The notes below the pieces were generated by a model. It saw only the letters and a list, made by a program, of their open reading frames with translations. It was not told the origin of the DNA and did not search any database. A program made the position numbers and the translations under genes. DNA of 64,000 nucleotides from Microbacterium excoecariae (lineage in GTDB: Bacteria > Actinomycetota > Actinomycetes > Actinomycetales > Microbacteriaceae): the NCBI RefSeq assembly GCF_011326725.1, contig NZ_JAANCO010000001.1, forward strand, positions 2,269,115 through 2,333,114, read 5' to 3'. This document shows, in pieces, positions 1-64,000 of the stretch; the first letter of the stretch is position 1; every line of letters begins with the position of its first letter.

Positions 1-733
1 ACTCGGCGAGCTCAAGTCGCGAGGCGGCCGCCTCGTCGACGAGAACCGTGACGTGCGGGTGCAGCTGGATCGCCGACGCCGGCAGCATCGCGGTGACGGG
101 CCCCTCGACGGCGCCCCGCACCGCCTCGGCCTTGCCCTCGCCGAACGCGAGCAACACGAGGTGACGCGCCTCGAGGATCGTGCCGAGCCCCTGCGTCAGG
201 CAGTGCCGCGGCACCTCCTCGGGGTCGTCGAAGAACCGCGCGTTGTCCGCCCGGGTCTGGCGGGTCAGGGTCTTTACGCGGGTGCGCGACGCAAAGGAGG
301 ATCCGGGCTCGTTGAACCCGATGTGCCCGTCGGTACCGATGCCCAGCAGCTGCACGTCCACCCCGCCCGCGGCACGGATCTCGGCGTCGTAGCGTTCCCC
401 CGCGGTCTGGAGGTCCGGGTCGTCGGCCGGCGGCGTGCGCACGAGCTCGGGCGTGAGGCCGAGCGGCTCGATCACCTCGCGACGGATCACGGAGCGGTAG
501 GACTCGGGGTGCGCGGGGTCGAGGCCGACGTACTCGTCGAGCGCGAACCCGCGCACGCGCGCGAGGTCGAGGCCCGCCGCGCGCTCCGCGAGGGCGCGGT
601 ACACGGGAAGCGGTGTGGATCCGGTCGCGAGCCCGAGCACGGCGTCGCCCCGGCGCTCGATGAGGGCGACGATCGCACGGGCGGCGAGGTCCCCCGCCGC
701 CTCCGCGTCGGGAACGATCACGATTTCAGCCAT
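1..733 (-). CDS. nagB: Glucosamine-6-phosphate deaminase (3' end cut by window edge)
   Basis: Converts glucosamine-6-phosphate to fructose-6-phosphate and ammonium, the step that feeds amino sugars into glycolysis in the cytoplasm. About 244 codons are visible. The product begins MAEIVIVPDAEAAGDLAARA and carries the family landmarks LDEYVGL near residue 65 and GIGTDGHIGFNEPGSSFASR near residue 131 (catalytic Asp, His and Glu region). The ATG follows a GAAAGG Shine-Dalgarno-like sequence. It lies 66 bp downstream of the ROK kinase on the same strand and is probably the last or near-last gene of the amino-sugar operon. The C-terminus is outside the window. Confidence 0.95.
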   Translation of the reverse strand, partial: MAEIVIVPDAEAAGDLAARAIVALIERRGDAVLGLATGSTPLPVYRALAERAAGLDLARVRGFALDEYVGLDPAHPESYRSVIRREVIEPLGLTPELVRTPPADDPDLQTAGERYDAEIRAAGGVDVQLLGIGTDGHIGFNEPGSSFASRTRVKTLTRQTRADNARFFDDPEEVPRHCLTQGLGTILEARHLVLLAFGEGKAEAVRGAVEGPVTAMLPASAIQLHPHVTVLVDEAAASRLELAE

Positions 734-799
734 GGAGGGGGCGCCTTTCGACAGTGGTGGGAGGGGGGATCCGGTCGCCGCGGGCGATGCTCGGCCCCC

Positions 800-1735
800 T
801 CAGCATGATGGCACGGGCGCGGGGGCGGGCTCCGCCCGGCCGCCCGATGCGGCGAGCGCGGCGCCCACGGCCCCGGCCGGGACGCCCGGCGCGAGCACCT
901 CGAAGCGGGTGGCGAGATCGAGCGCCGCGAGGAACCGCGAGGTCCGCGCCTCGTCGTCGAGGAGGCGCCGGACCGGGTCGAGGAGCCGGGCGCCGAGTCG
1001 CGACACCCCGCCGCCGATCACGACGACGTCGGGATCCACGGCGAGCGCCAGCGCGCGGATAGCCGCGGCGGTCCCGCGCACGGCGTCTGAGCGGATCCGT
1101 TCCGCGCGCGGATCGCCCGCGTCCGCCGCGTCGAAGAGGTCGCGCACGGGGAGCTCGCCCGCGCCGCCCCAGCGCTCAGCGAGCGCGCCGCCGCCCGCGA
1201 GCGTCTCGATGCAGCCCCGCTGGCCGCAGGGGCACGCGCGCCCGGAGGGATCGATGGAGATGTGGCCCACCTCGCCGGCCGCGCCGCGCGATCCGCGGAC
1301 GAGCGCGCCGGCCTCGACGAGGCCCGCGGCGACTCCCGTGCCGAGGTTGAGGTAGGCGAGCGAGCGGCCGGATCCGCGGAACGCTGCGGCGCCGAGGGCC
1401 GCCGCGTTGACGTCGTTCTCGACCGCGACGACGGCGCCGAGCCGCGCCGCGAGGAGCGCCCCGAGGTCGGCGTCGTCGATCCCGAGGTTGACCGCCTGGC
1501 GCACTCGCCCGCCGCGCACCTGGCCGGGCACGCCGACCCCGACGGCCGCGGGAGGGGCGGCCAGACCGAGGTCCGCGATCGCGTGGGCGACGCCGTCGAC
1601 GACGCCCGCGACCCCGCGGGCCGTCGGCCGCCGGGCCTCGGCCACCACCCGGCCGTGCTCGCCGAGGGCGACGGCCAGGATCTTCGTCCCCCCGACGTCG
1701 ACGCCGACGCGCGGGGGGACGGGGGCCGCCGTCAT
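800..1735 (-). CDS. ROK-family sugar kinase (glucokinase / N-acetylglucosamine kinase type)
   Basis: 311 residues. The N-terminal phosphate-binding motif VGVDVGGTK is at about 10-18 and the catalytic region ENDVNA at 106-111. The ROK zinc site is visible as GH at 157-158 and CPCGQRGCIE at 168-177. There is no N-terminal helix-turn-helix, so it is an enzyme rather than a regulator. Its ATG overlaps the TGA of the upstream permease gene (ATGA), which implies translational coupling. Next to nagB and a CUT1 transporter it most likely phosphorylates imported GlcNAc or glucosamine. A general glucokinase role cannot be excluded from sequence alone. Confidence 0.88.
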   Translation of the reverse strand: MTAAPVPPRVGVDVGGTKILAVALGEHGRVVAEARRPTARGVAGVVDGVAHAIADLGLAAPPAAVGVGVPGQVRGGRVRQAVNLGIDDADLGALLAARLGAVVAVENDVNAAALGAAAFRGSGRSLAYLNLGTGVAAGLVEAGALVRGSRGAAGEVGHISIDPSGRACPCGQRGCIETLAGGGALAERWGGAGELPVRDLFDAADAGDPRAERIRSDAVRGTAAAIRALALAVDPDVVVIGGGVSRLGARLLDPVRRLLDDEARTSRFLAALDLATRFEVLAPGVPAGAVGAALAASGGRAEPAPAPVPSC

Positions 1736-2655
1736 CCCTTGACCGCCCCGGAGACGAGCCCGCCCGTCATCCGCCCCTGCACGAGCAGGAAGAAGACGAC
1801 GACGGGGATGCAGATAAGGGTGGATCCGGCCATGACCGCGCCGTAGTTGGTCGCCTCGGTCGCCGACTGGAACGAGTTCAGCCAGGTGGGCAGCGTGAGG
1901 TTCTCGTCCTTCATGAGGAGCAGGGCCATCGTGAACTCGTTCCACGACTGCATGAAGGCGAAGATGCCCGTGGAGACGAGCCCGGGGGCCAAGAGCGGGA
2001 AGGTTACCCGCCAGAACGCGCCCTGCGCCGAGCACCCGTCGATGCGCGCGGCCTCCTCGAGCTCCATGGGGACCCCGGCGACGAAGCCGCGCAGCGTCCA
2101 CACCGTGAACGGGATGACGGCGGCCGTGTGGACGAGGCTCAGGCCGATGAGCGTGTTCATGAGGTGCATGTCGTCAATGAGGTTGTAGACGGTGAACATC
2201 ATCGCCTCGCCCGGGATCATCTGGACGACGAGGATCCCCACGATGAACACGCCGCGCCCGCGGAAGCGGAAGCGCGCGAGCGCGATCGAGGCGAGGAAGG
2301 CGAACAGCAGCGCGAACACGACGACGACGGCGACGACGGTGAGGCTCGTGCGCAGCGCGTTCGGGAAGTCGGTCTGACCGGGGGCGGCGGGACGGATCCA
2401 GGCCGTGACGTAGTTCAGGAGGGTCGGATCCGACGGCACGAGCGAGGGCGTGCGGCTGATGATCTGGTCTCCCGGGGTGAAGGAGAGGTTGATCATCCAG
2501 TACACGGGGAACACCGAGCACGCGATCACGGCGAGGGCGACGAGGTTCAGCGCGAGGCGCGAGGCCCGGCGGCGCGGCCGCCGGCGCATCGGCGGCGCCG
2601 CCTTTCCCGTCGTGATGACGCGCGTCGTGGTCGCGCGGGGCAGGAGGGCGGTCAT
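1732..2655 (-). CDS. CUT1 carbohydrate ABC transporter permease (MalG type)
   Basis: 307 residues, inner-membrane permease of a binding-protein-dependent sugar importer. After a basic N-terminus, hydrophobic segments begin with LALNLVALAVIACSVFPVYWM. The ATPase-docking EAA loop is visible as ELEEAARIDGCSAQGAFWRV around residue 190-210. The chosen ATG (2655) overlaps the stop of the partner permease as ATGA; the open frame continues further upstream but only inside that gene. It forms a heterodimer with the product of 2652-3596. No ATPase gene lies in the cluster, so a shared MsiK-type ATPase is inferred. Confidence 0.92.
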   Translation of the reverse strand: MTALLPRATTTRVITTGKAAPPMRRRPRRRASRLALNLVALAVIACSVFPVYWMINLSFTPGDQIISRTPSLVPSDPTLLNYVTAWIRPAAPGQTDFPNALRTSLTVVAVVVVFALLFAFLASIALARFRFRGRGVFIVGILVVQMIPGEAMMFTVYNLIDDMHLMNTLIGLSLVHTAAVIPFTVWTLRGFVAGVPMELEEAARIDGCSAQGAFWRVTFPLLAPGLVSTGIFAFMQSWNEFTMALLLMKDENLTLPTWLNSFQSATEATNYGAVMAGSTLICIPVVVFFLLVQGRMTGGLVSGAVKG

Positions 2656-3596
2656 CCCTTGTCCTCTCGGAGCATGAGTCGGATGTTGTACCAGCTGAGG
2701 GCGAGCATGATGATGACCATCACGACCCCGATCGCGCTCGTCGCGCCGAAGTCGCCGATGCCCTGGCGGAAGAGGTAGACCGGCAACACGTTCGTGTCCG
2801 CGGCGATGCCGCCGCGGCTCTGCAGCGCGTAGACCTGCGTGAACAGCTTCATGTTCCAGATGATCTGGAGGATCAGCAGCCCGCCGAGGACGGGCCGGAT
2901 GGCGGGGAAAACCACGTACCAGAACCGCTTCCGGCCCGCCGCGCCGTCGAGCTGCGCGGCCTCGAGCGTCTCGGCCGGCACCTGCCCGAGCGCGGCGTAG
3001 GTCGTAAACGCCACGAAGGGAATCGCGCCCCAGACGACGATGATCGTGAGGACGAGGAAGAACGTCCACGGGTTGATGAGCCAGGAATGGTTGTGCCAGT
3101 TCTGCGTGCCCGTGAGGGTGTTCAGCGCCCAGTTCACGAGCCCGTACTGCGTGTCGAAGATGAACCCCCACACGACTGTCGCCGTCAAAGGAGGGATGGC
3201 CCACGCGAGGAGGAGCCCCACCGAGACCGCGATGCGCATGCCGGTGGCGAGCTTCGTCATGAGGATCGCCACGAGCACGCCGCCCGCCATGACGAGGGCG
3301 GTCGTGACCACCATGATCCCAATCGTGCGGGCGACGACCTCGGGGAAGTCGCTCTGGGTCATGAGCGCGACGTAGTTGTCGAGCCCGACGATCTCGGGGG
3401 CGGTGCCCTGGATCTTGTTGCGGACCTGGTAGTCGGTGAACGACTGCCAGATCATCGTCACGCCGGGGTAGCCGACGAGCAGTGCGATGAGCACGAGGGT
3501 GGGCGCGAGCAGCGCCCACGAGGTGAGGGCGTCGCGGCGCCGCCTGCGGCGCTCGCGTTCCTCCCAGGGTGCGGGGGTCGCGAGGGATGTGGTCAT
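2652..3596 (-). CDS. CUT1 carbohydrate ABC transporter permease (MalF type)
   Basis: 314 residues. A cytoplasmic basic N-terminus (EERERRRRRRDALTSW) is followed by the first membrane segment ALLAPTLVLIALLVGYPGV. The EAA motif is ETLEAAQLDGAAGRKRFWYV. It is the first permease of the importer and is separated from the solute-binding-protein gene by a 55-bp gap holding a strong hairpin (3616-3645). That arrangement usually lowers permease output relative to the binding protein. Sugar specificity is inferred from neighbours (nagB, ROK kinase, GH20) as GlcNAc or chitooligosaccharides. Confidence 0.92.
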   Translation of the reverse strand: MTTSLATPAPWEERERRRRRRDALTSWALLAPTLVLIALLVGYPGVTMIWQSFTDYQVRNKIQGTAPEIVGLDNYVALMTQSDFPEVVARTIGIMVVTTALVMAGGVLVAILMTKLATGMRIAVSVGLLLAWAIPPLTATVVWGFIFDTQYGLVNWALNTLTGTQNWHNHSWLINPWTFFLVLTIIVVWGAIPFVAFTTYAALGQVPAETLEAAQLDGAAGRKRFWYVVFPAIRPVLGGLLILQIIWNMKLFTQVYALQSRGGIAADTNVLPVYLFRQGIGDFGATSAIGVVMVIIMLALSWYNIRLMLREDKG

Positions 3597-3615
3597 GAGG
3601 GGATCTCCCGAAAGG

Positions 3616-3645
3616 GTGCCCGGGGCGGACGGCCGCCCCGGGCAC
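3616..3645 (-). promoter_or_regulatory. Intercistronic hairpin between binding-protein and permease genes
   Basis: Perfect 13-bp stem (GTGCCCGGGGCGG paired with its complement) with a 4-nt loop, in the gap between the solute-binding-protein stop and the first permease. No U-run follows. It probably acts as a partial terminator or as 3'-end protection that leaves more binding-protein mRNA than permease mRNA. Confidence 0.7.
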
Positions 3646-3651
3646 GGATGC

Positions 3652-4917
3652 TCAGCCGTTGAGGATCGACTCGATCTCGGCGTCGAGGGCGGTCGCGACC
3701 TCCTGGACGTCCTCGCCCTGCGCGATCCGCACGAGCGCGTCCTGGATCACGAGGCTCGACTCGACCTCCGCCCAGTTCGGCGAGGTCGGCACGCCCTTCG
3801 AGTTCGCGAGCGCGGTGGCCTGCGCCTGCGCGACGGGCGTGTCCGGCAGCGCGTCGGCCGACTCGAGCAGCGCGGGCGTGAGCCCGCCCTCCGCCAGCAG
3901 GTCCTGGTAGCCGGCCGACAGCATGATCTCCACGACGGCCTTCGCCTGGTCCTGGTTCGGCGACAGCGCGGCGACGCCGAGGTTGGATCCGCCCGCGAAG
4001 ATCGGGGCGGTCTCGCCCTCGGTCATCCCCGGCAGCGCGAACGCGCCGAGATCGGCGCCGTAGGTGTCGGGGCAACCGGGGTTCTCGCCGTCGGCGGGGG
4101 CCAGGATCGACCACTGCATCCACGCGGGGGCGGACAGGAACGCGGTCTCACCGGCGCAGAACGGCACGTGGGCGTCGGTCTCGACCCCGTCCGCGGGCGC
4201 GTTCGATGCCTGCTCGTACACGCTCTGGAGCATCTCCAGGCCCGCGACCGATTCGGGGCTCGACAGCTGCGCGTCCCACGCGTCGCCGTCCTGGACGGCG
4301 ATCTCGCCGCCGTTCGCCCACACGTAGGGGAGCATGTTGTACCAGTCGCGGCCCGGGGCGTAGATGCCCGAGACGCCGTCGGTGCGGTACCCGATGCCCT
4401 GCTCGACGTACTCGTCGAGGGTCGCGGGGAGGTCCTCGCCGTCGACGATCTCGGGCGAGTAGAACACGACGCGCCCGCCGGCGTAGTACGGCGCCGCGTA
4501 GAACGAGCCGTCGTAGGTGCCGGCCTCCTCGAGCCCCTGGTTGAGCTCGCCCAGGTCGCCCCGGATGTCGCCCAGGTCCGCGAACAGCCCCTGGTCAATG
4601 AACCCGATGGCCTGGGTGTTGCCGACCTCGACGACGTCGGGGGTGTCGTTGGACTGCAGCGCGGCGACGTACGTCTCGGACACGTCGGCCCACGTCTTCT
4701 CCTCGAGGCGGAGGGTCCAGCCCTCGTTCTCGCTCTCGAACGTATCGACGAGGTACTCCCGCGCGGTGTCCGGGGTGTCCGTGCCGACGATCCAGACCGT
4801 CAGCTCGCCGCCGGCGTCCGCCGTCTCGGCGTCGGCGGATCCGCTCGAGCAGCTCGCGAGGGCGAGCGCCGAGGCGCCGAGGGCGGCGAGGCCGATCACT
4901 GTCTTCCTGCTGTGCAT
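3652..4917 (-). CDS. Extracellular sugar-binding lipoprotein of a CUT1 ABC importer
   Basis: 421 residues. Lipoprotein signal MHSRKTVIGLAALGASALAL followed by the lipobox LASC (lipidated Cys 23) and a Ser/Gly/Asp-rich tether. The mature part starts GELTVWIVGTDTPDTAREYL, typical of family 1 extracellular solute-binding proteins that feed MalFG-type permeases. AAGGA sits 8 nt before the ATG. It is the first gene of the importer operon and lies just downstream of its putative ROK repressor. DasA/NgcE-like function (GlcNAc or chitobiose) is inferred from context, not from residue-level evidence. Confidence 0.92.
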   Translation of the reverse strand: MHSRKTVIGLAALGASALALASCSSGSADAETADAGGELTVWIVGTDTPDTAREYLVDTFESENEGWTLRLEEKTWADVSETYVAALQSNDTPDVVEVGNTQAIGFIDQGLFADLGDIRGDLGELNQGLEEAGTYDGSFYAAPYYAGGRVVFYSPEIVDGEDLPATLDEYVEQGIGYRTDGVSGIYAPGRDWYNMLPYVWANGGEIAVQDGDAWDAQLSSPESVAGLEMLQSVYEQASNAPADGVETDAHVPFCAGETAFLSAPAWMQWSILAPADGENPGCPDTYGADLGAFALPGMTEGETAPIFAGGSNLGVAALSPNQDQAKAVVEIMLSAGYQDLLAEGGLTPALLESADALPDTPVAQAQATALANSKGVPTSPNWAEVESSLVIQDALVRIAQGEDVQEVATALDAEIESILNG

Positions 4918-4965
4918 GGGGTGTCCTTCTCGTGAGGGTGTGCGGGGGGGTGGTGCGTCATTGCG

Positions 4966-4985
4966 CGCGGGCGTCCTCGCCCGCG
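4966..4985 (-). terminator. Short hairpin after the ROK regulator gene
   Basis: 8-bp GC stem (CGCGGGCG / CGCCCGCG) with a TCCT loop, 11 nt past the ROK regulator stop and before the binding-protein start. It would separate the regulator transcript from the importer operon. There is no clear U-tract. Confidence 0.45.
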
Positions 4986-4995
4986 GGAGATCCGC

Positions 4996-6126
4996 CTAGG
5001 CGATCCCGAGTTCGCCGTTCAGGACGAGGGCGACCGCGCCGCGAAGCACGATGTCGTCGCCCTGAACGGACATCCGCACCTCGACGTCCTCGTGGAGGAA
5101 CGTGCGGGCGCGAAGCGTGTCGGCCGTGGCCTCGCGGAGCGGGCCGTCCAGGCGGTCCGCTGGCCCCGAGAGCACGATCTGCGAGAGGTCGAGGGCGCCG
5201 ACGAGCGGCGCGACGGCGATGCCGAGGCGCCGGCCGGCGTCGCGCAGCACGGCGTCGGGATCGCCGCCGGCCGCCAGAGCGGCGTCGAGGGCGCGCACGG
5301 AGAGCCACGACTCGAGGCATCCGCTGCGCCCGCAGACGCATTCGGGGCCGCCATCGGTGCCGACCGTGACGTGGCCGATCTCGCCCGCGGCGTCCCGCGC
5401 GCCGCGCACGAGGGATCCGTTCGTCACGAGACCCGCGCCGACGCCGCGGCCGACCCGGACCACGAGCACGTCGTCGCTGGCGCCGCCGAGGGTGTGCTCG
5501 GCGAGCGCCGCGACGTTCGCGTCGTTCGCGACGCGGACGGGAACGCCGAGCGCGTCGGCGAGCCGCTCCTGCAGCGGCAGGTCGTACCAGGCGAGGTTCG
5601 GGGAGGACACGACGACGCCGCCGGCCGTGATGACGCCGGGCGCCCCGACCCCGACGCCGAGGACGCGGCCCGGGGCCTCGGCGACGAGCGCGCCGGCGAG
5701 GTCGACGGCGGCGGCGAGCGCCGCGTCCGCGTCGCGATCCGCGGGGCGGGGGACGCTGCGGCGCGCGAGCTCGCGGCCCGCGAGGTCCACGACCGCGCCG
5801 CGGTACTCCGCGTCGTCCGAGAGGTCCAGGGCGACGACCACGAGGCCCGCGCGATCGAGGTCGACGAGGATCCCGGGCTTGCCGGGACGGGACCCGCGGC
5901 GCTCGCCCGTCTCCACGACGAGGCCGTCCGCCACGAGCGCGGCCACGAGATCCGACACGCTCACGCGGGTCAGGCCGGTGGCCCGCGCGAGGTCCGCGCG
6001 GCTCATGGCGCCCTCGTGAAAGAGGCGACTCAGCGCGAGGGCCCGGTTGTGGGCGCGGGCGTGGCCGGGCAGCGAGCGCCGGCCGGAGCTGCGGCGCGAC
6101 GTGTGCTCGGTGCGGGGGGAGGTCAT
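4996..6126 (-). CDS. ROK-family transcriptional repressor of the amino-sugar cluster
   Basis: 376 residues. The N-terminal winged helix-turn-helix (about 28-72, MSRADLARATGLTRVSVSDL) precedes a ROK sugar-sensing domain. The zinc-binding signature is GHVTVG...ECVCGRSGCLES. NagC/Mlc/XylR-type regulators of this architecture release DNA on binding a sugar or sugar phosphate. It is transcribed away from the GH20 gene across a 122-bp intergenic region that holds two inverted repeats and two TTACAAA motifs, the likely operators. The effector is inferred to be GlcNAc-derived. Confidence 0.9.
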   Translation of the reverse strand: MTSPRTEHTSRRSSGRRSLPGHARAHNRALALSRLFHEGAMSRADLARATGLTRVSVSDLVAALVADGLVVETGERRGSRPGKPGILVDLDRAGLVVVALDLSDDAEYRGAVVDLAGRELARRSVPRPADRDADAALAAAVDLAGALVAEAPGRVLGVGVGAPGVITAGGVVVSSPNLAWYDLPLQERLADALGVPVRVANDANVAALAEHTLGGASDDVLVVRVGRGVGAGLVTNGSLVRGARDAAGEIGHVTVGTDGGPECVCGRSGCLESWLSVRALDAALAAGGDPDAVLRDAGRRLGIAVAPLVGALDLSQIVLSGPADRLDGPLREATADTLRARTFLHEDVEVRMSVQGDDIVLRGAVALVLNGELGIA

Positions 6127-6141
6127 GTTCGTTAGTGGAAC

Positions 6142-6201
6142 TTACAAATTGCGCGAGCGCAAGCCCCGAAATCGAATTTGCGAGTTTTGTTTACAAACTC
6201 G
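6142..6201. promoter_or_regulatory. Candidate operators between ROK repressor and GH20 gene
   Basis: The region between the divergent starts is AT-rich compared with its surroundings. It contains a TTGCGC-GA-GCGCAA palindrome (6149-6162), an inverted repeat CGAGTTT...AAACTCG (6181-6187 / 6195-6201), and TTACAAA twice (6142-6148 and 6191-6197), each followed by a pyrimidine and T. This fits autoregulation plus control of the hexosaminidase by the ROK protein. Which element is bound is not known. Confidence 0.5.
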
Positions 6202-6234
6202 TGACATCCCTTCCCCGGGGCGGGAACCGGGTGG

Positions 6235-6240
6235 TAGCGT
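6235..6240 (+). promoter_or_regulatory. -10 box (TAGCGT) for the GH20 gene, leaderless type
   Basis: TAGCGT ends 8 nt before the ATG at 6249, and no Shine-Dalgarno is present, so the transcript probably starts at or next to the start codon. Confidence 0.45.
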
Positions 6241-6248
6241 CCCCTGCC

Positions 6249-7664
6249 ATGCCCCTCCCCCTCGCCCCGTGGCCACGATCCGTCGACCTCGCCGACGGGC
6301 CCGCGCTCCGCGTCCGCGCCGACTCCGCGGCGGCCGCGATCGCCGCCCTCCGGCCGGAGGTCGTGACGGAGGCCGGCCACGGCGACGAGGGCTACGCGCT
6401 CGACGTCGACGTCCGCGGCGCGCGCATCCGCTGCTCGGCGCCGGCCGGCGCGTTCTACGCGCGGCGCACCCTCGAGCAGCTCGCCGCGCCCGACGGGGAC
6501 GGGTTCGCGCTGCCGGCGGTCCGGATCCGGGATCGCCCCCGCTTCGCGTACCGCGGCCTGCTCCTCGACGTCGCGCGCCACTTTCTCGCCCCCGACACCG
6601 TCGAGGCGGTCATCGCCCGCGCGAGCGCGCTGAAGCTCAACGCCCTCCACCTGCACCTCACGGACGACCAGGGGTGGCGGATCGCGCTCGAGAACCATCC
6701 CGAGCTCGCGCGCGCCGGCGCCGCGAGCTCCGTGGGCGGCGACCGGGGCGGGTCCTACACCGCGGCCGACTACGCCCGGATCGTCGAGTGCGCCCGCGCA
6801 CACCACATGATCGTCGTGCCGGAGATCGACGTGCCGGGCCACACGCACGCGGTGGGGCTGAGCCACCCCGAGCTCGCGGCCGAGCCCGTGATCAGCGACG
6901 AGGTGCGCGCCGTGACGGCGGCGTACGGCGGCGACCTCCCCGCGGCCGGCGAGCCGTACACGGGGCTCGGCGTGGGGTTTTCCTCGCTCGACGCGAACGC
7001 CCCCGGCCTCGGGGACTTCCTCGACGAGGTCTTCGCCGACCTGGCCGCGCTGACCCCGGGCCCCTACCTCCACCTCGGGGGAGACGAGGCGCTCGGCACG
7101 AGCGCCGAGGACTACCACGCGATGGTGACGCGCGCGGGCGAGGCGGTCGCCGCGACCGGGAAAACGGCCATCGCGTGGCACGAGGCCGGGCGCGCGGCGC
7201 TGCCCCCGGGCAGCATCGGCCAGTACTGGGGGTTCCGCACGCCGCGGGATGGGCACGACGACCGGGCGCGCGCGTTCGTCGCGCGCGGCGGGCGGGTGAT
7301 CCTCTCCCCCGCCGACGCGATCTACCTCGACATGAAGCCGCACGCGGACGCGCCGCTCGGGCTCGTGTGGGCCGACGGGCCGACGAGCCTCGAGCGCTCC
7401 TACGCGTGGGAGCCGGCGGGCGTGATCGACGGCATCGCGGAGGACGACATCCTCGGGGTCGAGGCGTGCCTGTGGACCGAGACGGTGCGCACGCTCGAGG
7501 ACATCGACGCCCTCGCGTTCCCGCGGATCGCGGCGGCGGCGGAGGCGGCCTGGTCCGCCCCCGCGGGCACGGCCGGCAGGTCGTGGGACCACTTCGCGCC
7601 CCGCGCGCGCAGCCTCGAGCGCCTCTGGCGAGAGTCGGGGATCGCGGTCGAGGCCACATCGTGA
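6249..7664 (+). CDS. Glycoside hydrolase family 20 beta-N-acetylhexosaminidase
   Basis: 471 residues from the ATG placed just after a TAGCGT -10 box; the frame stays open upstream but that part looks non-coding. Landmarks: YRGLLLDVARHF at 101-112 starting the catalytic barrel, LNALHLHLTDDQGWR at 130-144, and the HLGGDE motif ending in the catalytic Asp-Glu pair at 279-280. No signal peptide is seen, so it should act in the cytoplasm, releasing GlcNAc from imported chitobiose or other terminal beta-HexNAc sugars. It pairs naturally with the importer, ROK kinase and nagB across the divergent promoter. Confidence 0.93.
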   Translation: MPLPLAPWPRSVDLADGPALRVRADSAAAAIAALRPEVVTEAGHGDEGYALDVDVRGARIRCSAPAGAFYARRTLEQLAAPDGDGFALPAVRIRDRPRFAYRGLLLDVARHFLAPDTVEAVIARASALKLNALHLHLTDDQGWRIALENHPELARAGAASSVGGDRGGSYTAADYARIVECARAHHMIVVPEIDVPGHTHAVGLSHPELAAEPVISDEVRAVTAAYGGDLPAAGEPYTGLGVGFSSLDANAPGLGDFLDEVFADLAALTPGPYLHLGGDEALGTSAEDYHAMVTRAGEAVAATGKTAIAWHEAGRAALPPGSIGQYWGFRTPRDGHDDRARAFVARGGRVILSPADAIYLDMKPHADAPLGLVWADGPTSLERSYAWEPAGVIDGIAEDDILGVEACLWTETVRTLEDIDALAFPRIAAAAEAAWSAPAGTAGRSWDHFAPRARSLERLWRESGIAVEATS

Positions 7665-7708
7665 ACGGTTCGTAATCGGACGGCGCCCCGTGCCCCGCCT
7701 CCCCGCCT

Positions 7709-7714
7709 TAGCAT
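7709..7714 (+). promoter_or_regulatory. -10 box (TAGCAT) for the L,D-transpeptidase gene
   Basis: TAGCAT upstream of a short leader that contains an 8-bp inverted repeat (AAGAATCC at 7717-7724, GGATTCTT at 7737-7744) just before the GGGGAGA ribosome-binding site. Confidence 0.4.
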
Positions 7715-7757
7715 GAAAGAATCCGCGCCCGCGCGGGGATTCTTAGGGGAGACCACC

Positions 7758-9290
7758 ATGACCGATCTCGCGACGAAGCCGACCTCGAGCGGCGACGAGC
7801 CCGCCGCCGGCACGCCCACCGTCGAGTGGGTCATGCCGCCGGAAGCGCCCCGGCGTTCGCGCCGCCGGCTGTGGCTCGGCATCGGGATTCCCGCCGCGGC
7901 CCTCGTCGCGGCGTCGGGTCTCGCGGTCGCGTCGACCTTCTTCATCGCGCCGGGCACGACCGCGCTTGGCGTCGACGTCGGACTCTCGACGGCCGCCAGC
8001 GCCGAGGACGCGGTCGCGCAGCACATCGCCGAGACCCCGATCGAGGTCACGGCGGGCGGCGCGACGTCCACCTTCACGGGCGCCGAGCTCGGCCTCGCGG
8101 CCGACGCGGGCCAGGTCGCGGCCGACACCCTCGCGGAGTACCCGCTGTGGAAGATCGGATCCTGGAGCCCCGGATCCGTCGACGCCGACCTCGCCGTCGA
8201 CACGACCGTCACGGCGGCGGCGCTGGAGGAGGCGTTCCCCGACGCGTACGCGGCCCCCGTCAACGCCGACCTGTCCTTCGCGGACGGCGCGTACACGGTC
8301 GTCGCCGACGAGCCGGGCCTCGGGATCGACGTCGACGCGCTGGCGGCGGAGGTCGCGGGCGAGCTGTCACGCTCGCAGGACGTGCAGGCCCTCGCCGCGG
8401 GCGCCGGACAGGCCCCCGCCGCGGACGCGACGATCCGCGTCGAGGCGCAGGTCGTGGAGCAGGCCGCGGCCTTCACCGCCGCGGACGCCGAGGCCGCCGC
8501 GGCCTCGCTCAACGACACGATCGCCGGCGTCGAGTTCACCCTCGACGGCGACGTCGTCGACGCCGCCCCCGCCGATCGCGTCGCCTCCTGGCTCACGGTC
8601 TCGGTCTCCGACGCGGGCGACGTGGCCGTCGCGGCTGACGCCGACGCGATCCAGGCCTACGTCGATGAGCTCCCCGAGAAGGTCGACCAGAAGCCGGTCG
8701 ACGCGGAGGTCGTCACGAACGCGGCCGGCGACCCGCTCCTGGCGAAGGTCGAGGGACAGGACGGATACCAGATCTCGTCGACCGAGGGCATCGGCGCGGA
8801 GCTCGCCGGATCCCTCGAGGCGCTCGAGGCGCAGCCGGTCGCCCTGGCCGGCGAGAAGGTCGCGCACGAGACCACCGAGATGTTCCGTCGCGCCGTCGTC
8901 AACAAGGGCGAGGGTATGGCGTACTTCTACGAGACGATCGACGGCGGCGACGAGCGCCTCGTGAAGTCGTTCCCCATCGCCATCGGCCGCGAGGGCTACG
9001 ACACCCAGGTCGGCGAGTTCACCGTGTACGGCCAGCTGACGATCCAGAACATGGGCTCGTGCGACGCGGACGGGAACTTCGTCGAAGGCGGGGCGTTCGA
9101 CTACTGCACGCCCGACGTGCCCTACCCGACCTATTTCAACGGCGACCAGGGCTTCCACGGCACCTACTGGCACGACAACTTCGGCGCCGGGGCGCGCATG
9201 AGCCACGGCTGCGTGAACCTCACGGTCTCCGCCTCCGAGTGGGTGTACTCGTTCCTGCAGGTCGGCTCGCCCGTCTCCGTCCGGGCCTGA
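7758..9290 (+). CDS. Membrane-anchored L,D-transpeptidase (YkuD) with peptidoglycan-binding-like region
   Basis: 510 residues from the ATG at 7758, preceded by GGGGAGA at good spacing; an in-frame ATG 45 nt earlier lacks such a site. A cytoplasmic N-terminus (1-37) and one membrane segment (about 38-62) anchor a long extracellular region with YoaR/PG_binding_4-like repeats. The C-terminal YkuD domain has HGTYWHDNFGAGARMSHGCVNL, with nucleophile Cys 485. It would form 3-3 cross-links in peptidoglycan. The gene stands alone, divergent in role from the chitobiose block before it. Confidence 0.92.
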   Translation: MTDLATKPTSSGDEPAAGTPTVEWVMPPEAPRRSRRRLWLGIGIPAAALVAASGLAVASTFFIAPGTTALGVDVGLSTAASAEDAVAQHIAETPIEVTAGGATSTFTGAELGLAADAGQVAADTLAEYPLWKIGSWSPGSVDADLAVDTTVTAAALEEAFPDAYAAPVNADLSFADGAYTVVADEPGLGIDVDALAAEVAGELSRSQDVQALAAGAGQAPAADATIRVEAQVVEQAAAFTAADAEAAAASLNDTIAGVEFTLDGDVVDAAPADRVASWLTVSVSDAGDVAVAADADAIQAYVDELPEKVDQKPVDAEVVTNAAGDPLLAKVEGQDGYQISSTEGIGAELAGSLEALEAQPVALAGEKVAHETTEMFRRAVVNKGEGMAYFYETIDGGDERLVKSFPIAIGREGYDTQVGEFTVYGQLTIQNMGSCDADGNFVEGGAFDYCTPDVPYPTYFNGDQGFHGTYWHDNFGAGARMSHGCVNLTVSASEWVYSFLQVGSPVSVRA

Positions 9291-9322
9291 TCCGATCGGT
9301 TCCGCGCGGGCGCGGCGTCCTC

Positions 9323-9328
9323 TACAGT
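9323..9328 (+). promoter_or_regulatory. -10 box (TACAGT), leaderless type, for the GNAT gene
   Basis: TACAGT ends 6 nt before the ATG at 9335, with no Shine-Dalgarno in the 44-bp gap. Confidence 0.4.
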
Positions 9329-9334
9329 GACATC

Positions 9335-9787
9335 ATGAGCGAGCTGCACGTCGAAGAGCTGTCGGCCGACACGATCGTGGCGGCGAATAGCCTCAGCCTC
9401 AAGCCGGGCCAGGAAGAGTTCATCGCGCCCACCACGTACGCCGTGGCGATGGTCGTCGCCGACCCGCAGAAGACGTGGCAGCGCGTCGTGCTCGACGGCC
9501 GCGAGGTGGTCGCGTTCGTGCGCGCCTACTTCGACGACGAGTCGCCGACGGAGTACCTGCGCGCGGCGCTGTGGCGCATCAACGTGGACGCCGAGGCGCA
9601 GGGTCGCGGCGCGGGCCGATTCGCTGTCGACGCCGTCATCGCGGAGGCCCGCAAGCGCGGCTTCTCGCGCCTGACCGTCGTGTACGAGGCGGGCGACGGC
9701 GGCCCCGAGGCGTTCTTCCGCCGCGTGGGTTTCCGGCCGACGGGCGAGAGCGACTACGGCGAGGTCGTCGCCGAGATCGCCCTCTGA
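9335..9787 (+). CDS. GNAT-family N-acetyltransferase
   Basis: 150 residues covering a single GNAT fold. The acetyl-CoA-binding stretch is NVDAEAQGRGAGRFAVDAVI (Q/R-x-x-G-x-G/A type), followed by the typical C-terminal FFRRVGFRPTGESDYGEVV. The size and the start LHVEELSADTIVAANSLSL resemble small diamine/spermidine acetyltransferases (BltD/PaiA-like), but the substrate cannot be assigned. It is followed by a long bidirectional terminator shared with the convergent ABC exporter operon. Confidence 0.85.
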   Translation: MSELHVEELSADTIVAANSLSLKPGQEEFIAPTTYAVAMVVADPQKTWQRVVLDGREVVAFVRAYFDDESPTEYLRAALWRINVDAEAQGRGAGRFAVDAVIAEARKRGFSRLTVVYEAGDGGPEAFFRRVGFRPTGESDYGEVVAEIAL

Positions 9788-9798
9788 CCGCGGCGCGC

Positions 9799-9844
9799 GC
9801 ACGAGGCGCCCCCTCCGGCGTGGGCCGGAGGGGGCGCCTCGTGC
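9799..9844. terminator. Bidirectional terminator between GNAT gene and ABC exporter
   Basis: A perfect 20-bp inverted repeat (arms 9799-9818 and 9825-9844, core GAGGCGCCCCCTCC) with a 6-nt loop, between convergent gene ends. Confidence 0.8.
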
Positions 9845-9847
9845 CGC

Positions 9848-11665
9848 TTAGACCAGCGAGTCCTCCCACGCGCGGTGCAGCTGGGCGAACCGGCCCTCCC
9901 CCGCCGTGAGCTCCGCCGGGGATCCGTCCTCGATCACGCGCCCGTGCTCCATCACGAGCACGCGGTCCGCGATCGCCACCGTGGACAGGCGGTGCGCGAT
10001 GATGAGCGCCGTGCGGTCGGCGAGGAGCGTCTGCAGGGCGTTCTGAATCGCCCGCTCGGACGGGATGTCGAGCGAGGCGGTCGCCTCGTCGAGGATGAGG
10101 ACCGCCGGATCCGCCAGGAACGCGCGCGCGAACGACACGAGCTGGCGCTGCCCCGCCGAGACGCGCCCGCCGCGCTTGTTCACGTCGGTGTCGTACCCGT
10201 CCGGTAGCTGCTCGATGAACTCGTGCGCGCCGACCGCCTTCGCCGCCCGCACGATCTCCTCGGGCGAGGCGCCGGGGCGCCCGAGCGCGATGTTGTCGGC
10301 GACCGTGCCACTGAAGAGGTACGCCTCCTGGGTGACCATGACGATCGCGCGGCGCAGGTCGGCCGGCGAGAGGTCGCGCAGGTCGACCCCATCGAGCGCG
10401 ACGCGCCCGCGGGTCGGGTCGTAGAAGCGCGAGACGAGCTTCGCGAGCGTCGACTTGCCGGCGCCCGTGGTGCCGACGAGCGCCACGGTTTGCCCCTCGG
10501 GGATGTCGAGGCGGAAGTCCGGCAGGATCGTCTTGCCGTTCGCGTAGGAGAACTCGACGTCGTCGAACAGCAGGTGTCCGCGGGCGCGCTCGAGCGCGAC
10601 GGGCGAGGAGGGATCCGGGACGGACGGCTCCTCCTCCAGCACGCCGGAGACCTTCTCGAGCGCGGCCGAGGCGGCCTGGAACGAGTTGATGAACATGGCC
10701 ACCTCCTGCAGCGGGGTGAAGAAGTTCCGGACGTACAGCACGACCGACAGCAACAGGCCCACGGAGAACTCTCCCCACGTGATCCGCACCCCGCCCCAGA
10801 GGACGACGGCGCCGATCGCGAAGGCCGAGATCGCCATGAGGGCGGGCTCGAAGGTGCCGAACAGGCGGATGACGCGCATGTTGGCGTTGCGGTAGTCCCA
10901 CGCCAGGCCGCCGAAGATCTTCTCGTTGCGCGGCTCCGTGCGGAAGGCCTTGCCGGCGCGGATCCCCGTCATAGTCTCGACGAACTTCACGATCACCTGC
11001 GCGCTGATCACGCGGGTCGACCGATAGGCGACCTGAGAACGCCGGTAGAACCAGCGCATGAGGAGCGCGAGCGGCACGAGCGAGGCGACGATCACGAGCC
11101 CCGACTGCCAGTCGACGATCGCGAGCGCGATGAAGGTGAACACGCCGTACAGCACGCCGTTGACAAGCTGGGTGAGCCCACCGTTGAGGAGCTCGCGGAT
11201 CGTCTCGAGGTCGCTCGTCTGGCGCGAGATGATGCGCCCCGAGGTGTAGGTCTCGTGGAACTCGAGGCTCAGGCGCTGCGTGTGGCGAAAGACGCGCGTG
11301 CGGAGGTCGAGCAGCACGTTCTGGGTCACGCGCGCCGCGAGCAGGTCGTACCAGGCGAGCAGCGCCGCCCCCGCGACGGCGGTCACGGCGTAGGCCGAGG
11401 CGACGAGCCAGGTGGGCCCCCAGTCCGCGCCGTCGAGCACGGCCGGCAGCGCGGCGTTCAGGCCGATGCCGAGCAGCGCCGGCCCGAGCACGCGCACGCC
11501 CGTCTGCGCGACGACGACGACCGCCACGAGCACCACGCGCCACTTCATCGGCGCGAGAAGCGAGACGAGCAGCCGCCAGGAGCGCCGGCGGATCGCGGCG
11601 CTCTCCTCGCGCGTGTAGTCGTTGCGGTCCTCGCCGGACACGCCCTGCACGGAGGCACCCATCAC
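9848..11665 (-). CDS. ABC exporter subunit with canonical catalytic Glu (type IV, fused TMD-NBD)
   Basis: 605 residues: six-helix exporter membrane domain (about 40-330) then the nucleotide-binding domain. Walker A is GTTGAGKS at 398-405, the signature is VSAGQRQ at 502-508 (a non-standard VSAGQ instead of LSGGQ), Walker B plus catalytic Glu is VLILDEA, and the switch His is in IIAHRLSTV. The start is GTG at 11665 overlapping the partner's TGA; the next codon is an ATG that could also be used. It should pair with the upstream subunit as a heterodimeric multidrug or lipid exporter; the substrate is unknown. Confidence 0.9.
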
Positions 11666-13527
11666 GCGCCCTCCCTCTCGGTGATGATGTCGATCTCGGA
11701 GGTCGGATCCGTGCGCTGGGCGCTGTCCTCGCGCTCGTCGCGCTCGAGGCTCGAAATCACCGACCGGTAGCTGGCCGAGCGCGCCATGAGGGCGCTGTGC
11801 GTGCCCACGTCCGCGATGCGCCCGTCCTCGAGGAGCGCGACGCGATCGGCGAGCGCGACCGTCGAGGGCCGGTGCGCGACGACGAGCGCCGTCGTCCCGG
11901 CGAGCACGCGGCGCAGCTCACTCTGGACCCGCTCCTCCGTGTCGACGTCGAGCGCCGAGAGGGGGTCGTCCATGACGAGCACGCGCGGCCGGGCGGCGAC
12001 GGCGCGCGCGAGCGCGAGCCGCTGGCGCTGGCCGCCGGACAGGCTCATCCCCTCCTCGCCGATCATCGTCTCGGCGCCATCGGGCAGCCCCGCGACGAAC
12101 TCGGCCTGCGCCACGTCGAGGGCCTCGCGCATCACGCGCTCGGCCTCCTCCGAGAAGGCGTCGAGGTCGTCGCGGCCGAGGAGGACGTTCTCGCGCACGG
12201 ACGCGGAGAACAGCGTCGCGTCCTCGAACGCCGTCGCGATCTGGGTGCGCAGGTCGACGAGCGCGAGGTCGCGCACGTCGACGCCGTCGAGCGTGACGGA
12301 TCCGCCCGTGACGTCGTACAGGCGCGTCGGGAGCGTCGTCAGGGTCGTCTTCCCGGAGCCGGTCAGGCCGACGAGGGCGAGCGTCTCGCCCGGGACGAGC
12401 TCAAGGTCGATGCCGTCGAGGAGGTCGCGCTCGTGGGGCCGGGCGTCCTGGTAGCGGAAGTGCACGCCGCGGAACGCGAGCGCGCCGCGCGGCTCCGCGA
12501 TACTCCGGGGCTCCGCCGGATCCGTGATCGTCTCGACAGCGTCGAAGACCTCGAAGACGCGGTCGGTGGCCGTCCGGGCGTCGAGCATGAAGGAGAACAG
12601 GAAGCCGATCGACTCGATCGGCCAGCGCAGGATCGTCGCCATCGCGAAGAACGCGAACAGCTGGGAGACGTCCATCTGGCCGTTCGCGGTCAGCCAGATG
12701 CCCGCAGCGAGGCTGACGGCGAACGCGAGCTCCGGCATGAGCACGAGCACGAAATCGACGCCCGCGATCGCGCGCGCCTTGCGCATCTCCGTGCCGCGCA
12801 GGCCCTCGGCCTGGCGCGTGAAGCGCGTGAGCGCGTGCGGCCCGCGACCGAAGGCCTTGAGCACGCGGATCCCGTGGACGCTCTCCTCGACGCTCGTCGC
12901 CAGGTCGCCCTGCTGGTCCTGGCTGCGGCGCGTCAGCACGCCGTAGACCTTCTCGAACCGGAATCCCTGGATCCACAGCGGGATCCCCGAGACGACGAAG
13001 ATCGTGCCGAGCAGCCAGTGCCACTGGAACAGGAGGACGGATCCGATCACGACCGTGAGGACGTTCACGACGAGCATGATCAGCCCGAACGCCATCCAGC
13101 GCCGGATGAGGCCGATGTCCTGCATCATGCGGCTGAGGAGTTGCCCGCCCTGCCAGCGGTCGTGGAACTCGATGGGGAGCTTCTGCAGGCGGTTGTAGAA
13201 GGCCGAGCGCACGTTGAACTCGATGGCCGTCGCGGGCGCCAGGACAAACCAGCGCCGCAGGTACACCATGAGCGCCTCGAGCAGGCCGAGGCCGAGCACC
13301 GCGAGGGCGCCCCACACGACCGCGGACGTCGCCCCGGAGGCGATGGGGCCGCCCACCACCCACTCCAGCACCGTCGGGATCGCGAGCGCGACGATCGACG
13401 CGGCCAGCGCCGAGAGGCCGCCGAGGCCGATGCGCGGAAGGTCGCGCCGCGCGAACGGCACGAGCCGCGCGAGCGCGCGGTGCAGCGGAAGGCGCGCGGG
13501 TGCGCCGGAGGTTTCAGATGACATCAC
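11662..13527 (-). CDS. ABC exporter subunit with degenerate catalytic site (type IV, fused TMD-NBD)
   Basis: 621 residues. Walker A is GLTGSGKT at 387-394 and the signature is a standard LSGGQRQ at 496-502. Walker B reads VLVMD followed by Asp 521 where the catalytic Glu is expected, and the Q-loop region reads [10 protein letters not shown] with Glu in place of Gln. Together with the partner subunit this is the asymmetric pattern of heterodimeric exporters such as BmrCD and TM287/288. The start is GTG 13527 or the adjacent ATG 13524, after a weak GGGG site. A TAAGCT -10 candidate lies about 43 bp upstream. Confidence 0.9.
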
Positions 13528-13627
13528 AGCCCCGTCAGGTGAACGCGGTCGCGGACGCGACAGCCTTCCAGCTTATGTCATCCTGGGCGCGCGCGGCGAG
13601 GATCCGATGAACCCGCCGCATACGACA

Positions 13628-13658
13628 GCGGGCGGGGCGCCGAAGCGCTCCCGCCCGC
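13628..13658 (-). terminator. Terminator after purH
   Basis: Inverted repeat GCGGGCGGG...CCCGCCCGC with inner GCGC/GCGC pairing and a CGAA loop, starting 13 nt past the purH stop. One bulged base. Confidence 0.65.
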
Positions 13659-13670
13659 GGCCGGGAGGGC

Positions 13671-15278
13671 TTAGTGGAAGAAGTGGCGCTCTCCCGTGAA
13701 GATCATCGTCACGCCGCGCTCCTTCGCGAGCGCGATCGTCTCCTCGTCGCGCACGGATCCGCCCGGCTGGATGATGACCTTGACGCCCGCGTCCATGAGC
13801 ACCTCGGGGCCGTCGGAGAACGGGAAGAACGCGTCGGAGGCGGCGATCGATCCCGCCGCCCGGTCGCCCGCGCGCTCGACCGCGAGGCGGCAGGAGTCAA
13901 CGCGGTTGACCTGGCCCATGCCGATGCCGACCGTCGCGGAGCCCGACGCCAGGACGATGGCGTTCGACTTCACGGCGCGGCACGACTTCCACGCGAACAC
14001 GAGGTCGGCGAGCGGCACATCGGGCTCGTCGCCCGCGACGACGCGCCAGTCGCTCGCCACCGACGCGAAGTCGTCCTCGGGGAAGAGGTCGGCGTCCTGC
14101 AGCAGCAGGCCGCCCGAGACGAGGCGCACGTCCATGCGCTCCTGCTTCCAGCCGGCGGGGAGCTTGAGGAGGCGCAGGTTCTTCTTCGCCGCGAACAGCT
14201 CGAGCGCGGCCGGCTCGAAGTCGGGCGCGACGATGACCTCGGTGAAGATGTCGCGCAGGTTCTCAGCCATCTTCAGGGTGACCGTGCGGTTCGCCGCGAT
14301 CACGCCGCCGAACGCCGACAGCGGGTCGCACTCGTGGGCGCGCAGATGCGCGCTGGCGATCGGATCGAGCGCCTTGGGGTCGGCGACCGCGATGCCGCAC
14401 GGGTTCGCGTGCTTCATGATCGCGACGGCGGGCAGCACCATGTCGTACGCGGCGCGCAGCGCGGCGTCGGCGTCGGTGTAGTTGTTGAACGACATCGGCT
14501 TGCCCTGGAGGAGCTCGGCCTGGGCGATGCCGTGCCCGCCGACGCGGCTGTAGATCGCGGCGCGCTGGTGCGAGTTCTCGCCGTAGCGCAGGTCGTCGAT
14601 CTTCTCGGCCTGGATCGTCAGGTGGTCGGGGAGGTGCTGCTCGCCCGCGAGCGTCTCCTCGGCGAACCACTGCGCGACGGCCGTGTCGTACGCCGCGGTG
14701 TGCGCGAAGGCGCGGGCCGCGAGCTCCTTGCGCTCGGTGAGCGTGGTCCCGCCCGCGGCGATCGCCTCGATGACGGCGGGATAGGACGCGGGACTCACGA
14801 CGATCGCGACGTTGGCGTGGTTCTTCGCCGAGGCGCGGACCATCGCGGGGCCGCCGATGTCGATCTGCTCGACGACGTCGTCGCCCTGGGCGCCGGAGGC
14901 GACCGTCTCGACGAAGGGGTAGAGGTTGACGACGACCAGCTCGAAGGGCGTGATCCCGAACTCGCCCAGCTGCTCCTCGTGGTGCGCGAGGCGGATGTCG
15001 GCGAGCAGGCCGCCGTGGACGCTCGGGTGGAGCGTCTTGACCCGGCCGTCGAGCATCTCGGGGAATCCGGTGATGTCCGCGACGTCGCGCACCTCGTGGC
15101 CCGCCTCACGGATCCGCGCGGCCGTGGATCCGGTCGAGACGATCTCGACGCCCGCGTCGGCGAGGGCCTGCGCCAGCGGCAGCAGGTCGGTCTTGTCGCT
15201 CACGGAGACGAGGGCCCGGCGGATCGGGACCCGGTCGCGGTGACGGTAGAGCGAGGGGTCGTGGCTCGGACCGGCCAT
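13671..15278 (-). CDS. purH: Bifunctional AICAR formyltransferase / IMP cyclohydrolase
   Basis: 535 residues, the usual family length. It catalyses the last two steps of IMP synthesis. The N-terminal MGS-like cyclohydrolase domain begins at [18 protein letters not shown], with [16 protein letters not shown] near residue 77. The C-terminal formyltransferase part has HANPCGIAV and ends in [24 protein letters not shown]. It lies 35 bp downstream of purN on the same strand, so the two form a purine operon. Confidence 0.97.
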
Positions 15279-15313
15279 GATGATCTCCTTGGGGTGGTGC
15301 GGGAGGACGCGGC

Positions 15314-15904
15314 TCAGGCCCGCGCCCCGGTGAGGTCGATGTCGCCCGTGGCGATGCGGCGAACGACATCGATGAGCAGGCGGCGCTCGACGGGCTTGAT
15401 GCGGGCGTGGAGGCTCTCCTCGGTGTCGCCCGGCAGCACGGCGACGCGCTCCTGCGCGAGGAGGGGACCCGTGTCCACGCCGTCGTCGACCTGGATGATG
15501 CTCGCGCCCGTCTGGTCGACGCCCGCCGCAAGCGCGTCGCGCACGCCGTGCGCGCCGGGGAACTCCGGCAGGTAGGCGGGGTGGGTGTTAATGATCCGCG
15601 GCGCGAACTCGCTGACGACCTGGGGCGGGAGCAGGCGCATGAGGCCGCTCAGGACGATGAGGTCGGGCTCCCAGGCGCGCAGCTGCTCGGCGAGCGCCTC
15701 GCCCCACTCCTCGCGCGTCGAGAAGGCGGTGTACGGCACGGAGAAGGACGGCGCACTGAAGTCGGCCGCGTGCTGCAGGCCGGGGGCGTCGCGGTCGGCC
15801 CCGACGACGACGACGCGCGCCGGGTAGGCGGGGTCCGCCGTCTGCTCGAGGAGGGCTCGGAGGTTCGAGCCGGTGCCCGAGATGAGGACCGCAACGTTCA
15901 GCAC
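15314..15904 (-). CDS. purN: Phosphoribosylglycinamide formyltransferase (GART)
   Basis: 196 residues, 10-formyl-THF-dependent transformylase of purine synthesis. Visible motifs: [34 protein letters not shown] (catalytic Asn/His loop) and [14 protein letters not shown] (catalytic Asp). The start is a GTG at 15904 placed 6 nt after a TACACT -10 box, consistent with a leaderless transcript and supporting this start over longer in-frame extensions. Confidence 0.96.
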
Positions 15905-15910
15905 TCCCCC

Positions 15911-15916
15911 AGTGTA
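15911..15916 (-). promoter_or_regulatory. -10 box (TACACT), leaderless type, for purN
   Basis: On the minus strand TACACT is followed by 6 nt (GGGGGA) and the GTG start. The GGGGGA could also act as a ribosome-binding site if transcription starts further upstream. Confidence 0.4.
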
Positions 15917-15951
15917 CGCACGCGGCTCGGCCGCCCGTGCCGCCCGGCGCC

Positions 15952-17232
15952 TCAGGCGGGATCGGGCTCGGTGTCGGCCCCGTCGGCGTCGGCCGGCGCC
16001 GCGCGCCCGGCCGTCAGCCGGCCGGCGGGCGCGAGGAGCAGGATGCTCGCGCCGACGAGCGCCTCGAGCCCCAGCGCGAGGGCGACGGGGCCCGGATCCG
16101 GCCCCACCTCCGCCATCCTGCCCGGGCCGAACGCGCCGCTCGCGCACGCCGCCGCGAGCGCGCCCAGCGCCCCGACGACCGCCGCGATGCCGCCCGCGAT
16201 CGCGAGGCGCGGCAGGACCGGCTCCGCGCCGGCGCCGTCAAACGCCCATTCCCGGGCAAAGGCGCGGCGACAGACCCCGCCCGCGACCGCGGCGAGGGCG
16301 ACGGGGATCGCGACCAGGACGAGCTGCCAGGCGGATCCGCCCTCCGGCAGGAGCCCCAGGATCGGGATCCCCGGGACGACGCCGAGCGACACCCCGGCGG
16401 GCGAGACGGCCGTCGCGGTGCCGACCGCGAACCCGGGCCCCGCGAGATAGGCCACGACCCAGACGATCGCCGTGGGGAGGTACGCGAGGTGCACGAGCGT
16501 GAGCGCGCCGGCGCCGACCGCATCGACGCGCGCGCGCTCGAACAGCGCGATCACCTCGCCGCCCCGGACCGCGAACAGCGCGGCGAGGACGACGCCCGCG
16601 ACGGCGACGAGCCCCATGGCCACGATCCCGGCTCCGCGGAGCACGAGCGCAGGCACCTCTCGCCAGGCCGGGCCCGACGCGTCGAGCGCGTCGTGCAGGC
16701 GATCGAGCGGGCCGCCGTCCCCGGCGTCCCACGCGCGCGGGACGGCGCCGAGGAGGAAACCCGCCGCGTAGACGGCCGCGGGCAGGACGATCGCCTGCCA
16801 CGGCGTCACCGCCGCGACGGGCGCGGCGCCGGAGGCCCACACGACGACCGCGGCGACCGCGAACGCGGCCGTTCCCGCCCCGAACCCGCTCCAGGGTGCG
16901 CCCGCGTCGACAGCGCGGCGCCCCGACCGCGCGGCGAACAGGAGCGAGAACAGCGCGAAGGCGAGCGGGGCGACGCTCACCCAGAAGGCGGCCCCATTCG
17001 GGTCGATGCCCACGGCCGCGGCCCCGGCGTCGTCGAGCGCGATCGACACGGGCACGAGGTGCCCCAGCTGCCACACGCGCGCGGTCGTCGGCCACAGCGC
17101 CGACCACGCCCCCTCCCCGCCGAACACGGCGAGCCAGACGAGGACGAGGGGGGCAAGGATCGCCCCGAGCGCGGCGGCCGCGCAGACCATCGCGTCGACG
17201 ACGGCGAGCAGGGCGATGGTCAGGCGGTGCAT
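15952..17232 (-). CDS. DUF6350-type polytopic membrane protein
   Basis: 426 residues with around ten hydrophobic segments, starting [35 protein letters not shown] and alternating through the length of the protein; the C-terminus is short and acidic. This gene sits between sucCD and purNH in many actinobacteria and is annotated DUF6350 there. Its function is unknown, and nothing catalytic is recognisable. The ATG at 17232 follows a TAGCCT box by 9 nt. Confidence 0.8.
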
Positions 17233-17290
17233 GGCCGTTCGAGGCTACCCGCGCGGGCGCCCGATGCCGCGCAGGCGCCCCGCGAGAACG

Positions 17291-17323
17291 CCACGAGGCC
17301 CCGCTGGCGGCGGGGCCTCGTGG
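17291..17323 (-). terminator. Terminator after sucCD
   Basis: 13-14 bp stem CCACGAGGCCCCG / CGGGGCCTCGTGG with a short loop, 18 nt past the sucD stop. Confidence 0.75.
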
Positions 17324-17340
17324 GTGCTGCGGGGGGGGGA

Positions 17341-18264
<924 letters not shown>

Positions 18265-19431
18265 TCAGGCGTTGGCCAGCTCGGCGGCCTTGTCGGCGCC
18301 CTCGTCCATGCCCGCGGCGAGCGTGACGAGCGGGTGGTCGGCGGCGGCGAGGATCGCGCGCCCCTCCTCGACCTGGTTGCCGTCGAGGCGCACGACGAGC
18401 GGCTTGGTCGCCGCGTCGCCGAGGATTTCGAGCGCCTTCACGATGCCCTCCGCGACCGCGACGCAGCTCGTGATGCCGCCGAAGACGTTGACGAAGACGC
18501 TCTTGACCTGCGGGTCGCCGAGGATCACGTCGAGGCCGGAGGCCATGACCTGGGCGTTCGCGCCGCCGCCGATGTCGAGGAAGTTGGCGGGCTTGACGCC
18601 GCCGTGGTTCTCCCCCGCGTAGGCGGTGACGTCGAGCGTCGACATGACGAGGCCCGCGCCGTTGCCGATGATGCCGACCTGGCCGTCGAGCTTGACGTAG
18701 TTCAGGCCCGCCTGCTTGGCCTTCGCCTCGAGCGGGTCTGCCGCGCCCTTGTCCTCGAGCTCCTCGTGCTCGGGGTGGCGGACCTCGGATCCGTTGTCGT
18801 CGAGCGACACCTTGCCGTCGAGCGCGACGATGTCGCCCTCGCCCGTGAGCACGAGCGGGTTCACCTCGACGAGCGTGGCGTCCTCGCCCTTGTACACGTC
18901 GAACAGCTTCACGAAGACGGCGGCGACCTTCTCCACCAGCTCGGCGGGGAAGTTCGCGGCGCGGGCGATCTCGATCGCCTTCGCCTCGTCGATGCCCGTC
19001 AGCGGGTCGACCTCGACGCGTGCCAGGGCCTCGGGCTTCTCGACGGCGAGCTGCTCGATCTCCATGCCGCCCTCGACGCTGCACAGCGACAGGTAGCTGC
19101 GGTTCGCGCGGTCCAGCAGCACCGAGAAGTAGAACTCCTCGGCGATGTCGGCTCCGGCGGCGACCATGACGCGCTGCACGACGTGGCCCTTGATGTCGAG
19201 GCCGAGGATCGCCTTCGCCGCCTCGTACGCCTCATCGGGGGTCTTCGCGACCTTGACGCCGCCGGCCTTGCCGCGGCCGCCGGTCTTGACCTGCGCCTTG
19301 ACGACGACGACGCCGCCGATCTTCTCTGCCGCTGCCTTCACCTCCTCGGGGGTGTCGGCGACGATGCCGGCGAGCACCGGCACCTCGTACTTCTCGAAAA
19401 GGTCTCGAGCCTGGTACTCGTAGAGATCCAC
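18265..19431 (-). CDS. sucC: Succinyl-CoA synthetase (ADP-forming) beta subunit
   Basis: 388 residues, normal length. Begins [20 protein letters not shown], the ATP-grasp N-terminus. [18 protein letters not shown] is the nucleotide-binding stretch, and [20 protein letters not shown] and NIFGGIT-like [17 protein letters not shown] are the metal and interface motifs. It is the first gene of the sucCD operon; about 130 bp upstream holds its promoter region and, beyond it, the terminator of the small membrane-protein gene. Confidence 0.97.
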
Positions 19432-19558
19432 GTTGCATTCCTTCGGTGGGGCACGGGGAAAGAGGCAGCCGCGCTCGTGGGTTGGACTGTCTCGATGTCG
19501 AGAGACCTCGACCAGTCCCCCAGCCTACTACCGCGAAAAACCGCCGCCGTGCACGACG

Positions 19559-19598
19559 ACGAGCGCCCCGCGGACCCATCGGTCCGCGGGGCGCTCGT
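19559..19598 (-). terminator. Terminator after the 51-residue membrane-protein gene
   Basis: Perfect 18-bp stem (ACGAGCGCCCCGCGGACC and complement) with a CATC loop, 13 nt past the stop at 19611. Confidence 0.75.
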
Positions 19599-19610
19599 GA
19601 GGCGCGAGGG

Positions 19611-19766
19611 CTACTTGGCGCTCTTCATCATGGGCAGCGCCATCGCGAGGCACACCGCGAGGATCCCCGCCGTGAAGATGACGGCCTGGAACGAGGTCGC
19701 CATGAAGGCAACGGCGAACAGCGCGAGTCCGCCGACGAACAGGATCAGCGACAGAATGAACATCAT
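19611..19766 (-). CDS. 51-residue membrane protein of unknown function
   Basis: Product begins MMFILSLILFVGGLALFAVA, continues through a second hydrophobic stretch and ends ALPMMKSAK, so two membrane helices with a short basic C-terminus. A good Shine-Dalgarno (GGAGGG) lies about 10 nt before the ATG-ATG start, a TAGGCT -10 box is upstream (19799-19804), and a strong hairpin follows. Promoter, ribosome-binding site and terminator together make it a convincing small gene. It is divergent from the acyl-CoA dehydrogenase. I cannot assign a function. Confidence 0.8.
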   Translation of the reverse strand: MMFILSLILFVGGLALFAVAFMATSFQAVIFTAGILAVCLAMALPMMKSAK

Positions 19767-19798
19767 GTGGGTCAGCCCTCCGGGAAAGTCTGATCCCC

Positions 19799-19804
19799 AG
19801 CCTA
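19799..19804 (-). promoter_or_regulatory. -10 box (TAGGCT) for the small membrane-protein gene
   Basis: TAGGCT on the minus strand, followed by a leader of about 25-30 nt with the GGAGGG site. Confidence 0.45.
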
Positions 19805-19854
19805 CCGGCTGTCGTCGGTCGACAAAGACATCGCGCCGGGCGGAGTCGGGCCCC

Positions 19855-19860
19855 TAGCCT
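19855..19860 (+). promoter_or_regulatory. -10 box (TAGCCT), leaderless type, for the acyl-CoA dehydrogenase
   Basis: TAGCCT ends 7 nt before the ATG at 19868, and there is no Shine-Dalgarno. Confidence 0.45.
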
Positions 19861-19867
19861 TCTCCCC

Positions 19868-21100
19868 ATGGCAACGGAGCACCTCCCCGGCGAGCGCCAC
19901 GGCGCGTACGCCGTCACCGAACCGCTCGGCACCGACTACTACGACGTCTTCGCCGACGTCACGGGCACCGACCGCGACGCCTGGGCGCGGGCGCGCCGCG
20001 TGTCCGACGACCTCGCGCCCGAGATGCTCGCGGCGTGGGACGCGGCCGCATACCCGCACGAGCGGATCCTCTCCGCCCTCGGGTCCGCGGACCTCCTGGG
20101 CGACGGGATCGCACACGAGGGCCTCACCCCGATGTCGCCCCTCGCCGCGGGGCTCGTGAACATGGAGCTCTCACGCGTCGACGGATCCGTCGGCACGGTG
20201 CTCGCCGTGCAGGGTGGGCTCGCGCTGCGCACGCTCGCGCTGTACGGCTCCGACGCGCAGAAGGAGCGCTACCTCGGCCCGCTCTCCCGCGGCGAGATCC
20301 CGGGCGCGTTCGCGCTGACCGAGCCCGACCACGGGAGCGATTCGACGGGGCTCGAGACCACGGCGACGGCGGAGGCGGGCGGCTGGGTGCTGCGCGGCGC
20401 GAAGAAGTGGATCGGCAACGGCGCCTCGGGCGGGATCACCTTCGTCTGGGCGCGGATCGTGTCGCCCGGCGATCCGGACGACCAGAAGGTGGGCTGCTTC
20501 CTCGTGCCGCAGGAGACGCCCGGCTACCGCGGCACGGTCATCTCCGGGAAGGTCGCGCTGCGCGCGATCCACCAGGCACACATCGCGCTCGAGGACGCGC
20601 AGCTGGACGGATCCGCCCGGCTCCCCGGCGCGCATTCCTTCGCGGACACCTCGCGCGTGCTGTTCGCCACGCGCTCCGGCGTGGCCTGGTCGGCCCTGGG
20701 CCACGCGACGGCCTGCTACGAGGCGGCCCTGTCGTACGCGCGCGAGCGGATCCAGTTCGGGCGCCCGCTCGCGGGGTTCCAGCTCGTGCAGGAGCGCCTC
20801 ACGCGCATGCTGTCCCAGCTGACGACGATGCAGCTGTTCTGCCGCCGCCTGGCCGACCTCGAGGCCGCGGGCGCGCTCCGCCCGACGCAGGCCTCGCTCG
20901 CGAAGTACACGAACACGCGCCACGCCCGCGACATCGCCCGCGAGGCCCGTGACCTGCTCGGCGGCAACGGAATCCTGCTCGAGAACCGGGTGATCCAGCA
21001 CCTCGCCGACATCGAGGCGATCCACACCTACGAGGGCACCGAATCGGTGCAGGCCCTCCTCATCGGCCGCGACATCACGGGCGTCGGCGCCTTCGTCTGA
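19868..21100 (+). CDS. Acyl-CoA dehydrogenase, glutaryl-CoA-dehydrogenase-like
   Basis: 410 residues, FAD-dependent flavoenzyme of the acyl-CoA dehydrogenase fold. Seen: FALTEPDHGSDSTGLETTA (flavin contact), WIGNGASGGI, the helical C-domain RERIQFGRPLAGFQLVQERL, and LLGGNGILLENRVIQHLADIEAIHTYEGTESVQALLIGRDITG, where the Glu in YEGT is the expected catalytic base. The last motif and overall length resemble glutaryl-CoA dehydrogenases, but substrate is not proven. It is a single gene with a leaderless-type promoter, convergent with metI. Confidence 0.88.
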   Translation: MATEHLPGERHGAYAVTEPLGTDYYDVFADVTGTDRDAWARARRVSDDLAPEMLAAWDAAAYPHERILSALGSADLLGDGIAHEGLTPMSPLAAGLVNMELSRVDGSVGTVLAVQGGLALRTLALYGSDAQKERYLGPLSRGEIPGAFALTEPDHGSDSTGLETTATAEAGGWVLRGAKKWIGNGASGGITFVWARIVSPGDPDDQKVGCFLVPQETPGYRGTVISGKVALRAIHQAHIALEDAQLDGSARLPGAHSFADTSRVLFATRSGVAWSALGHATACYEAALSYARERIQFGRPLAGFQLVQERLTRMLSQLTTMQLFCRRLADLEAAGALRPTQASLAKYTNTRHARDIAREARDLLGGNGILLENRVIQHLADIEAIHTYEGTESVQALLIGRDITGVGAFV

Positions 21101-21106
21101 GGCGCG

Positions 21107-21778
21107 CTACCGGCGCAGCACGCGGCGCGCGATCGCGTTGCCCGCGGCCTGCACGATCTGCGTGACGATGACGATGGCGATGAGCGCCGCGATGATCACG
21201 ACCCAGTCGTTCTGGCGCTGCCCGTAGGCGATGGCGTAGTTGCCGACGCCGCCGCCCCCGATCATGCCCGCGACCGCCGACATGTCGATGACGGCGATCG
21301 TGACGAAGGTGTAGCCGAGGATGAGGGATCCGAGGCCCTCCGGCAGGATCACGGTGAGGATGATCCGCCAGGGCCCCGCCCCCGTGGCGCGGGCGGCTTC
21401 GATGACTCCGGGGTCAACGCCGACGAGGTTCTGCTCGACGATGCGCGCGACCGCGAAGGTCGCCGCCACGGAGATCGCGAGGATCACGGCCGTGTTGCCG
21501 ATCCCACTCGAGAGCACGAGGCGCGCGAGCGGCTGCAGCACGGCGAGCAGGATGATGAACGGGATCGGCCGGACGGTGTTGACCAGCGCACCGAGCACCC
21601 CGTAGACGACGGGCTGCTGCAGGATCGCGCCGCGCCGCGTGACGGTCAACGCGATGCCCACCGCGAGGCCGACGATGCCGCCGATGACGAGCGAGGCCGC
21701 GACGAGCCAGAGGGTGATCGCGGTCTGCTCGAGGATGTCGGGCAGCACCTCGGCGATGCGCTCGGACAGGTCGTTCAT
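21107..21778 (-). CDS. metI: Methionine ABC transporter permease
   Basis: 223 residues, about five membrane segments, of the MetI family (NTVRPIPFIILLAVLQPLAR near residue 70; the EAA loop EAARATGAGPWRIILTVILPEGLGS). It imports methionine with MetN and MetQ. The ATG overlaps the metN stop as ATGA. Confidence 0.94.
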   Translation of the reverse strand: MNDLSERIAEVLPDILEQTAITLWLVAASLVIGGIVGLAVGIALTVTRRGAILQQPVVYGVLGALVNTVRPIPFIILLAVLQPLARLVLSSGIGNTAVILAISVAATFAVARIVEQNLVGVDPGVIEAARATGAGPWRIILTVILPEGLGSLILGYTFVTIAVIDMSAVAGMIGGGGVGNYAIAYGQRQNDWVVIIAALIAIVIVTQIVQAAGNAIARRVLRR

Positions 21779-22806
21779 GCCGCCACCTCCGTCACCGTCA
21801 CGCCGGGGCCGATGCCGCCGAGCGCGCGCGAGATGGCCTCCGCGTCGCCGCGCACCGCAATCGTGAGGAGCCCGTAGACCCGGCCCTGGATGTCGTCGAC
21901 GCCGCCGTGGACGAGGTGGAAGTCGACGCCCTCGCGCGCGAGCGCCTGGAAGACGCGCGCCTCGGAGGCGCCGGCGTCGGTGAAGGCGATCGTGAACAGG
22001 CGCCCCTCGGTGCGCGCGGCGAGGTCCGCGAGCGCGTCACCCTCGGGCAGCGCGCGGACGACGGTGCCCACGAAGCGCCGCGCCGTCTCGGTCGCCGGGC
22101 GCGTGAACACGTCGTACGTCTCCCCCGTCTCGACGACCCGGCCCCGCTCCATGACCGCGACGCGGTTGGCGAGCCGCGCGATGACATCCATCTCGTGCGT
22201 GATGACGACGATCGTGATGCCGAGCTCGCGGTTCACGCGCGCGAGCAGGTCGAGCACGCCGTCCGTCGTCTCGGGGTCGAGCGCGCTCGTGGCCTCGTCG
22301 GCGAGGAGGATGGTCGGCTCGGCCGCGAGCGCGCGGGCGATCCCCACGCGCTGCTGCTGCCCGCCCGAGAGCTGCTCCGGGTAGGCGTCTTCGCGATCGG
22401 AGAGACCGACGAACCGGAGGAGCTCTTGTACGCGCGCGTCGCGGCGCTCCCGGGGCCAGCCCGCGACCTCCAGCGGATACGCGACGTTGCCGCGCACGGT
22501 GCGCGAGGAGAGCAGGTTGAACCGCTGGAAGATCATGCCGATGCCCTGGCGGATCGCGCGCAGCCGGCGCTCCGGCAGGGCCGTGATCTCCACGCCGTCG
22601 ATCTCAATGGATCCGCTCGTCACGGGCTCGAGGCCGTTGATGAGGCGCACGAGGGTGGACTTTCCCGCCCCCGAGTACCCGATGACACCGAAGACGTCGC
22701 CGCGCTCGATGGCGAGGGAGACGCCCTCGACGGCGGCCACGGGGGTCGCCCCGCGCCGGGCCGGCGGGTAGGTCTTCGTCACGTCGGTGAGGGTGATGTG
22801 CGCCAT
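21775..22806 (-). CDS. metN: Methionine ABC transporter ATP-binding protein
   Basis: 343 residues. Walker A GYSGAGKST, Q-loop MIFQRFNLL, signature LSGGQQQRVGIARAL and Walker B ILLADEATSALD are all intact. The C-terminal about 100 residues form the NIL domain (VFQALAREGVDFHLVHGGVDDIQG), which senses intracellular methionine and inhibits transport. The ATG at 22806 is chosen because the frame upstream runs through the hairpin and into metQ. An 83-bp gap with a strong hairpin separates it from metQ. Confidence 0.95.
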   Translation of the reverse strand: MAHITLTDVTKTYPPARRGATPVAAVEGVSLAIERGDVFGVIGYSGAGKSTLVRLINGLEPVTSGSIEIDGVEITALPERRLRAIRQGIGMIFQRFNLLSSRTVRGNVAYPLEVAGWPRERRDARVQELLRFVGLSDREDAYPEQLSGGQQQRVGIARALAAEPTILLADEATSALDPETTDGVLDLLARVNRELGITIVVITHEMDVIARLANRVAVMERGRVVETGETYDVFTRPATETARRFVGTVVRALPEGDALADLAARTEGRLFTIAFTDAGASEARVFQALAREGVDFHLVHGGVDDIQGRVYGLLTIAVRGDAEAISRALGGIGPGVTVTEVAA

Positions 22807-22832
22807 GGCTCCTCGGTTCGCCACACGGAAAC

Positions 22833-22863
22833 GGTGCGCGGGCGGCCGGGCCGCCCGCGCACC
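22833..22863 (-). promoter_or_regulatory. Intercistronic hairpin between metQ and metN
   Basis: 13-bp perfect stem (GGTGCGCGGGCGG / CCGCCCGCGCACC) with a 5-nt loop and no U-run. It probably adjusts binding-protein to ATPase ratio by partial termination or 3'-end protection. Confidence 0.7.
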
Positions 22864-22889
22864 AGGGTATTGCTCCCGGCTGGGGACGG

Positions 22890-23783
22890 TCAGCCCGCGT
22901 CGCGGGCGGCGTCCTCGACCTCGGCGAGCGAGGCCTGCAGCTCGTCCTTCGGCGTCGTGGCCGGCACGGCGGTGCCGCCGGAGACCTCGATGACGCCGTC
23001 GAGGACGTCCTGGTTGGTCTGGTAGATCTCGACGAGGCGGTTCAGCACCTCGTCGTCGACGTCGTCGGCGCGCGTGGCGAAGATGTTCACGTACGGCTGG
23101 GCGGACGGATCCGCCGGGTCGTCCTGGAAGATCGCGTCGTCGCTCGTGAGCCCGGCGGCCTCGAGGAAGTCGTTGTTGATGATGGCCGCGTCGGCGTCGG
23201 GCAGCGACGGGGCGAGCAACGCCGCGTCGAGCGCCTTGACCTCGACGCGCGACGACTCGGCGATGACGTCGTCGAGCGTCGAGAACGGGCTCCCGCCGTC
23301 CTCGAGCTCGAGGAGCCCGGCCGACTGCAGCACGAGGAGGCCGCGGGCCTGGTTCGTCGTGTCGTTCGGGACGAGCACGGTGCCGCCCTCGGGGATCTCC
23401 GCGATGTCGTCGAACTCGGCGGAGTACAGGCCGAGCGGGTAGGTCACGGTCGCGCCGATCGGCTGCAGGTCGTCGCCCGCGGCGACGTTGTAGTCGGCGA
23501 GGTAGATCACGTGCTGGAACTGGTTGATGTCGAGCTCGCCGGCGGACAGCGCGGGGTTCGGCTGCGTGTACTCCGTGAAGTCGACGAGATCGACGAAGAT
23601 GCCCTCGTCCTCGGCCGCCGCGGTGTAGGTCTCCCAGTACGGATCGCTGGCGCCCACGACGCCCATCTGGACGGGGTTCTCCTCGGAGCCGAGCTCGGCG
23701 TCGGAGGCGCCGGTGGCGCATCCGGACAGGGCGAGGACGCCGGCGACGGACAGCGCGGCGAGCGAACGGGCACGGTGGGACAT
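22890..23783 (-). CDS. metQ: Methionine-binding lipoprotein
   Basis: 297 residues. Signal MSHRARSLAALSVAGVLALS then lipobox LSGC (Cys 22), followed by a NLPA/MetQ fold (VQMGVVGASDPYWETYTAAA, VLVPNDTTNQARGLLVLQSAGL). A perfect AAGGAG lies 8 nt before the ATG at 23783, which rules out the in-frame upstream extension. A TACTCT -10 candidate is about 30 nt upstream. The leader is too short for a SAM riboswitch. Confidence 0.94.
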   Translation of the reverse strand: MSHRARSLAALSVAGVLALSGCATGASDAELGSEENPVQMGVVGASDPYWETYTAAAEDEGIFVDLVDFTEYTQPNPALSAGELDINQFQHVIYLADYNVAAGDDLQPIGATVTYPLGLYSAEFDDIAEIPEGGTVLVPNDTTNQARGLLVLQSAGLLELEDGGSPFSTLDDVIAESSRVEVKALDAALLAPSLPDADAAIINNDFLEAAGLTSDDAIFQDDPADPSAQPYVNIFATRADDVDDEVLNRLVEIYQTNQDVLDGVIEVSGGTAVPATTPKDELQASLAEVEDAARDAG

Positions 23784-23883
23784 GGGGGTGCTCCTTGTGT
23801 GGACGGGCCTCGAGAGTAGGCACGCCGCGCCCCGGGACGCGAACTCGCGCGACACACGGCGCAATGCGCCGCGGGCCCCTCAG

Positions 23884-25017
23884 TCAGTCGCCGGCGGCGA
23901 GCGGGTCTTCCCCCGCGTCGGCGGCGAGGGCGAGAACCGGATCCAGTTCCTCGCGGGTGAGCGTAATGAGGGGGCCCGCGGGGTCGAGGAGGAGACCGCC
24001 GAGCTCCGGGTGGTCCACGAGCACCCGCGCGATTTTCTCGATGCCGAAGGGCATGGCGCGCTCCGTCCGCCCCTGCGCGACGACCTCGAGCGGGTGCGAG
24101 TAGACCTGGAGCAGGCGCGTGCCGTTGGCCAGGCGCGCCTCGGCGATGCCCATCTTCGACTCGTCGTCGGGCGACGGGCCGACCGCAACCCACAGCGGAG
24201 GGCGCTCGGCGAGGACCGCGGCGACCTTCTTCGGGGTGTCGGTGTCGCGCGGCTGGGCGAGCGCCGCCTTGACCCGCAGCTCGGGGTCGGCCTGGCCGAG
24301 CGCGCGCTCGAGGACCTCGCGCGGCAGCACGATCCGCCGCGGGGCCGAGGCGCCATCGACGATGAGGCCGTCGAAGCCGTTGTCGATCATGTGGCGCAGG
24401 ATCATCCCGACGGGCTGGGCCACGGCCGACGTGGCCTGATTGCCATCGGCCTTCACGGCGTCGGAGAGCGCCCGGCCCGAGCTGAACACGAGCATGTAGC
24501 TCTTGTCGCCGTTCTTCGCGACGCCGAAGGACAGCGTCGCGCGGCCGCCCTCCTCGATCTGCTCGCGCACGTCGCCCGTGACGCGGAGGAAGATGTGGCC
24601 GTGGAGCAGCTGGCGCGCGACGCCGAGCAGCTGGGCGGGCGTCGGCTTCTCGGGCAGCGCCGCGAGCGCGTCGCGCAGGAGCGTGTTGTCGCGCAGCCCC
24701 TTGACGGTCTCGACCTGGGCGGGCGGCGCCGCGGGTGCGAGCGGGAGCTCGCGCGCGGGGGTGCCCTGGGACGGCCGCGCGGCGGGCGCGGGCGGATCCG
24801 CCGGCGCCGCGTCCGCCGCCGCGCCGGGCGCGTCCCGCGCCGGGCCGGAGCCCGCCCCGACGCCCCGGAACGACGAGAAGGAGATGTTCACCTCGGGGGT
24901 CGGCTCACCCGCGGCCTCGGCCGACTGGTCGCCGTCCGTGGCCTCCGGGGCGGGCGACTCCTCACGCCGCGCGTCGTCGCCGTCGTCGGACTTCTTCTTT
25001 CGCGAGAACAGACCCAT
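23884..25017 (-). CDS. SseB-family protein
   Basis: 377 residues. A basic N-terminus (MGLFSRKKKSDD) leads into a disordered acidic/Ala-Pro-rich region (about 12-105), then an SseB-like domain (LLRDALAALPEKPTPAQLLG to LPREVLERAL) and a C-terminal part (DTDTPKKVAAVLAERPPLWVAVGPSPDDESKMGIAEARL...). SseB relates to enhanced serine sensitivity in E. coli; the biochemical function is not known. It starts leaderless-style 6 nt after TAGGCT and lies 21 bp downstream of pcrA on the same strand. Confidence 0.82.
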   Translation of the reverse strand: MGLFSRKKKSDDGDDARREESPAPEATDGDQSAEAAGEPTPEVNISFSSFRGVGAGSGPARDAPGAAADAAPADPPAPAARPSQGTPARELPLAPAAPPAQVETVKGLRDNTLLRDALAALPEKPTPAQLLGVARQLLHGHIFLRVTGDVREQIEEGGRATLSFGVAKNGDKSYMLVFSSGRALSDAVKADGNQATSAVAQPVGMILRHMIDNGFDGLIVDGASAPRRIVLPREVLERALGQADPELRVKAALAQPRDTDTPKKVAAVLAERPPLWVAVGPSPDDESKMGIAEARLANGTRLLQVYSHPLEVVAQGRTERAMPFGIEKIARVLVDHPELGGLLLDPAGPLITLTREELDPVLALAADAGEDPLAAGD

Positions 25018-25023
25018 GCGCCC

Positions 25024-25029
25024 AGCCTA
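25024..25029 (-). promoter_or_regulatory. -10 box (TAGGCT), leaderless type, for the SseB-family gene
   Basis: TAGGCT ends 6 nt before the ATG at 25017, inside the 21-bp gap behind pcrA. Confidence 0.4.
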
Positions 25030-25038
25030 CGGGGGCGC

Positions 25039-27435
25039 TCAGCCCTCGTCGGCCGTCAGGCGGACGATCGGCGCGACCTTGATGAGGAGCTTCTTCGTCC
25101 CGACCTCCTCGAACCGGACGTGCGCGATGCGCTTCGCGCCGACGCCCGTCACGGCGTCGACCGTGCCCTCGCCGAAGTCGTCGTGCCGGATCCGGTCGCC
25201 GGGTGCGAGCTCGAGGTCGCCGTTGTCGCGCACCTTGCCCGTCACGCGGTTCGTGAACTCCGCGAGCGACGCGCTCCGCGCCTTCTTCGGCTCAAGCGGG
25301 GCCTGGCCGAACCGCCCGCCCTCGCGGGGCCGGATCGCGTTCAGGGCGCGCGAGGAGGTGCCGCCGCGCGAGTTCACGTCGCCGGGCGACTGCCGCCAGG
25401 CGATGAGGTCGGCGGGGATCTCCTGCAGGAAGCGGCTCGGCATCGCGGCCGACACTTCCCCGAACTGCGCGCGCGTCATCGCGAGCGACAGGAACAGCCG
25501 CCGCCTGGCGCGCGTGATGCCGACGTAGAACAGCCGGCGCTCCTCCTGCGGACCGCCCGGCTCGCCCGCCGCGATCCGGTGCGGGATCAGGTCCTCCTCG
25601 ACGCCCGTGAGGAACACGGTGTCGAACTCGAGGCCCTTCGCCGTGTGGAGCGTCATGAGCGAGACCACACCCGAGTCGTCGGCGAGGTCGTCGCTGTCGG
25701 CGACGAGCGCGACCTCGGTGAGGAAGTCCACGATCGTGCCCTCGGGGTTGTTGCGCGCGAACTCGCGGGTCACCGCGACAAGCTCGTCGAGGTTCTCCAC
25801 GCGCGCCTCGTCCTGCGGATCCCTGCTCGCGCGGAGCGCGTCGAGGTACCCGGATCCGTTCAACAGCTTCTGCAGCCCCTCGGTGACGGAGGTCGGGCGG
25901 GCGCCGCCGTCGGGCAGCAGGATGTCGGTGGCCTCGCGGAGCACGGCGTCGAGCTCGGCAAGCACCTTCTGCTGCTTCGCGCCGAGCCCCATGTCGCCCG
26001 CGAAGCCGAGGGCCGCACGGAAGCTCAGGTCGTTGTCGGCGGCGAACTGCGCGATCCGCGTCTCCGTGACGGCCCCGATGCCGCGCTTGGGCTTGTTGAG
26101 GATCCGCCGGACCGCGAGGTCGTCGGCCGGGTTCGCGACGGAGACGAGGTACGCGAGCGCGTCCTTGATCTCGGCGCGGTCGTAGAACTTCGTGCCGCCC
26201 ATGATCTTGTACGGCACGGCGGAGCGGATGAAGATCTCCTCCAGCGCGCGGGACTGCGAGTTCGTGCGGTAGAACACGGCCATGTCGGAGTAGCTCGTGC
26301 CGCCGCGGCGGAGCTTCTCGATCTCGTCGGCGACGAACTGCGCCTCGTCGTGCTGCGAGTAGCCGGTGAACCCCGTCACGTCGTCGCCGGCGCCCTGGTC
26401 CGTCCAGAGCTTCTTGTCCTTGCGGTCGAAGTTGTTGCGGATGACGGCGTTCGCGGCGTCGAGGATGTTCTGGCTCGAGCGATAGTTCTGCTCGAGCATC
26501 ACCACTTTCGCGCCCGGGAAGTCGCGCTCGAACTCGGTGATGTTGCGGATATCGGCGCCGCGGAACGCGTAAATGGACTGGTCGGAGTCGCCGACGACCG
26601 TGAGCGAGGCCGGCTCCTCCTTCTTCTCCGGGAGGAGGGCGAGCATGCCCTGCCCCACGTCGAGGGACTCCCCCTCGGGCGGCCGAGTGAGCTCGCGGAT
26701 GAGCTGGTACTGCGCGTGGTTCGTGTCCTGGTACTCGTCCACGAGGATGTGACGGAACCGCCGGCGATACACGTCGGCCACGTGCGGGAAGGCGCGGAAG
26801 AGGAACACCGTCTGGGCGAGGAGGTCGTCGAAGTCGAACGCGTTGGCGCGGCGCAGCTGGCGCGCGTAGTCCTGGAAGATCTCGACGAAGATGCGCTCCG
26901 CCGGATCCTCCATCTGGGCCTGGCGGCGGTAGGAATCGGCGTCGTGCAGCTCGTTCTTCAGCTTCGAGATCCGGCTCTGCACGCCCGCCGGCGTGAGCCC
27001 GTACGCGTCGGCCTCGTGCTCCTTGACGAGGCGCTTCATGAGCGCGCGCACGTCTCCCGAGTCGTAGATGGTGAACGACTTCGTGAAGCCGAACTGCTCG
27101 GCCTCGCGCCGGAGGATCCGCACGCACGCGGAGTGGAACGTCGAGATCCACATGCCCGCCGCCTGCTCGCCGACGAGCTCGCCGACGCGCTCGCGCATCT
27201 CGCCCGCCGCCTTGTTCGTGAAGGTGATCGCGAGGATCTGGCTGGGCCACGCCTCGCGCGAGCGCAGCAGCGACGCGATGCGATGCGTGAGCACGCGGGT
27301 CTTCCCCGACCCGGCGCCCGCCACGATCAGCAGCGCGGGCCCGCGGTACTCGACCGCCTCGCGCTGGGGCGGGTTGAGCCCGTCGAGGAGCGGATCGGCG
27401 TCGGAGGGGATCAGGGCGTCGGGTGCATCAGACAT
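25039..27435 (-). CDS. pcrA: UvrD/PcrA-type ATP-dependent DNA helicase
   Basis: 798 residues, superfamily 1A helicase for DNA repair and replication-fork maintenance. Motifs in order: LNPPQREAV (Q motif), AGAGSGKT (Walker A), AITFTNKAAGEMRERV (Ia), VDEYQDTNHAQY (Walker B), VVGDSDQSIYAFRGA (III), EQNYRSSQNIL (IV), TLHTAKGLEFDTVFLTGVEE (V) and YVGITRARRRL (VI). The ATG at 27435 follows a TAGACT box by 10 nt; the frame is open further upstream but without a better start. Confidence 0.95.
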   Translation of the reverse strand: MSDAPDALIPSDADPLLDGLNPPQREAVEYRGPALLIVAGAGSGKTRVLTHRIASLLRSREAWPSQILAITFTNKAAGEMRERVGELVGEQAAGMWISTFHSACVRILRREAEQFGFTKSFTIYDSGDVRALMKRLVKEHEADAYGLTPAGVQSRISKLKNELHDADSYRRQAQMEDPAERIFVEIFQDYARQLRRANAFDFDDLLAQTVFLFRAFPHVADVYRRRFRHILVDEYQDTNHAQYQLIRELTRPPEGESLDVGQGMLALLPEKKEEPASLTVVGDSDQSIYAFRGADIRNITEFERDFPGAKVVMLEQNYRSSQNILDAANAVIRNNFDRKDKKLWTDQGAGDDVTGFTGYSQHDEAQFVADEIEKLRRGGTSYSDMAVFYRTNSQSRALEEIFIRSAVPYKIMGGTKFYDRAEIKDALAYLVSVANPADDLAVRRILNKPKRGIGAVTETRIAQFAADNDLSFRAALGFAGDMGLGAKQQKVLAELDAVLREATDILLPDGGARPTSVTEGLQKLLNGSGYLDALRASRDPQDEARVENLDELVAVTREFARNNPEGTIVDFLTEVALVADSDDLADDSGVVSLMTLHTAKGLEFDTVFLTGVEEDLIPHRIAAGEPGGPQEERRLFYVGITRARRRLFLSLAMTRAQFGEVSAAMPSRFLQEIPADLIAWRQSPGDVNSRGGTSSRALNAIRPREGGRFGQAPLEPKKARSASLAEFTNRVTGKVRDNGDLELAPGDRIRHDDFGEGTVDAVTGVGAKRIAHVRFEEVGTKKLLIKVAPIVRLTADEG

Positions 27436-27586
27436 GTCCCTGCCGAGTCTACGAGAGGGGTCCGACAAGCCACCCGCCCGCGGGCGGCCCGCGCCTGTAG
27501 GCCACCACGATATTTTGGGCCTCCCAGCAGCATAATGGGCTATACCAGTTATCGTTCAGGGAACCCCCTCTCCCGAAGGACACGCG

Positions 27587-28276
27587 ATGGACGAGAGCAT
27601 CCCGCTCCCCCGCACCATGCGCCTCGCCGACGCCGTCTACGAACGGCTGACCGAGGCGATCATTTCCGGCGACCTCGCCCCCGGCGAGCGTGTCCGCGAC
27701 GGCGAGCTCGCCGACCAGCTCGGCGTCTCCCGCATGCCCGTGCGCGAAGCGCTCCAGCGCCTCGAGCGCCAGGGCCTCGTCGAGATGGTCGCGAGCCGCT
27801 ACACGCGCGTGACCGAGATCACCCCCGACATGCCCGCGGCCTCGATGGAGTTCCTGGGGTATCAGTTCGGCGTGCTCCTGCGCATCGCGCTCCCGCGCCT
27901 CGACGAGGCGGGCCGAGACCGCGCCGCGCGCGACGCGCGCGAGCTCGCCGACGCGGTGATGGCGGATCCGGCGCTCGCGTACGAGACCGCGCGGCGGTTC
28001 AGCGAACACCTCGCGACCGACAGCGGAAACCCCCTCGCAGAACACCTGCTCGCCGACAGCTGGGTGACGCTCACGCGCAACGTGCGCGGGGCCTTCCCGC
28101 TCGTGAAGGACGCCGGCGAGCTTCGCACAGAGCTCCTCGAGCTCGCGGAGCTGATCGAGGACGACGACGCCCCGGCCGCCGAGGCGAAAATGCGCGAGGT
28201 CTTCCTCCTGGGGCCCGGCCAGCCGGGGCCGGGCCAGGCCGTGGCGCACCTCGGGGAGGCCGCGCCCGCCGACTAG
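27587..28276 (+). CDS. GntR-family transcriptional regulator
   Basis: 229 residues. N-terminal winged helix-turn-helix (about 12-75: LADAVYERLTEAIISGDLAPGERVRDGELADQLGVSRMPVREAL) followed by a shorter helical FCD-like effector domain and a Gly/Pro/Ala-rich tail. AAGGA lies before the ATG. The 150-bp upstream gap is AT-rich for this genome and contains a loose palindrome (TAATGG...CCAGTTA) that may be its own operator. It is 36 bp upstream of, and co-oriented with, the AGCS symporter gene, its most likely target. Confidence 0.87.
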   Translation: MDESIPLPRTMRLADAVYERLTEAIISGDLAPGERVRDGELADQLGVSRMPVREALQRLERQGLVEMVASRYTRVTEITPDMPAASMEFLGYQFGVLLRIALPRLDEAGRDRAARDARELADAVMADPALAYETARRFSEHLATDSGNPLAEHLLADSWVTLTRNVRGAFPLVKDAGELRTELLELAELIEDDDAPAAEAKMREVFLLGPGQPGPGQAVAHLGEAAPAD

Positions 28277-28309
28277 GTTGAGAGTCCGTGCACTGACGAA
28301 GGGACTCTC
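28274..28309 (+). promoter_or_regulatory. -10 box and leader inverted repeat for the AGCS symporter gene
   Basis: TAGGTT (28274-28279) overlaps the GntR stop region. It is followed at once by GAGAGTCC (28280-28287) and, 14 nt later, its complement GGACTCTC (28302-28309). The GAAGGG ribosome-binding site sits at the loop/arm boundary, so a folded leader would hide it; the repeat could equally be a GntR operator. Confidence 0.5.
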
Positions 28310-28312
28310 ATC

Positions 28313-29779
28313 ATGGTCGGCGACATCGAGGCCTTCCTGAGCGCCGTCAGCGGGATCGTGTGGGGCCCGTGGCTCCTCATCCCGCTGCTCCTCGGGACGG
28401 GGCTGTACCTGACGATCCGGCTCGGCGGGATCCAGTTCGTGCGCCTCGGAGCCGGCCTCCGGCTCGGGCTGTTCCGCCGGCGCGACGCCGACGCTGAGGG
28501 CGACATCTCGCAGTTCCAGGCGCTCACGACGGCGCTCGCGGCCACGGTGGGAACGGGCAACATCGTCGGCGTCGCGACCGCGATCGGCATCGGCGGGCCG
28601 GGCGCGCTGTTCTGGATGTGGGTGACGGGCCTCGTGGGCATGGCCTCGAAGTACTCCGAGGCCTTCCTCGGCGTGCGCTTTCGCACGACCGACGCGGCCG
28701 GCGAGAAGAACGGCGGGCCGCAGCAGTACCTCGAGCGCGGGATCCCCGGCCCCTTCGGCAAGGTGCTCGCCACCGCGTTCGCGATCTTCGCCGTCCTCGC
28801 CTGCTTCGGGATCGGCAACATGACGCAGGGCAACTCGGTCGCGGCGAACCTCGAGTCGAGCTTCGCCGTCCCGACCTGGGTCACGGGCGTCGTCCTGACC
28901 CTCGTCGCGCTCGCGGTCCTCGTCGGCGGAATCAAGTCCATCGGCCGCGTGACCGCCGGTTTCGTCCCGGTCATGATCGTCTTCTACGTCATCGCGGCGC
29001 TGTACATCCTGCTCGCGAACGTCGCCGACATCCCGGCCGCGCTGGGCACGATCTTCGCCGACGCGTTCACGGGCAGCGCGGCCGCGGGCGGCTTCGCGGG
29101 ATCCGTCCTCATCGCCGCGATCCAGTTCGGCGTCGCGCGCGGCATCTTCTCGAATGAGTCCGGCATGGGCTCGGCGGCGATCGCCGCGGCCGCGGCGCAG
29201 ACCAGCCACCCCGTGCGGCAGGGGCTCGTGTCGATGACGCAGACCTTCATCGACACGATCATCGTCGTGACGATGACCGGCCTCGTGATCGTCACGACCG
29301 GCGCCTATACGTTCACGGACGACTCGGGCGCCCAGATCGACGCGTCGCTCATGACGGGCGAGGCCTTCTCGCACGGCCTTCCCGGCGAGTGGGGCCACTG
29401 GATCGTCACCCTCGGCCTCGTCATGTTCGCGTTCTCGACGATCCTCGGCTGGGCCTACTACGGCGAGCGCAGCCTGGAGAAGCTCGTCGGACGCCGGGCC
29501 GTCGTCCCGTTCCGCGTGCTGTTCTCGCTCGTCGTGTTCGTCGGGTGCACGACGCAGCTCGGCGTCGTGTGGGCGTTCTCCGATGTCATGAACGGCCTCA
29601 TGGCGCTGCCGAACCTCATCGGGCTCCTCGTCCTCTCGGGCCTCGTCGCCCGCGAGACCCGCGCCTACCTCCGCCACGACCCGGGCCTGGTCGCCTCTCA
29701 GGCCGAGGTCGCCCGCTTCATGGAGGGCGACCCGGGCTGGGAGGCCTGGCGCGCCACCGAAGCGCCGTCACAGCCCTAA
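28313..29779 (+). CDS. AGCS-family amino acid:cation (alanine/glycine:Na+) symporter
   Basis: 488 residues, about ten to eleven membrane segments. AGCS family stretches are clear: FQALTTALAATVGTGNIVGV near residue 65, the region around GGPQQYLERGIP, GVARGIFSNESGMGSAAIAAA and GWAYYGERSLEKLVG. It imports alanine, glycine or a related small amino acid with sodium or protons. Start ATG is 4 bp after the inverted repeat in the leader. Transcription ends at the 65-bp palindrome shared with the convergent glycerophosphodiesterase gene. Confidence 0.93.
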   Translation: MVGDIEAFLSAVSGIVWGPWLLIPLLLGTGLYLTIRLGGIQFVRLGAGLRLGLFRRRDADAEGDISQFQALTTALAATVGTGNIVGVATAIGIGGPGALFWMWVTGLVGMASKYSEAFLGVRFRTTDAAGEKNGGPQQYLERGIPGPFGKVLATAFAIFAVLACFGIGNMTQGNSVAANLESSFAVPTWVTGVVLTLVALAVLVGGIKSIGRVTAGFVPVMIVFYVIAALYILLANVADIPAALGTIFADAFTGSAAAGGFAGSVLIAAIQFGVARGIFSNESGMGSAAIAAAAAQTSHPVRQGLVSMTQTFIDTIIVVTMTGLVIVTTGAYTFTDDSGAQIDASLMTGEAFSHGLPGEWGHWIVTLGLVMFAFSTILGWAYYGERSLEKLVGRRAVVPFRVLFSLVVFVGCTTQLGVVWAFSDVMNGLMALPNLIGLLVLSGLVARETRAYLRHDPGLVASQAEVARFMEGDPGWEAWRATEAPSQP

Positions 29780-29783
29780 GTCC

Positions 29784-29848
29784 AAGTCCACATTTCTCCG
29801 GTAAGTCTCCGCGGATTCCGCGGAGACTTACCGGAGAAATGTGGACTT
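29784..29848. repeat. 65-bp perfect palindrome, copy 1
   Basis: Arms of 32 bp with a single central base (29816). The arm starts AAGTCCACATTTCTCCGG and ends at GTCTCCGCGGA. It lies between the convergent AGCS and glycerophosphodiesterase genes and overlaps the last six codons and stop of the latter. It can serve as a bidirectional terminator. A copy differing by one base over the 61-bp core is at 31917-31977. Lower GC than the surrounding coding DNA. Confidence 0.9.
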
Positions 29849-30820
29849 AGGGGGCGTGAAGGCGTCGCGCGCGAGGTCGGGGTGGTCGGCGAAGATCCCG
29901 TCGAGGCCCGCGGCGACGAGCGGCGCCCACTCGGCGCGCCAGTCGCCGCGGGCCGCCGGATCCGCCGAGCTGCGGTTCCGGCGGCGCAGGAACGCGTTCT
30001 CCGGCCTCGCCGTCCAGGCGTACACGGCCAGCCCCGCGCCGCGCGCGCGCTCGAGGAACGGATCCGCCCGCCGGGGCCCCGCGATCAGCGACGCGTGCAC
30101 GCTGATGCCGTCGGCGCGCCCGGCGAGGCCCTCGACGCGCGCGAGCTGCTCCCGATACGACGGCGCCTCCCCGCCCGCGAGGAGCAGGTCGACGGCCGTG
30201 CCGGTGCGCTCGACGAGATAGACGAACGCGGCGCGGATCCCCTCCTCCCGCACGCGGTCGAGCGCGCTCTGCTCGAAGGATTCCACGACGAGGCCGCGGC
30301 GCCGCGCCTCGTCCTGCCAGCCCTCCGCGACGAGGTCGGCGGCAACGAGGCCCGGCAGGTCGATCCCGATCGACCGGAAGTACGGCTCGTGCTTCAGCTC
30401 GACGACGATGCCGACGCCCGCCTCCCGCGCGAGGGCGAGCACCTCCCGCAGCGACAGGATCGGCCAGCGGCCGTCGTACGCCGCGCTATCCGGGCGGATC
30501 TCCGGGATCCGCTCGCGGCACCTCAGACCCCGCAGCTCGTCCCACGTGAAGTCCTCCGCGAACCAGCCGTCGATCTCCACGCCCGCGAACGCCTTCCGGG
30601 TGCGGCGGTCCGCGAACTCGGGCCGGTCCGCGACGTCCGTGGTGCTCGAGATCTCGTTCTCGTGGCGGACGATCGCGACCCCGTCGCGCGTGGCGACAAC
30701 GTCCGGCTCGATCGCGCCGGCCCCCAGCGCGATCGCGAGCTCGTAGGATCCGCGGGTGTGCTCGGGCCGGTACCCGGGCGCGCCGCGGTGGCCGATGATG
30801 AGGGTCTCGGGTGCTGCCAT
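29828..30820 (-). CDS. Glycerophosphodiester phosphodiesterase
   Basis: 330 residues, GDPD TIM-barrel. LIIGHRGAPGYRPEHTRGSY carries the catalytic His 11; Glu 38 and Asp 40 in AIEPDVV bind the metal, and His 53 is in VRHENE. No signal peptide is evident, so a cytoplasmic role hydrolysing glycerophosphodiesters from phospholipid or teichoic-acid turnover is likely. A TACCCT box ends 6 nt before the ATG. The last six residues (KSTFLR) and the TAA come from the 65-bp palindromic repeat, suggesting the repeat replaced the original 3' end. Confidence 0.9.
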   Translation of the reverse strand: MAAPETLIIGHRGAPGYRPEHTRGSYELAIALGAGAIEPDVVATRDGVAIVRHENEISSTTDVADRPEFADRRTRKAFAGVEIDGWFAEDFTWDELRGLRCRERIPEIRPDSAAYDGRWPILSLREVLALAREAGVGIVVELKHEPYFRSIGIDLPGLVAADLVAEGWQDEARRRGLVVESFEQSALDRVREEGIRAAFVYLVERTGTAVDLLLAGGEAPSYREQLARVEGLAGRADGISVHASLIAGPRRADPFLERARGAGLAVYAWTARPENAFLRRRNRSSADPAARGDWRAEWAPLVAAGLDGIFADHPDLARDAFTPPKSTFLR

Positions 30821-30826
30821 CCCCCG

Positions 30827-30832
30827 AGGGTA
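30827..30832 (-). promoter_or_regulatory. -10 box (TACCCT), leaderless type, for the GDPD gene
   Basis: TACCCT ends 6 nt before the ATG at 30820. Confidence 0.4.
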
Positions 30833-30885
30833 GGGCTGCCCCGAAAATTCCGCATGAACACAGCGCGGGCATAGCCGTCGGCCGA

Positions 30886-30891
30886 TATCGT
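30886..30891 (+). promoter_or_regulatory. -10 box (TATCGT) for the Bax inhibitor-1 family gene
   Basis: TATCGT in the divergent gap; the leader of about 45 nt contains AGGAG roughly 13 nt before the ATG at 30943. Confidence 0.35.
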
Positions 30892-30942
30892 GGACCCACC
30901 GCGCACACGCGCGACCCAGAAACCAGGAGTGTGACCACAGCT

Positions 30943-31842
30943 ATGGCCAGCGCCGGATTCAACAACCCGTACTTCACGCAGGACCGCGCCCCCAGCGCGT
31001 ACCCGACGCCCCTCTCCCCCGACCAGGCCGCACAGCAGCGCCAGGCGGCCCAGGCGCCGCACGCGGGCGAGCAGGCGCACATCGAGGGCATGTACGCCGC
31101 GCCGTCGGCGGGCACCCCGCAGACCGGCCGCATGACCTACGAGGACACGATCGTCAAGACGGCGATCCTCTTCGTCGTCATGCTCGCGGTCGCGGCCGTC
31201 AGCTGGATCATCACGCTCGGCGGCTCGCTGTCGGCGACGACGGCTACCTCGTTCAACATGGTCCCGATGATCGTCGGCGCGCTCGGCACGCTCGTCATCA
31301 GCCTCGTCATCGCGTTCAAGAAGACGGCCTCGGTCGGGCTCGTGATCGCCTATGCGGTCGTCGAGGGCCTGTTCGTCGGCGGCATCTCGGCGTTCTTCGA
31401 GTTCCTCTACCCGGGCATCGTGATCCAGGCGGCGCTCGCCTCGGTCGCCGTGATCGCCACGACGCTCGCGCTGTTCGCGAACGGCAAGATCCGCGCCTCG
31501 GCCCGCATGACGAAGATCGTCCTCATCGCGATGATCGGCTACGCGGTCTTCTCGCTCCTCAACGTCGTCCTGATGATGTTCGGCGTCTTCCCCGAGGGCA
31601 TGGCGTTCGGCCTGCGCTCGGCCGAGATCTTCGGCATCCCGCTCGGGCTGATCCTCGGCGTCGTCGTCGTCCTCATGGGCGCCTACATGCTCGTGCTCGA
31701 CTTCGACGCGATTCAGCGCGGCGTCCGCAACGGCGCGCCCGCGAAGCTCGCGTGGCAGGCTGCCTACGGCATCCTCGCGACCGTCGTGTTCATCTACATC
31801 GAGATCCTCCGCATGATCGCGATCCTGCGCGGCAGCGACTAA
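30943..31842 (+). CDS. Bax inhibitor-1/YccA-family membrane protein
   Basis: 299 residues. A Gln/Ala/Pro-rich cytoplasmic N-terminus (1-65) precedes seven membrane segments, from TIVKTAILFVVMLAVAAVSWII to ILATVVFIYIEILRMIAIL. FDAIQRGVRNGAPAKLAWQAAYG near the end is typical of the bacterial BI-1/YccA-like family, some members of which are pH-sensitive calcium leak channels. ATG 30943 is chosen; a GTG at 30931 directly abuts the AGGAGT and is too close to use it. A 17-bp hairpin terminator follows. Confidence 0.88.
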   Translation: MASAGFNNPYFTQDRAPSAYPTPLSPDQAAQQRQAAQAPHAGEQAHIEGMYAAPSAGTPQTGRMTYEDTIVKTAILFVVMLAVAAVSWIITLGGSLSATTATSFNMVPMIVGALGTLVISLVIAFKKTASVGLVIAYAVVEGLFVGGISAFFEFLYPGIVIQAALASVAVIATTLALFANGKIRASARMTKIVLIAMIGYAVFSLLNVVLMMFGVFPEGMAFGLRSAEIFGIPLGLILGVVVVLMGAYMLVLDFDAIQRGVRNGAPAKLAWQAAYGILATVVFIYIEILRMIAILRGSD

Positions 31843-31850
31843 CCTGCGCC

Positions 31851-31898
31851 GCACGCAGAAGCGCCCGTCCGGTCCGCCGGGCGGGCGCTTCTGCGTGC
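31851..31898 (+). terminator. Terminator after the Bax inhibitor-1 family gene
   Basis: 17-bp perfect arms (GCACGCAGAAGCGCCCG and complement) with a 14-nt loop that can itself pair CCGG/CCGG. Confidence 0.75.
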
Positions 31899-31916
31899 GC
31901 CCGGGGACGCGCCTAT

Positions 31917-31977
31917 GTCCACATTTCTCCGGTAAGTCTCCTCGGATTCCGCGGAGACTTACCGGAGAAATGTGGAC
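31917..31977. repeat. Long palindromic repeat, copy 2
   Basis: Same element as 29784-29848. 25-bp perfect arms starting GTCCACATTTCTCCGG, then one mismatch (T at 31942 where copy 1 has G) and the shared CGGATTCCG centre. Here it sits downstream of an already complete terminator and upstream of the DUF4956 gene, so termination is not its only plausible reason for being there. Confidence 0.9.
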
Positions 31978-32064
31978 TTACACCGGCCGAGCGGCGGGGC
32001 CGGGAGCGATTCATCACTTCGACCGCGCGCGGGCATAGGAACCGCATAGGGAGCGGGCGTTACC

Positions 32065-32086
32065 TGAAGGTGAACGAAAGGTGAAC
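32065..32086 (-). promoter_or_regulatory. PHO-box-like pair of 11-nt direct repeats
   Basis: On the minus strand two abutting units, GTTCACCTTTC (32086-32076) and GTTCACCTTCA (32075-32065), match the GTTCACC core and 11-nt period of actinobacterial PhoP sites. They overlap the ribosome-binding site of the DUF4956 gene. Another pair of 11-bp-spaced repeats (GCATAGG at 32033 and 32044) lies just upstream. The duplicated AAGGTGAAC could also simply be a doubled ribosome-binding sequence. Confidence 0.45.
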
Positions 32087-32089
32087 GCC

Positions 32090-32686
32090 ATGTCCGACGT
32101 CTCGATGCTCCTCATCGACCTCGCCGCAATCGCGGTCCTGACCCTCGCCATCTACTTCCGCCGACACCGCCGCCGCGACCTCGTCGTCGCGTTCGTCGGG
32201 GTCAACATCGGCGTGTTCGCCGTGAGCTGGGTGCTCGGCACGACGGGCGTCGCCGCCGGTCTCGGGCTCGGGCTGTTCGGCGTGCTCTCGATCATCCGGC
32301 TCCGCTCGACCGAGATCTCCCAGCGCGAGGTCGCGTACTACTTCGCGGCCCTCGCGATCGGTCTCATCACGGGACTGACGACGTCGTTCAGCGTGACCGC
32401 GACCGTGCTCGTCGCAATCGTCGTGGGCGCCCTGGCCGTCGTCGACCACCCGGCCCTGTTCGCGTCCTACCGCCACCGCACGGTGCAGCTGGACGAGGCC
32501 GTGGGCGACGAGGACGCGCTGCGGGCCGCGCTCGAGGACCGGCTCGGCGGGCAGGTCCGCAGCCTCACGGTGCAGCACCTCGACTTCGTCAACGACACGA
32601 CCCTCGTCGACGTCCGCTACCGCGCCCATCGCCGCACCGGCCCCGCCCGCCGCCGCGCGGCCGCCCGCCAGGCGGTGGCCGCGTGA
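32090..32686 (+). CDS. DUF4956 membrane protein of a polyphosphate-polymerase-like locus
   Basis: 198 residues from the ATG at 32090, which has GAAAGG 8 nt upstream; an in-frame GTG at 32081 lacks that spacing. About five membrane helices (5-22, 31-50, 52-67, 83-98, 102-117) include the DUF4956 hallmark FGVLSIIRLRSTEISQREVAYYF at 63-85. A cytoplasmic C-terminal domain (about 120-180) and a basic tail follow. DUF4956 proteins co-occur with VTC-domain proteins. Its stop overlaps the GTG of the VTC gene, so the two are translationally coupled. Biochemical role unknown. Confidence 0.88.
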   Translation: MSDVSMLLIDLAAIAVLTLAIYFRRHRRRDLVVAFVGVNIGVFAVSWVLGTTGVAAGLGLGLFGVLSIIRLRSTEISQREVAYYFAALAIGLITGLTTSFSVTATVLVAIVVGALAVVDHPALFASYRHRTVQLDEAVGDEDALRAALEDRLGGQVRSLTVQHLDFVNDTTLVDVRYRAHRRTGPARRRAAARQAVAA

Positions 32687-33465
32687 GCGCCCCGGGCATC
32701 GTCGGCCGCCTCGACGCGATCGGCCTCGACGAGCTCGTGGGCCAGGCCGAGCTGCTCACGCGCGTCGACCGCAAGTACGTCCTCACGCGGGCCGAGGCGG
32801 ATCGCGTCCTCGCCGCCGTCGACCCCGCGACGCGGGTGCTGGAGATCGACGGCGCGCGCGGATCCGCCTACGGCACCATGTACTTCGACACCCCCGACCT
32901 CCTCAGCTATCACCTCGCGGCGCACGGTCGCCGGCGCCGGTTCAAGCTGCGCGCGCGGCACTACGTCGACACCGACGCCGCCTTCCTCGAGATGAAAACG
33001 CGCGGCGCGCGCGGCACGACGGTGAAGGAGCGGATCCCCCACCCCGCCGACGCCGCGGACACGCTGACGCCGGAGGGCAGGGCGTACGCGGCGGAGGCGG
33101 TCGCCGGCCTCGGGCTCGGCGCGCACGTCGCCGACGAGCTCGCCCCGACACTCCACACCGCCTACCGGCGCACGACGCTCCTCCTCCCCGAGGGGGCGCG
33201 CGCGACGGTCGACACGGAGCTGGCGTGGGCCGACGCCTGGGGCCACCGCATGCAGCCGGGAGACCTCGTGATCGTCGAGACGAAGTCGGCCGCGCAGGCC
33301 TCCTCGCTCGACCGCCTGCTGTGGCGCGCGCGGATCCGCCCTGCACGCATCAGCAAGTTCGCCACGGGACTCGCGGCGCTCCGGCCCGACCTCCCTTCCC
33401 ACAAGTGGAACCGCATCATCCGCACCCATTTCCTCCGCGGCGCGAGCGCCGCCCTCGCCGCCTGA
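32683..33465 (+). CDS. VTC-domain polyphosphate polymerase-like protein
   Basis: 260 residues, essentially one VTC catalytic domain of the TTM (triphosphate tunnel) fold. Tunnel motifs are present: RVDRKYVL (28-34), GTMYFDT (64-70), RFKLRARHY (86-94), FLEMKTR (101-107), Lys 115, IVETKSA and ISKFATGLA. Yeast Vtc4 makes polyphosphate with such a domain. No membrane segment is seen, so it should act on the cytoplasmic side, next to the DUF4956 membrane protein whose stop it overlaps (GTGA). The family in bacteria is annotated polyphosphate polymerase mainly by homology. Confidence 0.88.
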   Translation: MSAPGIVGRLDAIGLDELVGQAELLTRVDRKYVLTRAEADRVLAAVDPATRVLEIDGARGSAYGTMYFDTPDLLSYHLAAHGRRRRFKLRARHYVDTDAAFLEMKTRGARGTTVKERIPHPADAADTLTPEGRAYAAEAVAGLGLGAHVADELAPTLHTAYRRTTLLLPEGARATVDTELAWADAWGHRMQPGDLVIVETKSAAQASSLDRLLWRARIRPARISKFATGLAALRPDLPSHKWNRIIRTHFLRGASAALAA

Positions 33466-33482
33466 CGCAAGGAGACACCGCC

Positions 33483-35054
33483 ATGACTCGCCCCACGCCC
33501 CCTCGCCGCCTCCGGGCCGCCTCCGGCCTCGGCCTCACCTTCGCGCTCGCCGTCGCGGCGCTCACCGGCTGCTCCGCCCTTGCCTCGGCGGAGGCGGAGA
33601 CCGAATCCGCCGCCACCGGCACCGCGTCGGCGTCCGCGTCCGACGCGTCGTCGGCGTCCGAGTCGGCCACGTCGTCGTCCGACGTGTCGACGCCCGCCGG
33701 CGTCTCGGAGATCATCGCCGCGAACTCCGACCAGACCGTCGTGAACGACGACGAGTGGTCGGAGGCCGACGCGGTCGACATCGCGCTCGACGGGACGACC
33801 GCCACCACCTCCTCGGAGAACGTCGTCGCCGCGGAGGGATCCGTCACGATCACCGCCGCGGGCGTCTACCGCCTCACGGGCGACTTCGACGGCGTCGTGG
33901 CGATCGACGCGCCGGAGGACGCGCAGGTCGTGCTCATCCTCGACGGCGTCTCGATCGAGACGGCCGACCAGGCCGCGATCGGCGTCGTCTCCGCCGACGA
34001 CGTCGCGATCGTCCTGGCCGACGGATCCGAGAACACCGTGACGTCCACCGGGACCTACGCGGACAGCGCGGACGCGAACGCCGCGATCTGGGCCGACACC
34101 GACCTCACGATCAGCGGCACGGGCGCGCTCGCGGTCGAGGCCGGCGCGAACGACGGCATCACGAGCAAAGACGACCTCGTCATCCTCTCCGGCTCTCTCG
34201 AGATCACGGCCGCCGACGACGGCGTGCGCGGCACGGACTCGCTCACGGTGCGCGGCGGCGATATCGCCATCGACGCCGGCGGGGACGGGCTGAGGTCCGA
34301 CCAGGAGGACGACGACACCCAGGGGTGGGTGCTCGTCGAGGGCGGGACGCTCGACGTCGAGGCCGGATCCGACGGCATCGACGGCTACACCGACGCGATC
34401 GTCACGGGCGGCGAGGTCACGATCGCCTCCGAGGAGGGCATCGAGGCGGGCACCGTCGCGATCGGCGGGGGCACGATCTCGCTCACCACGACGGACGACG
34501 GCATCAACGGATCCGCCGGCACCGCCGACGACACCGCCACGAGCGACGAGTTTGCGGGCGGCATGGGCGGCGGTGGCATGACCGACACGGGCGAGTACGT
34601 GCTCCTCGCGGGCGGGGAGATCACGATCGACGCGGAGGGCGACGGGCTCGACTCGAACGGATCCCTCGACATCACGGGCGGAACGACGATCGTCCTCGGG
34701 CCGACGAACGGCGGCAACGGCGCGCTCGACACGAACGGATCCCTGACGATCTCGGGCGGGACCCTCCTCGCGCTCGACTCGGGGGGCATGTCGGGCTCGC
34801 CCGCCACGGATTCGGCGCAGGCGTGGGTCGCGGCGACGGCGTCGGGATCCGCCGGCTCGACGGTCCAGATCCTCGCCGCCGACGGGACGGTCCTGTACGA
34901 GGCGGATGCGACGAAGACCTTCGGCGCCCTGGTCTTCTCCAGCGCCGACGTCGTCGCGGGCGAGACATACTCCGTGACGGTTGACGGCGCCGAGGTCGCC
35001 TCCGCCGCGACGGGCCAGGCCCTCGCGGGCGGCATGGGCGGCGGCCCCCGCTAA
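33483..35054 (+). CDS. Cthe_2159-type (carbohydrate-binding domain) beta-helix lipoprotein
   Basis: 523 residues from the ATG at 33483 with AAGGAG upstream. Lipoprotein signal ending LTGC (Cys 30) and a Ser/Ala-rich tether (31-75). The rest is a series of rungs such as DGIDGYTDAIVTGGEVTIAS, DDGVRGTDSLTVRGGDIAID and GDGLDSNGSLDITGGTTIVL, rich in Asp, Gly and Asn. The founding protein Cthe_2159 is a calcium-binding right-handed beta-helix reported to bind acidic polysaccharides. It lies 17 bp after the VTC gene, so it is probably the secreted partner of the DUF4956-VTC pair. Confidence 0.85.
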   Translation: MTRPTPPRRLRAASGLGLTFALAVAALTGCSALASAEAETESAATGTASASASDASSASESATSSSDVSTPAGVSEIIAANSDQTVVNDDEWSEADAVDIALDGTTATTSSENVVAAEGSVTITAAGVYRLTGDFDGVVAIDAPEDAQVVLILDGVSIETADQAAIGVVSADDVAIVLADGSENTVTSTGTYADSADANAAIWADTDLTISGTGALAVEAGANDGITSKDDLVILSGSLEITAADDGVRGTDSLTVRGGDIAIDAGGDGLRSDQEDDDTQGWVLVEGGTLDVEAGSDGIDGYTDAIVTGGEVTIASEEGIEAGTVAIGGGTISLTTTDDGINGSAGTADDTATSDEFAGGMGGGGMTDTGEYVLLAGGEITIDAEGDGLDSNGSLDITGGTTIVLGPTNGGNGALDTNGSLTISGGTLLALDSGGMSGSPATDSAQAWVAATASGSAGSTVQILAADGTVLYEADATKTFGALVFSSADVVAGETYSVTVDGAEVASAATGQALAGGMGGGPR

Positions 35055-35088
35055 GCCCGGCCCCGTCCGGGCTAGCGGCGGGGGCCGC
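35041..35088. terminator. Bidirectional terminator overlapping two gene ends
   Basis: AGCCCGG / CCGGGCT inner stem with a 6-nt loop, extended by GCGGCCCCCGCT pairing across a 3-nt bulge. It contains the stop codons of both convergent genes. Confidence 0.65.
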
Positions 35089-36370
35089 CCTCCTCGATCA
35101 CGCGGTCGAGGAGGCGGCGCACGACCTGCGGGTCCTGGCGGATGCCGTCGTGCTCGAACTCGTTCGTCACCCAGAAATGCATGTTCGGAACGGCGTCGCG
35201 CGTCGCGAGCGCGAACTCGATCGGCACGAACATGTCGTCGTGGTACATCGCCGCCGCGACGGGGACCTCGTTCGCGGCCAGGCGTGCGCGGTCGTAGAGC
35301 TCGGGGTGATCCTCGCGCTCGTGCAGCGCGTGGGCCGCGTCGCGGAAGGGCCGGAGCGAGGCGACCTCGTCGAACTGCCAGGGGAAGAACATCTCCCCCG
35401 TCATCGGCACGGGCCGCCCCGCGGCGACCTCCTCGTCCGCGTCGAACCCGCCGATCTCCGCGCGGATCCGGTGGGCCGCCCAGCGCGTCGCGCCGGCGCC
35501 GTCGGCGTAGATCTCCTCCTGCAGCACGGCGTACAGCGGGTTGCCCCAGTACTGCGTGCGCTGGTCGACGCCGTCGAGGAACGCGTCGCTCAGGCGCCCG
35601 GACGGCAGGATCGCGCCGTCGAGGAGCCACAGGAGCCGCTCCATGCCGGGCCCCATGCCGAAGTCGATCCCCAGCGTCTGGAGGCGGCGGGCCGAGAGCC
35701 GGTCGCCGCTCGGCAGCGTGACGGTGTCGTTCTCGACGAGGTCCACGATCGCGGGGAGCGTCTCGACGTGCTGCGGGTACCGGCGGTAAAACTCGGCCGT
35801 CTTCCGGGCCGTGCGCGGCAGCGTGTTGCGGTAGATCTCCTCGGCCGAGGGCGCGATCGAGGTGATGCCGCCCGTCACGTAGGCCGCCTCGAGCGCGTCC
35901 GGCGCGAACGACAGGTAGCTGAGCGTGAGGAAGCCGCCGTAGCTCTGGCCGAGGGTCTGCCACGGCCGCCCCCCAAACAGCTCCCGGCGCACGTGCTCGG
36001 CGTCCGCGACGATCTGCTCGGCGCGGAACAGGCGCAGGAAGTCCGCGGCCTCCTCGGCGCCCATTCCCGCGATCGTGGCGGCCTCCACGCGCGAGGAGCG
36101 CCCCGTGCCGCGCTGGTCGAGCAGCAGCACACGGTGCGTCTTCAGCGCCTCGTGGATCCATCCCTCGCCCGGCATCGGGCGCGGGCCGGCGCCGCCCGGG
36201 CCGCCCTGGAGGAAGACGAGCACGGGCGCGTCCTCGCCGCCCGGCCGGATCACCTCCCGCGCGAACACGTCGATGTGGCGGCCGTCGTCGGGCCGGGCCC
36301 AATCCAGCGGCGCGGACAGGGTGTGGTCGCGCACGCGGAGGCCGCGCAGGGAGAACTCGTGGGTCGTCAT
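35072..36370 (-). CDS. Alpha/beta-hydrolase, S33 proline-iminopeptidase type
   Basis: 432 residues from the ATG at 36370. The oxyanion motif LQGGPGG is at 54-60 (HGGPG-type with Gln), LLLDQRGTGRS at 82-92, and the nucleophile Ser 143 in GQSYGGF. The expected catalytic His is in NEFEHDGIR near the C-terminus. No signal peptide, so cytoplasmic. It probably removes N-terminal proline or another residue from small peptides; exact specificity is unclear. A longer in-frame start (36397) lies within the divergent promoter region and is not favoured. Confidence 0.86.
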   Translation of the reverse strand: MTTHEFSLRGLRVRDHTLSAPLDWARPDDGRHIDVFAREVIRPGGEDAPVLVFLQGGPGGAGPRPMPGEGWIHEALKTHRVLLLDQRGTGRSSRVEAATIAGMGAEEAADFLRLFRAEQIVADAEHVRRELFGGRPWQTLGQSYGGFLTLSYLSFAPDALEAAYVTGGITSIAPSAEEIYRNTLPRTARKTAEFYRRYPQHVETLPAIVDLVENDTVTLPSGDRLSARRLQTLGIDFGMGPGMERLLWLLDGAILPSGRLSDAFLDGVDQRTQYWGNPLYAVLQEEIYADGAGATRWAAHRIRAEIGGFDADEEVAAGRPVPMTGEMFFPWQFDEVASLRPFRDAAHALHEREDHPELYDRARLAANEVPVAAAMYHDDMFVPIEFALATRDAVPNMHFWVTNEFEHDGIRQDPQVVRRLLDRVIEEGGPRR

Positions 36371-36404
36371 CGTCCCATTTTCTCGCGCCCCCGGCATCCG
36401 TGAA

Positions 36405-36420
36405 GCGTACAGTTGTACGC
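36405..36420. promoter_or_regulatory. TetR-type operator palindrome over the -10 of the MFS gene
   Basis: Perfect 7-bp arms GCGTACA-GT-TGTACGC. TACAGT (36408-36413), a good -10 hexamer for the MFS gene, lies inside the palindrome, so a bound repressor would block transcription. The TetR-family gene at 37786-38463 is the nearest candidate regulator. Confidence 0.6.
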
Positions 36421-36447
36421 ATCGTCCCTTCCTGCTCCCGGAGCACC

Positions 36448-37626
36448 ATGCCTTCCTCCCTTCGCGCCCGCCGCCTGGCGCTGTTCACGCTCTTCTTTCT
36501 CCCCGGCCTCGGCATCGCGTCGTGGGTGACCCGCACGCCCGACGTCCGCGACCTCCTGGGCGCTTCGACGGCGCAGATGGGGCTGATCCTGTTCGGCCTG
36601 TCGGTCGGATCCATGATCGGGATCCTGTTGTCGGGCCCGCTCGTGGCGCGTCTCGGCACGCGCACGGTCATCGCCGCGGGGTCGGCCATCACGCTCGCGG
36701 GCGTCGCGACGATCGGCGCGGGCGCGCTGGCCACGAGCCCCGCGGTCGTGACGATCGGCCTCGGCCTCGTGGGCCTCGGCATCGGCGGCGGCGAGGTCGC
36801 GATGAACATCGACGGCGCGGAGGTCGAGCGCCTCACGGGCCGCTCCGTGATGCCCATGCTCCACGGCTTCTTCAGCTTCGGCACCGTGATCGGCGCGGTC
36901 ATCGGCATGCTCCTGACCGCGTGGCGCTTCCCCGTCGGATGGCACCTCCTCGGCGCGGCCTGCCTCATGCTCGCGGCGCTCGTCGTCGCCATCCGGTACG
37001 TCCCCGCCGGTTTCGGCCGGAGCCACCCGGCCGAGGCGGGCCGGCCGCGCGAGCGCGCGCGGGTGTGGCGGGATCCGAACCTCCTCCTCATCGGCGGGAT
37101 CATCCTCGCGCTCGCGCTCGCGGAGGGCACCGCGAACGACTGGCTGCCGCTCGTCATGGTCGACGGCCACGGGTACGACGCCGCGTGGGGATCCGCGATC
37201 TTCGCGCTGTTCGCGCTGTCGATGACGATCGGTCGGTTCGCCGGCGGCCGGTTCGTCGACCGCTACGGGCGGGCCGCCGTGCTCGCCGCCAGCGCGATCT
37301 TCGGCGCCGCCGGCCTCGCGATCGTCGTGTTCGTCGACCAGCCGGTCGTCGCCGGCGCGGCCGTCGTGCTGTGGGGCGTGGGCACGTCGCTGGGGTTCCC
37401 CGTCGCGATCTCCGCCGCGGGCGATTCCGGCCCGCACCCTGCCGCCCGCGTGTCGTTCGCCGCGACGCTCGGGTACGTGGCGTTCCTCGTGGGGCCGCCG
37501 GTCCTCGGCGCGCTCGGCGAGCACGTCGGGCTGCGCGCCGCGCTCATCCCCGTGCTCGCGATCGTCGCCGTCGCGGTGTTCCTCGCGCCCGCCGCGCGCG
37601 GGACGCGCGCCGCGCAGGACGCCTGA
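36448..37626 (+). CDS. MFS transporter (YbjJ-like)
   Basis: 392 residues and about twelve membrane helices, from RLALFTLFFLPGLGIASWV to ALIPVLAIVAVAVFLAPAA. The N-terminal TRTPDVRDLLGAS and GGGEVAMNIDGAEVERLTGRSVMPMLHGFFSFG patterns match the group that includes E. coli YbjJ rather than the classic DHA drug pumps. The cargo is unknown. The ATG at 36448 has CGGAG just upstream; the palindromic operator with -10 box lies 28-43 bp before it. Convergent with the TetR gene. Confidence 0.85.
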   Translation: MPSSLRARRLALFTLFFLPGLGIASWVTRTPDVRDLLGASTAQMGLILFGLSVGSMIGILLSGPLVARLGTRTVIAAGSAITLAGVATIGAGALATSPAVVTIGLGLVGLGIGGGEVAMNIDGAEVERLTGRSVMPMLHGFFSFGTVIGAVIGMLLTAWRFPVGWHLLGAACLMLAALVVAIRYVPAGFGRSHPAEAGRPRERARVWRDPNLLLIGGIILALALAEGTANDWLPLVMVDGHGYDAAWGSAIFALFALSMTIGRFAGGRFVDRYGRAAVLAASAIFGAAGLAIVVFVDQPVVAGAAVVLWGVGTSLGFPVAISAAGDSGPHPAARVSFAATLGYVAFLVGPPVLGALGEHVGLRAALIPVLAIVAVAVFLAPAARGTRAAQDA

Positions 37627-37785
37627 GGCGTCCGGGCCGCACGCGCGCCAGCGACGCCGCGAAGCTCCTCCCGCTCGGGCGCGTCACGACGACCCGCGAC
37701 ACGACGGCGATGCCGCCGCGTGCGTATGGCCCGCGTCGTCGCGGCGCCGCGAGGATCGCGCGCGACGGGACCGCCACCGGATCCG

Positions 37786-38463
37786 TCAGCCGCCGGCGGC
37801 GCCCGCGTCGCCGCGCCCCGCGAAGGGCTCCTGGGTCGCGAGATCGTGGAGCCGCGCGAGGTCGGCCGCGACCTCCTCCCCCGCGTCGCCGTGCGCCTGC
37901 GACTCAGCCCGCAGGCCCGCGACGAGGAAGCCGAGCTGGCGCGCGGACATCGCGGTGCGGGCGGGCTCCGGGAGCACCGTGAGCACGCCGAGCTGCGCGA
38001 CCATGGCCACGAGGTCCACGGCGGTGGCGTCGGTGCGCAGCGCGCCCTCCTCCTGCGCGCGCCGCACGTGCGCCGCCAGGCGCGGCTCGAGGTCCTGCCC
38101 CAGCGCGGAGGCGGGGTCGATGCGCGCCATCCGGCGGGCCGCGGCCGCGTACGAGGGGTGCGCGTTGCTCATGGCGACGGCCCGCTCGAGATATCCGACC
38201 ACCCCCGACCAGCCGTCGGGGGCGTCATCCAGGGCGTCGAGGATCGCGACGAAGCCCGCGTAGGCGCGCTCGTGCAGCGCGCGCACGACGTCGTCGTGCG
38301 ACGCGAAGCGCCGGTAGGTGGTGGCGACGCCGAGGCCGGCCTCGTGCGCCAGCTCGTTGAGCGAGAATTCCAGCCCCTGGCGGAGGAACAGGGCCTCGGC
38401 GGCGTCGAGCAGCTGGCGCCGCGAGCGCGCGATCTCCGGGCGCGGGGCCCTCGTACCGGTCAT
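37786..38463 (-). CDS. TetR-family transcriptional regulator
   Basis: 225 residues. N-terminal helix-turn-helix (about 12-58: ARSRRQLLDAAEALFLRQGLEFSLNELAHEAGLGVATTYRRFASHDDVV) followed by a helical ligand-binding domain. A TACGCT box lies 8 nt before the ATG, suggesting a leaderless transcript. No copy of the GTACA-type palindrome is seen at its own promoter. The 159-bp gap between it and the convergent MFS gene has no hairpin that looks like a terminator, only a 14-bp palindrome TCGCGGCGCCGCGA at 37739. Confidence 0.87.
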   Translation of the reverse strand: MTGTRAPRPEIARSRRQLLDAAEALFLRQGLEFSLNELAHEAGLGVATTYRRFASHDDVVRALHERAYAGFVAILDALDDAPDGWSGVVGYLERAVAMSNAHPSYAAAARRMARIDPASALGQDLEPRLAAHVRRAQEEGALRTDATAVDLVAMVAQLGVLTVLPEPARTAMSARQLGFLVAGLRAESQAHGDAGEEVAADLARLHDLATQEPFAGRGDAGAAGG

Positions 38464-38499
38464 GGCGTCCGAGCGTAGCGCGCGAAGTTTTGCCGGGGC

Positions 38500-40029
38500 T
38501 CAGGATCCGTCATCGCGCGAGAAGATGCCGAGCCCGTGGGCGTCGAGGGTATCGAAGCGCACGGATCCGCCGGCGAACGTCGCGCTCGCGAGCGAGCCGT
38601 CCGGCGCGTTCTCGCCCCGAGGGGCGTATGCCAGGACCCGGCCGTCCCACGGCTCGAGCGCCAGCTCGACGCCGGCCGGCCCGACCGCGGCGACGTAGCC
38701 GTCGCCCGCGCGGCGTACCGTCACCGCGCCGAAGTAGGCGTTGGTATACGTGCCCGCGAGGTCGACGGGCGCCGGCGCGCCGCCCTCGGGGCGCGCCGCG
38801 CCGACGAGGTCGCCCACGGGCGCGGTCAGCGGCGCCATGGCGCCCGCGTACGCCGCGGTCCACTCGCGCGTCTCGCTCCCGAACTGGAGCACGTCGGCGA
38901 ACGCGGCGTTCACCGCCTCGGGGACCCCGACGGGCGCACCGTTCGTGAGGGTGACGATGCCGACGTCCAGCGAGGGGATGAGCTGCACGTTCGTCGCGGC
39001 CCCGAGCACGAATCCGCCCGAGTGCGAGACGGCGACGCGCCCTCCCGCGAGCGTGTCGACGTTGAACCCGTATCCGTACGTCGCCGCCCGCTCGCCGAGC
39101 CCGGCACCGCGTACGACCTGCGCCGACATCGCCTCGGCGAGCGCCCCTCCCGGCTCGGCGGCGAGGAGGAAGGACACCCACGACGCGAGGTCCCGCACGT
39201 TCGAGGACACCCCGCCGGCCGGCGCCTGCGCGTCGGCGTCGCGGTCCGGGCCCGCCCGGAACGCGCCGTCGACGATCTCGTGCAGCACGGCCCGGTCCTC
39301 CCGCTCAAGGTAGACGGCGTGGCGCGCGGAGGACGACCCCATCCCCCGCGGGTCGAAGACGAGCTCGTCCATAACGTCGGCCCAGTCCTGGCCGCGCCGG
39401 GTCGCGACGCCCTCCGCGCCCCAGGTGACGCCGAAGTTCGAGTACGCGTACCCCGCGCGCAGCCCCGTCACCGGCACCTGCTCGAGGCGCAGGAGGATCT
39501 CGCCGCGCCCGTACCCGACGTCCTCGAGGTCGTCGCCCGCGCCGGTGGGCAGGCCCAGCTGGTGGCTGAAGGCGTCGCCGAGCGTGGCCTCGGCGGTGCC
39601 CCGCGGATCCGCCAGCGCGAAGCCCGGGTCGAGATCGACGAGCCGCGTGTCCCACGTCAGGCCCGGGTCCTCCTCGATCGCGAGCGCGACGGCGGTCGCC
39701 GAAAGCGGCTTCGACATCGACGCGATCGGAAAGACGGTGTCGGGAGTGACGGGCTCGGCGGTCCGGGCATCCCGGACCCCGAAACCCTCCGCGAACACCA
39801 CCTCGCCCCCGTGCACGACCGCGACGGCCGCCCCGGGCACGCCGGAGGTCTCGAGCGCGGCGCGCACGATGTCCGGGAGCGCCTCGACGGCGTCGTCGAC
39901 CGCCCCGGGGGCCACGCGGACGGCGTCCGCCGGCGGCGCCTCGCCGAGCTCCACGCCGGCCGGCGGCGCCTGGCACCCCGCAAGGCCCAGGGCCGCCACG
40001 ATGATTCCCGCCACCCACGCGCGCCTCAT
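38500..40029 (-). CDS. Beta-lactamase-fold (class C / DD-peptidase-like) serine hydrolase lipoprotein
   Basis: 509 residues. Lipoprotein signal MRRAWVAGIIVAALGLAGC (Cys 19). The catalytic domain has SMSK at 104-107 (nucleophile Ser 104, Lys 107), the Tyr motif YAYSNFG and HSGG in the KTG position, as in esterase or DD-carboxypeptidase relatives of AmpC. A beta-barrel-like C-terminal region (about 400-500) follows. It acts outside the membrane on peptidoglycan or another ester/amide; resistance to beta-lactams is not implied. TAACAT 8 nt before the ATG is a -10 candidate. Confidence 0.87.
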   Translation of the reverse strand: MRRAWVAGIIVAALGLAGCQAPPAGVELGEAPPADAVRVAPGAVDDAVEALPDIVRAALETSGVPGAAVAVVHGGEVVFAEGFGVRDARTAEPVTPDTVFPIASMSKPLSATAVALAIEEDPGLTWDTRLVDLDPGFALADPRGTAEATLGDAFSHQLGLPTGAGDDLEDVGYGRGEILLRLEQVPVTGLRAGYAYSNFGVTWGAEGVATRRGQDWADVMDELVFDPRGMGSSSARHAVYLEREDRAVLHEIVDGAFRAGPDRDADAQAPAGGVSSNVRDLASWVSFLLAAEPGGALAEAMSAQVVRGAGLGERAATYGYGFNVDTLAGGRVAVSHSGGFVLGAATNVQLIPSLDVGIVTLTNGAPVGVPEAVNAAFADVLQFGSETREWTAAYAGAMAPLTAPVGDLVGAARPEGGAPAPVDLAGTYTNAYFGAVTVRRAGDGYVAAVGPAGVELALEPWDGRVLAYAPRGENAPDGSLASATFAGGSVRFDTLDAHGLGIFSRDDGS

Positions 40030-40076
40030 GTGGATAGATGTTATCGGATCATCGCACGCGGCGCCGAGAAAGCCGA

Positions 40077-40103
40077 ACGGCCGCCCCGGTGCGGGACGGC
40101 CGT
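40077..40103 (-). terminator. Terminator after guaA
   Basis: 12-bp arms ACGGCCGCCCCG / CGGGACGGCCGT with one mismatch and a GTG loop, 14 nt past the guaA stop. Confidence 0.65.
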
Positions 40104-40117
40104 GCGCGCGGGCGGGA

Positions 40118-41691
<1,574 letters not shown>

Positions 41692-41695
<4 letters not shown>

Positions 41696-42189
41696 CGAGC
41701 GGCCTCCTCGGTAGGCGGGGTGGGGGCGGCGGCCGCGGCCGCCTTCTTCTCGGCGAGGCGCTCTTCGCGCCCCGAAAGGTATGCCTTGACGTCGCGCGCG
41801 ACGATGAACTCCATGATGAAGGACAAGAACGGCACGACGCCGCCGCCGAACAGCATGATGAGGCGCCAGAACGGCCACCGCATGAGGCTCCACACGCGGA
41901 AGCACGCGAGGATGTACACGACATAGAACCAGCCGTGCGCGATGAGGATCCCGAGCGAGAGGTTCAGCCCCTCACCCGTGGAGACCCACTCGTCGCCCTG
42001 CAGCACGACCTCGCGCCAGGCGAGGAAGCCCTGCGGGTCGTTGAGGAAGAGCTCGACGTGGAAGCCGTACTTCATGACCATCTCGGCGCAGAGCAGCAGC
42101 AGGCCGACGCCCGTGATGACGCTCGTGATCTGGTAGAAGCGGACGGCCCGTCGGATCTGCGGGAAGGTGGCGATCCGGGGCTGGGGCAT
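41692..42189 (-). CDS. DUF3817 membrane protein
   Basis: 165 residues from the ATG at 42189. That start lies 7 nt after a TAGAAT -10 box, which favours it over an in-frame ATG at 42198. Four or so membrane segments include [20 protein letters not shown] and [22 protein letters not shown], with HGWFYVVYI characteristic of DUF3817. The C-terminal tail is charged and Ala/Pro-rich. Function unknown. It sits between SURF1 and guaA, as in related Micrococcales. Confidence 0.85.
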
Positions 42190-42196
42190 GGGGACC

Positions 42197-42202
42197 ATTC
42201 TA
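42197..42202 (-). promoter_or_regulatory. -10 box (TAGAAT), leaderless type, for DUF3817-guaA
   Basis: TAGAAT on the minus strand ends 7 nt before the ATG at 42189. It gives guaA a possible promoter of its own inside the operon. Confidence 0.5.
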
Positions 42203-42224
42203 CGGTGCGCCGCCTGTGGCCCCG

Positions 42225-43064
42225 CTACGCGTCCTCGTCGGGGTCGACGCCCGTGAACTCCTCGACCTCGCGCTCCCAGGCATCCTTCGCCAGGCGATAC
42301 CAGAGGTAGAAGGAGAAGCCCGCGAAGATCGCCCACTCGGCCGCGTAGAACAGGTTGAGCCAGTTGACGGATCCGGATTCCTCGGGCGCCGCGGAGGAGA
42401 TGGCGACGAGCCCCGCATCCGCGATGCCCCCGGTGGGATCCATCGAGGTGAAGTACACGCGGTAGACGTCGCCCGTGACGCCCGTCCACTGCCCGAGGAG
42501 CGCCGCCGGCGACATCCGGGTCATCTCGTACGGGTCGTCGCCCGTCGCGACGGCCGGGCCCTCGTCGGAGATCACGCGGCCGGTCAGCGCGACGGTCTCG
42601 CCCGTGGCCGCGGCCTCGAGCTCGGCGATCGCGTCCTCGGCCGCGCCGGGATCCTCGGCCCACCCGATCGCCACGGCGAGCGAGTCGCCCGCCTCGGTCA
42701 CGAGGCGCCCCGTGACCCACGCGCCCTCCGCGCCGTCGTTGGCGCGCTCGGTGACGACGAGGAAGTCGTCCGGGTCCCACACGCCCTCGACGTCGACCCG
42801 CTGGCCGACGTAGGGCCCGGCGAGGTAGGCGCCCGGCTCCACGACCTCGGCGATCGGGCGCACGTTCTCCGTCACGCCCTCGGGGAGCGGATCCGTGTCG
42901 ATGGCGCGCGCGAGCTGCCACTGCAGCAGCCACGCGAATACCCCCGCGACGACGAGGCACAGCGCGAGCATGCCCAGCCAGCGCGGGCGCAGCATCACCT
43001 CGCGCAGCGTCGGCGGGAACTCCGGCGCGTCCGGGTCGGCGGCGGGGGCGGGCTCGGGCGTCAT
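42225..43064 (-). CDS. SURF1-family cytochrome oxidase assembly protein
   Basis: 279 residues. An acidic, Pro/Ala-rich N-terminus is followed by membrane helix 1 (about 30-50, WLGMLALCLVVAGVFAWLLQWQLAR), a large extracytoplasmic domain, and helix 2 near the C-terminus (LNLFYAAEWAIFAGFSFYLWYRL), the two-helix SURF1 layout. It helps assemble heme-copper cytochrome c oxidase. Its ATG overlaps the guaB3 stop (ATGA), placing it inside the purine operon. Confidence 0.88.
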   Translation of the reverse strand: MTPEPAPAADPDAPEFPPTLREVMLRPRWLGMLALCLVVAGVFAWLLQWQLARAIDTDPLPEGVTENVRPIAEVVEPGAYLAGPYVGQRVDVEGVWDPDDFLVVTERANDGAEGAWVTGRLVTEAGDSLAVAIGWAEDPGAAEDAIAELEAAATGETVALTGRVISDEGPAVATGDDPYEMTRMSPAALLGQWTGVTGDVYRVYFTSMDPTGGIADAGLVAISSAAPEESGSVNWLNLFYAAEWAIFAGFSFYLWYRLAKDAWEREVEEFTGVDPDEDA

Positions 43065-44179
43065 TCGTACGGCGTCACGACGACGTCGACGCGCTGGAAC
43101 TCCTTGAGGTCGGAGTATCCGGTGGTCGCCATCGACTTGCGCAGCGCGCCGAGGAGGTTCGTCGTGCCGTCGGCGGACTGCGCCGGGCCGTAGAGCACCT
43201 CGCTCATCGTGCCCACCTGCTCGACGGGCACGCGGCGGCCGCGCGGGAGCGACGGGTGGTGCGCCTCGGCGCCCCAGTGGTACCCGCGCCCCGGCGCGTC
43301 CGTGGCGCGCGCGAGCGCGACGCCCAGCATGACGGCGTCGGCGCCCATCGCGATGGCCTTGACGATGTCGCCCGACGTGCCGACGCTGCCGTCCGCGATG
43401 ACGTGGACGTAGCGCCCGCCCGACTCGTCCATGTAGTCGCGACGCGCGCCCGCGACGTCGGCGACCGCCGTGGCCATGGGCGTGTGGATCCCGAGGGCCG
43501 TGCGCGTGGTCGACGCGGCGCCGCCGCCGAAGCCGACGAGGACGCCCGCGGCGCCCGTGCGCATGAGGTGGAGCGCGGCGCGGTAGGTGCCCGCGCCGCC
43601 GACGATGACGGGGACATCGAGGTCGTAGATGAACTGCTTGAGGTTCAGCGGCTCGTCGACGCTCGAGACGTGCTCGGCGGAGACCGTCGTGCCGCGGATG
43701 ACGAACAGGTCCACGCCGGCCTTCACGACCGTCTCGTAGTGCTCCTGCGTCAGCTGCGGCGAGAGCGCGCCCGCGGCCACGACGCCCGCCTCGCGGATCT
43801 CCGCGATGCGCTGCGTGATGAGCTCGGGGCGGATCGGCTCGGCGTACAGCGCCTGCATGCGCTGGGTCGCCGACTCGGGCGGCAGCGACGCGATCTCCGC
43901 GAGCAGGGGCTCCGGATCCTCGTAGCGCGTCCAGAGGCCCTCGAGGTCGAGGACGCCGAGCGCGCCCATCTTCCCCAGCGCGATCGCCGAGGCGGGGCTC
44001 ACGACCGAGTCCATGGGCGCGCCCAGGATCGGGGTGTCGAAGGTGAAGGCGTCGATCGACCAGGTCGTCGACACGTCGCTCGTCGCGCGCGTGCGCCGCG
44101 AGGGCACGACCGCGATGTCGTCGAAGGTGTACGCGCGGCGGGCGCGCTTGCCGCGCCCCAGCTCGATTTCCATGCTCAC
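43061..44179 (-). CDS. guaB3: GuaB3-family IMP dehydrogenase-related protein
   Basis: 372 residues, TIM barrel without CBS domains. It starts MSMEIELGRGKRARRAYTFD from GTG 44179, 9 nt after an AGGAGG site; the ATG six bases later is possible but further from that site. LSPQLTQEHYETVVKAGVDL and GGRYVHVIADGSVGTSGDIVKA are typical of GuaB3. Where IMP dehydrogenases have GSICTT, this protein reads FVIRGTTVSAEHVS, so the catalytic Cys loop is absent and ordinary IMP dehydrogenase activity is doubtful. It follows guaB by 14 bp. Confidence 0.9.
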   Translation of the reverse strand: MSMEIELGRGKRARRAYTFDDIAVVPSRRTRATSDVSTTWSIDAFTFDTPILGAPMDSVVSPASAIALGKMGALGVLDLEGLWTRYEDPEPLLAEIASLPPESATQRMQALYAEPIRPELITQRIAEIREAGVVAAGALSPQLTQEHYETVVKAGVDLFVIRGTTVSAEHVSSVDEPLNLKQFIYDLDVPVIVGGAGTYRAALHLMRTGAAGVLVGFGGGAASTTRTALGIHTPMATAVADVAGARRDYMDESGGRYVHVIADGSVGTSGDIVKAIAMGADAVMLGVALARATDAPGRGYHWGAEAHHPSLPRGRRVPVEQVGTMSEVLYGPAQSADGTTNLLGALRKSMATTGYSDLKEFQRVDVVVTPYE

Positions 44180-44193
44180 CGTGATCCGCCTCC

Positions 44194-45783
<1,590 letters not shown>

Positions 45784-45886
45784 GGGCGCGCGGGGCCGGG
45801 CCGGATCCACCCGGATCCGCGCGGGCCGCACCCGGAATACCGCACAAGGGATACACACAGGAAACAGCGGGTTCACATCCAGCTTC

Positions 45887-45892
45887 TAGCGT
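45887..45892 (+). promoter_or_regulatory. -10 box (TAGCGT) of the livHMGF operon
   Basis: TAGCGT lies about 50 bp before the livH ATG, in a stretch (45846-45890) that is AT-richer than its surroundings. The 248-bp guaB/livH gap holds both divergent promoters and nothing else that I recognise. Confidence 0.4.
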
Positions 45893-45944
45893 CGCCTCCC
45901 ATACCGGCGAATCGACGATGCGCCGGGCGCCGAACGGAGGCTTC

Positions 45945-47279
45945 ATGACCCGCAGCTGGGCACCGTCACGCGGGAGATCCCCGCGCCGGGCGCGCGCAGG
46001 GTGGCTCCTCGCCGCTCTCCTCGCCGTCGCCGCGATCGGAGGGATCGCCTCACCGGCCTCCGCCGCCGAGGGCGATCCGTACACCGTCTCCGGCAACGTG
46101 CAGCTCGACGGCGAGCCGCTCGAGGGGGTCGATCTCGCGATCGACGGCCCCGGCGGCGAGCAGCAGGTGACCACCGATGCCGAGGGCCAGTGGCGGGTGT
46201 GGGTGCCCGAGCGCGGCGAGACCTACACGGTCACCCTCGACGAGGAGACCCTCCCCGAGGGCATCGCCGTGATCGACGAGACGGGCGAGGACGACACCCC
46301 GAACGTCGTCGAGGGCGAGATGGGCCAGGGCGGCCGCCTCGCAGTCAACTTCTTCATCGGCGAGGGCGAGCGCAACACGGTCTCCTTCGTCGACCAGCTC
46401 GTCCAGCGCATCTTCCAGGGCCTGAACTTCGGCCTGATGCTCGCGCTCGCGGCCGTCGGCATCTCGCTCGTGTACGGCACGACGCGGCTGTCGAACTTCG
46501 CGCACGCCGAGATGGTCACGTTCGGCGCCGTCGTCGCGTACGCCCTCGCGTCCCCGGCGACGCTCGCGTGGCCGCTCTGGATCGCGCTGCCCACCACCGT
46601 GGTCCTCTCGGCGGGCATGGGGCTCGCGCTCGACGCGGGCCTGTGGCGCCCGCTCCGGCGGCGCGGCACCGGCGTCGTGCAGCTGATGATCGTCTCGATC
46701 GGCCTGTCGCTCGCGATGCGCTTCACCTTCCAGTTCTTCATCGGCGGCGGCACCCTCCAGCTGCCCGAGCTCGCCCCGACCGCCACGATCCCGCTGTTCG
46801 GGGCGGTCGCCATCAGCCCCATGGAGATGATCTCGATGGCCCTGGCGCTCGTCGTGCTCGTCGTCTTCGCCGTGTGGCTGACCTACAGCCGGCTCGGCAA
46901 GGCCACGCGGGCTATCAGCGACAACCCGCAGCTCGCGGCCGCGACCGGCATCGACGTCGACTTCGTCGTGCGCGTCGTCTGGATCGTCGCGGGCGCCATG
47001 GCGGGCCTCGCCGGCATCCTCTACGCGTACTACCGCCCCGGGATCCGCTTCGACATGGGCATGCACATCCTCCTGCTCGTGTTCGCCGCCGTGACGCTCG
47101 GCGGGCTCGGCACGGCGTACGGCGCGCTCGTGGGCGCGCTCATCGTCGGCGTGCTCACCGAGATCTCGAGCCTCTGGATCCCCGCCGACCTGCGATACGT
47201 CGGCGCCCTCATCGTCCTCATCCTCGTTCTCCTCGTCCGGCCGCAGGGCATCCTCGGCCGCCGAGAGCGGATCGGCTAG
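45945..47279 (+). CDS. livH: Branched-chain amino-acid ABC permease LivH with extra secreted N-terminal domain
   Basis: 444 residues, about 150 longer than a usual LivH. Residues 1-40 form a signal peptide (basic, then WLLAALLAVAAIGGIASPASA). Residues 46-138 look like a carboxypeptidase-regulatory/Cna-B-like beta domain (YTVSGNVQLDGEPLEGVDLA...QWRVWVPERGETYTVTLDE). The LivH permease follows from about 150 (QGLNFGLMLALAAVGISLVYGTTRLSNFAHAEM to LVLLVRPQGILG). GGAGG lies only 4 nt before the ATG; an in-frame ATG at 45918 is an alternative start. First gene of livHMGF. Confidence 0.88.
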   Translation: MTRSWAPSRGRSPRRARAGWLLAALLAVAAIGGIASPASAAEGDPYTVSGNVQLDGEPLEGVDLAIDGPGGEQQVTTDAEGQWRVWVPERGETYTVTLDEETLPEGIAVIDETGEDDTPNVVEGEMGQGGRLAVNFFIGEGERNTVSFVDQLVQRIFQGLNFGLMLALAAVGISLVYGTTRLSNFAHAEMVTFGAVVAYALASPATLAWPLWIALPTTVVLSAGMGLALDAGLWRPLRRRGTGVVQLMIVSIGLSLAMRFTFQFFIGGGTLQLPELAPTATIPLFGAVAISPMEMISMALALVVLVVFAVWLTYSRLGKATRAISDNPQLAAATGIDVDFVVRVVWIVAGAMAGLAGILYAYYRPGIRFDMGMHILLLVFAAVTLGGLGTAYGALVGALIVGVLTEISSLWIPADLRYVGALIVLILVLLVRPQGILGRRERIG

Positions 47280-47291
47280 GAGCGCACCGAC

Positions 47292-48272
47292 ATGGACTGG
47301 AACCTCATCATCGAGCAGTCGCTCAGGTCGCTGCTCTCGACCGCGACGATGGCCTACGCGCTCGCGGCGCTCGGCCTCGCGCTGCACTTCGGCTTCACGG
47401 GCCTGTTGAACATGGGCGTCGCCGGGTTCATGGCCCTCGGCGCATACGGGTACGCGATCTCCGTGCTCACGTTCGGCTGGCCGTGGTGGGCGGGCATCCT
47501 CGTGGGGCTCGCGGCGGCCGCGGTGTTCGCGCTGATCCTCGGGATCCCCACGCTCCGGCTCCGGGGCGACTACCTCGCGATCGCGACGATCGCGGCCGCC
47601 GAGGTCGTGCGCCTGTTCTTCCTCACGACCGCCTTCGACGCCGTGACCGGATCCGCCGACGGCCTGAGCGGATACCACGGCTCGCTGCGCTCGGCGAACC
47701 CCATCCCGCCCGGCACGTACGGGTTCGGACCGTTCACCTACAACGAGACGGGCTGGTGGACGCGGATCCTCGGGCTCATCGCCGTCGCCGTCGCGACCGT
47801 GTTCGTCCTCCTCCTCACCCGCAGCCCGTGGGGACGGGTCCTCAAGGGGATCCGCGAGGACGAGGACGCCGTGCGCTCGCTCGGCAAGAACGTGTTCGCG
47901 TACAAGATGCAGGCCCTCGTCGTCGGCGGCATCATCGCCGCCCTCGGCGGGATCGTCTGGGTGCTGCCCTCGGCGGTCAACCCCAACACGTACATGACGT
48001 CGACGACGTTCTTCGTGTGGACCGCGCTCCTCCTCGGCGGCGCGGCGACGGTCTTCGGCCCGCTGCTGGGCGCCGTGCTGTTCTGGTTCGTGCGCACCCT
48101 GCTCGGCGTGCTGCTGCCGGAGATGGTCGACGCCGGGCTCCTGCCGTTCATGAGCTCGATCCAGGCCGCGACGCTGCGAGACATCCTCGTCGGCGTGGCC
48201 CTCATCCTCCTCGTGGTCTTTATGCCGCAGGGGATCCTCGGCAACAAGAAGGAGCTGACCTTTGCCCGCTGA
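47292..48272 (+). CDS. livM: Branched-chain amino-acid ABC permease
   Basis: 326 residues, about eight to ten membrane segments. LivM-type features: LGLALHFGFTGLLNMGVAGFMALGAYG near the N-terminus, LRLRGDYLAIATIAAAEVVRL, and the coupling loop GRVLKGIREDEDAVRSLGKN. It starts 12 bp after livH with AGGAG upstream, and the ORF end overlaps livG. It lacks the extra N-terminal domain found on LivH. Confidence 0.92.
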   Translation: MDWNLIIEQSLRSLLSTATMAYALAALGLALHFGFTGLLNMGVAGFMALGAYGYAISVLTFGWPWWAGILVGLAAAAVFALILGIPTLRLRGDYLAIATIAAAEVVRLFFLTTAFDAVTGSADGLSGYHGSLRSANPIPPGTYGFGPFTYNETGWWTRILGLIAVAVATVFVLLLTRSPWGRVLKGIREDEDAVRSLGKNVFAYKMQALVVGGIIAALGGIVWVLPSAVNPNTYMTSTTFFVWTALLLGGAATVFGPLLGAVLFWFVRTLLGVLLPEMVDAGLLPFMSSIQAATLRDILVGVALILLVVFMPQGILGNKKELTFAR

Positions 48273-49233
48273 GACCTCGCCCCCGTCCCGCCGCGCCGCG
48301 CCCGTGAAGACGACGGGCCTCGCCGCGGGCCCCGCCGCGCCCGGCGTCGCGAAGACCGACCCGATCATCGTCGCCGACGGTGTTACGCGGCACTTCGGCG
48401 GCATGACGGCCGTCGACGTCGCCCACCTGGAGATCCCGCGCGGCGCCATCACGGCGCTCATCGGCCCGAACGGGGCCGGCAAGACGACGCTGTTCAACCT
48501 GCTCACGGGGTTCGACCAGCCGAACTCGGGCTCCTGGTCCTTCGAGGGCCGCTCGCTCGCGGGGGTGGCCGCGCACCGCGTCGCCCGGCGCGGGCTCGTG
48601 CGCACCTTCCAGCTCACGAAGGCGCTCGGCCTGCTGACGGTCATGGACAACATGAAGCTCGGCCAGACCGGCCAGCGCGGCGAGGGCTTCTGGTCGAGCC
48701 TCGTGCCGGCCCTGTGGCGGAAGCAGGATCGGGAGATCGAGGCCCGCGCGCTCGAGCTGCTGGAGCGCTTCCGGCTCGCGGAGAAGAAGGACGACTTCGC
48801 CGCATCGCTCTCCGGCGGCCAGCGCAAGCTCCTGGAGATGGCGCGGGCGCTCATGACGGATCCGACCCTCGTCATGCTCGACGAGCCCATGGCCGGCGTG
48901 AACCCGGCGCTGACGGAGAGCCTCCTCGACCACATCGTGGGCCTCAAGCGCGAGGGCATGACCGTGTTGTTCGTCGAGCACGACATGCACATGGTCCAGC
49001 ACATCGCCGACTGGGTCGTCGTCATGGCCGAGGGGCGCATCGTCGCGGAGGGTCCGCCCGACACCGTCATGGCGGATCCGGCGGTGGTGGACGCCTACCT
49101 CGGCGCGCACCAGGACGTGGACCTCGGCGTCGTGACGGGGCGGATCCCCGTCGTCTCCCCCACCGCCCAGGCCGACGCCGACAGGATCATCGCCGAGGCG
49201 CAGGCCGAGGCCGACGAGGAGGACCCGCGATGA
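48262..49233 (+). CDS. livG: Branched-chain amino-acid ABC transporter ATP-binding protein
   Basis: 323 residues. Start is TTG at 48262, inside the end of livM, with AAGGAG 7 nt upstream. A 30-residue Ala/Pro tail precedes the ATPase. Walker A GPNGAGKTT, the LivG-type VRTFQLTKAL, signature LSGGQRKLLEMARAL, Walker B LVMLDEPMAGVNP and His-switch VEHDMHMV are intact. The C-terminus carries an additional acidic/Ala-rich extension of about 50 residues. Confidence 0.93.
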   Translation: MPAETSPPSRRAAPVKTTGLAAGPAAPGVAKTDPIIVADGVTRHFGGMTAVDVAHLEIPRGAITALIGPNGAGKTTLFNLLTGFDQPNSGSWSFEGRSLAGVAAHRVARRGLVRTFQLTKALGLLTVMDNMKLGQTGQRGEGFWSSLVPALWRKQDREIEARALELLERFRLAEKKDDFAASLSGGQRKLLEMARALMTDPTLVMLDEPMAGVNPALTESLLDHIVGLKREGMTVLFVEHDMHMVQHIADWVVVMAEGRIVAEGPPDTVMADPAVVDAYLGAHQDVDLGVVTGRIPVVSPTAQADADRIIAEAQAEADEEDPR

Positions 49234-49985
49234 CCGAGAACGAGCGCGAGATCGTCGTCGACGTCGACACCGTCACGGCGGGCTACCTGCCGGGCGTGAA
49301 CATCCTCACGGACTGCAGCCTGCGCGCCTATCAGGGCGAGCTGATCGGCATCATCGGGCCGAACGGCGCGGGCAAGTCCACCCTCCTGAAGGCCATCTTC
49401 GGCCAGGTGCAGGTGCGCAGCGGATCCGTCACGCTCGCGGGCGAGGACATCACGAACCTGCGCGCGAACAAGCTCGTGGCGCGCGGCGTGGGCTTCATCC
49501 CGCAGACGAACAACGTCTTCCCCTCGCTGACGATCGAGGAGAACCTGCAGATGGGCGTCTTCCAGAACCCGAAGCTGTTCTCCGAGCGCGTGGGCGTCGT
49601 CACGGAGATCTTCCCCGACCTCGCGGGGCGCCTGAAGCAGCGCGCGGGCGGGCTCTCCGGCGGCGAGCGCCAAATGGTGGCGATGGGGCGCGCGCTCATG
49701 ATGGATCCGAAGGTCCTGCTCCTCGACGAGCCCTCGGCGGGCCTGTCCCCCGTCCGCCAAGACGAGGCCTTCCTCCGCGTCAGCGAGATCAACAAGGCGG
49801 GCGTGACGTGCATCATGGTCGAGCAGAACGCGAGGCGCTGCCTGCAGATCTGCGACCGCGGGTACGTGCTCGACCAGGGCCACGACGCCTACACGGGGTC
49901 GGGGCGCGACCTGCTCCACGACCCCAAGGTCACGGAGCTGTACCTCGGCACGCTCGGCGCGGAGCAGAACGCGCCGCGCGGCTAG
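49230..49985 (+). CDS. livF: Branched-chain amino-acid ABC transporter ATP-binding protein
   Basis: 251 residues. Its ATG overlaps the livG stop (ATGA). Walker A GPNGAGKST, Q-loop FIPQTNNVFPSLTIEENL, signature LSGGERQMVAMGRAL, Walker B VLLLDEPSAGLSP and VEQNARRCL, typical of LivF. Last gene of the operon. A weak 6-bp hairpin (49991-50012) between it and the convergent methyltransferase gene is the only terminator-like structure. Confidence 0.93.
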   Translation: MTENEREIVVDVDTVTAGYLPGVNILTDCSLRAYQGELIGIIGPNGAGKSTLLKAIFGQVQVRSGSVTLAGEDITNLRANKLVARGVGFIPQTNNVFPSLTIEENLQMGVFQNPKLFSERVGVVTEIFPDLAGRLKQRAGGLSGGERQMVAMGRALMMDPKVLLLDEPSAGLSPVRQDEAFLRVSEINKAGVTCIMVEQNARRCLQICDRGYVLDQGHDAYTGSGRDLLHDPKVTELYLGTLGAEQNAPRG

Positions 49986-50003
49986 GGTGACGCGCCCTCA
50001 GCC

Positions 50004-51203
50004 TCAGGCGCGCGGGACGCGGTCGGCGAGGATCGCGACCCGCGCGTCCCCGACGCGCGCGAGGATCAGCGTCGCCTCCTCCGGGCCGCGCAGCTTCAGC
50101 TTCTGGCGGAGGGCGGCCGGGTCCACGTCGACGCCGCGCTTTTTGATCTCGAGCCGCCCGATGCCGCGCTCGCGGAGCGCGCGGGACAGGGCCTTCGGAT
50201 CCGCGGGCAGTTCCTCGCGCACGCGGAAGCTCTGCACGAAGGGGCTCGTGACCTCGGCGTCGCCCGTGAGGTAGGCAATCCGCTCGTCGACCGGGCCCGC
50301 GCCGAGCGCGCGCGCGACGTCGCCGACGAGGCGCGCGCGGATGACCGCGCCGTCAGGCTCGTGCACGAACGCACCGAGGCCGCGCGCGGGCTCGTCCGGG
50401 GTATCGGCCGGGGCCGTGAGCTCGTGCGCGGCGCCGCCGCGTATCACGAGCGCCGCGCGGCCGACGCCGGGCCGCGCGAGCGCGCCGGACCAGCACACGA
50501 GCTCGAGGGTGGATCCGTCCACGCTGATCCACTGCGCCTCGCCGGCGGCGGGAAGCGCGTCGCGGTCGTGGGCGGGGCCGAGCTTGATGCCGGTGGGAAG
50601 GCGGCCGGCCGCCTCGTACGCCCAGTCGAGCGGCGGCGAGTAGTCCTCGGAGCGCACGCGGCGGGTCTCGGCGTGGCCGGCGGTGCGGCGCGCGGGGTCG
50701 AGCCACAGCCCGTCGAGGCCCGCGAGGTCCTGCTCCTCGGCCCGCCCGTGCACGACGCGCGTGCCGCCGTCGCGGAAAGGCGCGAGGTTGTACGCGGCGA
50801 GCGCGGCGGTGACCTCGTCGGCCTCGACGGCCGTGACCGCGATGCCGAGGGAGGACAGCGCGAGCGCGTCGCCGCCGATGCCGCACCCGAGGTCCGCGAC
50901 GCGGGACAGGCCCGCCTTCCGGAACCGCCCCGCGTGGTGCGCCGAGACGGACATGCGCGTCGCCTGCTCGAGGCCCGCGCGCGTGAAGAGCATCCTCCGG
51001 GAGAACTCGCCGAACTTCGCCTCCGCGCGGCGCCGCAGCCGCGCCTGGCCGACGACGGCCGAGACGAGTTCGGGCGCGTGGCCCGCGCGCCGCAGGCGCG
51101 AGACGGTGCCCGCGACGTCGGCCTCCGCGGCGCCGGCGTCGAGCTCGTCGAGCAGGCGGAGCGCGGCGGGCGTCAGGAGGGCGTCGAGCTCGGCGGAGTC
51201 CAT
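50004..51203 (-). CDS. SAM-dependent methyltransferase with THUMP-like C-terminal domain
   Basis: 399 residues. The class I methyltransferase motif VADLGCGIGGDALALSSLG is at about 102-120, the second acidic residue at AVEAD, and the substrate-side motif DGLWLDPARR follows. The C-terminal third (LSRALRERGIGRLEIKKRGVDVDPAALRQKLKLRG) matches the small THUMP-like domain found in actinobacterial members, which suggests an RNA substrate, not proven. The ATG at 51203 is 6 nt after a TACCCT box (51210-51215). Divergent from groES. Confidence 0.85.
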   Translation of the reverse strand: MDSAELDALLTPAALRLLDELDAGAAEADVAGTVSRLRRAGHAPELVSAVVGQARLRRRAEAKFGEFSRRMLFTRAGLEQATRMSVSAHHAGRFRKAGLSRVADLGCGIGGDALALSSLGIAVTAVEADEVTAALAAYNLAPFRDGGTRVVHGRAEEQDLAGLDGLWLDPARRTAGHAETRRVRSEDYSPPLDWAYEAAGRLPTGIKLGPAHDRDALPAAGEAQWISVDGSTLELVCWSGALARPGVGRAALVIRGGAAHELTAPADTPDEPARGLGAFVHEPDGAVIRARLVGDVARALGAGPVDERIAYLTGDAEVTSPFVQSFRVREELPADPKALSRALRERGIGRLEIKKRGVDVDPAALRQKLKLRGPEEATLILARVGDARVAILADRVPRA

Positions 51204-51209
51204 CCCCCC

Positions 51210-51215
51210 AGGGTA
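51210..51215 (-). promoter_or_regulatory. -10 box (TACCCT), leaderless type, for the methyltransferase gene
   Basis: TACCCT ends 6 nt before the ATG at 51203. Confidence 0.4.
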
Positions 51216-51225
51216 GGCGGGCGCG

Positions 51226-51252
51226 CTGGCACTCACGTTGCATGAGTGCCAG
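51226..51252. promoter_or_regulatory. CIRCE element 1 (HrcA operator)
   Basis: CTGGCACTC-N9-GAGTGCCAG, a perfect 9-9-9 palindrome matching the GCACTC/GAGTGC core of CIRCE. Its 9-bp spacer contains the groES -35 (TTGCAT, 51238-51243). Confidence 0.85.
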
Positions 51253-51267
51253 CGAGCCGCCTAGACT
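51238..51267 (+). promoter_or_regulatory. groES promoter
   Basis: -35 TTGCAT (51238-51243) and -10 TAGACT (51262-51267), 18-bp spacer. It is flanked by the two CIRCE elements: the -35 lies in the first, and the expected start site falls in the second. Confidence 0.65.
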
Positions 51268-51272
51268 GACGA

Positions 51273-51299
51273 TTAGCACTCTCGGGGTGAGAGTGCGAA
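51273..51299. promoter_or_regulatory. CIRCE element 2 (HrcA operator)
   Basis: TTAGCACTC-N9-GAGTGCGAA matches the CIRCE consensus TTAGCACTC-N9-GAGTGCTAA with one change in the right arm. Confidence 0.93.
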
Positions 51300-51339
51300 C
51301 CTTACGTCTTCTGTCAGGACAGGAAAGCAGAGGTACACC

Positions 51340-51636
51340 GTGTCGGTTTCCATCAAGCCGCTCGAGGACCGCATCGTCATCAAGCAGGTCGACGCCGAGC
51401 AGACCACCGCAAGCGGTCTCGTCATTCCCGACACCGCCAAGGAGAAGCCCCAGGAGGGCAAGGTCGTGGCGGTCGGACCGGGTCGCATCGACGACAACGG
51501 CAACCGCGTGCCGCTCGACGTGGCCGTCGGCGACGTCGTTCTGTACAGCAAGTACGGCGGAACCGAGGTCAAGTTCGGCGCGGACGAGTTCCTCGTGCTC
51601 TCGGCCCGCGACGTTCTCGCGGTCGTCGAGCGCTGA
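51340..51636 (+). CDS. groES: Co-chaperonin GroES (Hsp10)
   Basis: 98 residues, standard length. [20 protein letters not shown] at the start, the mobile loop [27 protein letters not shown], and the C-terminal [24 protein letters not shown]. The heptameric ring caps GroEL. GTG start with GAGGT upstream. Two CIRCE elements predict HrcA control. groEL does not follow; a T-tailed terminator 19 nt past the stop makes it monocistronic, so groEL must be elsewhere in the genome. Confidence 0.97.
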
Positions 51637-51654
51637 GGCTGACGATCTCCTCGG

Positions 51655-51681
51655 AACCCCGGATGCGTGGCATCCGGGGTT
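51655..51681 (+). terminator. Rho-independent terminator of groES
   Basis: AACCCCGGATGC-GTG-GCATCCGGGGTT, a perfect 12-bp stem with a 3-nt loop, followed by T-rich TTCGTCGTTTCC. Confidence 0.9.
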
Positions 51682-51726
51682 TCGTCGTTTCCGGCCGCGG
51701 GTTCGCGAATCCTCGGCGGCCGTCCC

Positions 51727-51732
51727 TACGCT
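51727..51732 (+). promoter_or_regulatory. -10 box (TACGCT), leaderless type, for the MscS gene
   Basis: TACGCT ends 7 nt before the ATG at 51740. Confidence 0.45.
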
Positions 51733-51739
51733 GGACGGC

Positions 51740-52825
51740 ATGGATGACACGATTACCGACGACATCGCCGAGGCGGTGACGACCAACTTCTGGACGGCGT
51801 GGGCCGCAGTCCTCATCGCCGGGGTGTCCGCCGTCCTCCTCGGCTTCGCGCTCGCCTGGCTGTTCCGGTTCATCATGACGCGCCTCGGCCGGCGCCACAC
51901 CGTCTTCCGCGAGCTGGCGGCGCGCTTCCCGAAGGCCGTGTTCGCCGTGGTGACGGTCATCGCGTGGCGCGCGACGATCCCCGCGTTCATCCCGGACGGC
52001 TACGACGGCATCGAGACGACCGCGCGCTTCGTCCTGAACCTCGCCGTCATCGGCGTGGTGGGCTGGATTCTGTCGCAGGTGGTCGTCTTCCTCATCGACG
52101 GGGCGATGCTCCGCCAGGAGGCCACGAGCGCGGATCCGTTCGTCCTGCGCCGCCGTCGCACGCAGATCCGTATGCTGCGCCGCCTGGCGATGGCGATTGT
52201 CGCGGTGCTCACGGTCGCGGCGATGCTCCTGACGATCCCGGGCGCCAGCGCCTTCGGGGCGTCGCTGCTCGCCTCCGCCGGTGTCGCCTCGATCGTCGCC
52301 GGTCTCGCGGCCCAGTCGACCCTCGGCAACCTCATCGCGGGCATGCAGCTCGCGTTCTCCAACGCCCTGAAGGTGGGCGACACGGTCGAGGTCGACGACG
52401 AGTTCGGCACGGTCGAGGAGATCACCCTCACCTACGTCGTCGTCCAGATCTGGGACGACCGGCGCCACGTACTGCCCTCGACGTACTTCACGACGACGCC
52501 GTACACGAACTGGACCCGCAGCCAGACGGCCGTGACGGGCACGGTGTTCGTCGAGGCCGACTACACGGTCGACGTCCCCGCCGTCCGCGCCGAGCTGGAG
52601 CGGATCCTCGACTCCTCCCCCGACTGGGACCGCCGCAGCTGGGGGCTCATCGTGTCCGACGCCACGGGCGGCATCGCGCAGCTGCGGGCGACCATGACCG
52701 CCGCCGACGGCGACGCGATCTGGAACCTGCGCTGCAAGGTGCGCGAGGAGCTCGTGGCCTTCCTCGCGACGCAGCGGCCGCAGGACCTCTCGCGCACGCG
52801 CTACGAGGTCGGCCCCGGCGCCTGA
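51740..52825 (+). CDS. MscS-family mechanosensitive ion channel
   Basis: 361 residues. Membrane helices at about 18-45, 75-95 and 105-120, plus the pore helix. The MscS signature is SAFGASLLASAGVASIVAGLAAQSTLGNLIAGMQLAFSNALKVGD, followed by the beta domain (VEVDDEFGTVEEITLTYVVVQIWDDRRHVLPSTYF) and alpha/beta C-terminal domain. It releases solutes on hypo-osmotic shock. Its position right after a TACGCT box argues for its own leaderless transcript. Confidence 0.92.
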   Translation: MDDTITDDIAEAVTTNFWTAWAAVLIAGVSAVLLGFALAWLFRFIMTRLGRRHTVFRELAARFPKAVFAVVTVIAWRATIPAFIPDGYDGIETTARFVLNLAVIGVVGWILSQVVVFLIDGAMLRQEATSADPFVLRRRRTQIRMLRRLAMAIVAVLTVAAMLLTIPGASAFGASLLASAGVASIVAGLAAQSTLGNLIAGMQLAFSNALKVGDTVEVDDEFGTVEEITLTYVVVQIWDDRRHVLPSTYFTTTPYTNWTRSQTAVTGTVFVEADYTVDVPAVRAELERILDSSPDWDRRSWGLIVSDATGGIAQLRATMTAADGDAIWNLRCKVREELVAFLATQRPQDLSRTRYEVGPGA

Positions 52826-52853
52826 TCCGCCGGGGTGCGGGCGCGGGCGCGCC

Positions 52854-52859
52854 TAGGCT
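52854..52859 (+). promoter_or_regulatory. -10 box (TAGGCT), leaderless type, for rarD
   Basis: TAGGCT ends 6 nt before the GTG at 52866. Confidence 0.45.
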
Positions 52860-52865
52860 GAAGCG

Positions 52866-53819
52866 GTGACCACACGCTCCGCGCCCGCCCCCGCCGTCCC
52901 GAGCGGATCCGCGGCCGGCGTCGCGTACGGCTTCGGCGCCTACCTGCTGTGGGGCGTCCTCCCGCTCTACTTCGTGCTGCTGGCCCCCACGGGGGCGTGG
53001 GAGATCCTCTCGTGGCGCGTGCTGTTCTCGCTCGTGCTGTGCGCCGCGCTCCTCACCGTCACGCGCGGGTGGGGGCGGCTCGTCGCGGTCGTGCGCTCGC
53101 GGCGCCTGGCGCTCTGGGGCGGGGCCGCGGGCCTCTTGATCTACATCAACTGGCAGGTGTTCCTCATCGCCGCCACGACCGACCGCGTGCTCGAGGCGAG
53201 CCTGGGGTACTTCATCAACCCGCTCGCGACCGTCCTCCTCGCCGTCCTCGTCCTCGGCGAGCGGCTGCGGCGCCTGCAGTGGGCCGCCCTCGGGGTCGCG
53301 GGCCTCGCGGTGCTCGTGATCTGCGTGTTCTATGGATCCGTTCCCTGGATCTCCCTCGTCCTGTCGGCGTCCTTCGCGCTCTACGGGCTCGTGAAGAAGC
53401 AGTACCTCGGGGCGCACGTGGACGCCGTGAGCGGGCTGACCCTCGAGACGGCGTGGCTCGCGCCCATCGCGGGCGTCCAGCTCGTCATCGTCGGCGCGAC
53501 GACGGGGATCACGCTCGGCCAGCACGGCGCCGGGCACACCGCGCTCCTCCTCCTCGCCGGCGCCGTCACGGCCGTGCCGCTCCTGCTGTTCGCCTCGGCG
53601 GCCCGCCGGGTCTCGCTGACGACGATCGGGCTGCTGCAGTTCGCGGCGCCGATCCTGCAGTTCCTCGTGGGGGCGTGGATCCTCGGCGAGCACATGCCGC
53701 CCGAGCGCTGGGCGGGGTTCGCGCTCATCTGGGTGGCGTGCGCGCTGCTCGCGGCCGACCTGGTGCTCCACGGGCGGCGCGCCCGCGCGGCGCGCGCCGC
53801 AAACCGCTACATGCCGTGA
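52866..53819 (+). CDS. rarD: RarD-type EamA/DMT transporter
   Basis: 317 residues with ten membrane helices in two EamA repeats. RarD-type stretches: GVAYGFGAYLLWGVLPLYFVLL, EILSWRVLFSLVL, LEASLGYFINPLATVLLAVLVLGERLRRLQW and LQFAAPILQFLVGAWILGEHMP. RarD was named for chloramphenicol sensitivity in Pseudomonas; the cargo is unknown. Start GTG 52866 directly behind a -10 box. Confidence 0.88.
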   Translation: MTTRSAPAPAVPSGSAAGVAYGFGAYLLWGVLPLYFVLLAPTGAWEILSWRVLFSLVLCAALLTVTRGWGRLVAVVRSRRLALWGGAAGLLIYINWQVFLIAATTDRVLEASLGYFINPLATVLLAVLVLGERLRRLQWAALGVAGLAVLVICVFYGSVPWISLVLSASFALYGLVKKQYLGAHVDAVSGLTLETAWLAPIAGVQLVIVGATTGITLGQHGAGHTALLLLAGAVTAVPLLLFASAARRVSLTTIGLLQFAAPILQFLVGAWILGEHMPPERWAGFALIWVACALLAADLVLHGRRARAARAANRYMP

Positions 53820-53923
53820 CCCTCCCGGAAACACGCCGGTGACACGGGGTCAGTAGTTTCGCCGCAACCGCGCGCGCATCACAGCACACGGCGCGCGCGA
53901 CACGACGAAAGGACGGCACCACC

Positions 53924-55192
53924 ATGGCTCGATCCCGCTTGCTCGTCAGTTCGGTCGCCCTCGCGGGCGTGGCCGCACTCACCCTCGCCGGATGCTCCAG
54001 CGAGACCGCCTCGGAGGAGGACGACACCGCCGCCGCGCCGATGGAGGGCGGCGACCTCGCCCTGACGATCGGCACGGCCCTCCCCCAGACGGGCGACCTC
54101 GCGTTCCTCGGCCCGCCCGAGGAGGCCGGCGTCGCGTACGCGCAGAGCCTCATCAACGAGTACACGGAGGAGACGGGGCTCGACCTCGAGATCGTGTGGG
54201 GCGACTCGGGCGACCTGTCGAACCGCGCGTTCGAGACGGAGATCCCGCGCCTCTTGGGCGAGGACGTGTCGGCCATCGTCGGCGCCGCGTCCTCGGGCGT
54301 CTCGCTGCAGTTCATCGACGAGGTCGTCGGCGCGGGGGTCATCCAGTTCTCCCCCGCCAACACCTCCGACGCGTTCACGACGTACGAGGACGACGGGCTC
54401 TACTTCCGCACCGCGCCGAGCGACGTGCTGCAGGGCGAGGTGCTCGGAAACTTCATCGCCGAGGAGGGGCACCAGACCCTCGGCATGATCGTCCTCAACG
54501 ACGCGTACGGCACGGGCCTCGCGAACTACATCACGGAGGCCTTCGAGGCCGCCGGCGGCGAGGTCGTCGCGGCGCCCACCTTCAACCCGGGCGACACGAC
54601 GTTCACGTCGCAGGTCTCCGAGGTGCTCGCGGAGGATCCGGACGCGATCGTCGTGCTCACCTTCGACCAGGCCAAGACCATCGTCCCGAACCTCGTCGAC
54701 GAGGGCGTCTCGGCCGACCAGATGTACTTCGTCGACGGCAACCTCGCCGACTACTCCGCCGACTTCCCCGAGGGCACCCTCGAGGGCGCGAAGGGCACCT
54801 ACCCGGGCCCGACGCCCGAGCAGGTGCAGGCGTGGGTCGACGACCTCAACGCCTTCGTGGAGGAGGACGGTCGCGACGCGCTGACCGACTACACGTACGG
54901 CCCCGAGTCGTACGACGCGGTCAACCTCATCGCGCTCGGCGCGCTGCAGGCGCAGTCGACGGATCCGGCGGCCATCGCGGCCGAGCTGCAGGAGATCTCG
55001 GGCGGCTCGGGCGAGGGCGAGACCTGCACGACGTTCGCGGACTGCGCGGACATCATCCTCGGCGGCGGGACGGCCGACTACGACGGCATCTCCAGCCCCG
55101 TCACGTTCGACGACGTGGGCGACCCGACCGAGGGCATCATCAACATCTACGAGTACGGCCCCGACAACACCTACGCGGCGTACATGGGCTAA
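53924..55192 (+). CDS. Branched-chain amino-acid-type solute-binding lipoprotein
   Basis: 422 residues. Lipobox LAGC with Cys 24 and a Ser/Glu/Asp-rich tether, then a periplasmic-binding-protein fold of the LivJ/Leu-Ile-Val family (ALTIGTALPQTGDLAFLGPPEEAGVAYAQ, VIQFSPANTSDAFTTYEDDGLYFRTAPSDVLQGEVL). Paired Cys in GETCTTFADCADIIL near the C-terminus may form a disulfide. GAAAGGA precedes the ATG. It is the likely partner of livHMGF 4 kb away. The 104-bp upstream gap has a GCGCGCG inverted repeat of unclear role. Confidence 0.9.
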   Translation: MARSRLLVSSVALAGVAALTLAGCSSETASEEDDTAAAPMEGGDLALTIGTALPQTGDLAFLGPPEEAGVAYAQSLINEYTEETGLDLEIVWGDSGDLSNRAFETEIPRLLGEDVSAIVGAASSGVSLQFIDEVVGAGVIQFSPANTSDAFTTYEDDGLYFRTAPSDVLQGEVLGNFIAEEGHQTLGMIVLNDAYGTGLANYITEAFEAAGGEVVAAPTFNPGDTTFTSQVSEVLAEDPDAIVVLTFDQAKTIVPNLVDEGVSADQMYFVDGNLADYSADFPEGTLEGAKGTYPGPTPEQVQAWVDDLNAFVEEDGRDALTDYTYGPESYDAVNLIALGALQAQSTDPAAIAAELQEISGGSGEGETCTTFADCADIILGGGTADYDGISSPVTFDDVGDPTEGIINIYEYGPDNTYAAYMG

Positions 55193-55244
55193 ACCCCGGG
55201 CACGGCGGCGGGCGCGTCCTTCGGGGCGCGTCCGCCATTCGCGT

Positions 55245-55613
55245 TCACGCCGCCAGGTGCGGCAGGATCCAGAGGAGCCAGCTGGCGCTGAAGGCGATCG
55301 ACACGAGGCCGAGGGCGATACCCCACGCGGGCGGCGTGCGGGTGCCGCGCCGGAGGAGCAGCGCGAGCGCGCCGAGCACGAGCCCGACGGCGCCGAGCGC
55401 GGCGCCCCACGGCCCGAACCACGACACCATGAGCCCGAGCGCCGACAGCGCGAAGGACGCCAGCCCGAGGCGCGAGGTGTGCGGGCGCAGCTCGCGGCGC
55501 GTCGGGTGGTGGGGCTCGACCCATCCGAACGTCTCGGAGGCGAGCAGGGGCGCGGGCCCCGTCGCGGGCGCGGCGGCGGGCTCGCCCACCGGATCCGCGC
55601 GCTCGTCGCTCAC
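55245..55613 (-). CDS. Small three-helix membrane protein
   Basis: 122 residues. A Pro/Ala/acidic cytoplasmic N-terminus (1-50) precedes three closely spaced membrane helices ([58 protein letters not shown]). I cannot assign a function; DUF4190-like proteins have similar layout. Its ATG overlaps the tsaD stop (ATGA), so it is the last gene of the tsaB-rimI-tsaD operon. Confidence 0.75.
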
Positions 55614-56689
55614 CGCCCGGCGCCCTCCCGCTCGGCCACCTGGATCTCGGTCACGGGCAGCGTCGAATCGGCCCCGAAGGCCAGGGTGGAGGGCTCCCGC
55701 CCGCTCGCGATGAGCTGGGCCGCCAGCGCGGCGATCATGGCGCCATTATCGGTGCAGAGCGACAGGGGCGGGATCCGCACGGTCACGCCGCGTTCCGCCG
55801 CCCGTTGGAGCGCGACCTCGCGCAGGCGCCGGTTGGCGACGACGCCGCCCCCGAGGAGAAGCCGCGGGACGCCGCGCTCGGCGCACGCGTCGAGGGCCTT
55901 CGTGACGAGCACGTCGACGACGGCCTCGCGGAAGCTCGCGGCGACGTCGGCTGTGGGCAGCGGCTCGCCCGCCGCCTCGTGCTGCTCCACCCACCGCGCG
56001 ACGGAGGTCTTCAGGCCGGAGAACGAGAAGTCGAAGCGGTGCGCCGCCATGTCGCTCGCGCGGGACAGCCCCCGCGGGAAGCGGATCGCGCGCGGGTCGC
56101 CGCCCTCGGCCGCGCGGTCGATCTGCGGTCCGCCGGGATAGGGCAGCCCGAGGATTCGCGCCACCTTGTCGAAGGCCTCGCCGGCCGCGTCGTCGATCGT
56201 CTCGCCGAGGAGCTCGACGTCGGTCGTGAGGTCGCGCACGTGCAGCAGCGAGGTGTGCCCGCCGGAGACGAGGAGCGCGATCGTGGGGTACTCGAGGGGC
56301 TCAGAGTCGGGGGTCACGACGTCGGCGGCGATGTGGCCGACGAGGTGGTTGACGGCGTAGAGCGGCACCCCGAGCGAGACCGCGAGGGCCTTGGCCGCGC
56401 CGACGCCGACCATGAGGGCCCCCGCGAGCCCGGGCCCGCTCGTCACGGCGACGGCGTCGAGGTCCTCCAGGCGCACGCCCGCCTCGGCGACGGCCTGCGC
56501 AATCGCGGGCCCGAGCGCCTCGAGGTGGGCGCGGGCGGCGACCTCGGGGACGACGCCGCCGTAGCGCGCGTGCTCGTCCATGCTGGAGGCGATCGTGTTC
56601 GCGAGCAGCTCGCGCCCGCGGACGATGCCGATGCCGGTCTCGTCGCAGCTCGTCTCGATGCCGAGGACGAGCGGATCCGTGCGGTTCAT
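55610..56689 (-). CDS. tsaD: tRNA N6-threonylcarbamoyladenosine transferase
   Basis: 359 residues. It transfers the threonylcarbamoyl group to A37 of ANN-decoding tRNAs. [14 protein letters not shown] at the N-terminus, the metal-binding His pair in [23 protein letters not shown], and [14 protein letters not shown] near the end are all standard. The ATG at 56689 overlaps the rimI stop. Works with TsaB and TsaE, both encoded nearby. Confidence 0.97.
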
Positions 56690-57177
56690 GTCGCGGCTCC
56701 CGCCTCGGTCGGCCGCGCCCCGTCCGCCCGCCACGCGGCGAGGTCGAGGCGCATGACGACGGCGTCGACGTCGTCGGGCTGGTAGTAGCGCGGGCGGCGG
56801 CCGATCTCGACGAACCCCTCAGAGGCGTAGAGCGCCCAGGCGCCCGGGTTGTCGGCGCGGACCTCGAGGAACACCTCGCGCGCGCGGCGCCGGCCGGCCT
56901 CGGCGAGAAGCTCGGCGAGGAGGAGGCGGCCGAGCCCGCGCCCGCGCGCGGGCTCGGCGACGGCGATCGTCTGCACGTCGGCGTCGCGGCCGCCGGCGAG
57001 GTGGCGCAGGCCCGCGTAGCCGACGACGGCCCCGCCCTCCTCGGCCACGAGGTAGCGGCCGTGAGGCGAGGCGAGCTCTGAGCCCATGGCGTCGGCGCTC
57101 CAGGCGTCGGTCGGGAAGCTCGCCCGCTCGAGCGCCATGATCGCGTCGAGGTCATGAGTGGTCGCGGTGCGGATCAC
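56686..57177 (-). CDS. rimI: Ribosomal-protein-alanine N-acetyltransferase (RimI family)
   Basis: 163 residues, single GNAT domain: [20 protein letters not shown]..., the acetyl-CoA loop [20 protein letters not shown], and [27 protein letters not shown], which is RimI-like. It acetylates N-terminal alanine of a ribosomal protein and probably other targets. GTG start at 57177 overlapping the tsaB stop (GTGA); between tsaB and tsaD, its usual place. Confidence 0.92.
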
Positions 57178-57848
57178 GTGCTCACCCGCTTCACGGCGCC
57201 CGGGACCTTCGCGTCGGGCGCGCGCAGGTACAGCGGTTCGGCGAGCTCGGGGATCCGCCCCACCCGCAGCTGGCGCCCCGCGAGCACGCCCACGGCTCCC
57301 GCGGGGATACGGGTCGTGAGCGCGGGGGCGGGCCGCGCGGCGTCGAGCGCGGGATGGGAGGTAACGGGCGCAGTGTCGACGGCGGCGGGCGCGGGAACGG
57401 ATGGCGCCGCGGGCGCGAGCGTGGGGCCGGAGACGCGGGCGGGAATGCCGTCGGCGTCGAGGCCGCGATACGTGGACACGGCGTGCTCGCGGCGGCGGGC
57501 GTCCGTGACGACGACGAGATCGGGGGCCTCCGCCGCCTCGAGGGCCTCGAGCGCGACGGCGTCGTGGCTGACGACGGGGACGACGTCGATGCCCCGGCCC
57601 GCGGCGAACGCGCGCGCGGCGGCGATGCCGATCCGGAGGCCCGTGAAGGGCCCCGGACCCATGCCCGCGGCGACGTGGGTAATGTCGGCCGGTGCGGCGC
57701 CCGACGCGGCGAGCGCCTCGAGGATGAGGTCGCCGATAACCTCCGCGTGGCCGCGCGTCTCGGCGCGCTCGGCGACGCCGCGCACGTCGCCGTCCGTCGT
57801 CACGACGGCAACGCCGGATCCGAGGGAGGTGTCGATGGCGAGGATCAC
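57174..57848 (-). CDS. tsaB: tRNA threonylcarbamoyladenosine biosynthesis protein TsaB
   Basis: 224 residues. ASKHA-fold partner of TsaD: MILAIDTSLGSGVAVVTTDG, HAEVIGDLILEAL and MGPGPFTGLRIGIAAARAFA are typical. The C-terminal half holds an Ala/Pro-rich low-complexity stretch (about 143-175) before LYLRAPDAK. The GTG at 57848 is 6 nt after a TACGCT box, so this is the first gene of a tsaB-rimI-tsaD-membrane protein operon separate from tsaE. Confidence 0.94.
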   Translation of the reverse strand: MILAIDTSLGSGVAVVTTDGDVRGVAERAETRGHAEVIGDLILEALAASGAAPADITHVAAGMGPGPFTGLRIGIAAARAFAAGRGIDVVPVVSHDAVALEALEAAEAPDLVVVTDARRREHAVSTYRGLDADGIPARVSGPTLAPAAPSVPAPAAVDTAPVTSHPALDAARPAPALTTRIPAGAVGVLAGRQLRVGRIPELAEPLYLRAPDAKVPGAVKRVST

Positions 57849-57854
57849 GCTCCC

Positions 57855-57860
57855 AGCGTA
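57855..57860 (-). promoter_or_regulatory. -10 box (TACGCT), leaderless type, for tsaB-rimI-tsaD
   Basis: TACGCT on the minus strand ends 6 nt before the GTG at 57848. Confidence 0.45.
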
Positions 57861-57880
57861 TCGAGCCTTGCCTAGGAAGC

Positions 57881-57972
57881 CTCTGGCGACGCGGGGTGGA
57901 CCCGTGCCTCAGGCCACGCGGGACGGGGATCCGTTTCTCCGGCGACGCGGGGGCGTACCCGTGCCTCAGGCC
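57881..57972. repeat. Two direct copies of a ~35-bp sequence between tsaE and tsaB
   Basis: GGCGACGCGGGG (57885-57896 and 57941-57952) and CCCGTGCCTCAGGCC (57901-57915 and 57958-57972) recur at 56-57 bp spacing. The second copy includes the tsaE stop codon. Each unit can fold weakly around GCCTCAGGC, so they may form a duplicated terminator for tsaE. Confidence 0.7.
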
Positions 57973-58442
57973 GTATGGCGGGTGATCACGGCGGTTCGGG
58001 GCGCGTCGAGGTCGAGGTTCTCGGGGTCGTCCACCGCGTCGCCGACGGGGCGGGCGATCTCGATGTCCCACCACGCGTCGGCGATGTGCTGCACGGATCC
58101 GCGCCCCCACTCGAGGATCGTGACGGAGCCCTCGAGGTCGAGGCCGAGATCCTCGAGCTCCGAGGCGTCGCCGAGCCGGTAGGCGTCGGCGTGCACGAGG
58201 GGCGGGCCGCCCGTGACGGAGGGGTGCGTGCGGGCGATGACGAACGTCGGGCTCTGCACCGGGCCCCGGACCCCGAGGCCGTCGGCGATGCCGCGCGTCA
58301 GAGTCGTCTTGCCCGCACCCAGCGGTCCGGTCAGCACGAGTACGTCGCCCGCGCGGAGCCCGCGCCCGATCCGGCGGCCGAGCTCCTCCATCTCCTCCGC
58401 GGTCGCGATCGCGTACTCGCCCAGCATCTCGTCCGGCACCAT
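57966..58442 (-). CDS. tsaE: tRNA threonylcarbamoyladenosine biosynthesis ATPase TsaE
   Basis: 158 residues, standard size. Walker A GPLGAGKTT at 39-47, QSPTFVIARTHPS, LVHADAYRLGDASELEDLGLD and SVTILEWGRGS, all typical. Its ATPase activity drives turnover of the TsaBD complex. It lies downstream of alr but is separated from it by a 147-bp gap with a long imperfect inverted repeat, and from tsaB by direct repeats. Confidence 0.95.
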   Translation of the reverse strand: MVPDEMLGEYAIATAEEMEELGRRIGRGLRAGDVLVLTGPLGAGKTTLTRGIADGLGVRGPVQSPTFVIARTHPSVTGGPPLVHADAYRLGDASELEDLGLDLEGSVTILEWGRGSVQHIADAWWDIEIARPVGDAVDDPENLDLDAPRTAVITRHTA

Positions 58443-58477
58443 GGGTCCATTCTCCCCCGGCGCGTCGGCGCCACACT

Positions 58478-58570
58478 CCCCAACACAGCGCAGTCAATTT
58501 CTCGGCCGACGGCCCCGGAGCCGCGGAACTCGCGCGGCGAGGGCGAAATATGACTGCGTTGTGTTCGGGG
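58478..58570. repeat. 93-bp imperfect inverted repeat between alr and tsaE
   Basis: Outer arms (58478-58501 and 58545-58570) pair CCCCAACACAGCGCAGTCAA against the complement of a sequence ending GCGTTGTGTTCGGGG, with one mismatch and two single-base bulges. The interior can form further GC hairpins. Arms are AT-richer than neighbouring genes. Sequence unrelated to the 65-bp palindrome but of similar design and position (20 nt past the alr stop). Confidence 0.75.
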
Positions 58571-58589
58571 CCGCGGCGCGGGGGCCGCG

Positions 58590-59705
58590 TCAGCCGACGA
58601 CGGTGCGGCGCACGCGGGCTCCGATGCGCGTGACGATCTCGTAGTTGATCGTCCCCGCGGCGGCGGCCCACTCCTCGGCCGTGGGGGCGCCTGCCTGCGG
58701 ATCCCCGAACAGGACGGCCGGGTCGCCGACCGCGACGGCCGCGTCTCCGACGTCGACGACGAACTGGTCCATCGCGATCCGGCCGGCGACGCGGAAGCGG
58801 GCGCCGCGGATCCGCACCGGCCCGGATCCCGACGCCTGGCGGGGGACGCCGTCGGCGTACCCGAGCGGCACGAGGGCGAAGGTCGTCTCGGCCGCGGCGC
58901 GGTGCGTGTAGCCGTAGGACGCGCCGTGGCCCGCGCGCACGCGGCGCACCGCGGCGACGGGGGCGCGCAGGGTCATCGCGGGCCGCAGCCCGAGCGACGC
59001 CGAGGTGCGCCCCTCGAACGGCGAGAGGCCGTAGATGCCGAGCCCCACGCGCACGGCGTCGAACCGCGCCTCCGGCAGGTCGAGGGCGGCCCCGGTCGCC
59101 GCGAGGTGGCGGATCCGCGGCTGCAGCCCCGCCGCCGACGCCGCCTGAATCGCCTCCCGAAAGCGCGCGACCTGCGCGAGGTCGTCGGGCCGGCTCGTGC
59201 CCGACAGGTGGCTGAAGAGGCCCTCGACGCGGATACGCCCCGCCTGCTCGAGCCGCGCGGCCTCGGCGAACAGCGCGCCCCACTCCTCGGGCGCGGCGCC
59301 GTTGCGCCCGAGCCCCGTCTCGACCTTGAGGTGGACGGCGGCGGGCCCCGCGGCCGCGGCGCGCGCGAGCTGGGCGGATCCGGACACCCCGATCTCGATG
59401 CCGCAGGCCACGGCGGGCGCGAAGTCGGCGTCGGGCGCGTGCAGCCAGGCGACCAGGGGCGCGTCGATGCCGCCGTCGCGCAGCGCGAGGGCCTCGGCGA
59501 GGTCGGCCACGCCGAGCCGGCTCGCGCCGCCCGCGAGCGCCGCGCGCGCGGCCGTGAGCGCGCCGTGGCCGTACCCGTCGGCCTTGACGACCGCGATGAA
59601 CTCGCGGCTTCCCGCCGCGGCGCGCAGGGCGCGCACGTTGTGTTCGATCGCGCCCCGATCGATGAGCGCCTCGCGCGCGCCGCCGGCGGGGAAGGTGCCG
59701 CTCAC
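58590..59705 (-). CDS. alr: Alanine racemase
   Basis: 371 residues. PLP-dependent enzyme making D-alanine for peptidoglycan. The PLP lysine is Lys 41 in AVVKADGYGHG; the catalytic Tyr is in ASYGYTHR; HLKVETGLGRNG and RVGLGIYGLSP are conserved. It begins with a GTG overlapping the acpS stop (GTGA), which excludes the longer open frame running antisense through the next gene. Confidence 0.96.
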   Translation of the reverse strand: MSGTFPAGGAREALIDRGAIEHNVRALRAAAGSREFIAVVKADGYGHGALTAARAALAGGASRLGVADLAEALALRDGGIDAPLVAWLHAPDADFAPAVACGIEIGVSGSAQLARAAAAGPAAVHLKVETGLGRNGAAPEEWGALFAEAARLEQAGRIRVEGLFSHLSGTSRPDDLAQVARFREAIQAASAAGLQPRIRHLAATGAALDLPEARFDAVRVGLGIYGLSPFEGRTSASLGLRPAMTLRAPVAAVRRVRAGHGASYGYTHRAAAETTFALVPLGYADGVPRQASGSGPVRIRGARFRVAGRIAMDQFVVDVGDAAVAVGDPAVLFGDPQAGAPTAEEWAAAAGTINYEIVTRIGARVRRTVVG

Positions 59706-60061
59706 GCGTCGCCCTCGAGGATCGCGTAGGCGAGCGCGAGGCCGCCGTCGTGCGAGAGCGAGAGGTGGTGCCGCGTCACGCCGCGGCCCGCGAGGGTCCG
59801 CTCGGTGTCGCCCGTGACGACGTAGGCGGGTGCCTGTCGCTCTCCGAGGCGCGGCACCTCGATCTCCTGCCAGCGCACCCCGTGGGATCCGCCCAGTGCC
59901 TTGATGAGCGCCTCCTTGGCGGCGTACCGCGCCGCGAGCGATCGCAACGGCAGCTCGCGCTCGTGCGGCGTGAACAGGCGCTCCATGAGGCGGGGCGAGT
60001 GCGTGATCTGGCCCTCGAATCGCTCGATGTCGACCATGTCGACGCCGATCCCGACGATCAC
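59702..60061 (-). CDS. acpS: Holo-[acyl-carrier-protein] synthase
   Basis: 119 residues. GIGVDMVDIERFE (metal-binding Asp) and RYAAKEALIKALGG are the AcpS signatures; HHLSLSHDGGLALAYAIL is near the end. It attaches 4'-phosphopantetheine to acyl carrier protein. GTG start with AAGGGG upstream; TAGACT (60088-60093) is a plausible -10 with a leader of about 20 nt. Translationally coupled to alr. Confidence 0.95.
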   Translation of the reverse strand: MIVGIGVDMVDIERFEGQITHSPRLMERLFTPHERELPLRSLAARYAAKEALIKALGGSHGVRWQEIEVPRLGERQAPAYVVTGDTERTLAGRGVTRHHLSLSHDGGLALAYAILEGDA

Positions 60062-60105
60062 GCCTGCCCCTTCGTGCCCATGGGTGAAGTCTAGGCGCCC
60101 GGCGC

Positions 60106-61449
60106 TCAGGCGATCGGGAGGACGCAGTTCGGCGTGGGGTGCTCGACGCGGTGCCGAACGCGCCCGACGGCGCCCGTGCGGGCGTCGACGCCGAGCGAGA
60201 CGATCTCGTCCGAGCCCTGGCCCGCGACGAGCAGCGTGTCCCGCACGAGCACATGGTGCCGGGGCGTCGTGACGCCCGCCTCGGCGACGCCCACGAGCTC
60301 AAGCCGCTCCCCCTGCCCCGCCACGCGCACCGCGGCGATGCCGTCGCTGCCGCGCAGTCCGGCGTAGAGGAAGGAGCCATCGGCGGATCCCGCGAGCTCC
60401 GCCGCCGTATCGCCCGCGAGCGCCCCCGTCTGCACCCCCGCGACGAGCGCCCAGCGCCCGTCGCGCCCGGGCGCGAGCACGAAGATCTCGCACGTGAACT
60501 CCGTCACGACGTACAGGTGGCCGCTCGCGTGCAGGGACATGTGCCGCGGGCCCGTCCCGAACGGCAGCGCCACCTCGTGGTCGGGCACGAGGCCGGCCGG
60601 CCCGACGCGCCAGATGCGCACGAGGTCGTAGCCGAGGTCCGTCGTCGCCACACGCCCGTCCGGGAGGAAGCGCGCGGCGTGCGCGCGGGTCGGGCGCGGA
60701 CCCTGCGGATCCGCCGCCTCGCGCAGCACGCCCGCGGGCGAGGCATCGAGGATCGCCCGGACCGCGGGGTCGTCGAACGGATCCGCGGACCCGCCGCCCA
60801 GGAGAGCGCGCAGCTCCGCCGCGGGATCGGACCCGTCGTCCGTGCCGGCGAGCATGGCCGCGAGGCGCGAGGGATCGGATCCGCCGTCCACGAGCGCGGC
60901 GAGGTCGACCGCGCCGGAGAAGTCGGTCACCGTGGCGTCAGGCTCCGGGGCGTCGCCCGCGAGGAGCCGCCGCGCGATGTCGGCGGCGTCGTTCTCCTCC
61001 GGTGCGGGGGCGTCGGGCTCCGGCACGGCGTAGGGGTCGCGCGCCGGGGCCGCGACGCGCGGCGCGCCGAGGGCGCCGGTCGCCCCGAGCGGAACCTCCA
61101 CGACGCGGCCGTCGCCCCAGCACGAGGCGACGAGCCGGCTCCCGTCGGGCGCGACGGCGATGTGGCAGACGGCCGATCCGGCCTCCACCGGATCCCCCAG
61201 CGGCTCGAGCGCGGTCTCGCCCGCGCGGCGGAAGGCGGCGACCCGGCCGGATCCCTCGAGCGCCGCGTAGACCACGCCGCCGCGCGGGTGGCGCGCGAGC
61301 CACGTGGGCGAGGGGGCCTCGACCGCGAGCCCGCGGTCGGTGAGCACCCCGCCCGCGAGCGGGGAGTCCGGCTCGCCCGCCGCGACGATACCGATGCCGG
61401 CGCCGTTCGCGCCCATGTCCGCCCCGCGCCCGCCGATCCAGAACCTCAT
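60106..61449 (-). CDS. Lactonase-family beta-propeller protein with an acidic insertion
   Basis: 447 residues. The N-terminal (about 1-130) and C-terminal (about 235-447) parts look like the seven-bladed lactonase family (6-phosphogluconolactonase Pgl-like: TWLARHPRGGVVYAALEG, VCHIAVAPDGSRLVASCWGDG, GTGPRHMSLHASGHLYVVTEF, TPRHHVLVRDTLLVAGQGSDEI). Between them is about 100 residues of acidic, low-complexity sequence (AVPEPDAPAPEENDAADIARRL...) that ordinary members lack. Enzymatic activity is inferred only. It is a single gene between glmS and acpS. Confidence 0.8.
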   Translation of the reverse strand: MRFWIGGRGADMGANGAGIGIVAAGEPDSPLAGGVLTDRGLAVEAPSPTWLARHPRGGVVYAALEGSGRVAAFRRAGETALEPLGDPVEAGSAVCHIAVAPDGSRLVASCWGDGRVVEVPLGATGALGAPRVAAPARDPYAVPEPDAPAPEENDAADIARRLLAGDAPEPDATVTDFSGAVDLAALVDGGSDPSRLAAMLAGTDDGSDPAAELRALLGGGSADPFDDPAVRAILDASPAGVLREAADPQGPRPTRAHAARFLPDGRVATTDLGYDLVRIWRVGPAGLVPDHEVALPFGTGPRHMSLHASGHLYVVTEFTCEIFVLAPGRDGRWALVAGVQTGALAGDTAAELAGSADGSFLYAGLRGSDGIAAVRVAGQGERLELVGVAEAGVTTPRHHVLVRDTLLVAGQGSDEIVSLGVDARTGAVGRVRHRVEHPTPNCVLPIA

Positions 61450-61486
61450 GGATCCATCATGGCGGACGCCGCGGCGCCCGCGCGCG

Positions 61487-63337
61487 CTACTCGACCGTGA
61501 CGGACTTCGCGAGGTTGCGCGGCTGGTCGACGTCGAGGCCCTTGGCCGTGGCGAGCCCCATCGCGAAGATGTGCAGCGGCACGACGGCGAGGATCGGCTC
61601 GAACAGCGGGCTGGCGAGCGGGATGCGTAGCACCTCGTCGGCCTTCGGCAGCACGGCGGAGTCGCCCTGCTCGGCGATCGCGATCACGCGGGCGCCGCGG
61701 GCGCGGACCTCCTCGATGCTCGAGATCACCTTGGCGTGCATCGTTGCGGCGCCGCGCGGCGACGGGACGACGACGAAGATCGGCTGGCCGGGCTCGACGA
61801 GCGCGATCGGCCCGTGCTTGAGCTCGCCGGCGGCGAAGCCCTCCGCGTGGATGTAGGAGATCTCCTTGAGCTTCAGCGCGCCCTCCAGCGCGATGGGGAA
61901 GCCCACGCCGCGCCCGAGGAACAGCACGGAGCGCGTGTCGGCCATCCAGTGCGCGAGCTGGTCGACGCGCTCCTGCTCGTTGTCGAGGATCCACTGGATC
62001 TTGCCGGGCAGGTCCTCCAGCTGCGCGATGGCGTCGGCGGCGACCTCCTCCGGCAGCGTGCCGCGGACCTGGCCCACGTGCAGGGCCAGCAGGTACAGCG
62101 CCGTGATCTGCGCGACGAACGCCTTCGTCGACGCGACGGCGACCTCGGGGCCGGCGTGCGTGTAGACGATCGCGTCGGACTCGCGCGGGATCGTCGCGCC
62201 CTGGGTGTTGCAGATCGAGAGGGTCTTCGCGCCGAGGCGCGCGGCCTCCTTGACGGCCATCAGCGTGTCCATCGTCTCGCCGGACTGACTGATGGACACG
62301 ACGAGGGTGCGGTCCGAGACGATCGGATCGCGATACCGGAACTCGTGCGCGAGCTCGACGTCGACGGGGACGCGGGCCCACTGCTCGATCGCGTACTTGC
62401 CGACGAGGCCCGAGTAGTAGGCCGTGCCGCAGGCGAGGATCACGACGCGGTCGATGTCGGTGAACAACGCGTCGAGGCCGTCGAGCTCGGGGATCGTGAT
62501 GCGGCCGTCGTGGATCCGCCCGCGCACCGTGTTGGCGACGGCCTCGGGCTCCTCCGAGACCTCCTTCGCCATGAAGCTCGACCAGCCGCCCTTGTCGGCC
62601 GCCGCCGCGTCCCACGACACCTCGAAGGGCGTCGCCTCGACGGGGGCACCCGCGAAGTCGGTGATCGTGACGCTGTCGGGCGTGATCGCGACGATCTGGT
62701 CCTGCCCGATCGCGAGCGCGCTGCGGGTGTGCTCGACGAACGCGGCGACGTCGGATCCGAGGAAGTTCTCGCCCTCGCCCAGCCCGATCACGAGCGGCGA
62801 GTTGCGGCGCGCGCCGACGACGAGCCCCGGGTGGTCCTCGTGCATCGCGAGCAGCGTGAAGGCGCCCTCGAGGCGGGTCACGACGGCGCGGAAGGCGGCC
62901 TCGAGGTCGCCCGTGCGGCGGTATTCGCGGCCGATGAGCGCGGCCGCGACCTCGGTGTCGGTCTCGCTGCGGAAGACGACGCCCTCCGTCTCCAGCTCGG
63001 CGCGCAGGGCGCCGAAGTTCTCGATGATGCCGTTGTGGATGACGGCCAGGCGGTCGTCGTCGGCGAGGTGCGGGTGCGCGTTCTCGTCGGTCGGGCCGCC
63101 ATGCGTCGCCCAGCGGGTGTGGCCGATGCCGGTCGTGCCGGCCGCGAGCGGCGCGTCGGCGAGGGAGTCGCGTAGCCGCGCGAGCTTGCCGGCGCGCTTG
63201 CGCATCCCCAGGTGGCCCTCGCCGTCCACGACGGCGATGCCGGCGGAGTCATACCCGCGGTACTCGAGGCGGGCGAGGCCCGAGATGAGGATGTCCTGGC
63301 TCGGACGGGGACCCACGTATCCGACGATTCCACACAT
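61487..63337 (-). CDS. glmS: Glucosamine-6-phosphate synthase (glutamine:fructose-6-phosphate aminotransferase)
   Basis: 616 residues. The N-terminal Ntn glutaminase domain starts MCGIVGYVG, where Cys 2 becomes the nucleophile, followed by LARLEYRGYDSAGIA and IGHTRWATHG. The C-terminal two SIS domains have VSISQSGETMDTL and end PRNLAKSVTVE. It feeds UDP-GlcNAc synthesis, the anabolic opposite of the nagB block at the other end of the window. The ATG at 63337 lies 7 nt after TACGAT (63345-63350), which excludes an in-frame ATG at 63346. Confidence 0.97.
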   Translation of the reverse strand: MCGIVGYVGPRPSQDILISGLARLEYRGYDSAGIAVVDGEGHLGMRKRAGKLARLRDSLADAPLAAGTTGIGHTRWATHGGPTDENAHPHLADDDRLAVIHNGIIENFGALRAELETEGVVFRSETDTEVAAALIGREYRRTGDLEAAFRAVVTRLEGAFTLLAMHEDHPGLVVGARRNSPLVIGLGEGENFLGSDVAAFVEHTRSALAIGQDQIVAITPDSVTITDFAGAPVEATPFEVSWDAAAADKGGWSSFMAKEVSEEPEAVANTVRGRIHDGRITIPELDGLDALFTDIDRVVILACGTAYYSGLVGKYAIEQWARVPVDVELAHEFRYRDPIVSDRTLVVSISQSGETMDTLMAVKEAARLGAKTLSICNTQGATIPRESDAIVYTHAGPEVAVASTKAFVAQITALYLLALHVGQVRGTLPEEVAADAIAQLEDLPGKIQWILDNEQERVDQLAHWMADTRSVLFLGRGVGFPIALEGALKLKEISYIHAEGFAAGELKHGPIALVEPGQPIFVVVPSPRGAATMHAKVISSIEEVRARGARVIAIAEQGDSAVLPKADEVLRIPLASPLFEPILAVVPLHIFAMGLATAKGLDVDQPRNLAKSVTVE

Positions 63338-63344
63338 GGGATTC

Positions 63345-63350
63345 ATCGTA
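63345..63350 (-). promoter_or_regulatory. -10 box (TACGAT), leaderless type, for glmS
   Basis: TACGAT on the minus strand ends 7 nt before the ATG. It fixes the start so that Cys follows the initiator Met. Confidence 0.45.
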
Positions 63351-63396
63351 GGCGGGCACCCCTGACAATCCCGCCAGGAGCGCGCCGACGGATCCG

Positions 63397-64000
63397 TCAG
63401 AGCTTGCGCAGGAGCACGCGATCGACCGCGTGGTCGGCGCCCTTGCGCAACACGAGCGTGCCGCGGTGCTTCGTCGGCTCGACGTTCTCCACGAGGTTCG
63501 GCAGGTTGATGTCGTTCCAGATGCCCCGCGCCGTCTCGATCGCCTCGGCGTCGGAGAGGTGCTGGAAGACGTTGAAGTACGAGGCGGGGTTGCTGAACGC
63601 GCCCTCGCGCAGCGCGAGGAAGCGGTTCACGAACCACTGCTCGATGTGGCTCGTGTCGGCGTCGACGTAGATCGAGAAGTCGAACAGGTCGCTCACGGCG
63701 ACGTCGTTCGGCGAGGGCGGCGGCTGGAGCACGTTGAGGCCCTCGACGATGAGCACGTCCGGGCTGCGCACGACGACCGACGCGTCGGGCATGATGTCGT
63801 ACTTCATGTGCGAGTAGAACGGCGCCCGCACCTCGGCCTCGCCGGACTTCACGCGCGCGACGAAGTCGACGAGCGCGCGCCGGTCGTACGACTCGGGGAA
63901 GCCCTTGCGGCTCATGATCCCGCGCCGCTCGAGCTCGGCGTTCGGGTACAGGAATCCGTCGGTCGTAACGAGCTCGACGCGCGGGGTGTCCGACCAGCGG
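63397..64000 (-). CDS. coaA: Pantothenate kinase, type I (5' part beyond window)
   Basis: About 201 C-terminal residues are visible. [17 protein letters not shown] then [40 protein letters not shown] and [19 protein letters not shown] are standard type I CoaA motifs. It phosphorylates pantothenate in CoA synthesis. The Walker A motif and start lie outside the window. It ends 59 bp before glmS; a 12-bp palindrome GACGGATCCGTC sits at its stop. Confidence 0.95.

Follow-up and report, generated by a model that had tools for sequence, protein, structure and literature searches.

A DUF4956-VTC-Cthe_2159 operon in Microbacterium excoecariae as a possible Pho-regulated polyphosphate polymerase-translocator

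Three consecutive genes in Microbacterium excoecariae encode a DUF4956 membrane protein (D), a VTC-type tunnel protein (V) and a secreted Cthe_2159-family lipoprotein (C), raising the question of what task could engage all three. Two recent papers, PMC13318637 and PMC12526157, assign polyphosphate synthesis to PPK in bacteria and to VTC in eukaryotes. Here, we analyze the operon within its window (the whole 64 kb stretch of DNA studied) and compare it with related loci across actinobacteria and beyond.

Operon layout and signals of phosphate control

D, V and C form one tight operon (Table 1), in which the sequence GTGA (32683-32686) is common to the D stop and the V start, and 17 bp separate the V stop from the C start. 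An alternative in-frame GTG start for D lies at 32081. A profile search of D, V and C against NCBIfam returned no matching model at E up to 1, and no glycan genes were seen next to the operon in a Pfam search of the window.

Table 1. Genes and sequence features of the operon, in window coordinates
Feature	Position	Strand	Details
PHO box GTTCACC-N4-GTTCACC	32069..32086	-	14/14 conserved bases; 4 to 21 bp upstream of D ATG
D (DUF4956 membrane protein, 198 aa)	32090..32686	+	ATG start; PF16316, 203.8 bits, E 2e-60
D Arg70-Leu71-Arg72 codons	32297..32305	+	invariant Arg pair, helix 3 end; cytoplasmic by positive-inside rule
V (VTC-type triphosphate tunnel protein, 260 aa)	32683..33465	+	GTG start; PF09359, 85 bits, E 7.5e-24
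C (secreted acidic beta-helix lipoprotein, Cthe_2159 family, 523 aa)	33483..35054	+	ATG start; PF14262, 218.1 bits, E 1.7e-64
Lipobox LTGC of C (predicted lipidated Cys30)	33561..33572	+	read from sequence

The two units upstream of the operon, spaced 11 nt apart, carry the motif GTTCACC that PMC4415409 gives for the Streptomyces coelicolor PHO box. This is the sole site with at least 12/14 matches in the window and one of two perfect PHO boxes in the 2.71 Mb genome, which also holds four one-mismatch sites; two other near-perfect sites precede the PstS and PhoX genes. Across a wider set, PHO-box-like sites precede 24 of 131 D operons versus 8 of 767 controls (p 4.8e-15), and outside the start region 14 of 131 versus 7 of 767 (p 4.9e-8). 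The 767 controls are 834 minus 67 that share sequence with a D operon; in the first, full set 18/834 had a site, ten of these being the same site seen from a divergent neighbour. A strong box is absent before 107 of the 131 D operons, and the window's own box overlaps the ribosome-binding region near the ATG, an odd position for an activator. Beyond the phylum, three tandem PhoB-type repeats precede a Nitratireductor series of D, V, a phosphate transporter and a phytase-like gene; of four alphaproteobacterial loci read, from 12 such records among the matches listed (nine of them from Aminobacter), this is the one with PhoB-type repeats before D. Together these DNA signals suggest that the operon answers phosphate starvation. 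A phosphate-regulon link was absent from the original prediction, which was made from the sequence alone.

A tunnel protein paired with a membrane protein

VTC is the sole Pfam family to score above cut-off for V (cut-off 23 bits). The best PDB match of the V model (mean pLDDT 93.7) is Vtc4 (3g3r; VIA Z 17.1, rmsd 3.1, 211 aligned), the best non-VTC tunnel enzyme reaches a VIA Z of 14.1, and the top 13 matches of a Foldseek PDB search are all VTC chains. Of 14 Vtc4 positions that we take to line the tunnel, V keeps 12 (K200, R264, R266, E279, K281, K294, R361, R373, D377, E426, K428, and K458), all invariant in an alignment of 92 sequences that has 20 invariant columns. R253 is not kept and K455 is Arg in the window V; two further positions that we compared, 278 and 280, differ as well. 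R264A/R266A/E426N are reported in PMC9911596 to have impaired Vtc4, while PMC4641920 terms K458 catalytic in Vtc4, describes its equivalent as dispensable in a plant hydrolase, and describes the acidic patch of the hydrolases as absent from Vtc4. At the acidic-patch positions V has basic R27, K115 and K201 and acidic D29, in a register that is unsure because Vtc4 has Thr at the D29 position.

V lacks an SPX domain and a transmembrane region of its own, and therefore is not a member of the eukaryotic VTC complex, although it may work like it, with D supplying the membrane part. Based on its sequence and model, we propose V as a polyphosphate polymerase. PPK1 is already present in the window genome and in 32 of the 38 genomes with V in an order-level sample, thus V is not simply a missing polyphosphate kinase. 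A role for V as a PPK1 substitute was dropped, since V is present in 32 of the 105 genomes that have PPK1 and in 6 of the 14 that lack it (Fisher p 0.37). A phage origin was dropped as well, after a search of 50,697 phage records at E 0.01 gave no V.

D matches the full length of the DUF4956 profile, far exceeding the cut-off of 30.6 bits. An AlphaFold2 model (mean pLDDT 88.8) has five long helices (residues 2-26, 29-51, 55-71, 78-96, and 102-118) followed by an alpha/beta domain. L66, R70, R72 and F85 are invariant across 102 sequences. Loops 1 and 3 are basic (mean net charge +2.96 and +1.14) and loops 2 and 4 slightly negative, so by the positive-inside rule the Arg-bearing loops 1 and 3 presumably face the cytoplasm. 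The C-terminal domain carries a negative net charge (mean -2.09), and is decayed in three of five D copies that lack V. Fold searches of the model against the PDB and a viral library gave no convincing relative (best E 0.031 and 0.018), and in a second structural comparison Z did not exceed 5.2, with every top row falling on the C-terminal domain and helical rows reaching at most 4.5; failing to find a match does not show that the fold is new. Because these searches gave D no solved relative, we infer rather than observe a channel, and propose D as the polyphosphate conduit.

D and V are near-obligate partners in the phylum. In a sample of 198 genomes spanning it, 20 carry V, and exactly these 20 carry D, with every V adjoining a D; in one of these pairs an in-frame stop interrupts each of the two genes. 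In the order sample (119 genomes) V occurs in 38, all with D, and 39 of 39 V genes, one V in two pieces being entered once, lie within 4 kb of a D gene. Among 107 adjacent pairs, which are actinobacterial loci with a few genomes included twice, 95 overlap by 4 bp. D occurs in 43 of the 119 genomes, five of which have no V; these absences were taken from whole-genome searches because the gene caller misses some V genes, for example at loci L038 and L039, in whose genomes the whole-genome search does detect V. D and C occur without an adjoining V at six actinobacterial loci, comprising five genomes of family f20 and locus L105, where the absence of V was judged from the 3-bp D-C gap alone. No PHO box precedes D at these six loci (best 9/14), which says little because the base rate is only 24/131. 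Outside the phylum, three of the plasmid loci read (Pseudoalteromonas, Hymenobacter, and Sinorhizobium) have D but no intact or recognised V.

The original prediction described the locus well: the gene order, families, overlap and gap are borne out by the coordinates and Pfam matches, the model has the five helices foreseen for D, the tunnel motifs of V are intact, and the genomic co-occurrence it proposed to count is strongly conserved. Its remark on a known co-occurrence of the families holds for D and V, in CotH-polyphosphate polymerase-DUF4956 sets that PMC7112168 describes beside Pel operons. The pairing, the Vtc4-type tunnel, the basic loops and the PHO-box signals now lend more support to its idea of polyphosphate made by V and handled by D at the membrane, which is retained as a proposal.

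An exchangeable outer partner and competing functions

C was likewise correctly foreseen as a secreted beta-helix lipoprotein: its best stretch against PF14262 covers residues 119-344, it matches the solved Cthe_2159-type structure 4peu at E 2.7e-32, and the mature protein has 83 D/E versus 7 K/R (predicted pI 4.05). The family presumably binds calcium, and the calcium-polyphosphate or surface-anchoring role that the original prediction suggested for C is putative. Its founder binds celluloses and acid sugars, according to PMC6712302. In the phylum sample C or CotH fills the third slot at 19 of 21 loci, the split between them being approximate because our own C profile labelled as C a protein that Pfam assigns to CotH. 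A search of the window genome found no CotH, and control searches found D, V and CotH in the genome of Corynebacterium glutamicum.

Elsewhere the third gene encodes a phytase-like protein (four alphaproteobacterial loci, at one of them beside a PiT transporter), a PAP2 phosphatase (one), or a phosphate-selective porin (PF07396, downstream of D at one locus). One Deinococcus has a HAD acid phosphatase and a phosphonate-type transporter near V-D, and one Hymenobacter locus has TolC downstream of D. Other loci are linked to glycans: a third-gene CotH with cellulose-binding domains, a V-D-CotH locus with a glycosyltransferase, a separate CotH-V-D set inside an exopolysaccharide cluster, and a phosphodiester glycosidase and GtrA-type glycosyltransferase near D at 37 of 119 loci. 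Several D-V loci that have neither C nor CotH are followed by an unrelated gene (DUF1611, an ammonium transporter, and a DNA-repair protein). The third slot is exchangeable, and since CotH, phosphatase-like or transport genes replace C in relatives, any model must allow for an exchangeable outer partner.

We tentatively favor, with the balance close to even, a polyphosphate polymerase-translocator under Pho control whose surface client can be exchanged, a bacterial counterpart of VTC split over two proteins. V, a cytosolic Vtc4-type tunnel enzyme judging by fold and residues, would make polyphosphate from ATP while docked onto the C-terminal domain of D, and D would thread the chain outward across the cell membrane. 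A lineage-specific client would then hold or use the chain; here this would be C, probably through bound calcium, its place in relatives being taken by CotH or by proteins of phosphatase-like or phosphate-transport type. The proposed placement of the operon in the phosphate-starvation regulon makes the model counter-intuitive, as phosphate leaving a starved cell weighs against export.

The conduit could instead run inward, with outer partners capturing or processing phosphate polymers, D importing polyphosphate and V removing phosphates, for example onto ADP, during starvation. The Pho-box signals and the phosphate-acquiring neighbours (phytase-like protein, PiT, porin, PAP2, and the Deinococcus genes) fit such scavenging, but the V site is polymerase-type with an equivalent of K458, third-slot proteins in the phylum sample are Cthe_2159 or CotH rather than phosphatases, and the Hymenobacter TolC and the Pel and exopolysaccharide neighbours point outward, making this reading rather unlikely. 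Those same Pel and exopolysaccharide neighbourhoods point to matrix assembly over phosphate supply, which also counts against export in starvation. In this reading, D-V would work for a glycan or protein system outside the cell, and the exported polyphosphate would either form cross-links or supply phosphoryl groups, in the latter case for CotH or for glycan-linked surface proteins. In addition to the glycan-linked loci above, the Pel-adjoining sets of PMC7112168, genes in PMC2879425 similar to the V-D-CotH locus with a glycosyltransferase, and the ligands reported for Cthe_2159 in PMC6712302 agree with this. However, the window operon lacks both adjoining glycan genes and, in its genome, a detected CotH, and a nutrient role fits the Pho-box signals at least equally; we consider matrix assembly unlikely. 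Lastly, D could regulate at the membrane in the manner of MgtC, with V sensing or hydrolysing triphosphate, the two tuning phosphate or ATP balance while moving no polymer. D resembles MgtC in plan (five helices and a small alpha/beta domain), and matches its profile weakly but in register (hhalign P 0.0015, probability 16.7), yet Pfam gives no match of D to MgtC (PF02308) at E up to 1. A regulator would need neither a near-obligate partner whose polymerase-type tunnel is intact nor a third gene with an exported product, and we judge this improbable. MgtC itself is present in 6 of 39 order genomes, the window's own not among them.

If V and D work as the polymerase-translocator model proposes, a VTC-like machine would be carried by many actinobacteria, and also by an archaeon and by representatives of four or more further bacterial phyla. 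DUF4956 would gain a function, a route for bacterial polyphosphate to the cell exterior would be explained, and Cthe_2159 and CotH surface proteins would be tied to phosphate physiology. A broader claim, which we regard as doubtful, is that near-obligate VTC-DUF4956 pairs are a second, membrane-coupled bacterial polyphosphate system beside PPK, induced by starvation and delivering polyphosphate to a surface client, either a calcium-loaded beta-helix or a CotH kinase that might draw its phosphoryl groups from polyphosphate in a place without ATP.

Comparison with known systems

MgtC/SapB proteins consist of helices followed by an ACT-like domain, and share with D a weak profile similarity without a Pfam match. 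PPK1, whose fold is unrelated to V and which is not known to have a membrane partner, also makes polyphosphate from ATP, and accompanies V in the window genome. Its gene carries PHO boxes in Streptomyces, as reported in PMC7866108. In C. perfringens NELoc-2, PMC2879425 places a VTC protein beside short membrane proteins (222-226 aa) labelled tubulin/FtsZ, which are probably DUF4956, together with CotH; unlike the window operon, this locus is from another phylum and has CotH and a glycosyltransferase in place of Cthe_2159. The Gram-positive Pel accessory set described in PMC7112168 (CotH-polyphosphate polymerase-DUF4956-DUF4832) likewise has adjoining V and D families, whereas the window has a Cthe_2159 lipoprotein in the CotH slot, no adjoining Pel genes, and a PHO box upstream.

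The yeast VTC complex (Vtc4/Vtc3/Vtc1) shares with the operon the catalytic tunnel fold, 12 of 14 tunnel positions, and the pairing of a polymerase with a membrane part. According to PMC9911596, yeast VTC couples synthesis of the chain to its translocation, which follows a basic path leading to a channel in the membrane; we propose such a coupling for V and D. V differs from yeast VTC in lacking an SPX domain and in having its membrane part encoded by a separate gene, for a DUF4956 protein with no solved relative found. The yeast complex acts at the vacuole, whereas the system proposed here would act at the cell membrane with an extra secreted partner.

The operon and its conserved DUF4956–VTC pair

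The original prediction of a three-gene set was upheld by Pfam scores over cut-off for all three families: a DUF4956 membrane protein (D) whose gene shares GTGA with the start of the gene for a VTC-type tunnel protein (V), and a Cthe_2159-family beta-helix lipoprotein (C) starting 17 bp later. Ordinary genes (Bax inhibitor-like, alpha/beta hydrolase, and MFS) flank the operon in this 2.71 Mb genome, its surroundings differ among relatives, and the nearest named records by D identity are Microbacterium barkeri and M. suaedae. Close to gene ends, the window has two copies of a 61-bp palindrome with perfect 25-nt arms and an 11-nt centre. Because its arm has 42 genome matches with up to three mismatches (20 forward, 22 reverse), it is present in about 20 copies, as a REP-like repeated intergenic element.

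Features of the window and of fetched genomic loci (L-numbers)
Feature	Position	Length	Remark
Palindrome, copy 1	29786-29846	61 bp	
Palindrome, copy 2	31917-31977	61 bp	
PHO box, perfect	32069-32086		only site with at least 12/14 matches in 64 kb
D (DUF4956)	32090-32686 (+)	198 aa	head-to-tail set 32090-35054; Pfam score well over cut-off
V (VTC)	32683-33465 (+)	260 aa	same set; Pfam score well over cut-off
C (Cthe_2159 lipoprotein)	33483-35054 (+)	523 aa	same set; Pfam score well over cut-off
Other perfect PHO box	L183:1501-1518		only other in genome
Glycosidase/GT2-GtrA pair	L025:8601-10692		
D, V, GGDEF-EAL protein	L016:8025-12569		
Caspase-domain gene, shortened DUF4956 gene	L153:6272-8639		Sinorhizobium meliloti plasmid

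Conserved co-occurrence of the families, proposed in the same place as a check, was borne out by an even draw of 198 actinobacterial genomes (phylum sample), in which V was found in 20 and D in the identical 20, adjacent every time; in one pair (genome G214) each gene is interrupted by an in-frame stop. Among 119 genomes drawn evenly from the order, 43 had D, 38 had V, and 36 had C; each of the 39 V genes lay within 4 kb of D, and 35 of the 36 C genomes had D, adjoining C in 33. A 4-bp overlap joins 95 of 107 adjacent D–V pairs, and 43 of 90 V–C pairs also overlap, in fetched actinobacterial loci, which were selected for D or C content, with a few genomes entered twice. Counts from D-selected loci are skewed to Microbacterium and relatives, Gram-negative observations come from few loci, and genes outside the window were called by a purpose-written script.

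Beyond the phylum, plasmid records carry D–V pairs from Alphaproteobacteria, Deinococcus, Planococcus, Paenibacillus, Pseudobutyrivibrio, Acetoanaerobium, and E. faecalis. Both families are also present in the genomes of Bacteroides ihuae, C. glutamicum, and Methanosarcina acetivorans, which served as controls. Counting these, members of at least four bacterial phyla besides the actinobacteria, and one archaeon, have both D and V. In three further plasmid loci (Pseudoalteromonas, Hymenobacter, and Sinorhizobium) D stands without any V that is intact or recognised; by our reading, the Pseudoalteromonas locus holds a V remnant. On the S. meliloti plasmid, D is shortened and comes after a caspase-domain gene. 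C comes next after D, with V missing, in L019, L032, L037, L044, L053, and L105, and whole-genome searches found V absent from the five family-f20 genomes among these D–C loci. The D proteins of all these loci retain the Arg70/Arg72 motif, with the C-terminal domain decayed in several.

The tunnel protein and its membrane partner

The predicted structure of V (pLDDT 93.7) has VTC chains as its first structural matches. When aligned with 3g3q, a structure of the yeast polyphosphate polymerase Vtc4, V residues K31, R90, R92, E103, K105, K115, R163, R173, D177, E199, K201, and K225 correspond to Vtc4 K200, R264, R266, E279, K281, K294, R361, R373, D377, E426, K428, and K458, and all twelve are invariant among 92 sequences. 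Vtc4 R253, K455 (Arg in V), and positions 278 and 280 are not kept; the twelve kept positions, R253, and K455 are those taken to line the tunnel. Excerpts of two papers describe Vtc4 R264A/R266A/E426N as catalytically impaired (PMC9911596), and a plant tunnel hydrolase that has four glutamates at positions basic in Vtc4 and tolerates losing the K458 equivalent (PMC4641920). At these four positions V has three basic residues and one acidic (Asp29), the register being unsure at one place. On these comparisons V looks like a polymerase and not a triphosphatase, with Asp29 and the unsure register as the reservation. The genome also encodes PPK1, which speaks for a separate role of V; membrane crossing is the obvious candidate.

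D is predicted to have five helices and an alpha/beta domain, with loops 1 and 3 on the same side of the membrane as the C-terminal domain. Both of these loops are basic, and the positive-inside rule would therefore make this side cytosolic, the side of V; loops 2 and 4 are slightly negative, and the C-terminal domain has a net negative charge. Residues L66, R70, R72, and F85 are invariant among 102 sequences. Searches by sequence and by fold found no solved relative of D, and a faint profile match to MgtC proves nothing. In three of five tested D copies without V (of six such copies), the C-terminal domain is decayed, with residual z of -3.2 to -4.5 against -2.5 for the lowest of 92 comparison sequences; the other two are not decayed (-1.3 and -0.8). 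Docking of V on this domain is only suggested, because one family supplies four of the five copies and the distant D copies that the comparison excluded score low as well (to -3.5).

PHO boxes upstream of the operon

The S. coelicolor PHO box is described in an excerpt of PMC4415409 as GTTCACC units, 7-nt repeats with four bases between. The box in the window is no more than 21 bp from the start codon, an unusual place for an activator to work. Six sites in the whole genome have at most one mismatch, against none for a reversed-pattern control; their neighbors include the D–V–C operon, a PstS gene (TIGR00975, 202.9 bits, slightly below the cut-off of 205), a PhoX gene, and a choice-of-anchor I gene adjoining a 5'-nucleotidase-type gene, and two of the six places lack a clear phosphate link. 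The second perfect box of the genome is flanked by a 5'-nucleotidase-type gene and by a gene for a secreted choice-of-anchor I protein.

Among actinobacterial operon leaders filtered of near-identical upstream sequences, PHO-box-like sites precede 24 of 131 D operons versus 8 of 767 controls (p 4.8e-15, shared ancestry ignored). With the start-codon region excluded, since GGTGA could be a ribosome-binding site, the counts are 14 of 131 versus 7 of 767 (p 4.9e-8, again ignoring shared ancestry); these 14 sites stand at -64 to -143, and three are similar Streptomyces sites. Patterns with other spacings matched before 1 to 3 of the 131 D operons, and shuffled motifs before 0 to 1. Three tandem PhoB-type repeats lie upstream of D-V-PiT-phytase-like in Nitratireductor; none was found before D in the other three alphaproteobacterial loci.

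The third slot and readings of the operon

By purpose-built profiles, 19 of 21 loci (20 fetched phylum-sample loci plus the window) have C or CotH no more than five genes away from D. Pfam confirms CotH as third gene in L042, L100, L121, L135, and L137, two of these with cellulose-binding domains. In the order sample just 2 of the 43 genomes with D have CotH next to it, so the usual partner there is C. All four alphaproteobacterial loci that were read carry a phytase-like third gene, set apart in one of them by an intervening PiT phosphate transporter gene; PAP2 occurs in one actinobacterial locus, and D is followed by a phosphate-selective porin in Pseudoalteromonas and by TolC in Hymenobacter. 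Some C-less loci have an unrelated next gene (DUF1611, ammonium transporter, DNA-repair protein). Next to D–V, genes for a histidine kinase and a response regulator occur in 6 of the 20 loci of the phylum sample, and likewise in three from Bacillota. Of 119 loci, 37, many of them from Microbacterium, have a phosphodiester glycosidase (PF09992) and GtrA-type glycosyltransferase (GT2-GtrA) pair no more than five genes from D. The direct order glycosidase-glycosyltransferase-D occurs in 28 of the 119; in the window the pair does not adjoin the operon.

We tentatively favor a reading, itself a little short of probable, in which the operon would be a Pho-regulated polymerase-translocator, with V feeding D and an exchangeable outer client. 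Its main rival, use of the same parts inward, fits both starvation control and the phosphate-acquiring neighbors, and we consider it unlikely; assembly of surface or matrix, which fits the Pel, CotH, and glycan neighbors, seems slightly less likely still, and pure regulation improbable.

Searches of open-licence papers yielded none on DUF4956 function and none that assigns the operon to the Pho regulon. An excerpt of PMC7112168 already reports CotH, polyphosphate polymerase, and DUF4956 together next to Pel operons, and VTC-CotH genes are known in C. perfringens (PMC2879425, excerpt). After D and V in L016 comes a gene for a GGDEF-EAL protein whose sensor domain is of the sugar-binding type, an arrangement that recalls the bifidobacterial Pel-associated set in the same excerpt of PMC7112168.
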